A stretch of DNA of 50,119 nt, from the IMG/VR virus record IMGVR_UViG_3300044729_004416, positions 1 through 50,119 of that record. The stretch is one strand, 5' to 3'. Below are positions 1 to 50,119 of this stretch, piece after piece. The DNA comes from a virus. Every line of letters starts with the position of its first letter. Position 1 is the stretch's first letter. The notes below the pieces were generated by a model. That model ran no database searches. It had not been told where the DNA came from and saw nothing but the letters and a program-made list of their open reading frames with translations. Made by a program: the position numbers and the translations under genes.

Positions 1-1535
1 TCCCCGACCACTGGGCCGTTCAGCTCAACGACACCCACCCGGCGATCGCCGTGGCCGAGCTGATGCGGCTGCTGATCGACGACCGCCACCTCACCTGGGA
101 GCGGGCCTGGGAGATCACCACCCGCGCGCTTTCCTACACCAACCACACCCTGCTGCCCGAGGCCCTGGAGAAGTGGGGGCTCGACCTGTTCGGCTCCCTG
201 CTGCCCCGCCACCTGGAGCTGATCTACGAGATCAACCGCCGCTTCCTGCAGCAGGTGCGCATCAAGTACCCCGGCAACGAGGAGGTGCTGCGCCGGGTGT
301 CGATCATCGATGAGGACGGCGCCAAGGCGGTGCGCATGGCCCACCTGGCCACGATCGCTTCCCACCACGTGAACGGCGTGGCGGCCCTGCACAGCGACCT
401 GGTGAAGAGCGAGCTGTTCCCGGACTTCGCCGCCCTCTGGCCGGAGAAGTTCACCAACGTGACCAACGGCGTCACCCCCCGGCGCTGGATGGCCCTCTCC
501 AACCCACGCCTGGCAAATCTGCTCAACGAAGTGCTGGGCGAGGGCTGGCTGAAGGACCTCGACCAGCTGCGCCAGCTGGAGCGCTTCGCCGACGACAGCG
601 CCTTCCTGGAGCGCTGGGGCGACACCAAGCTGGCGGTGAAGAACCAGCTCAGCCAGTACATCCACCGCCACACCGGCGTGCTGGTGGATCCGGCCTCCCT
701 GTTCGACGTGCAGGTGAAGCGCATCCACGAGTACAAGCGCCAGCACCTCAACGCCCTGCAGGTGGTGGCCCAGTACCTGCGCATCAAGAACGGCCAGGGC
801 GAGGGCATGGCCCCGCGCACGGTGATCTTCGGCGGCAAGGCGGCGCCGGGCTACTACATGGCCAAGCTGATCATCCGCTTCATCAACGGCATCGCCGACA
901 CGATCAACGCCGATCCGGACATGGACGGGCGGCTGCGGGTGATCTTCCTGGCCGACTACAACGTGAAGCTGGGCGAGCGGGTGTACCCCGCCTCCGACCT
1001 CTCCGAGCAGATCTCCACCGCCGGCAAGGAGGCCTCAGGCACGGGCAACATGAAGTTCGCCATGAACGGGGCGCTCACGGTGGGCACCCTCGATGGCGCC
1101 AACGTGGAGATCCGCGAGCAGGTGGGAGCGGAGAACTTCTTCCTGTTCGGCAAGACGGCCGAGGAGATCAGCGCCCTGCAACGGCAGGGCTACCGGCCCT
1201 GGGAGCTGATCGGCGCGATGCCGGAGCTGGCCGACGTGCTGCGCCTGATCGAGCAGGGCCACTTCAGCAACGGCGACAGCGAGCTGTTCCGCCCCCTGCT
1301 GCAGAACCTCACTGGCCGGGATCCGTTCTTCGTGCTGGCTGACTTCGACGACTACCTGCGCGCCCAGGGCGAGGTGGACCAGGCCTGGGGCGACCGGCAG
1401 CGCTGGAACCGGATGTCGCTGCTGAATGCGGCACGCACCGGCTTCTTCTCCTCCGACCGCTCCATCCGCGAGTACGCCGAGCGGATCTGGAAGGCGGAGC
1501 CCTACCCGGTGACGATCACCTGCGAGCTGGACTAG
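1..1535 (+). CDS. glgP: Glycogen phosphorylase, C-terminal part (5' end outside window)
   Basis: This enzyme releases glucose-1-phosphate from glycogen in the cytoplasm, using pyridoxal phosphate. The reading frame is open from base 3 and the window holds about 510 of the usual ~840 residues, so the gene starts upstream. The family signature QLNDTHPAIAVAELMR opens the window. The PLP-lysine motif EASGTGNMKFAMNG is present, with the lysine codon at 1053-1055, followed by the conserved TLDGANVEI. The sequence after the motif runs to a normal C-terminus with no break. The stop overlaps by four bases the end of the convergent gene on the minus strand. It is a core carbon-storage gene of cyanobacteria and marks the left flank as host chromosome. 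Confidence 0.97.
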   Translation, partial: PDHWAVQLNDTHPAIAVAELMRLLIDDRHLTWERAWEITTRALSYTNHTLLPEALEKWGLDLFGSLLPRHLELIYEINRRFLQQVRIKYPGNEEVLRRVSIIDEDGAKAVRMAHLATIASHHVNGVAALHSDLVKSELFPDFAALWPEKFTNVTNGVTPRRWMALSNPRLANLLNEVLGEGWLKDLDQLRQLERFADDSAFLERWGDTKLAVKNQLSQYIHRHTGVLVDPASLFDVQVKRIHEYKRQHLNALQVVAQYLRIKNGQGEGMAPRTVIFGGKAAPGYYMAKLIIRFINGIADTINADPDMDGRLRVIFLADYNVKLGERVYPASDLSEQISTAGKEASGTGNMKFAMNGALTVGTLDGANVEIREQVGAENFFLFGKTAEEISALQRQGYRPWELIGAMPELADVLRLIEQGHFSNGDSELFRPLLQNLTGRDPFFVLADFDDYLRAQGEVDQAWGDRQRWNRMSLLNAARTGFFSSDRSIREYAERIWKAEPYPVTITCELD

Positions 1536-2065
1536 CCGGGCAGGTCGGGGGTCTGGTGGAGAAGGCGGTTGAGCCGCAACCGGTCCGCGTTGAGCGGATC
1601 GGGGGCGAGCTCACCGGCCACCTCGCGGAACAACTGCTCCACCGGCTCGGGCACGCGCACGTCGAAGATGCGCTCCATCAGCGCCTCGATCGAGAACAGG
1701 TGGGCGTTGATGTTCTCCAGGTCGGCCATGGCCTGCTGCAGACCATCGGCCTCGGCGGAAGCCTCCGCCGCTCCGCCAGCGCCGCTGGCGGCCAGCCCGG
1801 GGGCCGCTGAAGACGTGCGCGGGGAAGCGGAGCTAGCGGTACCCGGGGAGGACTCGGCAGGTGCGTCGGTGCCCTCAGCCTGCTTGTGCAGGTCCTCCTG
1901 CTTCTGCAGTTCCTCCATCACCCGGCCCGCCAGGGTGCGGAACGACTGCAGCGCAGCCCAGCTGAGCTCCTGCTGCTGGCGCAGGGTGGGATTTTCGCGG
2001 ATCAATCGGTCGTGTTCCCGATAGAAGCGCTGGCAATCAGGGCACTGGCAGGGCTCTTCGGGCAC
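1532..2065 (-). CDS. Hypothetical protein with N-terminal cysteines and coiled-coil ends
   Basis: A 177-residue protein that I do not recognise. The N-terminus carries a CQCPDC cluster that could bind a metal, followed by a charged helical stretch rich in Glu and Gln. A low-complexity Ala/Ser/Pro linker covers about residues 65-105, and a second helical region of about 70 residues closes the protein. It is tail-to-tail with glgP, overlapping it by four bases. Codon use is high-GC like its neighbours, and the antisense ORFs here have no family look. The start is an ATG near the left edge of a short spacer. Probably a lineage-specific cyanobacterial protein; function unknown. Confidence 0.7.
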   Translation of the reverse strand: MPEEPCQCPDCQRFYREHDRLIRENPTLRQQQELSWAALQSFRTLAGRVMEELQKQEDLHKQAEGTDAPAESSPGTASSASPRTSSAAPGLAASGAGGAAEASAEADGLQQAMADLENINAHLFSIEALMERIFDVRVPEPVEQLFREVAGELAPDPLNADRLRLNRLLHQTPDLPG

Positions 2066-2113
2066 CGCACTCCCTTCACTTCACAAATCCCATCATGGCA
2101 CCGCAGCGGCGGC

Positions 2114-2404
2114 TCAGGCGCTGAGCTCCTCGGCGTCCGGAATCGGGATCTCGATCGAGCTCACCACCTGGATCACATCGCGCAGGCGCATCGAGTCGGC
2201 GAACCAGCCCATGGCCTGTTCGGTGTCGCCCCGCCGTTCGGCGTCGCTGGCCTGCTCCTCGTGGGCCTCGGCCAGCAGGGCAAGCCAGCAGAGGCAGCGG
2301 GCCTGCACCAGGGAGAGCTCCAGCTCGTCGGGCTGGCTGTCCAGGATCCTCTGGGTCTCCTGCTGCACCAGCAGGCGCAGACGCAGGTCGTGCAGCTGGG
2401 TCAT
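2114..2404 (-). CDS. Small hypothetical helical protein
   Basis: A 96-residue, acidic, almost entirely helical protein, not recognised. The stretch LVQARCLCWLALLAEAHEEQASDAERRGD, split here by its two halves (LVQARCLCWLALLAEAH, then EEQASDAERRGD), looks like a helix-turn-helix pair of TPR-like character, but a single pair is not enough to call a TPR. It is transcribed toward the preceding minus-strand hypothetical, 48 bases away, so the two may form an operon. Its start lies about 50 bases from a perfect 32-bp palindrome that also precedes the divergent antitoxin gene. Confidence 0.6.
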   Translation of the reverse strand: MTQLHDLRLRLLVQQETQRILDSQPDELELSLVQARCLCWLALLAEAHEEQASDAERRGDTEQAMGWFADSMRLRDVIQVVSSIEIPIPDAEELSA

Positions 2405-2455
2405 GCCGGAGGATGCGATTGCTCCACGCTAGCCGTGGCGGCCGAAATCAGAAAG

Positions 2456-2487
2456 CCACAACCGGTAGTGCGCACTACCGGTTGTGG
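2456..2487. promoter_or_regulatory. Perfect 32-bp palindrome between divergent genes
   Basis: Two 16-base arms with no spacer (CCACAACCGGTAGTGC and its exact complement) sit in the spacer between the minus-strand gene ending its 5' side at 2404 and the plus-strand antitoxin starting at 2559. Position and symmetry suit an operator for the antitoxin or a cruciform-forming site. A bidirectional terminator is less likely because both genes point away from it and no T-run follows. Confidence 0.55.
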
Positions 2488-2558
2488 CCAGCAGGGGACC
2501 ATCCCTGTTCAACCTCCCTTAGCATTGTCCCAGGACGTCATCCCCGGAGGGACGGACG

Positions 2559-2921
2559 ATGCATGCGGTGAGCGTGAGCTGCCTCAAGCACAACCCTGCG
2601 GATGCCCTGCGCCAGGCCCGCAAGGGCCCGGTGGTGGTGCTCAACCGTGACCATCCGGATGCCCTGCTGATCGGCCTGGAGGAGGGGGGAATGCTGCAGG
2701 CTCCGGGAGTGCGGGCGGCACTGGCGACGGCCCTGTTCCGCGATGGTGAGCTGTCGCTGGTGCGGGCCGCCCGGGTGGCTGAGCTGGATGTGGCCAGCTT
2801 CATCGGCCACCTCGGCCGGCTCGGCATCCCCGCGATCCGGCTCACGGCTGCTGAAACCAACGCCGATCTCGACACCCTGGACCAGTGGCTGCAATCGTCA
2901 TCGTCGACGCCAGCCCGCTGA
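2559..2921 (+). CDS. Antitoxin, Phd-like N-terminus plus UPF0175-like C-terminus
   Basis: A 120-residue protein that probably neutralises the PIN-type toxin encoded just after it. Residues 1-40 follow the Phd/YefM fold pattern (short strand, ADALRQARKGPVVVLNRDH-like turn, strand). Residues 50-95 match UPF0175 antitoxins (ALATALFRDGELSLVRAARV, then SFIGHLGRLGIP). The two halves together give one antitoxin with two DNA-binding modules, or an operator-binding half and a toxin-binding half. The start ATG gives the Phd strand directly. The 3' end overlaps the toxin gene by 37 bases in another frame, which suggests translational coupling. The upstream palindrome is a likely autoregulatory site. Confidence 0.75.
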   Translation: MHAVSVSCLKHNPADALRQARKGPVVVLNRDHPDALLIGLEEGGMLQAPGVRAALATALFRDGELSLVRAARVAELDVASFIGHLGRLGIPAIRLTAAETNADLDTLDQWLQSSSSTPAR

Positions 2922-3373
2922 TCGCCCTTGCCCGGGTGAACGGATTGCACTGGCTCCAGCCACTGTTCGGCGAGGTCGTGGTCACCGACGTGGTGCTCGC
3001 TGAGGTCCTCACGGGACGGTATCCACACACGGAAGCCCCGATTGAGCAGGCCCTGGCTGCTGGCTGGCTACAGGTCGTCGCCGTTGACAGCAGCGAGCCG
3101 GATCTACCTGATCTCGACGAGGGGGAGGCGGCCAGCATCCGCCTGGCCTGCCAACGCGGCGAGCAGGCGCTGCTGCTGATCGATGAGCGTGCTGGACGGG
3201 CGGTGGCCCAGGAGCTCGGCCTCAGCGTGGCCGGCACCGCCGCCGTGATCGGCCTGGCCCGCCAACGCGGCCTGATTACGTCGGCCCGGGACGTGTTCGC
3301 CGCCCTGCATGCCAGCGATTTCCGCATTGCTCCAGCGGTGATCCAGGCCGTGCTGGACCGCTGTGGCGACTGA
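2885..3373 (+). CDS. PIN-like toxin, DUF3368 family
   Basis: A 162-residue protein of the DUF3368 PIN-like nuclease family, the usual partner of UPF0175 antitoxins. It opens with the strand and first acidic residue IVDASPLIALARV. Further acidic positions follow in LDEGEAASIRLA and LLLIDERAGRAVA, the expected PIN active-site layout, and the end SARDVFAALHASDFRI is typical. The start is GTG inside the antitoxin gene. Expected activity is metal-dependent RNA cleavage in the cytoplasm, held in check by the antitoxin. The gene appears complete. Confidence 0.85.
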   Translation: MAAIVIVDASPLIALARVNGLHWLQPLFGEVVVTDVVLAEVLTGRYPHTEAPIEQALAAGWLQVVAVDSSEPDLPDLDEGEAASIRLACQRGEQALLLIDERAGRAVAQELGLSVAGTAAVIGLARQRGLITSARDVFAALHASDFRIAPAVIQAVLDRCGD

Positions 3374-3534
3374 GCTCATGACTGGCTGCTGGGGCAGGTA
3401 CTGACCCCTTCGCAGCAGCTGGATCGGGAAAGAACCGTCGTGAAGCATGCACTGAACCTCGGCCTAACCCCGATCTGCGCCCACGTGCCCCCAACCAGAA
3501 GTCATCAACGACTCCCGCTGACAGAACGCTTTCA

Positions 3535-3560
3535 TGAATAAGCTGCGGGCTTGTTCAAGG
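3535..3560. repeat. 26-bp direct repeat, copy 1
   Basis: The sequence tgaataaGctgcgggcttgttcaagg recurs with one mismatch at 5077-5102. The two copies bracket the Fic gene at 3618-4949. The interval 3374-3617 holds no gene that I can support, only this repeat and the hairpin at 3567-3596. Confidence 0.7.
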
Positions 3561-3566
3561 TTTGCG

Positions 3567-3596
3567 GCGGATGGCGGCGCCTTTGCCGCCATCCGC
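3567..3596. terminator. 12-bp stem hairpin downstream of the Fic gene
   Basis: Perfect arms GCGGATGGCGGC and GCCGCCATCCGC enclose a six-base loop. The hairpin lies about 20 bases past the stop of the minus-strand Fic gene and also downstream of the plus-strand toxin gene, so it could end transcripts from both sides. No T-run follows, so this is a weak or non-canonical terminator. Confidence 0.45.
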
Positions 3597-3617
3597 TGGT
3601 CAGTCAGCCTGCTCGGA

Positions 3618-4949
3618 TCAGCCGGGAAGCCGGGCCGCCAGGTCGGCCGGCACGCGGAAGGTCTCTCGCTTGCCGTCCTTGCCTGGGATCAGCAGGCCGC
3701 GACCCGCGAGCTTCTGCAGATCACTCCGGGCGGTCTGGTTGCTCACCCCATGGCTGCTCTGGTGAGAAAGCACCGTGTAGCGGAAGCCGGCATGGCGCAG
3801 GGCATGGCGCAGCAAGGCCAGCTGCCGGTGGTTGAGGCCATCCATCCCCTCCAGGCGTCGCTGCAGGGCTGCCACCTCATCGGCCTTGCGCTCCAGATAG
3901 GCGTGCAGGTTGGCAATCGCCTGCTGGATCACCTTCACCTGGGCCAGCAGGAAATAGGTGAGGTCGTTGTCGTCGGTCTCGCTCAACAGAAATGAGCGCT
4001 CGTACTGCCCCCTGGCCTTGTTGATCACCGAGGAGATCGAGATGAACTCGAACAGCCAGTACCCCTGGTGGAGCATTCCCCAGTAGAAGAGCGCCCGTGC
4101 GGTGCGGCCGTTGCCATCGCAGAACGGGTGGTCATAGGCCAGCCAGAAATGCAGGGCGATGGCCCGCAGCAGCGGGTGGATGAACACTGCCGGGGTCTCG
4201 CCGTTGGCAAAGCGGCAGAGCAGCTCCAGCCGTTCCTCCAGCTCGGCAGCCGGTGGCGGCACGTGAAACACCGTGCCGTAGATGTCATCCACTACCACGT
4301 CCAGCCCTGGAGGACGCAGCCGGCCCGCGTCAGCTGGATCATCGAGCGTGTCCTCGCTCACCAGCCGATGCAGGTCCAGCACCAGCTGGGGCGTGAGGGG
4401 TTCCTCCCGCAGCTCCCGGATGCGTTGCATCGTCCGGTAGTTGTTGAGGATCATCCGCTCGGAGCGATCCCGTGGCGCCCGATGGCTGCGGATCATGGCT
4501 TTGGCCACATCCCGGGTCGTGGCAGCACCCTCCATCTGCGAGGAGGTGATCGCCTCCTCCATCAGCGAGCTGAGCAAGTAGCGATCGCGGCTCGCCGACG
4601 TGGTGACGGCCGCCGGCGCCACCACGCTGGCACCGGCCTGCAAGTCGATCTCATGCAGGCCCTGCAGGAGCAGTGGCGGCTGGCAGAACCAGAAGGGCGC
4701 GCCCTCACTGCTGCGCAGCGGCAGCGGCGCGCCACTGGCCCGGCGGGAGAGCTTCTTCGCCAGCCACCACTGCTCATGGCTCAGCCCCTGCGGCGGCGAG
4801 CGGCGGCGAAGGTCATCCCAATGGAGATAACGGTCCCCCTGCGTGGCCGCCGCCAGCTGCGCCAGCACGGGCATGGCCTGCTGCAGCCCACCCCCCTGGG
4901 CGAGCAGCTCCGCAAACGGCGGGGGCCTCTGGGGCAGACGGGAAGGCAA
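3618..4949 (-). CDS. Fic family protein with C-terminal winged-helix-like domain
   Basis: A 443-residue Fic enzyme, expected to transfer AMP or a related group onto target proteins. The catalytic loop HPFCDGNGRTAR is intact. The inhibitory helix motif (S/T)xxxE(G/N) is present in cis as SSQMEG, so the protein can hold itself inactive. An N-terminal domain of about 110 residues precedes it. The last ~70 residues (LNHRQLALLRHAL, then SNQTARSDLQKLAGRGLL) look like a winged helix that may bind its own operator. The start is read as TTG with AGGAG 11 bases upstream. The gene lies between two copies of a 26-bp direct repeat and is divergent from a second Fic gene. Confidence 0.88.
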   Translation of the reverse strand: MPSRLPQRPPPFAELLAQGGGLQQAMPVLAQLAAATQGDRYLHWDDLRRRSPPQGLSHEQWWLAKKLSRRASGAPLPLRSSEGAPFWFCQPPLLLQGLHEIDLQAGASVVAPAAVTTSASRDRYLLSSLMEEAITSSQMEGAATTRDVAKAMIRSHRAPRDRSERMILNNYRTMQRIRELREEPLTPQLVLDLHRLVSEDTLDDPADAGRLRPPGLDVVVDDIYGTVFHVPPPAAELEERLELLCRFANGETPAVFIHPLLRAIALHFWLAYDHPFCDGNGRTARALFYWGMLHQGYWLFEFISISSVINKARGQYERSFLLSETDDNDLTYFLLAQVKVIQQAIANLHAYLERKADEVAALQRRLEGMDGLNHRQLALLRHALRHAGFRYTVLSHQSSHGVSNQTARSDLQKLAGRGLLIPGKDGKRETFRVPADLAARLPG

Positions 4950-4960
4950 TTCCCAACCAA

Positions 4961-4985
4961 CTCCTAGTTAGGACCAAATTAGGAG
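4961..4985. promoter_or_regulatory. Operator-like inverted repeat at the Fic start
   Basis: CTCCTAGTT, a seven-base spacer and AATTAGGAG form nine-base arms with one mismatch. On the minus strand this contains the AGGAG used as ribosome binding site of the Fic gene starting at 4949. A protein bound here, or an RNA hairpin, would cover the ribosome site, which fits autoregulation by the winged-helix end of that Fic protein. Confidence 0.45.
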
Positions 4986-5051
4986 ATCACGAGGAGTTGC
5001 GCTTGTCAGAGCGACCTTCTCTGCCAAGCCAGGACAGCCCAAGCCCAAGCC

Positions 5052-5083
5052 TTATTCAAGACTGAGCATCGATCTTTGAATAA
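5052..5083. promoter_or_regulatory. Inverted repeat between divergent Fic genes
   Basis: TTATTCAA and TTGAATAA are separated by 16 bases in the spacer between the minus-strand Fic start (4949) and the plus-strand Fic remnant (5120). The right arm runs into the second copy of the 26-bp direct repeat. Possible operator or promoter region; not tested. Confidence 0.35.
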
Positions 5084-5102
5084 TCTGCGGGCTTGTTCAA
5101 GG
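5077..5102. repeat. 26-bp direct repeat, copy 2
   Basis: Second copy of the repeat at 3535-3560 (25 of 26 bases equal). It lies 17 bases before the start codon of the second Fic gene. Confidence 0.7.
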
Positions 5103-5119
5103 ATCAAGGCGGAGAGTCC

Positions 5120-6216
5120 ATGAAGCGCGACGGCGCCGGCCGCACCGAGATCAACCGCACCGCTGGCGAGGAGGTGCGTGCCTTCGTGCCTGCGGCCGCC
5201 TGGATGGGGTGTCAGCCCTGCTGCCGGATCGCGAGCTCTTTCTCTACGCCTACGTACGGCGAGAGGCCCTGCTGTCCTCCCAGATCGAGGGCACCCAGTC
5301 CTCGCTAGCCGATCTGCTGCTGTTTGAGCTGGAGGAGGCCCCCGGCGTCCCCACAGGTGACGTGGTCGAGGTGTCCAATACCGTGGCGGGGCTGGAGCAC
5401 GGCCTGGCGCGGCTGCGGGAGGGCTTCCCCCTCTCCTCCCGCCTGCTGCGTGAGATCCACGCCCGGCTGCTGGCCAGGGGCCGCGGAGCCGACCGACTGC
5501 CCGGAGAGTTCCGCCGCAGTCAGAACTGGATCGGCGGCACCAGACCCGGCAACGCCAGCTTCGTACCGCCACCCCCGGGACTGGTGGAGGCGTGCATGGG
5601 CCAGCTGGAGCACTTCATCCACGGCAGGCCTGACGGGGGCCACACCCTGCCGGTGCTGGTGCGCGCTGCCCTGGCCCACGTGCAGTTCGAAACCATCCAC
5701 CCCTTCCTCGATGGCAACGGTCGTCTGGGAAGGCTGCTGATCGTGCTGATGCTGATCGATGCCGGGGTGCTGCAGCAGCCGCTGCTCTATCTGAGCCTGT
5801 TCTTCAAGCAGCACCGCAGCCGCTACTACGACCTGCTCAACGGGGTGCGCCAGAGCGGCGACTGGGAAGCCTGGATTGATTTCTTCCTGGAGGGCGTGGA
5901 GAGCACGGCCACAGCCGCAGTCAGCACCGCTCACCGGTTGCTGGAGCTGTTCCGCGCCGATGGGGCCCGCCTGAGCGGCCTGGGGCGTTCAGGCCCCAGC
6001 GTCCGCCAGGCGTTTGCCGCCCTGCGGCGGCGCCCGCTCAACAGCATCAAACAGCTCAGCACCGTCTGCGACCTGAGCTTCCCCACGGCAGCCAAAGCCC
6101 TGGAAACCCTGGTGGACCTGGGCATCGCGCGGGAGATCACCGGCGGCCAGCGCAACCGCCTCTTTGCCTACGACGCCTATCTGGCGATCCTCAGCGAAGG
6201 CGCCGAACCGCTCTGA
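5120..6216 (+). pseudogene. Fic family protein, N-terminal frameshift by small deletion
   Basis: A second, unrelated-subtype Fic gene. The ATG at 5120 has GGAG five bases upstream and begins the usual N-terminus (GRTEINRTAGEEVRAFVP). The frame then fails: the family sequence GRLDGVSALLPDRELF resumes from 5194 in another frame. Full-length relatives carry a further stretch of roughly 20-25 residues between these two blocks, so a small out-of-frame deletion is the simplest cause. From a GTG at 5209 the rest is open for 335 residues and includes SSQIEG (inhibitory motif), HPFLDGNGRLGR (catalytic loop) and a C-terminal helix-turn-helix-like part. It may be dead, or may still make an N-terminally trimmed Fic protein. 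Confidence 0.8.
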
Positions 6217-6250
6217 AGGCAAGCGGGCAGCCGCCCAACCAGAAGCAACC

Positions 6251-6326
6251 GATCACTCCCAAGGCAATTCGCCGGCGGGGAGTGATAGGTTGTTTTTAGA
6301 AAACGTAGCCGGGAGCGATCACTCCC
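6251..6326 (+). promoter_or_regulatory. Operator cluster upstream of mobile mystery protein A
   Basis: The half-site GATCACTCCC occurs at 6251-6260, inverted as GGGAGTGAT at 6278-6286, and again in the near-perfect palindrome GGGAGCGATCACTCCC at 6311-6326, seven bases before the start codon at 6334. An AT-rich TTGTTT-type stretch lies between. This arrangement suits autorepression by the helix-turn-helix protein encoded next. Confidence 0.6.
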
Positions 6327-6333
6327 ATCCACC

Positions 6334-6795
6334 ATGAATACCAAGGAGCTGCGGCTCTTGCAGGTGGATGCCGTGCTGCAGGACGCCGCGAGCCATCCCC
6401 TGCCGCCACGCCCTCCAGCGGGCTGGCTGCGGTCCATCCGCGAGGCCCTGGGCATGACCTCCACCGTGCTGGCTGCCCGACTGGAGATCTCGGGATCCGG
6501 GGTGCGCAAGCTGGAGCAGGCCGAGGCAGCAGACGCCATCACCCTCGGCACCCTGCGCCGGGCGGCTGAGGCCCTCGACTGCGAGCTGCAGTACGCCTTG
6601 GTACCCAGGCGCCCCTTGCGTGAGATGAGAAGGCAACAGGCCCTGCACCTTGCGCACCAGTGGCAACAGCGCGCCGGCCGAACGATGGCACTTGAGGCCC
6701 AGGCCGTTGTCTCACCTGCTGCAGCTGCTGATCCGCGGCTGGAAGCCATGGCCGAGGAGATCCTGCGCACCAGCGGCACCCGGCTGTGGGATTGA
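6334..6795 (+). CDS. Mobile mystery protein A (helix-turn-helix antitoxin-like)
   Basis: A 153-residue protein matching the mobile mystery protein A family (TIGR02612-type), which is normally encoded just before a Fic protein called mobile mystery protein B. Residues 28-75 form an XRE-type helix-turn-helix (GWLRSIREALGMTSTVLAARL, with ISGSGVRKLEQ as recognition helix). The N-terminal helix and the Arg-rich C-terminal helix also fit. It probably represses its own operon through the GATCACTCCC sites just upstream and acts as antitoxin to the Fic partner. The gene is intact, although its partner is not. Confidence 0.85.
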   Translation: MNTKELRLLQVDAVLQDAASHPLPPRPPAGWLRSIREALGMTSTVLAARLEISGSGVRKLEQAEAADAITLGTLRRAAEALDCELQYALVPRRPLREMRRQQALHLAHQWQQRAGRTMALEAQAVVSPAAAADPRLEAMAEEILRTSGTRLWD

Positions 6796-6980
6796 ACGAG
6801 GACCTGCCAGCCGGGGCGACGCCCCTCGATGGGGAGGAGCTGGGTGCGCCACGCTTTTCCTGGGGAGGGAGCAGCTCCCTCGTCGAGGCCACAGCCCTGC
6901 GCCAGCAGGTCATCGCCGCTCTCCAGCGGGCCGATCGGGGCGACATCAGCGATCTGCTCGCCTTCGCACGAGCGAGCTGA
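6786..6980 (+). pseudogene. Mobile mystery protein B remnant lacking the Fic core
   Basis: Only 64 codons remain of a protein that is normally about 190 residues. The first part (LNEDLPAGATPLDGEE) matches the N-terminus of mobile mystery protein B, and the rest (FSWGGSSSLVEATALRQQ, then AALQRADRGDISDLLAFA) matches its C-terminus. The middle, with the catalytic HPFxxGNGR loop, is gone. The join is in frame, so a small protein could still be made. The GTG start overlaps the end of mobile mystery protein A, as in intact operons. The toxin has been lost while the antitoxin stays intact. Confidence 0.75.
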
Positions 6981-7173
6981 GCAGGCGGCCCCTGCTCGGG
7001 CGTGCGAAACGTGCAGCGTGACCAAGAACAGGGCGGCATTCCGACGGCTCAGGCAGGCGTCGGGGAAGGCCACGGAGATGGCCTGGACCGTGGCCTGAAT
7101 CCTCGCCCCGGCAAAACCTGGCCAGGAGCGGCGGACCCGCAAGAAGGCCTGCAATGAGGGGCTCTTGAGAGAA

Positions 7174-7220
<47 letters not shown>

Positions 7221-7688
7221 CTGGGCCACAGTTGCTGCAAGGGGTCTGGGCACCTCTTGCCTAGTGACTTGCCTAAATGTGGTCTCAGGCGCACGACCAT
7301 TGGCGACATTTGGCGACCAAGGCCAGCCAAGGGAGTCGCTTCCTGCCTTGGCGTACCACCCAATCAGCAGGCGCCGCATGGCTCCGGTCGGTGGCGGCGG
7401 TCCTTCAGCGTGCCACGGCTGCGCCGTGGCGTGCATCGGCCAGCCGCCGCCGCCCTCCGCTCCGGGGCCGGTGTTGGGGTGGCGGGCAGGGCTCCTCTCC
7501 CGCGGCTGCGGTGGCCGGGCATTCGCCCGCATCAATGACGCAGGGGAAGGATCCAGGCTCCCTCGCGCGGCTGCGCGGCCAGCTGGGCATTCAGCGCTGA
7601 ATCTGGCGGTCTTGCTTATCAGCTTTCAGGCCCACCTGTACATGGCTTTGCTTTGTGCGGATCCATTGCCCCGCAGCCTCTCTGCCCG
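7221..7688. other. Gene-free left end of the element
   Basis: I find no credible gene in this stretch. Several ORFs of 60-150 codons are open in more than one frame because of the high GC, but none has a recognisable family pattern or a ribosome site. No integrase gene lies next to the attachment site, where one is often found. Confidence 0.5.
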
Positions 7689-7716
7689 TTGCAGAGTGCA
7701 TTTGTACTGGTAGAAT
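7689..7716 (+). promoter_or_regulatory. Sigma-70-type promoter candidate
   Basis: TTGCAG and TAGAAT are separated by 16 bases, in a locally AT-rich patch. This would start a leader of about 120 bases before the SLOG-like gene and could drive the whole left arm (SLOG, Gp157, Rad52). Confidence 0.5.
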
Positions 7717-7816
7717 AAGGGCTGCGCCAAAGGCCCAGAGCCCATCGCCGGCGGCAACCTTATCCCTGGTCTCGCCATCACAGCTGCGTATGCCTAAGCG
7801 GCTTTGATGCCCCGAT

Positions 7817-7838
7817 CAGTTGCCCTTTCTGGCAACTG
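7817..7838 (+). promoter_or_regulatory. Leader hairpin before the SLOG-like gene
   Basis: Arms CAGTTGCC and GGCAACTG are perfect, with a six-base loop, and end six bases before the ATG at 7844. It could act as an operator or as an RNA hairpin that limits translation. Confidence 0.4.
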
Positions 7839-7843
7839 AATCC

Positions 7844-8341
7844 ATGGCTTTATGTATTCAATCGCGGCCGGAGATCGTTCCGGCCCGCTCTCTGGTGATT
7901 GCCGCCGGGGGCGGCCGTGATCTGGCCTGGCCCTATCAGCGGGTTGCCGCTGAGCTGTTGGCCCGCAGTGGCGGCCGGCTGGTGCATCTGGTTCTCCATG
8001 GCGGGGCCCGTGGTGCCGATGCCGCCATTGGCCACGCGGCCCATCAGCTGGGCTGGTCCTCCGTGGTGATGCAAGCCCGGTGGGAGCGGCATGGCCGGGC
8101 TGCTGGGCCGATCCGCAATCGGGAGCTGCTCGAGCAGGCCATTGCCCGGGCCGTGGCCCACACCTCACCGGTTTCGATCGCCTCGGTGCTGGTGGTGGCG
8201 TTCCCAGGTGGCTCTGGCACCGCCTCGCTCGTGCAGCAGGCCCGCCGCATGGCCTCCCGTTCGCCTGTGCCGATCTCCGTCGCCGAGGTCAGCACGTCGG
8301 CCGGGCTCTGGGCCGTTCCGGCTGGTGTTCCCCGCTCCTGA
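7844..8341 (+). CDS. SLOG-superfamily protein (DUF2493/YspA-like)
   Basis: A 165-residue Rossmann-like protein. The pattern LVIAAGGGRDL near the N-terminus, HGGARGADAAIGHAA in the middle, RNRELLEQA, and VVAFPGGSGTASLVQQARR near the end is the nucleotide-binding layout of the YspA/DUF2493 part of the SLOG superfamily. Members bind nucleotides or nucleotide-derived ligands; the ligand here is unknown. They are common in phages and conflict systems. I chose ATG 7844; a TTG at 7820 is open but lies inside a hairpin. It is the first gene of the element and is followed 68 bases later by a recombination module. Confidence 0.75.
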   Translation: MALCIQSRPEIVPARSLVIAAGGGRDLAWPYQRVAAELLARSGGRLVHLVLHGGARGADAAIGHAAHQLGWSSVVMQARWERHGRAAGPIRNRELLEQAIARAVAHTSPVSIASVLVVAFPGGSGTASLVQQARRMASRSPVPISVAEVSTSAGLWAVPAGVPRS

Positions 8342-8409
8342 TCAATCACCACAAGCCTTTGGCGTTCTGTGGCGCCTCCTCTCCATTTCCTGTCCCTCCT
8401 CTCACCGTC

Positions 8410-9009
8410 ATGGCCGTTCTCACTCCCATCCCTGCCTCGGCCCCGAAAGCCTCTGGCTCGCTGCAGCCCTCCGGTTCCCTCTGGCAGCTGGGCATCGAGG
8501 CCCAGGAGCTCACCACTGCCATCGGCCAGCTGGCCCAGCAGCTGGAAGCCGACGACGAAGACGCCCGCGCCCAGGCCCTCGCCGAGCTGGAAGCCTCCCT
8601 GCTGGCAGAAGAGGGCAACAAGACTGCCCTTTCTGCCAAGGCCGACGCCACCTGCTGGGTGATCGAGCACCTGCGCGGCCAGGCCTCCTACCGCCAGCAG
8701 CAGGCCAAGCGGCTCACGGAGCTGTCGCGCTCCGATGCCGGCCGGGCCGATGCCCTGGAGGAATCGCTGGTGCTGGTGCTCACCCGCCTGCAGCCCACCT
8801 CCACCCGCTTCTCCTTCCCCAACCACGAGCTCACCAGCCGCAAGTCCCAGGCCGTCGAGATCGACGACGAGGACGCCCTCCCCCCTGAGTGGCTCGCCGT
8901 CAAGACCACCAGCCAGCCGGACAAGACCGCCATCAAGGAGGCCCTCAAGGCCGGCCACCTCATCCCTGGGGCCCAGCTCGTCTCCCGCCGCTCCTGGCGC
9001 ATCCACTGA
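8410..9009 (+). CDS. Siphovirus Gp157-like protein
   Basis: A 199-residue protein of the Sipho_Gp157 family, found in phage early recombination and replication regions. The N-terminal half is a long helix rich in Ala, Glu and Gln (LAQQLEADDEDARAQALAEL). The C-terminal half has the diagnostic block: RFSFPNHELTSRKSQAVE, then DALPPEWLAVKTTSQPDKTA and IKEALKAGHLIPGAQLV. In streptococcal phage this family has been linked to resistance or recombination functions, but its biochemistry is not settled. It lies directly before a Rad52-like gene, a usual arrangement. The ATG at 8410 follows a TC-rich stretch without a Shine-Dalgarno. Confidence 0.85.
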   Translation: MAVLTPIPASAPKASGSLQPSGSLWQLGIEAQELTTAIGQLAQQLEADDEDARAQALAELEASLLAEEGNKTALSAKADATCWVIEHLRGQASYRQQQAKRLTELSRSDAGRADALEESLVLVLTRLQPTSTRFSFPNHELTSRKSQAVEIDDEDALPPEWLAVKTTSQPDKTAIKEALKAGHLIPGAQLVSRRSWRIH

Positions 9010-9094
9010 CGGGGCAGCGCCCCCTCCTCATGGGTCTGCTGCAGGGGCAGGCCCAGACACGCCTCCAGTTGAACTCCTCACCACCTCAGAAGCC

Positions 9095-9307
9095 ATGGAC
9101 CTCTCCGCCTACGGCAGCGCTAGCTCCACCACCACACCCAGCAGCCCGCGGCCCAGGGGCCACATCTGGTCCACACGGCTGAGCAGCTGGGTGGTGCCGA
9201 TCACCCGCAAGCCCGGCCGCCGCCCCTCGCCGGATCACATCCACTGCAGCGAGCCGCCCTGCTGGGTGCTGATCGAGCCGCTGCCGGCTCAAACGTCCAC
9301 CCACTGA
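9095..9307 (+). CDS. Small hypothetical protein in recombination module
   Basis: A 70-residue ORF, Ser/Thr/Pro-rich at the start, with the string RGHIWSTRLSSWVVPITRKPGRR and no known family. It lies between the Gp157 and Rad52 genes in the same direction, with short spacers. No ribosome site is visible, but neither neighbour has one. The positive charge would suit a DNA-associated accessory protein. Existence as a gene is uncertain. Confidence 0.4.
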   Translation: MDLSAYGSASSTTTPSSPRPRGHIWSTRLSSWVVPITRKPGRRPSPDHIHCSEPPCWVLIEPLPAQTSTH

Positions 9308-9343
9308 TCCCGTCCCTGTTCCCCCTCACCCCCCATCGAAGCC

Positions 9344-10126
9344 ATGACGTGCACCTTCTCCACCGAGCAGATCGCCTCCCTGTCTGCCCCCCTCGATCGC
9401 GCCAAGGTGCGCCAGCGCGAGCAGGGCCGCTCCAAGGTCAGCTATCTGGAGGGTTGGCAGGTGATCGCGGAAGCCAATCGGATCTTCGGGTTCGATGGCT
9501 GGCAGCGGGAAACCATCGAGGTCCGCTGCGTCAGCCAGGCTGAGCGCGCTATTGGGCGGGACCAGAGGGCCGGCTGGGGCGTCACCTACACCGCCCGGGT
9601 CCGCGTCACCGTCGGCGGCTCCACCAGTCCAGCAGCGGTGATCCGCGAGGGCAGCGGCGCCGGCCACGGCATCGATGCCGACCTGGGCCAGGCCCATGAA
9701 TCGGCCCTCAAGGAAGCCGAGACCGACGCCATGAAGCGGGCCCTGATGACCTTCGGGAACCCCTTCGGCCTTGCCCTCTACGACAAGCAGCAACGGGAGG
9801 TCACCCAGTCGACAGGGGAGAGCAGCGCTCCTCGGACTGCCAGTGCAAGCAACGGCACGCGATCGATCCATCGCAGCCCCTCGTCTGCTGCCCAAAGCGC
9901 CAGCGACGACCCCGGCCTCACGCCGCTCGACCCGGCCGTCATCCGCCAGATCCTGGCCTCCCTGCGCGGCCTGCCCCGGCCGGTGCTGGAGGGCTTCACC
10001 AAGGCCTTCCGCAAGCGGTTCCAGGTGCCGGAGGAGGCCACCTCCATCGCCGATCGGATCCTGCAGAAGCGTCACCAGGATTGGATCGAGGCCTACCTGG
10101 TGCAGCACCAACGGGTGGCGGCCTAG
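9344..10126 (+). CDS. Rad52/22-like single-strand annealing protein
   Basis: A 260-residue protein. Residues 1-150 follow the Rad52/Rad22 N-terminal domain: YLEGWQVIAEANRIFGFDGW, VTYTARVRVTV, an acidic/Gly stretch GSGAGHGIDADLGQAHESAL and KEAETDAMKRALMTFGNPFG. This fold forms rings that bind single-stranded DNA and anneal complementary strands, used by phages for recombination and circularisation. A low-complexity linker (about 155-185) leads to a C-terminal module of about 65 residues (VIRQILASLRGLP, TKAFRKRFQVP, TSIADRILQ) that recurs in the protein encoded at 48626-49357. It ends the left arm; the cargo operon starts 200 bases later. Confidence 0.9.
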   Translation: MTCTFSTEQIASLSAPLDRAKVRQREQGRSKVSYLEGWQVIAEANRIFGFDGWQRETIEVRCVSQAERAIGRDQRAGWGVTYTARVRVTVGGSTSPAAVIREGSGAGHGIDADLGQAHESALKEAETDAMKRALMTFGNPFGLALYDKQQREVTQSTGESSAPRTASASNGTRSIHRSPSSAAQSASDDPGLTPLDPAVIRQILASLRGLPRPVLEGFTKAFRKRFQVPEEATSIADRILQKRHQDWIEAYLVQHQRVAA

Positions 10127-10181
10127 ACAGCCAGGCAAGGGCGCTGCTCTGCAGGCCACGCAACGACCCGGAAGCTGCGGG

Positions 10182-10200
10182 TTATGCACAGATTGCATAA
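10182..10200. promoter_or_regulatory. Palindrome upstream of the defence operon
   Basis: TTATGCA-CAGAT-TGCATAA is a perfect inverted repeat with seven-base arms, in an AT-rich patch within otherwise GC-rich DNA, 130 bases before the DUF499 start. A GAAGGAGA purine stretch follows at 10203. The site suits an operator or core promoter for the cargo operon. The 10127-10329 spacer also contains a 33-codon ORF (10232-10333) whose stop overlaps the DUF499 start as ATGA; it may be a leader peptide, but nothing else supports it. Confidence 0.45.
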
Positions 10201-10329
10201 ACGAAGGAGAACACGAGAAACAGCGCCCCGGATGTTCTCTGGGGTGAGCCTCATTGGGCTTCTGAACGGCCATCATGGGGCTCGACCCCCTCGAGCACCC
10301 TGGCTCGCCAGGGCCGTGCCGCCCAACCC

Positions 10330-13300
10330 ATGAGCCCTCCCACCATCTACGAGCTCTGCCGGCCCCGGGCCGACGTGCTGGAAGGGCGGATCCGCGATGA
10401 AGACTTTGCAGCGGACCTCAGCCAGGTGCTGAAGGGCACGGCACCGGAGCTCTACAAGAACCCGGCCCTGTTCTTCGCGAACACCCATCCCACCAGGGGC
10501 TTGCGCGACCTGTTCCTGGCGGTGGTGGACCGGCTCACCAGCGCCGGCAGCCAGCTGGGCAGCATCCTGCGGCTCGACACCAGCTACGGCGGCGGCAAGA
10601 CGCACGCCTTGATCGGCCTGAACCACATCCTGACGGCCGCCGACCAGATCCCCAACCTGGCGGAGTTCATCGACCCAGCCCGGCTGCCCAGTCAGAAGGT
10701 CACGGTGGCGGCCTTCGACGGGGAGAACGCCGACCCGATGAACGGCCGGCGCATGGAGGGCAACGTGCTGGCCTTCACTCCCTGGGGGGAGCTGGCGGTG
10801 CAGCTGGCCGGCCCAGCGGGCTACGAGCGCATCCGCAATAGCGACCGGCTTGGAGCAGCTCCTCCTGGGGCGGAAACCCTGCGGGAGCTGATTGGCGAGC
10901 GGCCGGTGCTGATCCTGATCGATGAGCTCTCGATCTATCTGCGCAAGATCAAGGGCCCCGCTGCCGGTCAGGCGGCTGAGCAGCTCACTCCCTTCCTCAC
11001 CGATCTGATCAAGGCGGTGAACTCCTCCCCCCAGGCGGTGCTGGTGTTCACCCTGGCCCTGGGCAAGGGCGGGCAGTCGGTGGACGCCTATGGAGAGGAA
11101 AACCAGCGAATCGATCGGATTTTTGCCGAACTGCAGTCGGTTACGGGCCGGCAGATCACGGCCCTCACGCCCACCAGCGAAGACGAAACGGTGCAGGTGC
11201 TGACCCGGCGTCTGTTCGAGTCGATCGACCGCAGCCGGGTGGAGGAGGTGGTGCAGGCCTACCAGGAGATCTGGAGCCGTACCGCCGAGGCCCTGCCGCC
11301 TGTGGGGCAGAGCGATGACAGGGCTGCCAATTTGCGCAAGGGGTATCCGCTGCATCCGGAGTTGATCGACACCCTGATGCAGAAGACCTCGACTCTGGAG
11401 AACTTCCAGCGGGTGCGGGGCATGTTGCGGCTGCTGGCGCAGACCGTTGGCCAGCTCTGGCGCGACCAGCCAAGGGGTGTCACGGCTGTCCATCTCCACC
11501 ACGTGGATCCAGGCAACGAGCGGATTCGGCTGGAGCTCTCCACCAAGTTGGGCCTGCAGGCCTTCATCCCGGCGATCCGAGCGGATGTGTCCTCCACGTC
11601 TGCCGAGGGAGGAACGGCCCTGGCCCAGAGGCTGGATGCCCAGGAGTTCTCGGGGATGGAGCCCTATGGATCCATGGCCGCGCGCACGGTGCTGTTCCAC
11701 TCCCTGGCGTTCAACGAACCGCTGAAGGGCCTCAGCCGCCTGGAGCTGAACTACAGCCTCTACGCCCCGGCTGTGGACCCAGCCTTTGTCGACAAGGCGG
11801 TGCGCCTTCTGCAGGAAGAATCGGAGTATCTCGACGACAGCGGCACCAGCAAGCTGCGCTTCCTCACCGACGCCAACCTCAACCAAATGGTGAGGAAGCG
11901 CGAGGGGCAGTTTGATCTCGAGTCAGTGCGAGAGGAGCTGAACCGACGCATCGGCACGATCTTCGCCAAGCAGCGGCTGGAGCCTGTGCTGTTCCCATCC
12001 AGCCCGGCGGACATTCCCGACGACACCGATGGCCCTTACTTGGCGGTGATCCACTGGGAAGGCCACACCGTGGAGCAGGCGAACATCCACCTGCCGGAGC
12101 TGGTGGTGCGGCTGTTCAAGGAGAAGGGCGACAACGCCAATGTGCGCCTGAACCGCAACAACCTCGTGTTCGTCTGCGCCGATGCCCTGCAGGTGGACGA
12201 CATGCTGCGCAAGGCCCGCACCTACCTGGCGCTGCAGCAGATGCAGCAGGGTGATCTGTTCGCCAGCCTGCAATCCCACCAGCAAGACCAGGTGAAGGAG
12301 CGCTATGGCCAGGCGCAGCAGGGATTCGCGCTGGCGGTGCAGCAGTGCTACCGGCACGTGTTCTATCCCGAGCGGGGACAGTGGCCCGAGGTGCCCCTCA
12401 CCCATGCCGCCATCACGGTCACCAGCGCCAGCAGTGAGCCGGGCGTGGGTCAGAAGCAGGTGGAGCGGGTGCTGCGGGAAGCCCGGGAGCTGGTGTTGGC
12501 GGAAGATGCGCCGCCGGCCCCGAACTACATGGCCGACAAGACACCGCTCAAGCGTGTGGGGGTGATGAGCACGCGGGATCTGCGCAACGAGTACTACCGC
12601 GATCCATCCCTACCGATCCTGCTGGGGGATGAGGTGCTCAAGAAGTGCCTGCGGATGGGGCTGGATCAGGGCCTGTTCGTCTACAAGGAAGGTGATCGCC
12701 TCGAAGGCCAGGGCCTGCCACCAGGCACGCTCTCGATCAGCGAGGACGGCAAGATCTACACGATGGAGAAGGCGCTGGAGTTGAGCGTCTGGCCGCCGAA
12801 AACTGCAGCTCCAGCTGGAGAGGCTGGTGTGGATCAGCCATCCGTGTTCGGCGGTGACGGTGGGGCCACTCCGATGGGCGCAGGGGGAGAGACGGGATCC
12901 ACTGTTCAGGTGGGATTTGGCTCCACCAGCCCCGGCAGTGGCGGCGGAGCGGGCGTTGCACCACCCCCAGCCCCTGGGTTGATCGAGCGCACCGACAATG
13001 TGAAGACAGCCCTCACCCAGCTGGCCCAGCAGGTGAGCAGCTCGGGCAAGGCGATTAAGAGCCTCACCTGGCGGATGAACAGTGGCGACGGCTTCCTGCC
13101 GATGGCCCTCCTCAAGGCCGAGCCTGGCGCCACCGTGCGGGTCGAAATGATGGAGGGCGGCTGGAGCAGCGGCGATGGCAGCGCCGAGTGGAGCTTCGAC
13201 TTCAACGGCACGCCCGAGGAGGCCAGCCATCTTCGGGGCTTCATTGAGGGCCAGTGGCGGCGAGGCGGTGAGAAGTCACTCGACATCACCTATCAGCTCC

Positions 13301-13416
13301 GCTACGAGCCACCCTTGCGCTGGGATGACGGCGGCGAGGGCTGGATCGCTCGCCTCACCCGGGCTGGTCTCAGCGCCCAGACCGCCACGATCCGCCTGGA
13401 GTTGATCGACGCATGA
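10330..13416 (+). CDS. DUF499 family AAA+-type ATPase
   Basis: A 1028-residue ATPase of the DUF499 family (COG1483), which travels with DUF1156 methylases and helicases in restriction-like defence loci. The Walker A motif is TSYGGGKTHALIG (K90, T91) and Walker B is VLILIDEL (D198, E199). The glycine-rich P-loop form is typical of the family. The middle is helical with a repeated charged pattern. Residues 820-885 form a Gly/Ser/Pro linker. The last ~150 residues make a beta-rich domain (SLTWRMNSGDGFLP, WSFDFNGTPEEA) that may contact the partner proteins. It is the first gene of the operon and overlaps the next by four bases (ATGA). The biochemical role is inferred to be ATP-driven loading or sensing. 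Confidence 0.85.
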   Translation: MSPPTIYELCRPRADVLEGRIRDEDFAADLSQVLKGTAPELYKNPALFFANTHPTRGLRDLFLAVVDRLTSAGSQLGSILRLDTSYGGGKTHALIGLNHILTAADQIPNLAEFIDPARLPSQKVTVAAFDGENADPMNGRRMEGNVLAFTPWGELAVQLAGPAGYERIRNSDRLGAAPPGAETLRELIGERPVLILIDELSIYLRKIKGPAAGQAAEQLTPFLTDLIKAVNSSPQAVLVFTLALGKGGQSVDAYGEENQRIDRIFAELQSVTGRQITALTPTSEDETVQVLTRRLFESIDRSRVEEVVQAYQEIWSRTAEALPPVGQSDDRAANLRKGYPLHPELIDTLMQKTSTLENFQRVRGMLRLLAQTVGQLWRDQPRGVTAVHLHHVDPGNERIRLELSTKLGLQAFIPAIRADVSSTSAEGGTALAQRLDAQEFSGMEPYGSMAARTVLFHSLAFNEPLKGLSRLELNYSLYAPAVDPAFVDKAVRLLQEESEYLDDSGTSKLRFLTDANLNQMVRKREGQFDLESVREELNRRIGTIFAKQRLEPVLFPSSPADIPDDTDGPYLAVIHWEGHTVEQANIHLPELVVRLFKEKGDNANVRLNRNNLVFVCADALQVDDMLRKARTYLALQQMQQGDLFASLQSHQQDQVKERYGQAQQGFALAVQQCYRHVFYPERGQWPEVPLTHAAITVTSASSEPGVGQKQVERVLREARELVLAEDAPPAPNYMADKTPLKRVGVMSTRDLRNEYYRDPSLPILLGDEVLKKCLRMGLDQGLFVYKEGDRLEGQGLPPGTLSISEDGKIYTMEKALELSVWPPKTAAPAGEAGVDQPSVFGGDGGATPMGAGGETGSTVQVGFGSTSPGSGGGAGVAPPPAPGLIERTDNVKTALTQLAQQVSSSGKAIKSLTWRMNSGDGFLPMALLKAEPGATVRVEMMEGGWSSGDGSAEWSFDFNGTPEEASHLRGFIEGQWRRGGEKSLDITYQLRYEPPLRWDDGGEGWIARLTRAGLSAQTATIRLELIDA

Positions 13417-13865
13417 CCCAGGCCGTCGCCTCAGGCCGCCCGGCCTACGAATTGCGCAGCAAGCAGCGCGGCCCCAGTGATCTGGAGCTGGAGGTGTGGC
13501 AGGTGCCTAGCACCGCTACACCTGAGCTGAAGGAACCCCGACGAGTGGCCGGCCTGGGCGGCCACAAGCTGCTTCTAGTCGAGGGGGCCGTGCTGCGGCG
13601 CCTCAAGGCCGAGAAAGTAAGCCTGGCCAAGCTCAAGAAGGGGGAAGCCCGACGGGATCCTCTCTCAGAGGACCTAGCCCTGGTGATGGGGCTGCTGTTC
13701 AAGCTGCTGGCCCCGATGCGCAACGTGCCCGCGATCGAGAACTGTGCCCGCGGCATCGATGCCATGGCCCGTGAGGAGGCGGCCTACTGGCTGGGGATGG
13801 CGATGCACCGCAAAAACCCGCGCCGGGTGCTGGCAGCTCTTCGTCTTCTGCTCTCTGCGAACTGA
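13413..13865 (+). CDS. Small partner protein of the DUF499/DUF1156 locus
   Basis: A 150-residue basic protein between the ATPase and the methylase. Its start overlaps the ATPase stop (ATGA), so the two are translationally coupled. The N-terminal half is beta-rich (PSDLELEVWQVP, VAGLGGHKLLLVEG). The C-terminal half is helical (EDLALVMGLLFKLLAP, NCARGIDAMAREEAAYWLG, RVLAALRLLL). Similar small genes occupy this slot in related loci, but I cannot name the family with confidence. A structural or adaptor role in a complex with the ATPase is an inference from coupling. The stop lies inside a four-unit GAACT repeat. Confidence 0.75.
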   Translation: MTQAVASGRPAYELRSKQRGPSDLELEVWQVPSTATPELKEPRRVAGLGGHKLLLVEGAVLRRLKAEKVSLAKLKKGEARRDPLSEDLALVMGLLFKLLAPMRNVPAIENCARGIDAMAREEAAYWLGMAMHRKNPRRVLAALRLLLSAN

Positions 13866-13878
13866 ACTGAACTGAACT
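13859..13878 (+). repeat. (GAACT)4 tandem repeat before the methylase start
   Basis: Four perfect five-base units begin inside the last codons of the small partner gene and fill the spacer to one base before the methylase ATG at 13880. The unit junctions put TGA at 13863, 13868 and 13873, that is, one stop in each frame. No Shine-Dalgarno is present. A change in unit number would alter the stop-to-start distance. Confidence 0.8.
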
Positions 13879-13879
13879 C

Positions 13880-16876
13880 ATGACCAAACGCCTGATCGAA
13901 GAGTGGCTGCCGATCGCAGAGCTGGGCATTGAGAGTGTCCGCGAGCGGACGCCAATGACGCCCTTCCCGGCACCGAACAGACTGCATGTGTGGTGGGCCA
14001 GGCGGCCTCTGGTGGCATCTCGGGCGGCAGTGCTGGCGTCGCTTCTGCCTGCCGATGCCGATCGCAAGACCTTCATGCACATGCTCGGCATCCATGGGGA
14101 TCCTGTGGGCTCCCGCAAGCGCATCGACGCAGCCAAACGCAAAGGTGAACGCTTTGAGGGAGAGGCCTATACATATAAGCGAGCCTTCATGTATAAGCCA
14201 AATGAACAGGAGGAATTCTGGCTGTTGGATCAGATCCAGAAATTAGGTATCGGTAAACCTGCAATACTCGATCCAACAGCAGGGGGCGGGGCCATCCCCT
14301 TTGAGGCAATGAGACTGGGTTGCACCTCATTCGCCAATGACATCAATCCAGTTGCTGTGTTGGTGCAGAAGGCCACTTATGAGTGGCCCGCCAAGTTTGG
14401 CCCCGCAGTGCTTGAGCAGTTCAAGCGGCTTTCTGATGAGTTCGTAAATCGGCGAGAGAAGCGACTGGCGAACTACTACCCCGCAGAACCAGAACCGAAT
14501 TGCATCCCCACCAATTACCTCTGGGCTCGCACCATCCACTGTCCCTACTGCGCCGGCAAAGTACCTCTGTCTCCAAACTGGAAGCTGGCGCCCGATGGCA
14601 CCGGCGTGAAAGTGGTGCCGCAGCTGGGCGAGGGCCCGGGCGAAGCCGGCCGTCACTGCATCTTTGAGATCGTGGGCAGTGCTCGCGAGCAGAGCAATGG
14701 CACTATGAAGGGTGGCGATGCCACTTGTCCCTACCCCGACTGCGGCCGTGTGATCGACGGTGACCGGGTAAAAGCCCAGGCCCAGGCCGACGGAATGGGC
14801 GAGCAGCTGTTCGCGGTGGTTTTCAAGCGCAAGCTCCCCACCGAGTACACCAAAACAGGTAAATCCAAAAAAGCTAAATGGGAGCGGGGCTACCGTGCCC
14901 CTCGCCCGGAGGACAACAGCATTGCCGCGATCGAAGCTGCCTTGGCAGAAAAGATGCCGGAATGGGAGGCACTGGATATGGTGCCGAATGAATTGTTGCC
15001 GATGGATACCGAGTCATGGACGCATGGCAATACTCCAGCGCAGTACGACGCCACCAACTTCCTCGCGTTGTTCTCGCCTCGCCAACTTCTCTGCCATGGA
15101 ACCAGCGTGGAGATCTTCCGCGAACTCGTGAAGGAAGAAACTGCTCGAACTGGTGGCCTAAGTGACCTCGAAAGAGCGGCATTAGGCTATGTAGCGATAG
15201 CAATTGATACCTTGCTCAACTACAACTCAAGATCTTGCAGATGGGATTCAACAATCTTGCGAGTTCGCTCCGTCTTTGATAGGCACGACTTTGCCTTCAA
15301 GGTATCTTATGCCGAGGTGCCTGCAATTGTTTCGGGTGTTGGTTACGACTGGGCTTTTGAAAAGACCAGTCGCTGCATTTCTGAGCTTATCGAGTTAATC
15401 GCCCCAGGCAGTGCCGCATCCACTAGCGCAGGCCCTTTGTTCGCCGTAGGCCCTAAGGCAATGGCCCCGCCCCAGCAGTCGCCAGCGGTAATCAGCTGTG
15501 GCTCTGGCGATTCCCTCGCCCACCTGGAGGCCGGCTCGGTGGATGCAGTGGTGATGGACCCTCCGTACTACGACAACGTGATGTACGCGGAGCTGAGTGA
15601 CTTCTTCTATGTCTGGCTCAAGCGCACCGCTGGCCTGCTCTACCCCGAGCTGTTCATGGCTCCGCTCACTGATAAAGACAACGAAGCCGTCGCCAATCCT
15701 GCCCGCCATGAGGGTAAGAAGGGCGCTAAGGCTCTCGCTGGTCTGGACTATCAGCAGAAGATGGCTGAGATTTTTGCGGAGTGTCGCCGCGTTCTCAAGG
15801 ACGACGGAGTGATGACATTGATGTTCACCCACAAGGCCACGGGGGCCTGGGATGCGCTCACCAAAGGCCTCATCGATGCGGGCTTCGCGATCACCGCTTC
15901 CTGGCCGATCAACACCGAGGCCGAGGGCTCCCTCCACATCAAAGACAAGTCGGCCGCCAACAGCACGATCTTTCTTGTCTGCCGTCCGCGTCCTGAGCTG
16001 AAACCACAAGACGGCGTGCAGTACTGGGAAGACCTCGAACCCCGCGTGAAGGCTGCAGTGCGCCAGCGCATCGAGCAGTTCCAGGCCGGTGGCATCCGGG
16101 GTGTGGACCTCTACCTCTCCTGTTTCGGCCCGGCACTGGAGGAATTCTCTCTGCATTGGCCGATCAAGCGCGGCCAACCCCGGCCGATCGAGGAGCGCAC
16201 CAAGAAACGCGGTCGGGCCCAGCTCACGCTGGAAGAACTGCTGGCCAACGATGATCCTTATGCCGTGAGCCCAGAAGACGCGCTCGATGCCGCCCGCCGC
16301 GAAGTGAAGGCCTGGCGCATGGAGAAGCTCACTTCCGGCTCTCGCCGGGCCCAGCTCGATCCACTCACGGAGTGGTTTGTGCTCGCTTGGGATGCCTTCG
16401 AAGCTCCGCAGTTCCCTTTCGATGAAGCGTTGCGGCTGGCTCGTGTCGTCGGGCTCGACCTCGACAAGGACGTAGTGGGAGTACTGGCTGAGAAAAAGGC
16501 AAGCGATCTGATCATCTGGGACAGTTCCACCCGCGCCACCAAGGGGAAGCTCGGCGCCCCCGATGGCACCAAATCCTGGATCGATGCCATCCACCACTGC
16601 GCCCACCGTGCCCGCAGCATCGACCTCAACGCCGCCAAGCAGCTGCTCGATGACAACGGCCTGGCCAACAGCCCCGTCTTCCTCACCGCCCTGGAGGCCG
16701 TGCTGGAAGTGCTGCCCCTCTCCGCCCGCTACACCGGCTTCGATCCGGTGAAGGCTGCCGCGCCGGCCGCGTCGGACTTCGAAGCCCTGGAGAACCTGCG
16801 CCGCCTTGCCCTCGCAGAACAGGTGCCCGCGCCCAAGCAGCTGGAGTTGGTGTTGGCGGAGCTGGCTGAGGCATAG
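13880..16876 (+). CDS. DUF1156 N6-adenine DNA methyltransferase with Zn ribbon
   Basis: A 998-residue methylase of the DUF1156 family (COG1743). The N-terminus (RLIEEWLPIAELGIESVRER, then RLHVWWARRPLVASRAA) is diagnostic. The S-adenosylmethionine motif ILDPTAGGGAIPFEA is at about 129-143, and the catalytic DPPY is at 560-563. A zinc ribbon has CPYC at 221-224 and a second cysteine pair at 283 and 288. The large insert between the two catalytic motifs probably carries target recognition. It should mark self DNA so that the helicase/ATPase partners act on unmodified DNA. Two AT-richer patches (about 14155-14360 and 15130-15420) interrupt the high-GC gene. It is six bases from the helicase start. 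Confidence 0.9.
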   Translation: MTKRLIEEWLPIAELGIESVRERTPMTPFPAPNRLHVWWARRPLVASRAAVLASLLPADADRKTFMHMLGIHGDPVGSRKRIDAAKRKGERFEGEAYTYKRAFMYKPNEQEEFWLLDQIQKLGIGKPAILDPTAGGGAIPFEAMRLGCTSFANDINPVAVLVQKATYEWPAKFGPAVLEQFKRLSDEFVNRREKRLANYYPAEPEPNCIPTNYLWARTIHCPYCAGKVPLSPNWKLAPDGTGVKVVPQLGEGPGEAGRHCIFEIVGSAREQSNGTMKGGDATCPYPDCGRVIDGDRVKAQAQADGMGEQLFAVVFKRKLPTEYTKTGKSKKAKWERGYRAPRPEDNSIAAIEAALAEKMPEWEALDMVPNELLPMDTESWTHGNTPAQYDATNFLALFSPRQLLCHGTSVEIFRELVKEETARTGGLSDLERAALGYVAIAIDTLLNYNSRSCRWDSTILRVRSVFDRHDFAFKVSYAEVPAIVSGVGYDWAFEKTSRCISELIELIAPGSAASTSAGPLFAVGPKAMAPPQQSPAVISCGSGDSLAHLEAGSVDAVVMDPPYYDNVMYAELSDFFYVWLKRTAGLLYPELFMAPLTDKDNEAVANPARHEGKKGAKALAGLDYQQKMAEIFAECRRVLKDDGVMTLMFTHKATGAWDALTKGLIDAGFAITASWPINTEAEGSLHIKDKSAANSTIFLVCRPRPELKPQDGVQYWEDLEPRVKAAVRQRIEQFQAGGIRGVDLYLSCFGPALEEFSLHWPIKRGQPRPIEERTKKRGRAQLTLEELLANDDPYAVSPEDALDAARREVKAWRMEKLTSGSRRAQLDPLTEWFVLAWDAFEAPQFPFDEALRLARVVGLDLDKDVVGVLAEKKASDLIIWDSSTRATKGKLGAPDGTKSWIDAIHHCAHRARSIDLNAAKQLLDDNGLANSPVFLTALEAVLEVLPLSARYTGFDPVKAAAPAASDFEALENLRRLALAEQVPAPKQLELVLAELAEA

Positions 16877-16882
16877 GCAGCC

Positions 16883-19800
16883 ATGGCAGGCCTCGCCGAT
16901 CACGCCTGGAAGGGGCGCTTCAGCAGCTCGATCGAGAGCCTGTTGGAGGGGTTCTACAGGCCGGCCCTAATGGATGCCACCCGCTACTGGCGCATCACCG
17001 GCTACTTCACCAGTCGTTCCCTGCTCCAGGTGCTGGAGGGGGTGGAACAGCTGGTGGCGGCCTCACCCGATGGGATCGGGCATGGACAGATGCGCTTGAT
17101 CACAGGTGTGTTCCTCAGTGAGGCCGACATCGCCGCCCTGGCGGCTGGAACTCCTACTGAAACCGTTCTCAGCGATCACCTTTCGACCCAGTTCCCCTTC
17201 AAGGGTGTCGAGCCAGGCGGCCAGGGAGCCGCAGCCCTCGGGGCCGAGCTTCTTGCCTGGCTGGTGGGCCGTGGGCACCTTGAGATCCGCGTGGGGCTGC
17301 CCCTCATCGACGGGTTGATCGTCAACGACGGCGCGATCTTCCATGCCAAGGAAGGTGTGATCGAAGACAATCACGGCCAGCGGTTGGGCTTCAGCGGCAG
17401 CGTCAACGAAACGCCCAACGGCTGGACCAGCAACTTCGAAACCATCCAGACCTTCTGCTCCTGGAAGCCTGGTGGCGCCGAAGCCATCGATGATCTGGAG
17501 GCTGGCTTCCTGCGGCTCTGGGAAAACCAAGACTCCGGCGCCCGCACCCTCACCTTGCCCGAGGCAATCCGCCAGCAGCTGGCCATCTACGCCCCGGCCG
17601 AGGGGGTCCTGCCTCGTCGCCTCCAACCCTTCCTCAAGGATCTGCCCGCACCGGAGCCAGACCCCGTCGTTGAGATCGTCCCCGACCTCGATGAACGGCG
17701 CCGCATCGTGTGGAGCTACGTGCTCCAGGCCGCGGCCAGCGATCTGCCCGGGGCCGAACGGGTTGGGGAAGGCACCAGTGCGGTGACCCCCTGGCCCCAT
17801 CAGCAGCGGGCCTTCCAGCGCCTCTGGCAGCAGTGGCCGCCCAGGCTGCTGATCGCCGACGAGGTGGGCCTCGGCAAAACGGTGCAGGCCGGCTTGCTGC
17901 TGCGCCAGGCCTGGTTGAGCGGCCGCGCCCGCCGCATGCTGGTAATGGCACCCGCGTCGGTGCTCAAGCAGTGGCAGCGGGAACTGCGCGAGAAGTTTGG
18001 CCTTGACTGGCCCATCTACAGCGGCAAGTCACTCGACTGGCAGCCCACCCGCTTCCGCCCAGCTGGGCTCTCCCGGCCCGTGGACCGGAGCAGCTGGACC
18101 GCAGAGCCCTTTGTGCTGGTCTCCAGCCACCTGATGCGACGGCGCGACCGCCACAAGGATCTGCTGGAAGCCGAGCCCTATGACCTGGTGGTGCTCGATG
18201 AAGCCCACCACGCCCGCACCCGTCGGGAGAACAGCAGCAGCGGCGGTGAGCGCCTCCGCCCCAACACCCTGATGCTGCTCATGCAGCAGCTGCGCCAGCG
18301 CACCAACGGCCTGCTGCTGCTCACCGCCACACCGATGCAGGTGAGTGAGCTTGAGGTGTGGGATCTGCTCGCCCTGCTGGGCATGCCCCCTGAGTGGACC
18401 GAAGACGCCTTCGAGCGCTTCTTCGAGTGGGTGGAGAAGGAAAACCCGGATGAGGCCACCCTGTCGTACCTGGCTGGGTTGTGGCGCAGCAGCGTGTCGG
18501 CCTTTGGTGAGGCACCGGGCAATGCCATGCCGGAGGATCTGCGGAAGTCGCCGCTGCGCAAACGCAAGGCTCTGCGGGCCCTCAACGACACCGACCCCCT
18601 CTCCCGCCGCAATCTCGGCATCGAGATCCGTCAGGCCTCACTGGCCCTGGCCAAACGCTGGACCCCGGTGCAGGGTCTGATCTCCCGCCACAGCCGCAAC
18701 CTGCTGCGGGCCTACAAGCAGCAGGGATCGATGGATCTGGCCATCGGCACCCGCCACGTGGACGACCGCTTCCTGGAAAGTACCCCCGATGAGCGGGCGC
18801 TGTATGACGCGGTGGAGGACTTCATTTCCACCCAGTACGCCCAGGCATCTGGCCAGAAGAAATCGGCGGTGGGCTTCGTGATGACGATCTACCGCCGCCG
18901 GCTGGCCAGCAGCGTGGCGGCATTGGTCTCCACTCTGGAAAAACGGATGGCCGGCCAGCAGCAACAGCTGGAGGAAGACGCCGCCGCCAGCGAAGACGAC
19001 GACATCACCGGCGAGCTCACCCTCGATCTGGAGGGCATGCAGAGCGCCTTCCAGGAGGCCTCGCTCCAGGGCGAACTCGATGCCATCGCCGTACTGCTGG
19101 ATCAGGCCCGCCCACTGGTGGGCCACGACAGCAAAGGGACGGCGTTCCTTGAGGCCATTGATGAACTCCAGGTCCAGGACTACAAGCAGGTGATCGTCTT
19201 CTCCCAGTACACCGACACCGTCGATGCCCTCAAGGCGCTGCTGATCGGTGCCGGGCGCACCAGCCTGATGACCTTCACTGGTCGCGGTGGCGAGATCCTG
19301 CAGAAGGGCGGGGTATGGAAGGCCCTGAACCGCGAGGCCACCAAACGGGGCTTCAAGGAAGGCAAGGCCGAGATCCTGCTCTGTACCGATGCGGCAGCCG
19401 AAGGCCTGAACTTCCAATTCTGCGGCGCCTTGATCAACTACGACATGCCCTGGAACCCGATGCGAGTGGAGCAGCGCATTGGCCGCATCGACCGCATCGG
19501 CCAGACCCACGAGCAGATGGAGATCATCAACCTGCATCTCGATGGCACCGTGGAAGCCGATGTGTACCGGGCGCTGAAAGGCCGGATCGCGATGTTCGAG
19601 CAGGTGGTGGGCAAGCTGCAGCCGATCCTGGCCAAGGCATCAAGCTCGATCACTCAGGCCACCCTCGTCAGCCGTGACCAGCGAGAGAAGGCCCGGGCGT
19701 CTGCCGTGGCGGCTGTGGAGCAGGAGCCCGAGATCAAGGGTCTGGACCTTGATGACGTCCTCCAGGACCTCGATGCCATCCGCGATGTAGTGAACACCCT

Positions 19801-20095
19801 GCAGCCCTCTCCGCTCACTCTGGCCGATCTGGAAGGCATCCTCAGGCAACCGGCGCTGCTGCCACCCGGTTGCAGTGCCCGCTCGATCGGCGCCTATGAC
19901 TTCGCCTGGACCCAGCCTGGTCTCGACAAGGAAATGCGCGTCACCTGCAACGCCTCCTACTACGAAGACAACAGCGATAGCTGTGAGCTATGGGTGCCTG
20001 GGAGTCCGCTGTTTCCGATGGAGGGGTGCCAAGCTCTTGCGAACACAAATACCCCTCAACGAACAACCTTTGAGGATGCAGTTAAAGCCCTTTAA
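16883..20095 (+). CDS. SNF2-type helicase with N-terminal phospholipase D-like domain
   Basis: A 1070-residue protein. Residues 1-200 form a PLD-like domain with IFHAKEG (H154, K156) and GFSGSVNETPNGW further on, the half-site pattern of PLD nucleases fused to helicases. The superfamily 2 motor follows: Walker A ADEVGLGKTVQAG (K332), DEAH at 439-442, LLLLTATPMQ, and the arginine-finger block RIGRIDRIGQTHEQ near 865. It should translocate on double-stranded DNA and may nick it. It overlaps no gene but sits seven bases from the methylase stop, so both are in one operon. The architecture matches helicases found with DUF1156/DUF499 in bacterial and archaeal defence loci. Confidence 0.9.
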   Translation: MAGLADHAWKGRFSSSIESLLEGFYRPALMDATRYWRITGYFTSRSLLQVLEGVEQLVAASPDGIGHGQMRLITGVFLSEADIAALAAGTPTETVLSDHLSTQFPFKGVEPGGQGAAALGAELLAWLVGRGHLEIRVGLPLIDGLIVNDGAIFHAKEGVIEDNHGQRLGFSGSVNETPNGWTSNFETIQTFCSWKPGGAEAIDDLEAGFLRLWENQDSGARTLTLPEAIRQQLAIYAPAEGVLPRRLQPFLKDLPAPEPDPVVEIVPDLDERRRIVWSYVLQAAASDLPGAERVGEGTSAVTPWPHQQRAFQRLWQQWPPRLLIADEVGLGKTVQAGLLLRQAWLSGRARRMLVMAPASVLKQWQRELREKFGLDWPIYSGKSLDWQPTRFRPAGLSRPVDRSSWTAEPFVLVSSHLMRRRDRHKDLLEAEPYDLVVLDEAHHARTRRENSSSGGERLRPNTLMLLMQQLRQRTNGLLLLTATPMQVSELEVWDLLALLGMPPEWTEDAFERFFEWVEKENPDEATLSYLAGLWRSSVSAFGEAPGNAMPEDLRKSPLRKRKALRALNDTDPLSRRNLGIEIRQASLALAKRWTPVQGLISRHSRNLLRAYKQQGSMDLAIGTRHVDDRFLESTPDERALYDAVEDFISTQYAQASGQKKSAVGFVMTIYRRRLASSVAALVSTLEKRMAGQQQQLEEDAAASEDDDITGELTLDLEGMQSAFQEASLQGELDAIAVLLDQARPLVGHDSKGTAFLEAIDELQVQDYKQVIVFSQYTDTVDALKALLIGAGRTSLMTFTGRGGEILQKGGVWKALNREATKRGFKEGKAEILLCTDAAAEGLNFQFCGALINYDMPWNPMRVEQRIGRIDRIGQTHEQMEIINLHLDGTVEADVYRALKGRIAMFEQVVGKLQPILAKASSSITQATLVSRDQREKARASAVAAVEQEPEIKGLDLDDVLQDLDAIRDVVNTLQPSPLTLADLEGILRQPALLPPGCSARSIGAYDFAWTQPGLDKEMRVTCNASYYEDNSDSCELWVPGSPLFPMEGCQALANTNTPQRTTFEDAVKAL

Positions 20096-20115
20096 ACACT
20101 ATTGCTCTGAGTATC

Positions 20116-20970
20116 ATGCTGTATCGATTTCAGGAGTGTCTTAGTCGGATGAGGAGCAGCCAACCGCCCTCCGGCGTCATTCTTTATCGAGGAATGACCA
20201 AATCCAAGACTGAGCATGACCTCACCGAGAATAGACTGCACTTTTCAAGAGCGATCATTCACGACAACGACACTCAGGAAAGCGAGATGTTTAAGACAAG
20301 GGAGGAGCAGAAGCGGGAACTTGAGCAACTAGGACTTGGAGGCGAAAACCTGATACACGAAGACCAGCGGAGCAAGGAGTTCTTTGAGCGCGCCGATAAG
20401 CTCTACAGCGGGTTGTCTTACATTTGTAGTTGGTCACATTCTAGATCGGCGGCGCTTGAGTTTGCTCAACCATTGCATGATCGAGTCCTTCTCCAGATTT
20501 CTGAAGGCGATTTGGTCAAGTGTCTTCAGGAATGCTTTTATCGATGGAACCGACAGCAGCCCGGTGAGCATGAGATGACACACTCTGTTGGCAGCTTTCG
20601 CGATGACTGGAATCCTCGGGCTGTGAGGTTCGCATATGGGAAGATTGACTATCCCGATCCTTCTGACTGCAGTTCAAGCTCCCCATTTCGCCTAGGCCGG
20701 GCGATGAGACTCCCCGGAGGTCCCGACGACGGAGATCTCCAGGAAGAAGATGAATGGAGAATCTCTCTTGACCTCTCTGAGGTTTCCTCGTCGATCTATA
20801 CAGAACGGCTAGTCAAAACCGGCCTGCTTCCCAAAGCTTTGGGTGATATCACTGCATCAACTGGGGCTGATGAGCTTGAGCCCATGATTTCCTTTAATGG
20901 CAGTCACGGTTTATGGCTGAATGATCTTCAGCTTCTGGAGGCAAATAGCTTCCGTCTTGAAGTTCTGTGA
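20116..20970 (+). CDS. Uncharacterised cargo protein, weak ADP-ribosyltransferase-like pattern
   Basis: A 284-residue protein that I cannot assign firmly. VILYRGMTKSK near residue 21 and YICSWSHSRSAALEFAQP near residue 97 recall the R and STS motifs of ADP-ribosyltransferases or the start of FRG-type domains. A possible acidic motif EEDEWRISLDL lies near residue 211, and GRAMRLPGGPDDGD precedes it. The order and spacing are suggestive only. It starts 20 bases after the helicase gene, and the base composition falls to clearly lower GC from here on. It could be an effector of the kinase/phosphatase group or of the helicase system. Confidence 0.65.
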   Translation: MLYRFQECLSRMRSSQPPSGVILYRGMTKSKTEHDLTENRLHFSRAIIHDNDTQESEMFKTREEQKRELEQLGLGGENLIHEDQRSKEFFERADKLYSGLSYICSWSHSRSAALEFAQPLHDRVLLQISEGDLVKCLQECFYRWNRQQPGEHEMTHSVGSFRDDWNPRAVRFAYGKIDYPDPSDCSSSSPFRLGRAMRLPGGPDDGDLQEEDEWRISLDLSEVSSSIYTERLVKTGLLPKALGDITASTGADELEPMISFNGSHGLWLNDLQLLEANSFRLEVL

Positions 20971-21032
20971 ATCACCTGTGGATTATTTTGCGGTCTTCGG
21001 ATGTAAGGTAGATCAATCCTGAAGGATCACCG

Positions 21033-22265
21033 ATGCTGGGAATGATCCTATCTGCATCCAGAGAGATAACACCAGTGCAGGCCAAGCCAAGTCCAGCTAA
21101 GATCCCAAGGTACGTTGGCTTACACGAGGTGGCTCCTACCGGCACCTTCCAAGAAGATGTCCGGAAGGCCGTCCTCCGCTGGCTTCATCGTGGAAAGAAT
21201 ACAGGTTTTTCATCTGTAGAAGAAGGATCAGTTACTTTCGTCAGTGCTATAGGTAAGAGAGATGAAAATCAGGATAGGACCGTCTTCCTTCGGTTGATAC
21301 CTCAGCGGGAGGGATGGCCTATGACAACAGCCCTAGTCCTTTGTGACGGCATGGGTGGCATGAGGGAAGGTGCTACATCCGCAGAGTTGGCAGTTAGCTC
21401 CTTTGTTGCCGCGTTCTCCGCCTCAAAGTCAGACTCTCTGGTTGATCAACTTCGCAACGCAACCGAAGCCGCTAACGAAGAAGTCTTTAGGCATTTCTCT
21501 GGCAGAGGAGGCGCGACCTTATCCGCGGTTGGATCCACCAGCAATGGCGACTGGGCGTGTGTAAATGTTGGTGATAGTAGGATTTATGGATTTTTAAAGA
21601 GTGGAGAAATCAAACAGATCTCTACAGACGATAGCCTGGGAAATATTCTATCTGGAATGGAGGTTCAAACTCCGCCGTCTCAGTTTAGGGAATTGCTTCA
21701 GTATGTAGGGATGGGCAAAGGGATCCAGGTTCATGGCATCCCAGTATCCGACCCTGATCTGTATCACTGCCTATTTCTGACCTCTGATGGTGCCCATGAA
21801 ATCGACCAGCAGCTATTCAAAGAAATCGTTGTAAGTGCAGGCTCGTCCAGGGAAATCGCACGCAGGCTGACTGTTTTATCTGAATGGAAGGGAGGTAAAG
21901 ATAATGCAACTGTTGCCGCTTGGGACATCAGCCCTGGAGTGTCTTTGGGGTTTAGCCCAGCTGACAGGGGCTTTTTAGAGGTGTGGGGTATTTCAGGCAA
22001 GTTCGAAATTACGTCAAGACAAGAGGCTAGGTCTGCAATGTTTCGAGGCAAGGAACCAGAGCCTAATCGACCACGGCGTCGTAAGCCTCCTACTGCTAGA
22101 AAGGCTGGAGCGATCGTGGAAACAGCGCAATCAAACCAAGGAAGCGAGAGCCTACAGGCCATCCATGAGGCATCCCAGGATGCCAGCAGTGAAAATCGAT
22201 CTGTAGATGCCGTGATCAAGGATCTTCATGAGCCACAACTACGAATAGAGCTTTCGGAGACATAG
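21033..22265 (+). CDS. PP2C-type Ser/Thr protein phosphatase
   Basis: A 410-residue metal-dependent phosphatase. Motifs in order: RDENQD (76-81), VLCDGMGGM (102-110), RGGATLSAV (158-166), VNVGDSRIYG (177-186), LTSDGAHE (249-256) and GGKDNATV (287-294), so all metal-binding acidic residues are in place. About 60 residues precede the domain and 110 follow; the tail includes a basic run (RPRRRKPPTARKAG) and then an acidic end. AAGGA lies seven bases before the ATG. It should remove phosphate from Ser/Thr targets of the two kinases encoded next, which start eight bases after its stop. Confidence 0.9.
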   Translation: MLGMILSASREITPVQAKPSPAKIPRYVGLHEVAPTGTFQEDVRKAVLRWLHRGKNTGFSSVEEGSVTFVSAIGKRDENQDRTVFLRLIPQREGWPMTTALVLCDGMGGMREGATSAELAVSSFVAAFSASKSDSLVDQLRNATEAANEEVFRHFSGRGGATLSAVGSTSNGDWACVNVGDSRIYGFLKSGEIKQISTDDSLGNILSGMEVQTPPSQFRELLQYVGMGKGIQVHGIPVSDPDLYHCLFLTSDGAHEIDQQLFKEIVVSAGSSREIARRLTVLSEWKGGKDNATVAAWDISPGVSLGFSPADRGFLEVWGISGKFEITSRQEARSAMFRGKEPEPNRPRRRKPPTARKAGAIVETAQSNQGSESLQAIHEASQDASSENRSVDAVIKDLHEPQLRIELSET

Positions 22266-22273
22266 TCCTCCTC

Positions 22274-23341
22274 ATGATCCCCTCTATACCTGATCGCTAC
22301 CAGCCCACGGGCGAAGTTTTACACGGAGGCATGAGTGATATCTATATATGTAACGATATTCTCCTCGAGCGCACAGTTGTTGTCAAGTCTATCGGCGATC
22401 CGAGTCAGCTACATCGGGTCGTAGATGAAATTAAAGCTCTGCAGAAGCTAAGGTCTAAGCATGTTGTTCAGATCTATGACTACTTCGTAGACTCAGAAAC
22501 CCAGCAGATATGTATTGTTGAGGAGTATGTTGCAGGGCCGGGCCTCCAGGACTTTCCTCCAGCAGGATCATCCTTGTCTGTCAATGAATACCTTCTTATT
22601 CTCTACCAGGTGGCATCAGGCTTATCCGACCTTCACGACCAAGGGATTATTCATCGAGACATCAAGCCTGACAACATCAAACGCGATGACGGGGGACTCG
22701 TTAAACTCATTGATTTTGGACTGGCACGATTTGCCGGAATCAATGATAGAACAGTTGGATTTTCTGGCACTCTTGTCTATGCAGCCCCTGAGCTGGTTAA
22801 AGATCAGCCTGTAGGATTTACAAGCGCAATTGACGTGTATGCCTTTGGAATCCTTGCCTGGCATCTTTCTGGGCAGGGCATACCACGTGAACTCGCGTTG
22901 ATTCCACCACTACTTGATAATACTACTAGCTTCGCTTCGCTGACTCTTGATCTTCCTGATACTTTGGTGGATCTTCTAAATCTTACGACACGACTAAACC
23001 CAGCTGAAAGGCCTAGAATCTCAGAGATTGCTCAGGTGCTACAAGCGGAGTTGCTCAGGAATAAACATAAGGGCATGCTTGTTAGCGGGAACAATATCTT
23101 TGTTATGAGCTCCGAGAAGCCTGGGGCCCTTCTGCAGATAGATAGTACGTTGTCCATTACAATCAGATACACTGGACTGGCCTTTAGAGTTGCAGCATTA
23201 GAGGGTGTTGTGGCGATTAATAACTGCCGAGCTCGGGTGAGTGATGTCTTGCCGAAAAGTTGTGTCATCACCCTAGGAGATGTAGGGCAAAGACGCATAT
23301 TTGCAACATTTGACATCTCAAATCCCGAGGTAGTCCTATGA
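22274..23341 (+). CDS. Ser/Thr protein kinase with C-terminal beta-rich extension
   Basis: A 355-residue Hanks-type kinase. The glycine loop is VLHGGMSDIYI (one Gly fewer than usual), the ATP lysine is K38 in VVVKSI, the helix C glutamate is E52, HRDIKPDN starts at 127, DFG is at 147-149 and the activation segment ends in AAPE at 170-173. No membrane segment is present, so it is cytosolic. The last ~90 residues (from about 265) are beta-rich, and NNCRARVSDVLPKSCVITLGD has a faint resemblance to the end of an FHA domain. Its stop overlaps the next kinase start (ATGA), so the pair is coupled. Confidence 0.9.
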   Translation: MIPSIPDRYQPTGEVLHGGMSDIYICNDILLERTVVVKSIGDPSQLHRVVDEIKALQKLRSKHVVQIYDYFVDSETQQICIVEEYVAGPGLQDFPPAGSSLSVNEYLLILYQVASGLSDLHDQGIIHRDIKPDNIKRDDGGLVKLIDFGLARFAGINDRTVGFSGTLVYAAPELVKDQPVGFTSAIDVYAFGILAWHLSGQGIPRELALIPPLLDNTTSFASLTLDLPDTLVDLLNLTTRLNPAERPRISEIAQVLQAELLRNKHKGMLVSGNNIFVMSSEKPGALLQIDSTLSITIRYTGLAFRVAALEGVVAINNCRARVSDVLPKSCVITLGDVGQRRIFATFDISNPEVVL

Positions 23342-24417
23342 GTGGAGACCAAATCCATGTTCAGGGTGATGAGATCAATTCGCGCTACATAGTTCATTCA
23401 TTTGCAGGCGAAGGAGGCATGCAGGAGGTCTATCTTGCACGCGATTCGCACTTGCAAAAGGAGGTGGCCCTTAAAGTTCCCAAAAATAGGTCTGCTCAGA
23501 AGCGTTTTCAGAGAAGTGCCGTTGTCAGCGCAAAAGTCAATCATCCTAATGTTGCCAAAACACTTGATTACATCGAAGTCAATGGCTCTCAGTATCTTGT
23601 AGAGGAGTTTATCGCTGGCACGGATATAAAACAGGGCCTGCTGGATCGTCTGGCCGCTGTTGACCCAGCACTTGTAGCGAAAGCGATGCACCACACAGCC
23701 AAAGGCCTCGATGCATCGCATAGGGCTGGAGTTATTCACCGCGATTTGAAGCCCAGCAACGTAATGTTCACGGGTGGGGCGGGCATCAGAGAAATTAAAA
23801 TTACAGATTTTGGCATCGCCAAAATGGCTGGTGACGAAATCGCGGAAGCTGTCGAGGGTGGTGAGGCATCAATCTCTGCATCAAAGACTGTTGTAGGAGC
23901 ACTCCCCTATATGGCTCCAGAAATGATTACCGATCCTCGCAATGCCGACAAGCCTTCCGATGTATGGGCTATTGGCGCAATGACCTATGAGCTTTTGGTG
24001 GGCGAACCTCCGTTTGGAGTTGGATTGACCGCCGTGCCAAGAATCCTTCAAGCTGAGCTACCAGTTCCGTCTGTCGCGTTTACTGGCAAAACGCAGTTCA
24101 AGACATTAGCTGATGAAGTCCATCAGCTTGTCATCGCATGCCTCAGTAAGGACCCAGCTGCCAGGCCGTCAGCAAAGCAATTAGCAATTCGGTGCGAAGC
24201 TCTCTGTTACTCGGTTGACGAAAGACTTGAGGGCACCTGCTCAGCCATTAGACCTCCTGGAAACACTGGTTTTATCAGCCAGGACGGTGGAGGCGTTGTC
24301 TTTTTTCACCGGCACAGTGTGTATGGACCAATGCCATCAGAGGGTGACCGAGTCAGTTTTTCGTGCTTCCCAGGTTTTCCCTATCCTCGCGCTCATCCAG
24401 TCGTGATTACCAAGTAG
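23338..24417 (+). CDS. Ser/Thr protein kinase fused to a cold-shock-like domain
   Basis: A 359-residue kinase with GEGGMQEVYLA as glycine loop, K46 in VALKVPK, HRDLKPSN at 134-141, DFG at 157-159 and MAPE at 192-195. It therefore looks fully active. Residues 298-359 form a separate small domain: GTCSAIRPPGNTGFISQDGG, VVFFHRHS and EGDRVSF follow the cold-shock domain pattern (strand 1, RNP1-like GFI, RNP2-like VFFH, then GDxVxF). Such OB folds bind single-stranded DNA or RNA. The kinase may thus sense or be placed on single-stranded nucleic acid. It ends the cargo operon. Confidence 0.88.
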   Translation: MSGDQIHVQGDEINSRYIVHSFAGEGGMQEVYLARDSHLQKEVALKVPKNRSAQKRFQRSAVVSAKVNHPNVAKTLDYIEVNGSQYLVEEFIAGTDIKQGLLDRLAAVDPALVAKAMHHTAKGLDASHRAGVIHRDLKPSNVMFTGGAGIREIKITDFGIAKMAGDEIAEAVEGGEASISASKTVVGALPYMAPEMITDPRNADKPSDVWAIGAMTYELLVGEPPFGVGLTAVPRILQAELPVPSVAFTGKTQFKTLADEVHQLVIACLSKDPAARPSAKQLAIRCEALCYSVDERLEGTCSAIRPPGNTGFISQDGGGVVFFHRHSVYGPMPSEGDRVSFSCFPGFPYPRAHPVVITK

Positions 24418-24883
24418 AGGCGGAAGGGGCTGATTTGCCACTCTTCTCTTGTGTCCTGGCGTGGTCCTTGGGCAGAACTTTCGATTGGTCTTGGTATAAG
24501 TTCTTGGTAATAGAGCACACTGCAAGCTGTCGCAGTGACGGTGCGCCCTTGGTGCGCATCTTCTGCTGGGAGGATGCGAAAGGCTCCTGCTCGCTCGGCC
24601 ATGCCAGCCTCGATGCTCTCGCCGCTGGCGAGCACTACATGCTGAATCAGTTGACAGTTTCCGCACAGCCGAGCTGTTGGTTCAGCCCCCCCGCCGAATC
24701 GGTGCTGGAGCAGTGGCTGGCGGCTTAGGCCACGGCCTCGCGGCTCAGCGTGCTCGAGGGCCTCTCGCTGTGAGCCGTCGCGGCTCAGCCGCAGATCAGC
24801 CAGATGGCCCTGTGTAGGGCCCAGAAGATCGCCAGCGCGGCCCTGCAGCTGCAGCCCATAGGTACGGGCTGAGCCCAATCAGC
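24418..24883. other. Junction between cargo and structural genes; possible gene remnant
   Basis: No firm gene. A plus-strand frame that is open to a stop at 24726-24728 has high GC in third positions from about 24530 and encodes VRIFCWEDAKGSC and SVLEQWLAA, but it lacks a convincing start and may be the 3' end of a phage gene cut by the cargo. A hairpin GCTGAGC-ccaatca-GCTCAGC at 24868-24888 overlaps the end of the minus-strand late operon and may act in its termination. Confidence 0.35.
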
Positions 24884-25078
24884 TCAGCTCTGCTCAATAA
24901 CCAGCGTGGAGAGCGGCCACCAGCCGCTGCCGCCTTCGTCGTAGGCCAACTCCACCATCGGATCGTCCTCGGGCGTCTCGGCCGCAAGGCTGAGCACTGT
25001 GGCTCCGGTCTCTGGGCTGATCAGATCCCGCCAGCAGCGCGAGCCAATCGACGGCAGGAGTGTCGTGGTGTCAGGCAT
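24884..25078 (-). CDS. Small hypothetical virion-region protein
   Basis: A 64-residue acidic protein, not recognised (SPETGATVLSLAAETPEDD, YDEGGSGWWPLSTLVIEQS). It follows the propeller gene by three bases in the same direction and is the last gene of the minus-strand structural operon. Position and tight spacing support translation. It could be a fibre-associated or assembly accessory protein. Confidence 0.55.
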   Translation of the reverse strand: MPDTTTLLPSIGSRCWRDLISPETGATVLSLAAETPEDDPMVELAYDEGGSGWWPLSTLVIEQS

Positions 25079-25081
25079 GGG

Positions 25082-26131
25082 TCACGGGCTCACCATCACC
25101 CGGTTGCCAGCGCCGCTGTTGCTCACAGCCGCGAACTGTCGCCGCTGGGGAGACCAACAAAGCGCGCGCCAGCCCAGATCAGCCGGGGAGCTGCGCACCG
25201 TCCAGTTGAGACCATCGGCGCTGGTCATGATCCGGTTGCCGGTGCCGCTGCTGCTCACCGCCACCAACAGCTCCCGCTCCGGCGCCCAGCAGAGGGAGGT
25301 CCAGGCGTTATCGGCTGCCGAACTGCGGCTGCTCCAGCTGAGCCCATCCGGGGAGGTCATCACCCGGTTGCCCCGGCCGCTGCTACCCACCGCCACCAGC
25401 AAACCCAGCTCCGCCGCCCAGCAGAGCGCCGTCCAACTGTTGGCTGCGGCGGCTGTCCGCAGCGTCCAGTTGCGGCCATCGCTTGAGGTCATCACCCGCT
25501 GGCTCCCGCCGGTGCTGCTCACCGCCACGAACAGCCCCAGTTGAGGCGCCCAGCAGATGGAGCGCCACTCCTGATCCGCGGCAGCCGGGCCGGCTATCCA
25601 GGTGAGGCCATCACTGCTGGTCATCACTCGGTTGCCCGTGCCACTGCTGGCTACGGCCACGAGCAGGCCCAGCTCGGGTGCCCAGCAGATCGAGGTCCAG
25701 TTGTTGTCGACCGGCGTCGCACGCAACGTCCAGCGGCGGCCATCCGGTGAGGTCATCACCCGCTGGCCCGTGCCGCTGTCGCTGACGGCCACGTACAGCC
25801 CCAGCTCGGCGGCCCAGCAGAGCGCCACCCAGTTCTGATCCGCCGCTGATGGTTGGGGGCTCCAGCGGATGCCATCGCTTGAGGTCATCACCCGGTTGCC
25901 GCTGCCGCTGTTGGCGACGCAGGCGTAGAGCTGCAACTCCGGCGACCAGCAGATCGCCTGCCAGCTGTTGTCCGCCGCCGAGCGCACGGTCGACCAGAGC
26001 ACACCGCTGATTCCCAGCACTGGCGGCGGGCTCAGGAGGTCTGCCATCGCCGCTGCCGGCAGCTGGTAGGTGCCGGCCTGGGGTCCGACGGGACGGGTGA
26101 TCGCCAGCAGGTCGCCTGGTTGGAGGGTCAT
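25082..26131 (-). CDS. Seven-blade beta-propeller protein, probable receptor-binding/fibre protein
   Basis: A 349-residue protein. After about 45 leader residues it consists of seven near-identical repeats of about 44 residues, each with a core such as SICWAPELGLLVAVASSGTG followed by NRVMTSSDGLTW. The first repeat lacks its outer strand and the last ends at NRVMVSP, so the ring can close by joining N- and C-terminal strands in one blade, as in classical seven-blade propellers. In a phage structural operon this suits adhesion to a cell-surface glycan or protein. The start ATG follows the fibre-like gene by 12 bases. The DNA repeats could recombine to change blade sequence. Confidence 0.75.
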   Translation of the reverse strand: MTLQPGDLLAITRPVGPQAGTYQLPAAAMADLLSPPPVLGISGVLWSTVRSAADNSWQAICWSPELQLYACVANSGSGNRVMTSSDGIRWSPQPSAADQNWVALCWAAELGLYVAVSDSGTGQRVMTSPDGRRWTLRATPVDNNWTSICWAPELGLLVAVASSGTGNRVMTSSDGLTWIAGPAAADQEWRSICWAPQLGLFVAVSSTGGSQRVMTSSDGRNWTLRTAAAANSWTALCWAAELGLLVAVGSSGRGNRVMTSPDGLSWSSRSSAADNAWTSLCWAPERELLVAVSSSGTGNRIMTSADGLNWTVRSSPADLGWRALCWSPQRRQFAAVSNSGAGNRVMVSP

Positions 26132-26143
26132 CAGCTGCGGCGC

Positions 26144-26821
26144 TCAGGGCAGGGCCGGCAGGGTGCTCAGGTCCAGCGGCATGTAGTCCCCGGCCGGCTG
26201 GGCGGTGGCCATCGCTGCCTGCAGCTGGGCCGCGTCCACCACCCGACCGGGGGTGCCGTCCGCCAGGGCCAGCGGATCAGCCAGCTGCACCACGCCGGCA
26301 GCCGTGGTGGTACCGGGCTCAACGCTGAGCAGCGGTTGAGCCGGGTCGCTTTCATCGACGGCCAGCGGTGCGGCCACCTGGATGCGGATCACGCCGGCGC
26401 CATCGGGCCCCAGGGCGGCGTTGGCGCTCCAGTTCGTGCCGTCAAACAGCAGCAGATCCCCCTGGGCGATGTCCGCTCCGGCGATGCCGCTCCAGCTCGC
26501 CAGGGCAGGGCCAGCGCTGCTGGCGAGGTACACATCCCCCGCTTCGGCCCCAGCCGGGGCCTCGGTGGTGGTGGGGTCGATCGCGCCTCTGTAGGTGAGC
26601 GCGCCAGGGATGGCGGCATGGAGGGTGCCGTCGGCATCCACCGAGAGGTTGGTGCCGGGCTTGATCGCACCGATCGCCGCCGCGGTGGCTGGGCTGAGCA
26701 TGAACGCCTTGACCTCATCAGCCGTGGCCCGGAAAGGCGTGCTGCCGCGCTGCACCAGCAGCAGGTCGGTGGGCAGGGGCAGGGAACGGCCGGCGGTGCG
26801 GCTCTCGGTGGTGGTGGCCAT
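26144..26821 (-). CDS. Tail-fibre-like structural protein
   Basis: A 225-residue Ala/Gly/Thr-rich protein with the pattern of phage fibre proteins: LLLVQRGSTPFRATADEVKAF near the start, then short beta repeats (TYRGAIDPTTTEAPAGAEAG, GDLLLFDGTNWSANA) and GVVQLADPLALADGT near the end. The collagen-free, beta-hairpin-like repeats suggest a trimeric shaft. It is followed immediately by the propeller gene, which may form the tip. No chaperone or enzymatic domain is visible. Confidence 0.65.
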   Translation of the reverse strand: MATTTESRTAGRSLPLPTDLLLVQRGSTPFRATADEVKAFMLSPATAAAIGAIKPGTNLSVDADGTLHAAIPGALTYRGAIDPTTTEAPAGAEAGDVYLASSAGPALASWSGIAGADIAQGDLLLFDGTNWSANAALGPDGAGVIRIQVAAPLAVDESDPAQPLLSVEPGTTTAAGVVQLADPLALADGTPGRVVDAAQLQAAMATAQPAGDYMPLDLSTLPALP

Positions 26822-26857
26822 GGCGATCAGTTCAGAGGGGGGGGGTAGGACGAGAGA

Positions 26858-27097
26858 TCAGGGCGGCAGGGGGCTGAGCAGGCGCAGGTCCAGCGCGATC
26901 ACCACCACCCCATTGCTGGCGGCAGCACTGAGCAGCGGCGCCAGGGCCTGTACTGCGCTGACTCCGGACGGGGGTGGTTCAGGAGTGCCGCCGTCCTGCA
27001 GCTGGGCCTGTCCCAGGAAGATCACCCCCTGCGGCCGACTGCTGCTGCGGCACTGGGCCGTCAGCTCGGCCAGCACAGCCGGATCGGGAGTGGCCAT
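26858..27097 (-). CDS. Small hypothetical protein in structural operon
   Basis: A 79-residue protein, not recognised. It has a helical N-terminus (AVLAELTAQCRSSSRP), the strand GVIFLGQAQL and a hydrophobic C-terminal stretch VVVIALDLRLLSPLPP. It sits between two structural genes on the same strand. The ATG is the only start available in the frame. The call rests on position and codon use. Confidence 0.5.
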   Translation of the reverse strand: MATPDPAVLAELTAQCRSSSRPQGVIFLGQAQLQDGGTPEPPPSGVSAVQALAPLLSAAASNGVVVIALDLRLLSPLPP

Positions 27098-27177
27098 CGG
27101 CGCCAGGGCAGTGCTGCTGAGCTGTTGCCAGCCCCCAGCCAGGAATGCGCTGGCTGGGACAGCGCTGGCTGCTGGGA

Positions 27178-27882
27178 TCAGAGCAGGGCATTCCCCAGCT
27201 CCAGCGCGGCGAGATCCGCGGCATCGTTGATGCCCTCGTTGCTGACGCTGGCAGTGCCCGATGCACTGGCCTGGGCCTCCAGCGCCATCGCCTGCTCCAC
27301 GAGTTCGGCCTTGGTCTGGCTGCCATCGAGCTCCACGCCGTAGACGGTGGAGCAGAACTCCACGATCTGGGCCTTGGTCATGGCCTGGAAGTCGGTGGGC
27401 TCAGAAGCCAACAGGGCCTCTCCACCATCGGTGGTGGTCTCCAACGGGTCGGCGGTAGGAGTGGGCTGATCTGGCGCTAGGGCGGTCTCCGTCGCTGCCG
27501 GTTGCTCCGGCTCAAGGTCGAGCGCATCCACCAGCTTTGGCTCCGGCGCGTTGTCCCCGGTGTCCACCGGGACCGGCTCATCGCCGCCACTGGTGCTGCT
27601 GAGCAACTGCCAGCCCAGGGCCTGCCAACCGGCCAGGTGCACCGGCCAGATCGAGCGGGTCACGCCGTCCTTGGCGATCAGCAGCTGACTGGGCGGCAGC
27701 AGCGAGGCATCGCCCACGCCTGGATCAGGTGTGACGTTGAGCCGCTGCTCCGGGCCGGAAAGACGCACGGGTGTCGAGACGGGGTTGCTGCTGTCGATGG
27801 GCTGCAGCAGCTCCAGCGGCAGGGCCTCAGCTCCGGCGGCTGCTGTGGTGAGGGTGTCGAGGGTGTTGTCCATGGCGCTCAC
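27178..27882 (-). CDS. Virion-region protein with C-terminal HeH/SAP-like helix pair
   Basis: A 234-residue protein. The first ~110 residues include a beta-rich part (GVTRSIWPVHLAGWQALGWQ) seen in head-completion or decoration proteins. An acidic low-complexity linker (about 110-165) follows. Residues 170-205 (MTKAQIVEFCSTVYGVELDG, then TKAELVEQAMALE) match a HeH/SAP-type helix-extended loop-helix, a small module that often contacts DNA or RNA. It overlaps or abuts the next upstream gene within two bases. Probable minor head protein; the exact role is unknown. Start at 27882 or an internal ATG at 27870. Confidence 0.6.
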   Translation of the reverse strand: MSAMDNTLDTLTTAAAGAEALPLELLQPIDSSNPVSTPVRLSGPEQRLNVTPDPGVGDASLLPPSQLLIAKDGVTRSIWPVHLAGWQALGWQLLSSTSGGDEPVPVDTGDNAPEPKLVDALDLEPEQPAATETALAPDQPTPTADPLETTTDGGEALLASEPTDFQAMTKAQIVEFCSTVYGVELDGSQTKAELVEQAMALEAQASASGTASVSNEGINDAADLAALELGNALL

Positions 27883-27883
27883 C

Positions 27884-28318
27884 TCACAGCCCCTGGTTGG
27901 CGGTCAGCGCCACGGTCATCCCCACTGGCGTGGCGGGAGAGACCGTCGCCCGCGCCAGCCGCAGGCAGGGCGGGGTGATCAGCGCGCTGTCGGCCGGGTT
28001 GATCAGCAGCGCGGCGCCGCTGATGATCGCCTCCACCTTGCCGCCGGCGGCGGGGATGGCGACGGCCGCGGCGGTGATCCAGCTGCCGGCGTTGCCATCG
28101 GCCAGCAGCGGCGCCAGCTCCAGCGTCACGGTCACGGCCTCGCTGTGGCCGGGGTGGGAGGCCACCAGCACAAAGGAAGCAGTGGCATCGAGATCGGTGC
28201 CGAGGTTGACGACATCACCGCTGCTGCGGGTGTGCTCGTAGCAGTCGGTGGCGGAATGGTTGATCCAGCCGACGAGCACCGTCTGGGCATCGAGCAGCCG
28301 GGTGGCGTGAGAGGTCAT
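27884..28318 (-). CDS. Small structural protein, probable capsid decoration/head accessory
   Basis: A 144-residue, mostly beta protein encoded 33 bases after the major capsid gene. It has no enzymatic motif. Strands such as TASFVLVASHPG, AVTVTLELAPLLAD and KVEAIISGAALLINPAD suggest an Ig-like or jelly-roll sandwich. Position directly after the major capsid gene is typical of decoration or head-completion proteins. Start ATG is clear (MTSHATRLLDAQ). Confidence 0.6.
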   Translation of the reverse strand: MTSHATRLLDAQTVLVGWINHSATDCYEHTRSSGDVVNLGTDLDATASFVLVASHPGHSEAVTVTLELAPLLADGNAGSWITAAAVAIPAAGGKVEAIISGAALLINPADSALITPPCLRLARATVSPATPVGMTVALTANQGL

Positions 28319-28351
28319 GGAAGGGTCTCCGGTAGGGATGGGATGAAGGGG

Positions 28352-29260
28352 TCAGGGCAGCACCAGCGGCATGGGCGCCACGTTGAACAGGCGCGCTGCC
28401 GCCTTGCGGTTGCAGACGGCAAAGCCCACGTACCAATCCACCCGCGTGCGGAACACCGGGGCGTCGTGCACCTCCCCGAAGTCGCGCACCGAGATGCCGT
28501 AGCGACCCTCGAACGGGCCCTGCAGGCCGCAGACCGCCGCATCCCCGAGCACGCAGCAGTAGATGGAGGTGGTGTCTCCCGGTTCGTCGTAGCCGAGCAC
28601 GGCGTTGCCCTCGGCGTCCTCCTCCACCAGCAGGATCTCGATCCCCTCGAAGAAGTGCCGCCCGTCGATCACCTCGTAGAGGTCGCCGCCGGCCTGGCGG
28701 GAGGCGGTGCTGATCTGGCGGCGGGCGGCCTTGCTGGCGATCAGCACCTTGTCGCCGCCGTAGCCGATCACGCTGTCGGTGAGGGCTTCCAGGGCCAGCA
28801 GGTTGAGGGTGCTGCCGCCGTTGTCGATCGTCTGGTCCTCGCCGGGCGCCAGGCGCTTGCTCAGCCCGTTGAACGCCCGCGGATCGAAGGTGTCGTCGCC
28901 GTTGATGATCGCCGCCTCCAGCGTGAGGCGCATCGAGCGCACCTTCATCTCGGTCTGGGCAGCGCGGGCCTCAGGGCCCTGCAGGTCCACGATCGAGCGG
29001 TCCACGTCCAGATCACCGCCGAACAGGTGCACGAACTCCGAATCGGAGTTGATCACCCCATAGCTCTGGCGGTAGCCCTCATTCACCGCGCGGAAGCCGA
29101 CGCGGGGCAGCTTGGTCTCCGCCGGGAAGCTCAGCGAGCCGCCCACGAGATTGCGGAAGGGCAGGCGGCGCAGCAGCTCCCCCTCCGCGAAGGTCTTGAG
29201 CACCGCCAGCTGTTCGGCGCGGCGGGCGTATTTCTGCGCCTCGATCAACGTCAGGCCCAA
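28352..29260 (-). CDS. Major capsid protein
   Basis: A 302-residue protein with the layout of a phage major capsid protein found with DUF4055 portals: LTLIEAQKYARRAEQLAV, KTFAEGELLRRLPF, LPRVGFRAVNEGYRQSYGVI, LFGGDLDVDRSIVDLQG and MKVRSMRLTLEAAIINGDD. The C-terminal part (YCCVLGDAAVCGLQGPFEG, VRDFGEVHDAPVFRTRVDWY) is the HK97-like P/A domain type of ending. I chose a TTG start because GGAG lies seven bases upstream; a GTG six bases earlier is the alternative, with poor spacing. The gene is separated from portal and scaffold by a plus-strand lysis group. Confidence 0.78.
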   Translation of the reverse strand: MGLTLIEAQKYARRAEQLAVLKTFAEGELLRRLPFRNLVGGSLSFPAETKLPRVGFRAVNEGYRQSYGVINSDSEFVHLFGGDLDVDRSIVDLQGPEARAAQTEMKVRSMRLTLEAAIINGDDTFDPRAFNGLSKRLAPGEDQTIDNGGSTLNLLALEALTDSVIGYGGDKVLIASKAARRQISTASRQAGGDLYEVIDGRHFFEGIEILLVEEDAEGNAVLGYDEPGDTTSIYCCVLGDAAVCGLQGPFEGRYGISVRDFGEVHDAPVFRTRVDWYVGFAVCNRKAAARLFNVAPMPLVLP

Positions 29261-29345
29261 GGGCACGCTCCAGGGGCCTGGCCCCAGTGACAACAGCAGC
29301 TGTTGCCAGGTGTCCCAACGCCCCAACCACCGAGGAGACAGAACC

Positions 29346-29561
29346 GTGGTGGCCCAGCTCCTGGTGGATCGGCTACGCGCAGCCCTCCTCATGGTCCGGG
29401 CGGCCTCAAGGGCTGCGCGAGTCAGCCGGACTGGTGCGTTGGCTTCGCTGCGCTCCGCATTGCAGAGGGGGCTGCCCCTTGACCCCGCCCGGCCTGCTTC
29501 GGGGTCTCCGCTACGCCTGCCATGGCTTCCGCATCCCGGATCCGCGCCTTCCAGCTCCTGA
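29346..29561 (+). CDS. Possible small basic protein with good ribosome site
   Basis: A 71-codon frame from GTG with GAGGAG eight bases upstream, the best ribosome site in this group. The product is Arg/Ala/Ser-rich (AQLLVDRLRAALLMVRAASR) and matches nothing known. It overlaps the next gene by 40 bases. The strong site argues for it; the composition argues against it. Confidence 0.3.
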   Translation: MVAQLLVDRLRAALLMVRAASRAARVSRTGALASLRSALQRGLPLDPARPASGSPLRLPWLPHPGSAPSSS

Positions 29562-29722
29562 GCTCCCGCACCCTGGAGTTCCTGTGCGAGGAGGCATCGG
29601 CCCACCGCCCGGCTCCTCTTGAGCGGCTGGAGCGCCTCTGCGCCGATCTGCTCTTCGATCGCCAGGTGGCCACGCCAGCTTCGGTGCCCGTCTGGTGCCC
29701 CGAGAGCGAGCTGCCCTTCTGA
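29522..29722 (+). CDS. Small hypothetical helical protein
   Basis: A 66-residue protein (RIRAFQLLSSRTLEFLCEEA, ERLERLCADLLFDRQV), helical and acidic, not recognised. The ATG is in the ccATGGc context that also begins the next plus-strand genes. It is the first well-supported member of a plus-strand group embedded in the minus-strand structural region. Confidence 0.5.
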   Translation: MASASRIRAFQLLSSRTLEFLCEEASAHRPAPLERLERLCADLLFDRQVATPASVPVWCPESELPF

Positions 29723-29817
29723 GGGGGCGGCCCCGGCTGCGGCTGGGGCGCTCTCTTTTGCCCGCAGCCGGCGGCCCTGAGCCAGCACTGGCAACAGGGC
29801 TCAGAAGCACCACGCCC

Positions 29818-30561
29818 ATGGCCAGCCCCATGACCCCCGAGCGGTTCCAGGACCGCTTTGAAGCATTTCGCGGTGAACCCCAGCAGGTCTCCGGCGTCTG
29901 GACCCTTCATGCCGTGATCGCTGCCCTGCCCGGCAGCGAGGCCGTCCTCGATGAGCAGGCCCCCTGGGCGCTCACCTTCAGCCAGAAACCCGCGGCGCCC
30001 CCGGCCCCAGCAGTCCCCAGCGGCGGCCTCGATCCCCGCGGATCAGAAGAGGCCGGCATGGCCGGCCCCCAGAAGGCTGCCCCGGTCCAGCCCGGCGACA
30101 CCTACCTGCTGGTGAATGACCGGGATGAGGACATGGAGGCCTACGACCACACCGGCCGCTTCCTTTGGAAGATCCCCTGCCTGGCCCGCGGCCAGGGGGC
30201 GGATACCGACTGGACCCAGAACAGCACCGACACCCCGCCAGGGCTCTACAGGCTTGGCCAGCTCTACGCCGACTACGAGCAGAACCCCAACCCGCCCTGC
30301 TCCGATACCGCCATGGGCTACGGCTGGTATTCCTTCGACATGGAGGAGCTGGAGGGCCAGGAGGTGGCCGTTGGCCGGGCCGGGATCATGCTCCACGGCG
30401 GTGGATCGGCCTGCGGCTGGCCCGGGGCCTGGGCAGCGCAGCAGCCCCTGCACCCCACCCTCGGTTGCGTACGCCTGCACAACGCCGATCTGCGCGACAA
30501 GGTGCTGCCCCTCTACCGCCAGGGCACCGTCTATGTGGGGGTCTTCCAGGAAAACAAGTGA
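29818..30561 (+). CDS. L,D-transpeptidase (YkuD-like), probable lysis or wall enzyme
   Basis: A 247-residue protein. The catalytic C-terminal domain has H193 in MLHGGG and the motif HPTLGCVRLHN with the nucleophile Cys at 217; the usual Ser before Gly-Cys is replaced by Thr-Leu. Upstream, GDTYLLVNDRDEDMEAYDHTG is the typical opening strands of the fold. A Pro/Ala-rich linker (about 60-75) separates a short N-terminal helical domain. The family cross-links or cleaves peptidoglycan stem peptides. No signal peptide is visible, which suits release through a holin, and a small membrane protein follows. In a phage this may serve as an endolysin or wall-remodelling enzyme. Confidence 0.75.
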   Translation: MASPMTPERFQDRFEAFRGEPQQVSGVWTLHAVIAALPGSEAVLDEQAPWALTFSQKPAAPPAPAVPSGGLDPRGSEEAGMAGPQKAAPVQPGDTYLLVNDRDEDMEAYDHTGRFLWKIPCLARGQGADTDWTQNSTDTPPGLYRLGQLYADYEQNPNPPCSDTAMGYGWYSFDMEELEGQEVAVGRAGIMLHGGGSACGWPGAWAAQQPLHPTLGCVRLHNADLRDKVLPLYRQGTVYVGVFQENK

Positions 30562-30615
30562 CGAGGGGGCTGGTGCTGCCACCGGCTGGGGCCTGATCGC
30601 GAGGGAAGAGAAGCG

Positions 30616-30882
30616 ATGCAAGCCAACCCAGCACCCCGACCGCCCAAGCCGCCGTTCGACCGCGAGCGGTTTGTGTTCAAGATCCTGGCGGTGGTGATCG
30701 GCACCCAGCTGCTGATCTATTCCCTCGCCGCTGGGGTCTGCGGTCAGCGGGCGCTGGAGGGCCGGCCTGTCGGCCAGATCTGCCCCGGCACGCTGGAGCA
30801 GCTGCAGGGCGGCTTTGATTCCACCCTCAAGCTGCTACTGGCGCTGCTGGGTGGAGCAGCGCTGTCGCGCATGGACCGGTAA
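30616..30882 (+). CDS. Holin-like small membrane protein
   Basis: An 88-residue protein with two hydrophobic helices, ILAVVIGTQLLIYSLAAGVC at about 23-42 and LKLLLALLGGAALSRM near the end, and a charged, Pro-rich N-terminus. GGGAAGAG precedes the ATG at good distance. It follows the L,D-transpeptidase gene, the position expected for a holin. Two cysteines (C42 and C57) flank the loop between the helices. No sequence family is recognised; the call rests on topology and neighbourhood. Confidence 0.6.
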   Translation: MQANPAPRPPKPPFDRERFVFKILAVVIGTQLLIYSLAAGVCGQRALEGRPVGQICPGTLEQLQGGFDSTLKLLLALLGGAALSRMDR

Positions 30883-30997
30883 CGCCTGGAAGCGAGCGGG
30901 GGGCTTGCTCCCGGGCCTCTCCAGTCTGAGGCCCTCCTGGCGTCGGGCCTCCGCTGGGATCGGTCCCGTCGCTGCGCCGCTCTTGGCGCCGATCACC

Positions 30998-31321
30998 ATG
31001 GCCACGCTCTCATCTGCCGCCTCACCGTTCTGCCGGCCTGAGGAAGATCCATTCCTGCTGCTCGAATCCACGCTGCGCTCGGTGGAGGAGATCCTGCTGC
31101 GTCGTCGTGGGCTGCCGCTGCGCCGCACCTGGATCGAGCAGCCCTATGGAGAAGAAGAGCTCACCCTGCTGGAGGAGGAGGTGATTCCGGCGATCCAGCA
31201 GTGTCTGGCACGGGTCGATGAGCTGGATGAGCGGCTCTTGGCCAAGCAGGAGCTGCTGCAGCGCTGTGAGCTCGAGCTCCAGCGCCAGCCACTGTCTGTG
31301 CAGAAGCTGCAGATGGCCTGA
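30998..31321 (+). CDS. Small hypothetical coiled-coil protein
   Basis: A 107-residue protein with an acidic N-terminus (CRPEEDPFLLLESTLRSVEE) and a long helix likely to be a coiled coil (ARVDELDERLLAKQELLQRC). Not recognised. Start ATG in ccATGGc context; the frame extends further upstream but without family-like sequence. Confidence 0.5.
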   Translation: MATLSSAASPFCRPEEDPFLLLESTLRSVEEILLRRRGLPLRRTWIEQPYGEEELTLLEEEVIPAIQQCLARVDELDERLLAKQELLQRCELELQRQPLSVQKLQMA

Positions 31322-31595
31322 GCGCCATGGGTTGGGGGCTGCAGCTGCGGCCCCCTTGCCTGTGCCTCGATCCCAGGGTTGGTGGAGCAGCTCCACTGCA
31401 CGGGCGCGGTGGGCGTTCAGCACGGAGTTGCATCCATACCCATGGGGCGTTGCTGGCCGGGCAGAGCGAAACCCCTCCGCAGCATGCCCCTCCGGCTTGC
31501 GCTGGCCAGGGCTGACGCGAGGCTCGCTGAGCTCGCCCCTGGCCAGCACTGCGCCTGCGGGGCGTCTGGTCGGTGTTCTCCGCTCCACCCCAGCC

Positions 31596-31814
31596 ATGGC
31601 CACTCCCCAAGGCCCCGTCTGCGAAGTCCGCCTGCTTGTGGTTCACCGCTATCAGCCAGGAGTCCAGAAGCTCGGCACCACCCCCTGTGAGGTCGAGTTC
31701 TTGGGCCGCCGCGGCAAGCCCGTCAAGAAGATGCGGCTGATCCCCGCCGAGAAGGCGTTCGCCTTTGCCCGCAAGCTGCAGGGCACACCCGGCTGCACCG
31801 TCTCGGTCTGCTGA
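31596..31814 (+). CDS. Small hypothetical basic protein
   Basis: A 72-residue protein with alternating strands (CEVRLLVVHRYQPGVQKLG, EVEFLGRRGKPVKKMRLIP) and a helix (AEKAFAFARKLQ). Not recognised, but its composition is that of a folded small protein. Last gene of the plus-strand group; convergent with the minus-strand structural genes, 41 bases away. The 31322-31595 spacer holds nothing I can support. Confidence 0.5.
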   Translation: MATPQGPVCEVRLLVVHRYQPGVQKLGTTPCEVEFLGRRGKPVKKMRLIPAEKAFAFARKLQGTPGCTVSVC

Positions 31815-31855
31815 GCCTGGGGGCTCAGGCCCGGCTGCCGGTTGGTGGCCGGGCC

Positions 31856-32131
31856 TTACAGCCAATGGCGGTAGGCACTCCGCTGCCGGCGGGCCCTGGC
31901 TTTGGAGCGAGCACTGCCGAACTGAGGACTGCTGCCGTCACGGCGACGGCGCACCCAGACGCCACGGCGAATGAGCTGGCTGTCCTGGGGATTGGCCCGA
32001 CGGGCGGCCACGATCGCCCCATAGCCCCGTTTCTGCTGGCGTTGAGCACGGGAGCGGGCCTGGCTGGCGCTGGCGGCCGGCACCACCGTGGCGGTGGATC
32101 GGTTGCGCCAGAACACCAGATACCAGGCCAT
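31856..32131 (-). CDS. Small, very basic protein after the scaffold gene
   Basis: A 91-residue protein with Arg-rich tail (RRRRDGSSPQFG, ARSKARARRQR) and hydrophobic start (MAWYLVFWRN). It follows the scaffold-like gene by 19 bases. The charge suggests nucleic-acid contact, perhaps in the head. Not recognised. Confidence 0.5.
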   Translation of the reverse strand: MAWYLVFWRNRSTATVVPAASASQARSRAQRQQKRGYGAIVAARRANPQDSQLIRRGVWVRRRRDGSSPQFGSARSKARARRQRSAYRHWL

Positions 32132-32150
32132 CGCTCTACCGGCAGGGTGA

Positions 32151-33083
32151 TCAGCGCCGCGGTGCAGCCGCCCTGGGGGTGGTGCCCTTGACGGCCTCCA
32201 GATAGAGCTCGGCCGTACTCAGGGTCTGCAGATTCACCGCCCCCCCGTGCTCATGGCCCGTTTCAGGCACAGCAGCCGTATAGAGGCCGCTCCGCTGCTG
32301 GAACAGGAAGCTGTACACCGGATGGCGGCGCAGCTCCTCCATGTAGTCGCCGTCGCTGAGGGCCACGCCATCGGCGGTGAGGGGCTGGCCCTTGCCGTCC
32401 ACCGGCAGCAGCCGCTCGCGGCCGTCCACCTCCCCTAGCTGGAAGTGGCCGCCGCAGAGCGTCACGAAGGTGTCAAAGAACGTCCCCCGTTCATCACCGC
32501 CCACCCGGCCCTCAGCCTCGGAGAACAGGCGCTCCATCAAGCGCTCCTTGCGCAGGTTCTGCACCTGGGAGCGGGCCTCATCCCGTTCCTTTTCAACGCT
32601 CCGCACCCGGCGCAGGTTGGCCTCATTGAGCTGGCGTTCGCGCTCGCCCACCTGGCGTTCGAACTCCTCGCGCTTGCGCTCGGCGTCCTGCAGGCGGGCG
32701 TACTCGTCCGGGTTGATCTCCGAGAAACGCGACAACTGGGCGCGGGCCTTGCGCAGTTCCTTCTCCAGCTGGTTGCTGCGGCGCCGTTCAGCCCGAAGAG
32801 GGTCAGCACTGCTGGACGCGGCGGCGGGGGGATCGTCGTTGTCACTGCCACCAGCACCAGTGCCCGGCTCAGCGGTGCCGGGGTGGTCAAGCAGATCGTC
32901 GCCGCCACTCGGATCAAGGCCTCCAGTCGCCTCGTCGTCATCCCCGTCGAGGGGATCGGCGGCCATGGAAGGCGGGGTGGAGGAGGGACTGGAGGAAGGG
33001 CCCTGGTTGGGCTGCTGTTGGATCTGGGGCTGTCGCTGCCAAGGCGCAGCGGGATCGGAGAAGGAGCAGAAGGAAGAGGGCAT
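32151..33083 (-). CDS. Scaffold-like phage head assembly protein
   Basis: A protein of about 310 residues with the usual layout of capsid scaffolds. An N-terminal low-complexity acidic region (DPLDGDDDEATGG and similar, to about residue 95) is followed by a long coiled coil (about 98-180, with RRRSNQLEKELRKARAQL and YARLQDAERKREEFERQV), and then a small C-terminal domain (TFFDTFVTLCGGHFQLGEVD). Scaffolds shape the procapsid and leave or are cleaved before packaging. The gene lies between portal-side genes and the capsid gene. I use the ATG at 33083; an ATG at 32966 would remove a Pro/Gln-rich lead. Confidence 0.7.
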   Translation of the reverse strand: MPSSFCSFSDPAAPWQRQPQIQQQPNQGPSSSPSSTPPSMAADPLDGDDDEATGGLDPSGGDDLLDHPGTAEPGTGAGGSDNDDPPAAASSSADPLRAERRRSNQLEKELRKARAQLSRFSEINPDEYARLQDAERKREEFERQVGERERQLNEANLRRVRSVEKERDEARSQVQNLRKERLMERLFSEAEGRVGGDERGTFFDTFVTLCGGHFQLGEVDGRERLLPVDGKGQPLTADGVALSDGDYMEELRRHPVYSFLFQQRSGLYTAAVPETGHEHGGAVNLQTLSTAELYLEAVKGTTPRAAAPRR

Positions 33084-33152
33084 CACCCATCACGGCTGTG
33101 GTGCTGCGGGCGCCCCGTCCGGGCTGCGCTCGCTCTCCCTGTTGCCAGCTCC

Positions 33153-34322
33153 TCAAAAGCCCTGCTCAGGCAGCTCATCCAGCACGGGAGCAGAGCGCCG
33201 GGCCGGCAGGTAGATCCACTCCCCCGTCGGCAGCGGCGTCGAGGGCATGTAGCCAGGCACCAGCAACTGCATCCCCGCCGGGATGGAAGTGGTGGAGCGG
33301 TAGACGGGCAGGAGCAGGGTGGTGCCAGCCGGCAGCGGTTCCTCGCTGGGCCAGCTGCTCAGCTCTGGGTTGAACTGGCGCAGCAGAGAGAGGCTGAGGT
33401 TCTGCTCGGCCGCCACGCTGCTGAGCGTGTCGCCTTCGGAGGTGATGTAGGTCTCGCTCTGCTGCAGCACCGGGTTGAGGCTGCGCAGCTTGCTTTCCGT
33501 GGTGCCATGCCGGCCAGCCAGCACCGCCAGGGAATCCCCCTCGAGGGCGGTGATCGTCTGGGTGCTCTCCAGCTGGGGGTTGATCCGCCGCAGGGTGGCC
33601 ACGGTGGTGCCGTAGCGCTCGGCGATCAGGGTCAAGGTGTCGCCCTCCCGCAGCACCAGCACGATGTGGGGCCTGAGCACGAGCTGGATCGCTTCCCCCA
33701 GCAGCGGCTGCACCAACAGGCCGATGCCGCCTGGGCCGTAGTCCGCCCCGAAGTGCTGCACCAGGCAGCCCGCGAACTGGGCCCGGCCGCCGGATGGCAG
33801 ACCGCCCTGGGGCGTGAGCTGGGCCAGATCGCCCAGCCACATCACCCCCTGGCAGGGGGCTTGCACTGTGCCCAGCAACTCCGGATTCCAGGGCAGCGGT
33901 GCCTCGTCGCGGAACCCGGGGGTGGCCCAGTCGAGCTCGGCGGCCAGCCAGTCAAAGGTGTTGCTGGTGCTCACCGGCAGGATCGCCGCACGGCAGAGGT
34001 AGCCCCGCAGCAGCACATCGCCCGGATCGGTGAGGGCGGTGTCGTTGTAGCCGCTGACGATGCCGCTCTGCTCGAGGAAGCAGTCGATCGCGTGGCGACG
34101 AATAGGCACCGGATTGCGGCTCTCGGGCCGGTCCACCTCAAACAGGCAGAGGCGGGCGTTGGCGTAGGGCTGCAACGCCAGCCAAAGAGGAGCAGCAAAG
34201 GGCTGGGCCAACCGGCTGTCGATCACCGGGCTGGCCGCCGGCAGAGAGACCAGTTGCCCCCACAGCGGAGCAGCGCGCAGGGGGTTGAGGCCCTGGTTCA
34301 ACGGCGAGAGGGGCAGCTCCAT
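33153..34322 (-). CDS. Head-region protein with three LysM domains
   Basis: A 389-residue protein. Residues 1-215 are of unknown fold. Three LysM units follow, each of form EGDTLxxxAxxxxTTxxxLRxxNP (VLREGDTLTLIAERYGTTVA; ALEGDSLAVLAGRHGTTES; SEGDTLSSVAAEQNLSLS). They are followed by three short PxGxxLxLP elements (LPAGTTLLLPVY, IPAGMQLLVPGY, LPTGEWIYLPA). LysM binds N-acetylglucosamine in peptidoglycan. In a virion gene cluster this could anchor the particle to the wall during entry or act as a baseplate/peptidoglycan hub. It starts three bases after the previous gene. Confidence 0.7.
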   Translation of the reverse strand: MELPLSPLNQGLNPLRAAPLWGQLVSLPAASPVIDSRLAQPFAAPLWLALQPYANARLCLFEVDRPESRNPVPIRRHAIDCFLEQSGIVSGYNDTALTDPGDVLLRGYLCRAAILPVSTSNTFDWLAAELDWATPGFRDEAPLPWNPELLGTVQAPCQGVMWLGDLAQLTPQGGLPSGGRAQFAGCLVQHFGADYGPGGIGLLVQPLLGEAIQLVLRPHIVLVLREGDTLTLIAERYGTTVATLRRINPQLESTQTITALEGDSLAVLAGRHGTTESKLRSLNPVLQQSETYITSEGDTLSSVAAEQNLSLSLLRQFNPELSSWPSEEPLPAGTTLLLPVYRSTTSIPAGMQLLVPGYMPSTPLPTGEWIYLPARRSAPVLDELPEQGF

Positions 34323-34325
34323 TGC

Positions 34326-34823
34326 TCAGCCCCGCACCAGGGATCCCCGGAAGGGGTCCGGGTTGTACTGGCGCCAGTTCTGCAGCCGCGGCAACAGCAG
34401 GGCCAGCTGGCCGATGTGCTGGCTGCGCTGCCTCCCAAGCACCACCGCTGGCGACGGGGCATTGGGGTCCCACTGGCTTTCGGTTTCCTCCAGCAGCAGC
34501 TCAGTGGCGTATTCCACGACCGCCAACTTGCTCAGCGGCAGCGGGTTGGGCACCACGCCGCCGGCCACGCCCTTGCGTCTGCTGCGGATCGGGGTGTTCA
34601 GATCGGCTGGCGTGAGGGCCGCCAGTTGCTGGTCCAGTTCGGCGATGGCGTCGAGGTGGAGTTGGGCTGTGCACACCCCGGTGGGGTAGTGGGTCAGCAG
34701 CTGGGCCATTTCCCGATTCAGCGCCGCCAGGGCAGCACTGGTGACGGGGATGGACAGGGAGTTGCGCAGGGCCTCGGCATCACCGGGGCGCCAGGCGCAG
34801 GTGGGAGGGGAGGACTGGGTCAT
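34326..34823 (-). CDS. Head-tail/virion accessory protein, unknown
   Basis: A 165-residue, mostly helical protein encoded 16 bases after the portal gene: SLSIPVTSAALAALNREMAQ, VCTAQLHLDAIAELDQQLA, LAVVEYATELLLEETESQWD. The C-terminal NWRQYNPDPF is a short conserved-looking end. This slot after a portal often holds a head-completion protein. I chose the ATG at 34823, since the frame further upstream overlaps the portal gene. Confidence 0.55.
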   Translation of the reverse strand: MTQSSPPTCAWRPGDAEALRNSLSIPVTSAALAALNREMAQLLTHYPTGVCTAQLHLDAIAELDQQLAALTPADLNTPIRSRRKGVAGGVVPNPLPLSKLAVVEYATELLLEETESQWDPNAPSPAVVLGRQRSQHIGQLALLLPRLQNWRQYNPDPFRGSLVRG

Positions 34824-34839
34824 GCCCTCCGTTGCCAGC

Positions 34840-36411
34840 TCAGCCGCCAATGGGCCCGTTGGGCTTGCCCAGCCCCAGCTGCTGGCGCAGCTCGGCCCCA
34901 TCGATCACCCCCCGCTCATGCAGCACCAGCCACTCCTGCACCGATGGCTGGGGTTTGCGTGGCGGTTGCGGCGGCACCAGCGGGCAGATCTCCACACTGC
35001 AGGCCGGTTGATCCGCCAGCTTTTCGCCAGTGAGACGGGTCCACTGCTGCAGCAGGGTGCTGAGCATCGAACGCTTCTGACCAGCCAGCGACTGCAGCAC
35101 CGCAAAGCTCTGGCCGGCGGTGAGCGAAATCTCCAACTCGGTGCGGGCCGGGCCATGGCCGCCCGAGGGGATCAGGGCGTCGCGGCGCATGGCTTCTTCC
35201 AGCTGCTGCAGGTAGGCCCGGTGCTCCGCCAGCGAACGCGCTTCGATCTCGACCCACTGGAACTTGGCCCCCTCGGGCAGGTCCATGAAGGAGGAGGTGG
35301 AGAGCACCAGGCGTTGCGGGCGCTGGCCTTCTGCGCCGCCGGTGGCTGCACCCGTCCCAAGGGCGCCGTCGCTGCGGCGGAAGCCGTAAGCATCCACCAG
35401 GCCCGTGCGCACACCCACTGGCAGGGCAGTGCGGGAGAGGAGATCCTCGTATTCGCTCCGACAGCGGTAGTGGTTGAGGTACTGGTGGGCCAGGCCCAGG
35501 TGGGGCAGATCGCCTTCGCCAAAGGCGGTGCCATCCACCGAGTACCAGAGGGCCGGCAGATCAAAGCGCTGCGGCATCCGTACCGGCTCGCCCATCGGCA
35601 CCAGGTCGTAGCCATCGGCGGCTGCCGGGTTGGGGATGGCCTGCCAGCTGCGCAGCACCAGGCCGTCATCGGTGACCGAGAGGCTCCGGTAGATCCACGC
35701 TTGTGGATCGGGCACCAGGCCGCCGTGGGCATCGATCACCACCGTGGGCACGGCGGCATTACCACTGGCAAAACGGGGCGGCAGGGCCTGGCGACGGGGC
35801 TCCCGCCAGACGATCTCCACCGGCCCCGACGCCGGAGCGCCGGTGGCGCCATCGGTGGGTAGGCGCCAGTTGAGCAGGTCGCCCCTGGGCACCAGCTGCA
35901 ACCGCGGCAGCGAGAGCCGGTCCCCCTTGGCGAGTGCCTCCAGTCGGTCACCTTCGGAGGGCCACCGGTGCTGGGGCGGCAGCTGCAGGATCAGGCAGCC
36001 GCCATCCCGCAGGGTGAGCAGGTCGGCCAGGATCAGGAACACCCCCAGGTCGGTGCCCTGGCCGTCCACATCGGTGGACACGCGGCTCAGGGAGTCGGGC
36101 AGCTCCTGCCAGGCCAGCCGCGACAGCATCCCCGCGTAGGTACGCAGAGCATCGCGGTAGAAGCCTGTTGGCCTCGCCGCCTCCAGCCGCTTGAGGTAGC
36201 AGGTCTCGGGCTCCTCGATGCCGCGAGGGAGATAGGCCGGCCGGCGGCTGGTGCCGTCAGGCAGCTCCAGCAGGGTCCAGCAGTCGTAGACCAGCTGCAG
36301 TCGGTCCCTCAGGCCGGAGAGGGTGGGGTGTTCCAGCCAAGGGGGGTGGGCAGGGGCCTGGGGCGGTGCCTCGGCGGATGTCCGGGCGTGGCTGCAACGA
36401 CGAGTGGACAC
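34840..36411 (-). CDS. Portal protein, DUF4055-like
   Basis: A 523-residue protein. The opening region LVYDCWTLLELPDGTSRRPA, YLPRGIEEPETCYLKRLEAA and FYRDALRTYAGMLSRLAW is the pattern of DUF4055 phage portal proteins. The core continues with LILADLLTLRDGGCLI and VPRGDLLNWRL, and the stem region near residue 320 (LAHQYLNHYRCRSEYEDLL) also fits. The portal forms the ring at one capsid vertex through which the terminase pumps DNA. The start is GTG at 36411 with no obvious ribosome site. It is separated from the terminase genes by about 2 kb of AT-rich accessory DNA. Confidence 0.85.
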   Translation of the reverse strand: MSTRRCSHARTSAEAPPQAPAHPPWLEHPTLSGLRDRLQLVYDCWTLLELPDGTSRRPAYLPRGIEEPETCYLKRLEAARPTGFYRDALRTYAGMLSRLAWQELPDSLSRVSTDVDGQGTDLGVFLILADLLTLRDGGCLILQLPPQHRWPSEGDRLEALAKGDRLSLPRLQLVPRGDLLNWRLPTDGATGAPASGPVEIVWREPRRQALPPRFASGNAAVPTVVIDAHGGLVPDPQAWIYRSLSVTDDGLVLRSWQAIPNPAAADGYDLVPMGEPVRMPQRFDLPALWYSVDGTAFGEGDLPHLGLAHQYLNHYRCRSEYEDLLSRTALPVGVRTGLVDAYGFRRSDGALGTGAATGGAEGQRPQRLVLSTSSFMDLPEGAKFQWVEIEARSLAEHRAYLQQLEEAMRRDALIPSGGHGPARTELEISLTAGQSFAVLQSLAGQKRSMLSTLLQQWTRLTGEKLADQPACSVEICPLVPPQPPRKPQPSVQEWLVLHERGVIDGAELRQQLGLGKPNGPIGG

Positions 36412-36678
36412 GGTACGTTGAGGCTGTGCCGTCTATTGCCAGCCGCAGGGGCACGCTGGGGTTCAGAGGGCGCGGCAGCCTGGAGCATGTTTGGCAGGAA
36501 CATATCCGGATCCGGTGAAGACCCTTCCAATAGAAACGCCGTGAACCAGATCCCTTGATAGCCACTAGTCCTACGCTGAAATACAGAGGTGAGCCTGGTT
36601 CTTGTGACACAAGATCAAGCCAATCAGGATTCACTGCGGGTAACAAGAATAAGAGTTAGACGCCGGAGGAAAGCCTAG

Positions 36679-37236
36679 GTGGATGAGACACGCTTTGAAA
36701 GTCTGTTGAAAGAACGGCAAGTTGCCGTCATCCATTTCTCGCACCATGCAGTCATGGGGCACAAGGTCACTTTTCCCAATGATCTGCTTCACGCAATCTC
36801 CTCCTTCAAGCATGAAACACGATCTTGTTGTGCGCTCTACCCAAGGCACGAGATGGATTTGCCTGGCTCGATCGGTGTGATTTTCAGCCCCAAATATTCG
36901 CAACTCCTGTCCGTTTCTTCCTGCGACTCCGGTTCATCTCATTATGCGGGCAGGGAAGGTTCTATGGGAGCAGCTCCGGAAGAGGATGCAATATTGGATA
37001 GCCTCAACGTGCCGATGGGGACGTACAACGAGTGGAGAATTCGAGGGGCCGTTCCGGTTGGGATTTTCATTGCTAACCCAATGTGGATCTTGGTTAAGCA
37101 GGAGTCAACTCTCACAGTTGGCGAAGAACGGATCACTGATATTGGTTGCGCACCTATCTCACTCCAAGCGGCTCAGATGGCCTTCCCCTCATGGCCGATC
37201 TATACTATGGGAGCCGAAGGAATTGAACAGCTTTAA
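36679..37236 (+). CDS. AT-rich accessory (moron) protein, unknown
   Basis: A 185-residue protein from a GTG start with GGAGGA eight bases upstream, the clearest ribosome site in the structural region. Not recognised: RQVAVIHFSHHAVMGHKVTF, DLPGSIGVIFSPKYSQLL, WRIRGAVPVGIFIANPMW. It runs against the surrounding late genes and has lower GC, so it was probably acquired separately. The preceding 36412-36678 has no gene I can support. The following stretch to 37510 also has none, ending in a terminator-like palindrome. Confidence 0.6.
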   Translation: MDETRFESLLKERQVAVIHFSHHAVMGHKVTFPNDLLHAISSFKHETRSCCALYPRHEMDLPGSIGVIFSPKYSQLLSVSSCDSGSSHYAGREGSMGAAPEEDAILDSLNVPMGTYNEWRIRGAVPVGIFIANPMWILVKQESTLTVGEERITDIGCAPISLQAAQMAFPSWPIYTMGAEGIEQL

Positions 37237-37510
37237 GTGGCCGCTAGAGACTGACATCGCCTTGCTCCTAAGCCGCCAACCTAGGACCCTACCTTTTCTC
37301 GATCTATCTGCGGTCAGGTGATGGGGGCGAGCTTCGAAGGACTAACATAATTGTCCATCATGACCACAAACAAATTAATCAGCTATTGCAAGACTGGTGC
37401 CGCATAGGCGATTTGATTGAGAATCCTTGACAAGGCTTGCGCCATGAGCCCCAAAAGACTATATTGATGTTGGATCTGAGAGCGGGCTAGACCTGCTAGT
37501 AGGATCCCCC

Positions 37511-37530
37511 GGGCCCGCTTAAGCGGGCCC
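37511..37530. terminator. Perfect 20-bp palindrome, bidirectional terminator between convergent genes
   Basis: GGGCCCGCTTAAGCGGGCCC followed by TTT on the plus strand, placed between two convergent accessory genes and six bases past the stop of the minus-strand DUF3800 gene. On the minus strand the same hairpin is followed by G residues, so termination is likely stronger for the plus-strand transcript. Confidence 0.7.
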
Positions 37531-37536
37531 TTTCAA

Positions 37537-38307
37537 CTATAAGCGAACAATTCCGAGTGGATCAGTTGAACTGGCCACTTTGCACAGGACTGAATCAAGA
37601 CGGTCGATGTAGTTTTTCGCCCCTTTTTTCTTGACGTACGCATTTGGGGCGAGTTTTTGGTAAAGAAAATAGGCATTTACGTCGCTTAGCTGGATGAGAT
37701 ATGAGTGCAGCGAGTTGCGATGTACTGCATCTTCGACCAATGTAGTAAGTGGAAGATTGCGATATCCCAGCCCACCCCTATTGGATATTGGATTGTAAGC
37801 ACTCATTTTTCGCGTAAGCAGACGTAATTTTCTCTCGTCGGTCTCGTCTACAAAAAGCAAACCCCTGTCTTGTGGGTTCTGAGGACCTGGGAAATTTCGA
37901 TGTGACAATGTATTGTGAAATCTCTGGATTAGCGCGCGCCATGCATGTTCAAAGACATCATAGTCATTCCGCTTGCCAGCCTTGTCAACAACAACGTTGA
38001 TTATGCTTAGGTCACTAAATGAATTTTGGAAGTCTATGACATCTCTTAGAATGCGTAGTCGCATTGACTTTGGTATTCTAGCTAGATCACCAGGCTTGTT
38101 AAGGAAGTGACTCGCGTGAATCTCTTCCCTAAGTTTCAATCCATATGTTTTTCGCAGGTGACGTCTGAACTGAAGAATATCTTCAATAAAGTCATGCCAG
38201 CGAAGCTCATGCAAAACCAGGCCGCTTAAGGCAAAAAAGCTACTGGATCCCCGCTCGCGGCCAATGTCTCCACTTTCATCGACATAGAGAAGAAACACAG
38301 ACAGCAA
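37537..38307 (-). CDS. DUF3800 family protein
   Basis: A 256-residue protein with the family signature LLYVDESGDIG near the N-terminus, then EIHASHFLNKP, IINVVVDKAGKRNDYDVFEH and LLFVDETDERKLR, giving conserved acidic residues that suggest a metal-dependent RNase H-like fold. Function is unproven; members are frequent in phages and defence islands. The start is read as TTG; a GTG three codons on is an alternative. The gene is clearly AT-richer than the packaging genes beside it and lies between terminase/sigma and portal, so it is likely accessory cargo. Confidence 0.85.
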   Translation of the reverse strand: MLSVFLLYVDESGDIGRERGSSSFFALSGLVLHELRWHDFIEDILQFRRHLRKTYGLKLREEIHASHFLNKPGDLARIPKSMRLRILRDVIDFQNSFSDLSIINVVVDKAGKRNDYDVFEHAWRALIQRFHNTLSHRNFPGPQNPQDRGLLFVDETDERKLRLLTRKMSAYNPISNRGGLGYRNLPLTTLVEDAVHRNSLHSYLIQLSDVNAYFLYQKLAPNAYVKKKGAKNYIDRLDSVLCKVASSTDPLGIVRL

Positions 38308-38525
38308 TCAAGCTGGAAGGATTCTACGGCTTGCCTCCATTGCCAGCGAGGCCTATCCTAAAAATGTGTTACATTAATCTTGGTAGCGCTAAGGGAAATG
38401 CGCCGCGATGGCAATCAATATCAAAGGCGATTGGATCTTTCCGCAATTCTTTTCTACGCCTTGTCGAATGCGCTGACCCAGTCGGTTGCATCTTGAGGGC
38501 TGAAAATAGGGCTGTTGCGAGCGAT

Positions 38526-39203
38526 TCACTCGACTTGGAATGCCACGACCCTCACGGAGCAGGCATCCACAATCTCCTGCCACTGCTTTCTAGGTACCCC
38601 CATTCTCTCAATCACGTCTGTCAGGCTCACGCCCGAGTTCAGCAACCGCTGCCCCCGCGCATGAATCTCCCGCCATGTCGGCGGCACTTTGAGCAGGAAG
38701 CCGTTGTCTCGGAGAAAGTGGGTGATCTCTCCATTGGCGTAGGTGCGCCCGTAGGGGCGGAATGGGCCCCGTGAGGGGTCGTAACGGCGCGCCGCTTTGA
38801 TCAGTCCGATCATCGCCAGCTGCAGCAGATCCTCTTTGGGATGGATTGTCCGCCGAGCGAAGTTGCCGGCGATCTTCTCGGCCAGGTCCCTGTGCTGTAG
38901 CGCCAGGGCATCGGCCGCGGCATAGGGCCGCACCGGGCGCTGCCGCCGTGGCCTGCAACGCACGGGTTGCTGACCCTGGATTCGGGGCAGGTGGTTTGCC
39001 GGCACCAGCAGGTTGATCTCCAGCTGCTGCGCCCGGGCATGGCATGCCGGCCGGCGGTAGCGCCGTTGCCGCAGCATTCGCGCCGCGCCTGCGGTATTCC
39101 CCACCAGCACCACCGTGAGCGGCAGCACCAGCTGCACCACCACTTCAGATGCTGGGCTCTCGAGCAGCGATGGCGCTGAATGTTCCCGCAGCGCGGACAC
39201 CAT
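38526..39203 (-). CDS. Sigma-70-like factor with regions 2 and 3, no region 4
   Basis: A 225-residue protein. Residues about 100-165 match sigma region 2: DLAEKIAGNFARRTIHPKED, LLQLAMIGLIKAARRYDPSR and YANGEITHFLRDNGFLLKVP. Region 3 follows (PTWREIHARGQRLL, VIERMGVPRKQWQEI). The protein ends shortly after, with no region 4 for -35 recognition. The N-terminal 95 residues are unlike sigma factors: one hydrophobic stretch (VVVQLVLPLTVVLVGNTAG) and an Arg-rich stretch. The ATG is eight bases after the terminase stop, so it is co-translated with the packaging genes. It may direct late transcription or have another regulatory role. Confidence 0.8.
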   Translation of the reverse strand: MVSALREHSAPSLLESPASEVVVQLVLPLTVVLVGNTAGAARMLRQRRYRRPACHARAQQLEINLLVPANHLPRIQGQQPVRCRPRRQRPVRPYAAADALALQHRDLAEKIAGNFARRTIHPKEDLLQLAMIGLIKAARRYDPSRGPFRPYGRTYANGEITHFLRDNGFLLKVPPTWREIHARGQRLLNSGVSLTDVIERMGVPRKQWQEIVDACSVRVVAFQVE

Positions 39204-39211
39204 CGGCCCGC

Positions 39212-40843
39212 TCACCGGCTCACCAGCAGCGGTGTCACCACCGGCTGGAGGCCCTGGGCCTTCCAGTAGCGCCCCTCCAGCCACAGGGCCCCATGGCAGA
39301 AGGCATCCACCAGATCCTTGCTGCCCCGGGGGAAGCGGATCGCCTCCTCCACCAGCGGCTGGGCGCGGTGGTGAAAGCGGACCTGACCGGCCTCGACCAG
39401 GGGGGCAACGGCATGGGCGCGGGTTTCCTTGCTCCCCCGGGCGGTGATCGGCAGCATCCCCGGCACGCGGCGCCGCAGGGTCTGCAGCACCGCCGGACCG
39501 TTGGCGGCGTCCTCGATCAGCACGGCATTGGGACGCAGGCCCTGCTGCTCCAGCGCCTCCAGACAACCCAGCAGGAAACGGATCACCTCCGGCAGGCCGA
39601 AGCGGTGCCGGGCGGCCCAGAGCACCTCGATCTCCAGGGCGGCTGATGGGGGCGGGCCGTCAGGTTCACCCGATCGGGGGTTGACCTGACGGGGCTGTGG
39701 TGCCAGCAGACCAACCAGGCAGAAGCCGCAGTAGTCGCTCTCCGCCTCTCCCTTGAAGGACAGATCACAGGAAAGTGCCAGCAGGGCGTACTGCCGCTGG
39801 CGGCCATCCGGCCTGGGAAATGGCGGCCGGATCCACTGGCGCAGGAAGATTGAGCCCGATGCCGGGCTGGGCCGCTGCTGGTACAACGCCGCCCACCAGT
39901 AGGCCCCCAGCCGAGCTCTGATCTTGAGCAGTTCCGGCAGGGGGAACCGCTCCGGGCAGAGGGCCTCGCCCGCCTGTCGCCAGTCGGGGATCAAGGTGCA
40001 GGTGAGCGGCAGCTTGGGCCGTTCTGCCGGGTCCTCGGCGATCGCCGGCAGATCGAGCACGGTCCACTGCTGCGGCGCCTCGCCCAGCTCCTGCTCAAAA
40101 AGCCAGCCGATCACGTCTTGGTGGTCCCAACGGGTGAGCACCACCACCTGGGCCGAGAGGTTCGGCTGGGTGCTGCCGTCCGGTCCGAGTACCGAGGCTG
40201 GTTCGGCGCGGGTCAGCCACACCGAGCGCAGCCAGTCGATCAACTTCTGCCGCAATGCAGGGCTGGCGGCATCGCCGGGGCCCTTGTAGGGGTCATCGAT
40301 GATCCCCAGGCTGTAGCCCTTGCCGGTGAACGGGCCATCCACGCCGGCGGCGATGCAGCCGCCCCGCTGACGGGTGAGCCAATTGCCCACCGCCGCGGAA
40401 TCGCGGGCCAGCAGATGGCCGGTGACCCGGTAGAAGTGGCGGGCTTCTCTGGAGTGGGCATAGGCCAGCTCCGCCGAATACGACGCAATCGCCGCAAACA
40501 GGTGCGGGTAGCGCTGCAGGAAGTAGGCCGGGAAGAGCTTGGACACCAGGAGGCTCTTCCCCAGCCGGGGAGGACAGGTGACGATCAGCCGGCTGAGCTG
40601 GCCATCGGCGACGGCCTGCAGCAACTCAATCAGTACCTCGGCCCAGCGGTGGAAGCCGTAGCGGGGATAGGCCTCGGCGATAAAACTGCCCAGGCTCTGG
40701 GGCTCTGCTGGTTCAGGTGCTGCGGCCGTGGGGAGGTGCAGCAGGCCTCCGTCGCCCCATGGGTCGAGATCCGGCAGCAGCAGACCGCCGCTTTCTGCAG
40801 CAGGACGCTGCATAAGTGCCGCAGCAGCAGTGGCCCAGGTCAT
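39212..40843 (-). CDS. terL: Terminase large subunit
   Basis: A 543-residue packaging motor. Walker A is VTCPPRLGKSLLVSKL near residue 90-100, with IASYSAELAYAHSREARHFY following; Walker B is LGIIDDPYKG near 182, and VVVLTRWDHQDVIGWLF is motif III. The nuclease domain starts with LALSCDLSFKGEAESDYCGF near 355, and a later acidic residue lies in SKDLVDAFCHGALWL. The start ATG overlaps the stop of the small-subunit gene (ATGA). It cuts concatemeric phage DNA and drives it into the procapsid through the portal. Confidence 0.92.
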   Translation of the reverse strand: MTWATAAAALMQRPAAESGGLLLPDLDPWGDGGLLHLPTAAAPEPAEPQSLGSFIAEAYPRYGFHRWAEVLIELLQAVADGQLSRLIVTCPPRLGKSLLVSKLFPAYFLQRYPHLFAAIASYSAELAYAHSREARHFYRVTGHLLARDSAAVGNWLTRQRGGCIAAGVDGPFTGKGYSLGIIDDPYKGPGDAASPALRQKLIDWLRSVWLTRAEPASVLGPDGSTQPNLSAQVVVLTRWDHQDVIGWLFEQELGEAPQQWTVLDLPAIAEDPAERPKLPLTCTLIPDWRQAGEALCPERFPLPELLKIRARLGAYWWAALYQQRPSPASGSIFLRQWIRPPFPRPDGRQRQYALLALSCDLSFKGEAESDYCGFCLVGLLAPQPRQVNPRSGEPDGPPPSAALEIEVLWAARHRFGLPEVIRFLLGCLEALEQQGLRPNAVLIEDAANGPAVLQTLRRRVPGMLPITARGSKETRAHAVAPLVEAGQVRFHHRAQPLVEEAIRFPRGSKDLVDAFCHGALWLEGRYWKAQGLQPVVTPLLVSR

Positions 40844-41361
40844 GCGCGCGGCTCCGGCGGCTTGATCGGTGCCCGCAGCAGGCCGCCGATCTCGGCGATC
40901 ACTCGGAAAGCGCCCACCGCAGCAGAAAACTGCTCGGCGTCCATGGCCCGGCGGGCGCACTCGTTCAGCGCAAAAATCTGCTCAGCCTGGTGCCGCCGCC
41001 GGTCGGTGATCAGCTCCTCCACCATCCGCTCGCGGGCGAGGTCGAGGTAGCGATTGATCGTTTTGATGTTGTTCACCCCCCAGCTTTCGCCCGCTTTCGC
41101 CCTGATTTCCACCAAAGGAAGCCGCTGCGCGATCCAGAGCTGCGCTTCTGCAATGCGCCGCTCCACCTCCCCGGCAGTGGCCCTGGGGGTCTGGGCGTGA
41201 TGGGGTGAACGCCGTGGCGGGTTGGTCTGGCTGATCGGCCGGCTCGGGTCCACCGCCACCGGTTCCCACACCGCTTCTCCATCGGAGTCCTGCTCAGCCG
41301 GTGCGAAGCGCAGCTCCTCTACCGGATCAGCAGCGGCCTGGTTGGGAGCGCGCAGCGACAT
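40840..41361 (-). CDS. Terminase small subunit-like protein
   Basis: A 173-residue protein directly before terL, overlapping it by four bases. The N-terminal 60 residues are disordered and Pro-rich. The centre (EVERRIAEAQLWIAQRL, then WGVNNIKTINRYLDLARERM) reads as a helix-turn-helix DNA-binding part, and the rest is helical (IFALNECARRAMDAEQFSAA), fit for ring assembly. Small subunits recognise the packaging site. The call combines position and domain layout; sequence family is not firmly identified. Confidence 0.7.
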   Translation of the reverse strand: MSLRAPNQAAADPVEELRFAPAEQDSDGEAVWEPVAVDPSRPISQTNPPRRSPHHAQTPRATAGEVERRIAEAQLWIAQRLPLVEIRAKAGESWGVNNIKTINRYLDLARERMVEELITDRRRHQAEQIFALNECARRAMDAEQFSAAVGAFRVIAEIGGLLRAPIKPPEPRA

Positions 41362-41365
41362 CAGC

Positions 41366-41737
41366 TCAGAACGGCAGGGGCTGGGTCTTCGGGGGGCGGA
41401 TGGTCCAGAAGGGGTTGCCGCGCTTCTCCTTGGCGCTGCCCAGCTGGATCGCGGATTCTTTGGCGGCCTTGAGCTGCTGTTCGATCTGCTGCACAGCCGC
41501 CGGGAAGTCGTAGGTCAGCCGGCCGGGGCTGTGGGAGAAGGCCCAGTCGTTGTGCGAGAAGGACGGATCCAGCTGACCGGTGGCCATCGCCGTATTGAGG
41601 GCCTCCAGCAGGGGCTCGAGCTGCTGCTCCAGCTCCTTCTGCTGGGCCTTGATGGCGGTGACGGCATCCAGTAGGGCATCGAGACCAGCCGCAGCCGCGG
41701 CTGGCGCTGGGGGAGCAGCAAGCAGGAGGTCTGCCAT
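41366..41737 (-). CDS. Hypothetical protein before the terminase genes
   Basis: A 123-residue protein with an Ala/Pro-rich start, a coiled-coil segment (AIKAQQKELEQQLEPLLEAL) and a folded-looking C-terminus (HNDWAFSHSPGRLTYDFPAA, KEKRGNPFWTIRPPK). Four bases separate its stop from the small terminase start. Similar small genes occur in phage replication regions, possibly as nuclease or annealing accessories; not recognised. Confidence 0.6.
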   Translation of the reverse strand: MADLLLAAPPAPAAAAAGLDALLDAVTAIKAQQKELEQQLEPLLEALNTAMATGQLDPSFSHNDWAFSHSPGRLTYDFPAAVQQIEQQLKAAKESAIQLGSAKEKRGNPFWTIRPPKTQPLPF

Positions 41738-41841
41738 CGAGGAACACCAGAACAGTTGCGCGGACAACTCCGAGCCTTCTCAATCTAGCGGCCAACATCT
41801 GCAAGCCAAACCGCTGGGCCAGCTCACATTGATCCTGGCTC

Positions 41842-42534
41842 TCAGAAGGGCCTGTGGGCAGAGCAGTAGCGGCTCCAGGCCGCAGCCCAGGCCGCCAGGC
41901 ACTGCTCACGGCTGTAGAAGGTGCTGGTGAACGCCTCGCCGGGCTTGCTCCAGATCGTCTGGCCCAGCTCGTAGTGGTTCCCCTGGGCGGCCTCCAGCAC
42001 CATGTAGCCGCCCAGCTGGGCGGCGGTGGAATAGGGCCGGCCGTGGGCCGAGAGGGTCTTGAGGTCGTAAAGCACCCGCATCTCGTGGCCCCGGCGCTCG
42101 CTTAGGGCCGGTGAGATGTAGGAGCCGTCAAAGGCACCGGCCAAGTTGCGGGTCAGACAGCAGGTCAGCCGTTCACTGGCGATGACCTGTACCTCCTCCC
42201 AAAGTGGGAGCAGCAGCAGCGGCAGGATCCAGTCCCGATATGGGTGATGCCCGGGCAATGCCTCGGCGTCCAGCAGCGCCGCAGTGGCGCTCTTGCCCAG
42301 CAGAAAACGGGCCTGGGTGTAGAGCTCAAGGGCCGCGTGCACGGTGGTGCCACGCGGCTCCCAGATCGGCCGCTTGGCCTCAATCGCCCGTTTGGCGGTC
42401 TCGCTCAGGCCATGGGCCAGCACGCCGGTGATCGACACCGGAAACAGGTGATCGCCGAGCCAGTAGCGATGGGCCTCCTCATCCCGCCAGAGGCCGGGGA
42501 TGGGATCAAGCCAGGTGGAGGTGGTGGTGACCAT
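41842..42534 (-). CDS. PD-(D/E)XK (RecB/Cas4-like) nuclease
   Basis: A 230-residue nuclease. The order of motifs is: an N-terminal HAALELYT helix region, AGAFDGSYIS with the first catalytic Asp, VLYDLKTLSAHGRPYS giving the D-x-K pair, and AAQLGGYMVLEAAQG as the QxxxY helix. This is the exonuclease layout of RecB-like phage proteins. Such enzymes resect DNA ends to give single strands for an annealing protein like the Rad52-type one at the left end. The ATG at 42534 is chosen because upstream frame has no family match. It follows a repeat-rich non-coding stretch. Confidence 0.78.
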   Translation of the reverse strand: MVTTTSTWLDPIPGLWRDEEAHRYWLGDHLFPVSITGVLAHGLSETAKRAIEAKRPIWEPRGTTVHAALELYTQARFLLGKSATAALLDAEALPGHHPYRDWILPLLLLPLWEEVQVIASERLTCCLTRNLAGAFDGSYISPALSERRGHEMRVLYDLKTLSAHGRPYSTAAQLGGYMVLEAAQGNHYELGQTIWSKPGEAFTSTFYSREQCLAAWAAAWSRYCSAHRPF

Positions 42535-42821
42535 GACCGTTTCAGTTGTGACGCGGCGTGACGATGGGCGTAGCAGCCGAGATCGCCTGTCTGCAGTGGC
42601 TTCTTGCGGTGCCTGTAACGATGTAACCCTTTTCCAGGGATAGAAGCAGTAGCACGCAGCAGTGTCTGGTTGAGCAGGTGTGCATTCGTCTTTGAATTCA
42701 TAGGGGGCTCTATGTGCTCCCTGGAGCGTTACATCGTTACGGTTGCCCAGATCGCTTGCGGGGCAAAAGATCTGGGCGTTACCGCTGCTGTTATGTCCGG
42801 CCGTTTTGTGACGGCTGCTGG
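42535..42821. promoter_or_regulatory. Repeat-rich spacer with GTAAC/GTTAC sites and a stem-loop
   Basis: GTAACGATGTAAC near 42615 and its inverted form GTTACATCGTTAC near 42728 lie about 110 bases apart. Related GTGACG elements occur near 42548, 42559 and 42808, and GTTAC near 42778 and 42830. A nine-base stem GCCCAGATC / GATCTGGGC spans 42745-42777. Candidate operator array, origin, or the terminator of the primase gene. Confidence 0.45.
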
Positions 42822-45452
42822 TTACAGCACGCTCAGGGGAATGGCGACCGCACGGCTGACCATGCCGGCGCCACAGAAACGCACCGGTCCAGCCCGTTGC
42901 GCACCGCTCAGGCGCAGCAGCACCACGGACCAACTGTTCTGCCAGGCGGTATCGGCGAGGGATTGCTCTACCGCTTTGGCGGTGTTGCTCACCAACAGAT
43001 GCTCCTGATCCACCCGCAGGCCATGGCGGCCCAGGGTCTGGGCCGCCAGGCCGGGACTCACATCGATGCAGCTGCTGTGGCAGGCGGCCAGCTCCACCAG
43101 TTCACCAATGGTGCGGGTGACGGGCTTGTCATCGGTCTCCACCCGCACCTGCCGCTGCAGGATCGTCTGGATGCAGCGGGCCTCGTCGGGAACTTCGGTG
43201 CTCTGGCTGTAGCTGTCCCAGTCGTGGCAGGCGATGCAGTGCTCCGCCTCCTCCTGGGTGGGCACCGCATCGCTGAGGAGCGACCAGGCACCGGCCATCA
43301 AGGTCCCGTACTGATCGCCGAGGCGCTGGGAATCGAAGTGCCTTGCCGCAGCAGCAGAGAAGACCACGACCGACTGGCGGATCACCGGGATCAGCGACAC
43401 GGTTCTGGCAATCAATCGCCGCGCCAGCTGCGGGGTGATGTGACGATCCAGATCCCGATCGAGGCTCTGCCAATGGGCCTCGCGCTCTTCCTTGCCCATC
43501 TCGGTGGGGCTGCGCAGGGTGAGCTGGGCAAAGCGGCTTTTGTCCGCACCCTGCTTGAGGGCGGTGGCGATCGAAGACATCAGGAACATCGAGCGCACCC
43601 GGTAGCGGCTCACATCACCGCTGGGGGAGCCCTTGAGCATCTCGGCGCTGCTCTCGCTGCTGGCCACCCGCGCCAGCGAGAGGATCGCCTGCATTCGCTG
43701 CTGGTCGCCCTTCTCGTTGCTCTCCGCCTCATCGAAGACCACCGGCACAGCGTCCGAGCAGATGGTCTGGCGTAGGCCCGCCTCCGTCGTGGCGCCCACC
43801 ACCACCAGGCTCAGGTCCCCGAGCAGCGGCGCCACGAAGCGATCGAGGATCTGGCTCTTGCCCGAGCCGGCTCCGGCGGTGAGCCAGAGGTGGGGCCGCC
43901 AGCGCAGGGCTCCGCAGATGGGGGCTAGCACCACCCAGCCGAGCAGCAGGGTGCCGGAGGCGGGCACCTCCCAGCGGAAGCGGTTGGCGATGCTCACGAT
44001 CACCGCCGCTTCTTCCACGGTCAGAGGCTGAACGCCGCAGGGCCCCTCCAGGCGTTTGAGGCGCTGGTAGATGTGCCGTGAGCGGAACGGTGTGGTGATC
44101 GGCTGCTCCCCCTCGGGGGTGATCAGGCGATCACCGAGGTGCAGCACGGTGCGGCCCTCATCCCACCAGGCCCCGCGACCGCGGATGCGCTCCACCGCAA
44201 AGATCCCCATGGCGGCGGAGCTCTTGTGCAGATCGCTGGCCGCCGCCGGCCAGTTCACACCGGTGCGGCTGGGATACAAGGTCTCCCAGTACTCCAGCGG
44301 AGCCAACGCCACCAGGTGAGTAGCGGTGTGGCAGCCGCGGGGCAGTCGGATCACCTGACCGGTGCTGCCCGGTTGGTAGAAGTTCGCCTCGGCGTCGTAG
44401 CCCAGGCAGAGGAATGGTGCTGCCGGTCTGAGGGCTGCAGCCGGTGCAGGTGTAAGTGGTGGTGGAGCACCATCGCCACTGCTGTTCGCTCCAGCCTCTT
44501 GGGGTGTCCATGGCTTGGCCGCTTTGGCCAGCTGCCGGGCGGCCTGCCGGGGCGTCCAGTCGGCATCCGCCAGGTCCCAGCCCTGCGGCAGGTCTGCTGG
44601 CAGCTCCACCAGCTGCAGCTGGCAATCGAGGGGGTGCAGCAGCACGGCCAGGCTCTGCATTGCGGACTGGCCGGCCTCATCGGCATCGGGCCAGAGCGTC
44701 ACCGAACGGCCAGCCAACGGCGTCCAGTCCGCCTTGGCGATCGCCTTGGCGCCATTGGCCCAGCTCAGCACCACGTGCTGCGGGAACAGGCGGGCAGCCG
44801 CATCGGCAGTGCCCTCCCCTTCCACCACCAGCACCGGGCCCTCAAGACGCTGCAGTAGATCCGGCAGTCCGTAGAGCGGCCTGGGGGTGGGCCAGTCGCA
44901 GGTGAAGGCGTCGCGGCGGCTTGGGCGATGCCAGTCCCCATCGAGCCAGACGCGATGCAGGAAGGCTTTACCGCCGCTGCGCAGCCGAATCCGCTGGATC
45001 CAGAACAGCACCTCCCCGGCCGCGTTGCGGTAGGCCCACTGGGCGGTAGCCCCTCGGTTCAACGGCGGCGGCGGGGCATCAACGGGAGGCTTCTCGGGCA
45101 TCCGCCAGGGCTTGCCGTTGCGGCTGGAGCCCGCGCCGGAACCGGTGTCCTGCCCATCGGGCACCAGGCCAAGGAAGGCCTCCACCTGCCGGGCGGCCTC
45201 CACAAAGCTCCAGCCCTGCCGTCGCATCAACAGGTCCATGCCGGAGCCGGCACCACCGCGCTGGTCCTTGCCACCGCATTGGTTGCAGAACCAGGAGCCA
45301 CTCCCGTCCTTGTCATCGAAGCGGTACCGGTCCGTCCCGCCACAGAGCGGGCAGGGCTGATGGCGATCCCTCAGCTCCGCTTCGCTCAGCCCTGCCAGGG
45401 CAGGAAGGATCTCCGGCCAGCGGCCCCGGGCCGCAGCAATGGCATCGGCCAT
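42822..45452 (-). CDS. Phage primase-helicase with Zn ribbon and TOPRIM
   Basis: An 876-residue fusion. A zinc ribbon opens it (CPLCGGTDRYRFDD at 34 and WFCNQCGG at 55). A TOPRIM domain follows (VLVVEGEGTADAAARLF near 205, LWPDADEAGQ near 250), giving primer synthesis on single strands. After a Pro-rich linker (about 320-350) comes a superfamily 3-like or DUF927-like helicase with Walker A WLTAGAGSGKSQIL near 525 and VPVVFDEAESNEKGD as Walker B. The C-terminal part is helical. The ATG at 45452 lies 10 bases past the stop of a small regulator gene. It is the central replication gene of the element. Confidence 0.88.
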   Translation of the reverse strand: MADAIAAARGRWPEILPALAGLSEAELRDRHQPCPLCGGTDRYRFDDKDGSGSWFCNQCGGKDQRGGAGSGMDLLMRRQGWSFVEAARQVEAFLGLVPDGQDTGSGAGSSRNGKPWRMPEKPPVDAPPPPLNRGATAQWAYRNAAGEVLFWIQRIRLRSGGKAFLHRVWLDGDWHRPSRRDAFTCDWPTPRPLYGLPDLLQRLEGPVLVVEGEGTADAAARLFPQHVVLSWANGAKAIAKADWTPLAGRSVTLWPDADEAGQSAMQSLAVLLHPLDCQLQLVELPADLPQGWDLADADWTPRQAARQLAKAAKPWTPQEAGANSSGDGAPPPLTPAPAAALRPAAPFLCLGYDAEANFYQPGSTGQVIRLPRGCHTATHLVALAPLEYWETLYPSRTGVNWPAAASDLHKSSAAMGIFAVERIRGRGAWWDEGRTVLHLGDRLITPEGEQPITTPFRSRHIYQRLKRLEGPCGVQPLTVEEAAVIVSIANRFRWEVPASGTLLLGWVVLAPICGALRWRPHLWLTAGAGSGKSQILDRFVAPLLGDLSLVVVGATTEAGLRQTICSDAVPVVFDEAESNEKGDQQRMQAILSLARVASSESSAEMLKGSPSGDVSRYRVRSMFLMSSIATALKQGADKSRFAQLTLRSPTEMGKEEREAHWQSLDRDLDRHITPQLARRLIARTVSLIPVIRQSVVVFSAAAARHFDSQRLGDQYGTLMAGAWSLLSDAVPTQEEAEHCIACHDWDSYSQSTEVPDEARCIQTILQRQVRVETDDKPVTRTIGELVELAACHSSCIDVSPGLAAQTLGRHGLRVDQEHLLVSNTAKAVEQSLADTAWQNSWSVVLLRLSGAQRAGPVRFCGAGMVSRAVAIPLSVL

Positions 45453-45462
45453 GGGATGTCGC

Positions 45463-45666
45463 TCACCATCCCTGGCTGGCGACCGTCTGGTTGCCCGTAG
45501 ACCCGCGATCAGGTGCGGGCACCAGGGACTCACGGTGGATCACCGCGTCGAGCACCTGGCGCAGGGCGGCTGAGCGACTCAGGGAGCCGTGCCGACGGCG
45601 TGCATCCAGCCAGGCCAGTTGCTCTTGGGTGATCGAGACACTCACCGGCAGGGCGTAGTCGGACAT
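45463..45666 (-). CDS. Ribbon-helix-helix (CopG-like) regulator
   Basis: A 67-residue protein: strand LPVSVSITQEQLAWLDA, then helices GSLSRSAALRQVLDAVIHRE, the CopG/Arc pattern. It would bind DNA as a dimer and probably represses its own operon and the primase gene, whose start is 10 bases after its stop. The divergent helicase gene starts 107 bases away, so a shared control region is likely. Confidence 0.75.
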   Translation of the reverse strand: MSDYALPVSVSITQEQLAWLDARRRHGSLSRSAALRQVLDAVIHRESLVPAPDRGSTGNQTVASQGW

Positions 45667-45772
45667 GGGAACTCTGCTCGTGAACTACAGCCTAATGCCC
45701 TAGGCCAGCTCTCGCTAGGCTGAGCCAAAGAAGGCCAGTGGCTAGTTCCTGTCCCGATCGCCTGTGATCCTG

Positions 45773-47185
45773 ATGGCCCCGATCGTCCTGCGCGACTACC
45801 AGCAGCAACTGCTGGCCGAGCTCCGCGCAGCCCTCAAGGTCCACCGCCGGGTCTGCGCCGTGATGCCCACCGGCGCGGGCAAGGGTCAGACCATCGGCGC
45901 CATCGTCCAGGGCGCGGCCGGCAAGGGCCGGCGGGTGCTGGTGCTCGCCCACCGGGCCGAGCTGATCGAGCAGCTCACCGGCACCATGCGGGCCTGGGGG
46001 CTGGAGCCGGATGTGATTGCCCCCGGCATCCGGCTGCAGGGCCGGCAAGTGGCGGTGGGCTCGGTGCAGACCGTGGCCCGGCGGCTGGAGCAGCTGCCGC
46101 CGCCGGATCTGGTCATTCAGGACGAGGCCCACCACCTGGTCGCCGGCAACGTCTGGGGCCGGATCATCGAGGCCTGGCCTGATGCCCACCTGATCGGCAA
46201 GACCGCCACCCCCGAACGCCTCGACGGCAAAGGGTTGGGCGTGGAGGCCGGAGGGTATTTCGAGGCCCTGGTGCTGGGGCCCTCAGCGGCCTGGCTGGTC
46301 GAAAAGGGCTGGCTGGCCAGGCCCAAGGTGTTCTCCTGGCCAGGGGCCAGGAACAGCAAACTGCGACGCCGCATGGGCGACTTCGATCTGGAACAGGCAG
46401 CCCAGGCCTTCGGGGACCGGGCCGCCATCGGCGATGCCGTCTCCCACTACCGCCGCCGGCTGCACCCGGGCACGGCGATCTGCTTTTGCTGCACGATCGA
46501 GCACGCCGAGCAGATGGCCGCGGCCTTCCGCAGTGCGGGAATTCGCGCCGCGGCGGTGAGTGGCGGCACGCCGGCCGAGGAGCGCAAACGCCTGATCGCA
46601 GGACTCGGCACTGGGGAGGTGGAGGTGCTCACCAGCTGCATGATCATTTCTGAGGGCACCGACATCCCCTCGGTGGGCGGCGCGATCCTGATGCGCCCCA
46701 CCGCTTCCCTGAGCCTCTATCTGCAGATGGTCGGCAGGGCCCTGCGTCCCGCACCGGGGAAACAGGAGGCGGTGATCCTCGATCACGTCGGCAACGCCCA
46801 TCACCACGGCCTGCCTACCGATGAGAGGCAGTGGAACCTGGCCGGCCGCCGCCGGCGCGAGGGCGTCTCAATCCCGATCAAGGACTGCCCGGTCTGCTTC
46901 TGCAGCTGCCCCAGTGCCGCCCAGGTCTGCCCGGACTGCGGCCACCTGTTCCTGGCCGACGAGCGCGATGAGCAGCGCCGCGGGCTGCAGCAACTTGAGG
47001 GCGAGCTGGTTGAAGTCACGGGCTCAGCCCGCCACCGGCCCAAACCCAACCAGCATCAGAGGCCACGGCGCACGCACCCGGCAGCCGGCTGCCGCACCTT
47101 CGAGGACCTGCTGCAGAGAGAGCAGGAACGTGGCTACAAGCCGGGCTGGGCCACGCATGTGTGGGCAGCCCGGCAACAGCAATAG
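45773..47185 (+). CDS. DEAD/DEAH-box helicase with C-terminal Zn ribbons
   Basis: A 470-residue superfamily 2 helicase. It starts with LRDYQQQLLAELRAAL, the Q-type motif, then Walker A MPTGAGKGQT (Gly-Lys-Gly form), LVLAHRAELIEQL, DEAHHL as motif II, GKTATPERLDGKG as motif III, ISEGTDIPSVGGAILMRPT and QMVGRALRP as motifs V and VI. A cysteine cluster CPVCFCSC ... CPDCGHLF forms a zinc ribbon near residue 375-395. The closing part is basic. GTG at 45764 is an alternative start. It heads a plus-strand replication operon with a VRR-NUC nuclease. Confidence 0.88.
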   Translation: MAPIVLRDYQQQLLAELRAALKVHRRVCAVMPTGAGKGQTIGAIVQGAAGKGRRVLVLAHRAELIEQLTGTMRAWGLEPDVIAPGIRLQGRQVAVGSVQTVARRLEQLPPPDLVIQDEAHHLVAGNVWGRIIEAWPDAHLIGKTATPERLDGKGLGVEAGGYFEALVLGPSAAWLVEKGWLARPKVFSWPGARNSKLRRRMGDFDLEQAAQAFGDRAAIGDAVSHYRRRLHPGTAICFCCTIEHAEQMAAAFRSAGIRAAAVSGGTPAEERKRLIAGLGTGEVEVLTSCMIISEGTDIPSVGGAILMRPTASLSLYLQMVGRALRPAPGKQEAVILDHVGNAHHHGLPTDERQWNLAGRRRREGVSIPIKDCPVCFCSCPSAAQVCPDCGHLFLADERDEQRRGLQQLEGELVEVTGSARHRPKPNQHQRPRRTHPAAGCRTFEDLLQREQERGYKPGWATHVWAARQQQ

Positions 47186-47206
47186 GCCGGCCCGGCAACA
47201 GGAGGA

Positions 47207-47584
47207 ATGGCATCCTCCCCGAGCGAACACGAGATCCAGCAGCGCATTCGCCTGGCCTGCGGCCGCGGGGCGGTGCGCCTCTGGCGGAACAACACCGGTG
47301 CCCTGGTGGATCAGCAGGGGCGCTTTGTGCGCTTCGGGCTGTGCAAGGGCGGCAGCGACCTGATCGGGCTACGGGCCCTGGAGATCACGCCAGAGCTGGT
47401 CGGCCAGCGGCTCGCCCAGTTCGTCGCCCTGGAGATCAAGACGGGCTCCGGAACCGTCAGCCCGGAGCAGCGGGCGTTTCTGCGCCTCGTGCAGGAGCTT
47501 GGCGGAGTGGCGGCCGTGTGTCGCTCGATCGAGCAGGCCCGGGTGGTCCTGGACCTCGGGCCTGCGGGAGGGCCAAGCGAATGA
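47207..47584 (+). CDS. VRR-NUC domain nuclease
   Basis: A 125-residue virus-type replication-repair nuclease: SEHEIQQRIRLACGRGAVRL, FGLCKGGSDLIGL with the catalytic Gly-x-x-Asp, FVALEIKTGSGTVSPEQRAF giving E-x-K, then the closing helix. Members act as structure-specific nucleases, for example on Holliday junctions. It follows the helicase gene by 21 bases, a usual phage pair, and overlaps the next small gene by four bases. Confidence 0.88.
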   Translation: MASSPSEHEIQQRIRLACGRGAVRLWRNNTGALVDQQGRFVRFGLCKGGSDLIGLRALEITPELVGQRLAQFVALEIKTGSGTVSPEQRAFLRLVQELGGVAAVCRSIEQARVVLDLGPAGGPSE

Positions 47585-47760
47585 ACAGGCCCGAACTCCG
47601 CAGGCAGCTGCAGGCCTTGGCCCGTCGTCATCCCGGCATCCACCCCTACACGCTGGCACTGCGCTTCCAGGCCCAGACAGGCCGGGTTCTCACCGGCCAA
47701 CAGGTCAAGCAGCTCTTGGCCGAGCCAGGAAACCACCGAAAGCAGGCTGCCAAGCTGTAA
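47581..47760 (+). CDS. Small basic protein coupled to VRR-NUC gene
   Basis: A 59-residue helical, basic protein (RPELRRQLQALARRHPGIHP, RVLTGQQVKQLLAEPGNHR). Its ATG overlaps the VRR-NUC stop, so it is probably translated with it. Not recognised; perhaps a DNA-binding accessory. Confidence 0.6.
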   Translation: MNRPELRRQLQALARRHPGIHPYTLALRFQAQTGRVLTGQQVKQLLAEPGNHRKQAAKL

Positions 47761-47803
47761 CAAGCTCTGGCTTGCATTGCCAAGCAGCACTTAAGATTGG
47801 GCT

Positions 47804-48499
47804 ATGGCACAAGCAAAAAAGCCCGTCAAACGCACCTACCAGGCGGTCCTGGACTGGCAGGACGAGTCCCGCAGGGCCTTCGGGAAGATGCTGCTCAACT
47901 GGCGGCGCCGTAACGGCTGGACCCAGTACACCGCCTGCGAATGGGGCACGGAGGCCGAGTTTGAGGTGATCTCCTACGGCAACCTCTCGGTGATCGAGCA
48001 GGGCAAGGCCGGTGAACTGCGCCAGAAGGCCTTCTTCCAGCTCGAGGAGCTCAACCGTCGCCTGGCGGAGAAGGACTGGGGACCGGTCAAGTCCCAGCGG
48101 TTGAAGGACCAGCTGAAGGACGCGGAGCCCCTGCGCGGCGATGACGACAAGCTCTGGGATGCCGTGGACTTCTGGAGCTGCTACATCGGCTATGTGCCGG
48201 TGCCCAGAGCCTTTCAAGCAGCGCCCGCGCCAACCCTGACCTCGAAGCGCGCCGAGGAGATCTGTCAGAAATGGCGCCAGCACGTGCGCCGCGTGATCAA
48301 GGAAGGCGGTCTCGACGTCACCCAGGCCCTGGAGCAGCTGGTCAAGGGTGCACCGAAGGAGCACCAGAAGCGTTTCTCAGAGGTGCTGGCCATCGACGAC
48401 TACAGCTCGGTTGAGCTGGCTCAGCTCTGGGTGGATGGCGAGGAGTTCCTTCCCGAGCAGTGGATCGGCGCCTGGGAGCAGAAAGCGCTGGGCGCCTGA
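47804..48499 (+). CDS. XRE-like helix-turn-helix regulator
   Basis: A 231-residue protein. Residues 22-80 (RAFGKMLLNWRRRNGWTQYT, then SYGNLSVIEQGKAGELRQKA) fit an XRE-type helix-turn-helix with an insertion. The remaining 150 residues are helical (AEEICQKWRQHVRRVIKEGG, LAQLWVDGEEFLPEQWIGAW) and not recognised. A TTGCAT/TAAGAT-like promoter and GCTTG/CAAGC repeats lie in the 43-base spacer upstream. Candidate repressor of the element or regulator of replication genes. Confidence 0.6.
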   Translation: MAQAKKPVKRTYQAVLDWQDESRRAFGKMLLNWRRRNGWTQYTACEWGTEAEFEVISYGNLSVIEQGKAGELRQKAFFQLEELNRRLAEKDWGPVKSQRLKDQLKDAEPLRGDDDKLWDAVDFWSCYIGYVPVPRAFQAAPAPTLTSKRAEEICQKWRQHVRRVIKEGGLDVTQALEQLVKGAPKEHQKRFSEVLAIDDYSSVELAQLWVDGEEFLPEQWIGAWEQKALGA

Positions 48500-48570
48500 T
48501 CGGTCCGCTCCGGCGGACGCAGCAAGGGGCGGCCCGGACGATTGCGAGCAGATCCTGGGGTTGCGCCTAG

Positions 48571-48589
48571 CGTTAGCAAGTCGCTAAGC
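48571..48589 (+). promoter_or_regulatory. Inverted repeat upstream of the next replication genes
   Basis: TTAGC-aagtc-GCTAA within gcgTTAGCaagtcGCTAAgc, 37-55 bases before the ATG at 48626 in the only AT-richer patch of the spacer. Candidate operator for the XRE-like or CopG-like regulator. Confidence 0.35.
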
Positions 48590-48625
48590 TCAAGCCAGCG
48601 GGCACAAGCCCGGCATTCCGTTGCC

Positions 48626-49357
48626 ATGACGCAATCCCCCGCACGCACAGGCGTGCCAACCGACGCCCTCACGTTGCTCGACGAAAAGGGCAGCGCCGAG
48701 CGCGCCCTCACGGCCGCCCTGGCCTCGTTCCAGGAACAGGTGCAGGCCGTCCCTTCCCTTGATCTAGCTGCTGTGGTCGAAGCAGCCAGGCCAGCGTTTG
48801 CCTCAGGCATTGCCTTTAGTGCCCAGCTGGTTGACGTCCGCGGCCGCAACAAGCTGCGGGTCACGGTGATGCATGCAGGCGGCGCTGAGGTCACCAGCGA
48901 GGAGTGGGCCGACGAGGTCGACGACTTGCTGCGGGCCTCCGGTTGGATGCTGGCCATGCTGCTGGGCATCCCTTTGGCCAAACAGGCTCGGCCTGTAGAG
49001 GCTGAGAAAGATGGACCAGCCGAACTCGTAGATGTGGTTGCCGTTGACGATTCGGCTCAGGCCTCTCCTGCTCAGCAGGCGGAGCAGGATCCCGCTCCGG
49101 CGGCTGACCTCGATGTCGCCCTGGAGCCCCTGACGCCCAAGGAGATCGAGGCCACCCACCAGCGGATCCTCGCCCTCCCGCAGGCAGCTCGTCAGGAGCT
49201 GACCAAGGCGTTCCGTGAGCACTTTCAGGTGCCGCGCAATGCCCGCTCCATCGGTGATCGCATCACCCAGCACCAGCACGCCGCCTTCATCGATTGCTTC
49301 CTGGAGGAGTGCGAGGAGCACGGGCCTGATGGCGACAAGGAGCCGGCCGAGCCATGA
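48626..49357 (+). CDS. Phage protein with the C-terminal module of the Rad52-like protein
   Basis: A 243-residue protein. Residues 1-125 form an alpha/beta domain of unknown family (ALASFQEQVQAVP, SGIAFSAQLVDVRGRNKLRV, ADEVDDLLRASGWMLAML). A low-complexity linker follows (about 125-175). The last ~65 residues (LEPLTPKEIEATHQRI, QELTKAFREHFQVPRNARSI, GDRITQHQHAAFIDCFLEE) align with the C-terminus of the Rad52-like protein at 9344-10126, with the motif TKAFRxxFQVP shared. It may compete for or share a partner with that protein. Its stop overlaps the next start (ATGA). Confidence 0.7.
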   Translation: MTQSPARTGVPTDALTLLDEKGSAERALTAALASFQEQVQAVPSLDLAAVVEAARPAFASGIAFSAQLVDVRGRNKLRVTVMHAGGAEVTSEEWADEVDDLLRASGWMLAMLLGIPLAKQARPVEAEKDGPAELVDVVAVDDSAQASPAQQAEQDPAPAADLDVALEPLTPKEIEATHQRILALPQAARQELTKAFREHFQVPRNARSIGDRITQHQHAAFIDCFLEECEEHGPDGDKEPAEP

Positions 49358-49599
49358 GCACAAGCCATCGCCCCCGGCTGCCCCGTCGCTACGGCGAGCA
49401 GCCCCGCTCGGTGGCCGGTCGCCACTTCATCCAGACCCAGGTGCGCACCGACGTCTACCTGCGAGTCCGGGAGGTGATGGAGAGCCACAACCTCTCGGCC
49501 AGCGGAGCAGTGCATCACCTGCTGCGCGAGCGATTCAGCCTGCCGCCCCTTCCCCCGTTCGATCAACAGCCCATTCCCACCGATTCAACCCATGGCTAA
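49354..49599 (+). CDS. Small ribbon-helix-helix-like protein
   Basis: An 81-residue protein with a strand-helix-helix core, FIQTQVRTDVYLRVREVMES, then NLSASGAVHHLLRERF, flanked by basic and Pro-rich ends. The pattern resembles CopG-type folds. The start overlaps the preceding stop and its end overlaps the SSB start, so the three are translated together. Confidence 0.6.
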   Translation: MSTSHRPRLPRRYGEQPRSVAGRHFIQTQVRTDVYLRVREVMESHNLSASGAVHHLLRERFSLPPLPPFDQQPIPTDSTHG

Positions 49600-50119
49600 G
49601 GACATCTTTCGTACCCCCCTCGCCGAAGTGCGCTGGGCCCACCTGATCACCCCCCGGCACCAGCTCGACAAGAGCAAGCCCAAGGCCTGGACCGCCGATC
49701 TGCTGCTTCCCAACAGCGACGAGAAAGCCCAGTCCTTCCTGCTGGCGATGGAGGACCAGTTCATCGCACTGCATGGAAGCCGCAAGCGCCGCGCCGAGAA
49801 AGGCTTCCCCTGGAAGGCGGACAAGGAGAAGCCCAGCGAGATCACCGTGGTGCGCTTCAAGGTGCCGCAGTTCCAGCGGCGCGACGGCTCTCTCTCCGAG
49901 GGGCCGCGCATCGTCGATGCCAAGAAGCAGCCTTGGGATGGGGCCGCCATCGGCAACGGCTCCAAGGTGATCGTCGCCTTCGACATCTACGACTGGGACG
50001 GGGAGAACGGCTGCGGCATGACGTTCCAGCCCAGGGCTGCTCAGGTCGTGGAGTTCGTGCCCTACGAGCAGGTCGACCCCACCGATGGCTTCGACGAGCT
50101 CGATGGCTACTCCGCGGCC
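49592..50119 (+). CDS. Single-stranded DNA-binding protein, DUF2815/gp2.5-like (3' end outside window)
   Basis: The frame is open from ATG 49592 to the window edge (176 codons). RTPLAEVRWAHLITPRHQLD, KAWTADLLLPNSDEKAQSFL, FKVPQFQRRDGSL and GNGSKVIVAFDIYDWDGENG are typical of the DUF2815 family, which is related to T7 gp2.5. Such proteins coat single-stranded DNA during phage replication and recombination; an acidic C-tail seems to begin (PTDGFDELDG). It overlaps the preceding stop by eight bases. The DNA polymerase that usually follows would lie outside the window. Confidence 0.85.
   Translation, partial: MAKDIFRTPLAEVRWAHLITPRHQLDKSKPKAWTADLLLPNSDEKAQSFLLAMEDQFIALHGSRKRRAEKGFPWKADKEKPSEITVVRFKVPQFQRRDGSLSEGPRIVDAKKQPWDGAAIGNGSKVIVAFDIYDWDGENGCGMTFQPRAAQVVEFVPYEQVDPTDGFDELDGYSAA

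Follow-up and report, generated by a model that had tools for sequence, protein, structure and literature searches.

A phage-borne Ser/Thr kinase with a C-terminal cold-shock domain, probable PfkA of a kinase-kinase-phosphatase module

The open reading frame at positions 23338-24417 of the window (the whole stretch analysed, 50,119 nucleotides of IMG/VR virus record IMGVR_UViG_3300044729_004416) encodes a Ser/Thr kinase with a C-terminal cold-shock domain (CSD), and very probably represents PfkA in a prophage-borne KKP (kinase-kinase-phosphatase) module; the prophage is probably cyanobacterial. The gene order, domain make-up, fold of the CSD, conservation of its motifs and prophage setting were all observed directly. 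That the kinase belongs to a known three-gene system was overlooked in the initial annotation. The KKP system itself has been known since 2024, and the copy in the window is a divergent addition to it.

The three-gene module

Published KKP systems consist of a phosphatase, PfpC, a kinase with an FHA domain, PfkB, and a kinase with a CSD that carries a GFI/A motif, PfkA (Guo et al. 2024, PMC11341870). More than 1200 clusters, mostly prophage-borne, are recorded from Proteobacteria and also from Cyanobacteria and Bacteroidetes, and the modules of four other prophages were found to be protective (PMC11341870). The corresponding features of the window are as follows.

21033-22265, + strand: PfpC-like PP2C phosphatase, 410 aa, the KKP antitoxin by analogy (Pfam PP2C_2, PF13672, E=1.1e-5)
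22274-23341, + strand: PfkB-like Ser/Thr kinase of 355 aa whose C-terminal domain is beta-rich (Pfam Pkinase, E=1.7e-37)
23033-23338, + strand: C-terminal domain of PfkB, a candidate for a divergent FHA-like beta sandwich (model and weak fold matches)
23338-23341, + strand: ATGA shared by the PfkB stop and the PfkA start (in 21 of 22 KKP loci)
23338-24417, + strand: PfkA-like Ser/Thr kinase with a C-terminal cold-shock domain, 359 aa, 1080 bp
23338-24186, + strand: kinase domain of PfkA, residues 1-283 (Pfam Pkinase at residues 20-282)
24220-24414, + strand: cold-shock (OB-fold) domain of PfkA, residues 295-359 (profile E=2.5e-9; AlphaFold2 model and Foldseek)
24268-24276, + strand: GFI motif, RNP1 remnant, residues 311-313, equivalent to CspB G16-F17-I18 (conservation in relatives)
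24298-24309, + strand: VFFH motif, RNP2 remnant, residues 321-324, equivalent to CspB V26-F27-V28-H29 (conservation in relatives)

The genes for the PP2C phosphatase and the two kinases follow one another on one strand (21033-24417), in the published order and with lengths of 1233, 1068 and 1080 bp that fall within the published filter of 900-1300 bp. Together they provide one PF13672 phosphatase and two PF00069 kinases. The match of the PfpC-like protein to PF13672 exceeds the curated cut-off, and its metal and catalytic motifs QDR, DGMGG, DG and GGKDN are conserved with other KKP phosphatases. As judged from alignments, GGM, HRD and DFG motifs are found in both kinases. They are intact in PfkB, whose Pkinase match is also above the curated cut-off, and the same holds for the match of PfkA (E=2.4e-46 over residues 20-282), in which the kinase domain is complete with intact GEGGM, HRDLKPSN, DFG and APE motifs. 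In PHROGs, both kinases are placed in generic Ser/Thr kinase families.

A phage major head protein, portal and terminase are encoded nearby, and the window is itself a virus record, which gives the module a mobile or prophage location. The GC content of the triplet (0.47-0.51, versus 0.647 for the window) is consistent with horizontal acquisition, and the overlap of the PfkB stop with the PfkA start suggests translational coupling. Promoter and terminator scans returned no more sites than in shuffled sequence.

The triplet shares its gene order, gene sizes, PP2C phosphatase with two PF00069 kinases and prophage site with the KKP of the Pf6 prophage of Pseudomonas aeruginosa MPAO1, and in both the last kinase bears a CSD with the GFI motif. 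Unlike the Pf6 system, the window copy belongs to another host lineage, adjoins an Hma-like operon and has a PfkB tail that Pfam does not recognise as FHA. A recognisable FHA domain on PfkB is the only one of the published sequence criteria (PMC11341870) in which it departs from KKP.

The kinase domain of PfkA is also matched by the PADLOC profiles for mad6 and PD-T4-6, which raises the alternative that it is unrelated to KKP and belongs to a different defence system (MADS MAD6, PD-T4-6 or BREX PglW). However, those two matches cover the generic kinase domain only, NCBIfam MAD6 (NF047741) scored 126 bits where the cut-off is 460, PglW scored 84 where it is 990, and none of the genes next to PfkA could be recognised as a further component of MADS or BREX. 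Hence this alternative was rejected as highly improbable. Stk2 of Staphylococcus is likewise a Ser/Thr kinase in phage defence, but it is a single host-encoded kinase that works alone, without a kinase-kinase-phosphatase module (PMC11341870).

Folds of the two kinase tails

The PfkA tail, C-terminal to the kinase domain, is about 65 residues long. The initial annotation had read this gene as a Ser/Thr kinase with a C-terminal cold-shock domain and had quoted the tail motifs GTCSAIRPPGNTGFIS, VVFFHRHS and EGDRVSF. All three are present in the translation, and the reading agrees with Pfam, the tail profile and the AlphaFold2 model. As a single sequence, the tail matches Pfam CSD at E=0.013, a weak score under the Pfam cut-off, and phmmer against the PDB gives E=0.015, with CspB accounting for most matches. 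The single-sequence match is weak, yet it is not due to chance and becomes firm when relatives are added: 14 of 19 homologous PfkA tails individually match Pfam CSD (best 3.9e-7), and a profile of the 19-member tail alignment finds solved CSDs in the PDB, among them Unr (E=2.5e-9) and CspB (E=9.3e-8). Pfam S1-like was also considered for the tail and scored weaker than CSD.

AlphaFold2 models the tail with five strands at a pLDDT of 91.6. All 35 Foldseek matches of this model in the PDB at E<=0.001 are CSDs, with TM-scores of about 0.7-0.85. A fold other than an OB barrel had been named at the outset as the result that would speak against the assignment; the predicted structure is an OB barrel. 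The PfkA tail is a genuine cold-shock-type fold, which is a published hallmark of the PfkA family.

The model of the PfkB tail (pLDDT 92.4) has eight strands, and its top matches among PDB folds are mostly FHA domains, though weak ones (best E=0.083; TM-score up to 0.64, with Rad53). Sequence-profile searches with the tail found nothing, and Pfam FHA (PF00498) had no match in 17 PfkB relatives. The tail may be a divergent FHA-like beta sandwich. The FHA domain of published PfkB proteins, which here escapes detection by sequence and is only weakly recognised by predicted fold, counts against identification of the triplet as KKP.

Relatives, distribution and neighbouring genes

Several proteobacteria and one probable cyanobacterium carry this triplet too, in prophages, on plasmids or elsewhere in their genomes. 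Full-length relatives that retain both kinase tails come from P2-like phage or prophage records of Escherichia coli and Klebsiella, from plasmids of Rhizobium, Agrobacterium, Xanthobacter and Pantoea, from Massilia and from further genomes. Outside the near-copy in locus L003, PfkA shares only about 40-57% identity with any relative, a point against the KKP identification; the tail is kept in full-length relatives of 39-53% identity. Among 25 loci examined by script, PfkB adjoins PfkA in 22, where the two genes overlap by ATGA (21/22) or GTGA (1/22).

A scan of genome collections with a full-length PfkA alignment matched mostly generic kinases, and the CSD tail alone was therefore used as the query. 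PfkA-type tails are rare, being found in at least 1 of 386 genomes from the phylum of the cyanobacterial locus and at least 3 of 398 from that of the Pseudomonas locus; these counts are lower bounds, since a limited number of candidates was scored per genome. In the tree, the window groups (support 95/93) with the single relative that came from the search of the cyanobacterial genome's phylum. As this is its nearest neighbour, the host of the prophage is probably cyanobacterial.

In the Xanthobacter plasmid locus (L010, 6237-9684), the phosphatase gene is separated from the kinase genes by an IS5-family transposase, and the N-terminal glycine-loop region of PfkB is missing. In a Pseudomonas metagenome-assembled genome (L015, 8330-10071), PfkA is intact, and tblastn found the C-terminal part of PfkB only and no phosphatase, as would be predicted if cells could afford to lose the antitoxin only after a kinase is broken. 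Two loci (L007, 613-1778; L105, 3758-4920) have intact kinase genes and a phosphatase in two separate open reading frames, which may be a true lesion or an error of sequencing.

Directly upstream of the KKP region in the window is an Hma-like defence operon (10330-20095) encoding a DUF499 ATPase (PADLOC HmaC, 3.9e-102), a DUF7680 protein, a DUF1156 methylase (HmaB, 5.6e-69) and a helicase with PLD_Helicase as its best profile (2e-77). The helicase is likewise directly upstream of KKP in L003, the PfkA of which is 95% identical. Other defence genes adjoin KKP at L008 (11111-12559) and at L012 and L013 (11349-14905); they comprise a gene for a Shedu-domain protein (Rhizobium) and ABC-three-component genes (Rhizobium and Agrobacterium plasmids). 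Between the Hma-like operon and KKP in the window lies an open reading frame of 284 aa (20116-20970; GC 0.505) with no match in Pfam, PADLOC or NCBIfam. By eye, its YRG, SWSxSxxxAxxFA and EDEWRI segments call to mind the R-S-E motifs of ADP-ribosyltransferases, and a stretch 74% identical to it is present in L003. A further open reading frame (37537-38307, - strand), in a lower-GC stretch among phage genes, appears DUF3800-like by eye (YVDESGDIG) and has no NCBIfam match.

The cold-shock domain in the proposed mechanism

The surface of the CSD was compared with that of CspB by aligning 23 PfkA tails with CspB and CspA reference sequences, with which two further reference CSPs taken from a genome agree. 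Like CspA and CspB (PF00313), the PfkA domain is a five-strand OB fold with the RNP1 core (GFI) and the RNP2 core (VFFH). In the GFI motif, the glycine is present in 23/23 tails, the phenylalanine (CspB F17) in 22/23 and isoleucine or alanine in 23/23. The equivalent of F27 is kept in 23/23, and that of H29 is histidine in 17/23 and serine in 6/23. In CspB, F17 and F27 are exposed to solvent and engage in stacking, and a complete aromatic platform is a feature of nucleic-acid-binding Csp proteins and not of the cold-shock fold itself.

Most of that platform is reduced in the family. W8 and F38 are each found in 0/23 tails and K7 in 1/23, and the positions of F30 and F15 are aromatic in 7/23 and 12/23, respectively. 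The PfkA of the window, which differs from CspA and CspB also in being fused to a kinase, has A for W8, S for K7, T for F15, R for F30 and a gap for F38, where the loop is shortened. Of W8, F15, F17, F27, H29, F30 and F38, the equivalents of F17, F27 and H29 alone are kept, in line with the earlier remark that the aromatic residues are partly replaced. The PfkA tails also share a family-specific SVYG segment and contain an invariant arginine (residue 351). This pattern of conservation would permit weak or altered nucleic-acid contact and would equally permit protein docking.

In characterised members from other species, PfkA and PfkB are toxic only jointly and are neutralised by PfpC, and the one trigger to have been traced, that of an E. 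coli KKP, is the phage T4 protein Gp59, which binds the phosphatase and is a modest inhibitor of it (PMC11341870). The activity, trigger and substrates of the window copy can be proposed by analogy with these systems. The PP2C phosphatase would normally hold PfkB and PfkA dephosphorylated. Inhibition of the phosphatase by a phage protein would allow the kinases, functional only together, to phosphorylate each other and many host proteins, and both growth and production of the infecting phage would stop. The CSD would be an essential C-terminal module of PfkA, most likely docking to PfkB or to substrates, possibly with residual nucleic-acid contact.

For the CSD itself, reuse of the cold-shock fold as a protein-docking module, joining PfkA to PfkB or to substrates without binding nucleic acid, is favoured over nucleic-acid sensing, even if its own chances are about even. 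It is in keeping with the loss of most of the nucleic-acid platform, the family-specific SVYG segment and invariant arginine, and the overlap of the PfkB and PfkA genes that suggests coupled translation. Furthermore, published pulldowns and modelling indicate that PfkA and PfkB interact through their N- and C-terminal domains (PMC11341870). The near-invariant exposed F17 and F27 tell against docking, as they are what would be expected if base stacking were still under selection. Together with the true CSD fold and the retained RNP1 and RNP2 surface residues (F17 in 22/23, F27 in 23/23, H29 in 17/23), they fit a less likely but plausible reading, in which the CSD is a working ssDNA/RNA sensor or tether that would control kinase activity by recruiting PfkA to intermediates of phage replication or to translating RNA. 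The authors of PMC11341870 suggested ssDNA/RNA binding by the CSD as possible, and reported that, in published members, toxicity and defence depend on the domain and its GFI motif.

The GFI mutation does not settle the role of the CSD, however, because it may merely unfold the domain. Judging from the CspB structure, I18 would sit in the barrel core, and a mutation of GFI also strikes this residue, so that the loss of function may be simple unfolding. Sensing is further weakened by the loss, complete or nearly so, of W8, F38 and K7, by the aromatic F30 and F15 positions in only 7/23 and 12/23 tails, and by the traced KKP trigger, which acts on the phosphatase (PMC11341870). A two-input switch, in which phage ssDNA or RNA on the pared-down RNP surface licenses the joint kinases while the phosphatase is inhibited, is unlikely. 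The proposal of the initial annotation hence stands in part: a kinase is fused to an OB-fold CSD in a phage-defence setting, but contact with single-stranded nucleic acid coupling DNA entry or helicase products to phosphorylation is not supported, given the reduced platform and a traced trigger that hits the phosphatase. No paper testing nucleic-acid binding by PfkA was found in a literature that lacked most subscription journals and all preprints. As judged from conservation, F312, F322 and H324 are the residues that would tell binding from folding.

The cold-shock kinase is now placed in a characterised system of phage defence and prophage control, to which the window adds a prophage KKP copy, probably cyanobacterial, that lies beside an Hma-like defence operon.
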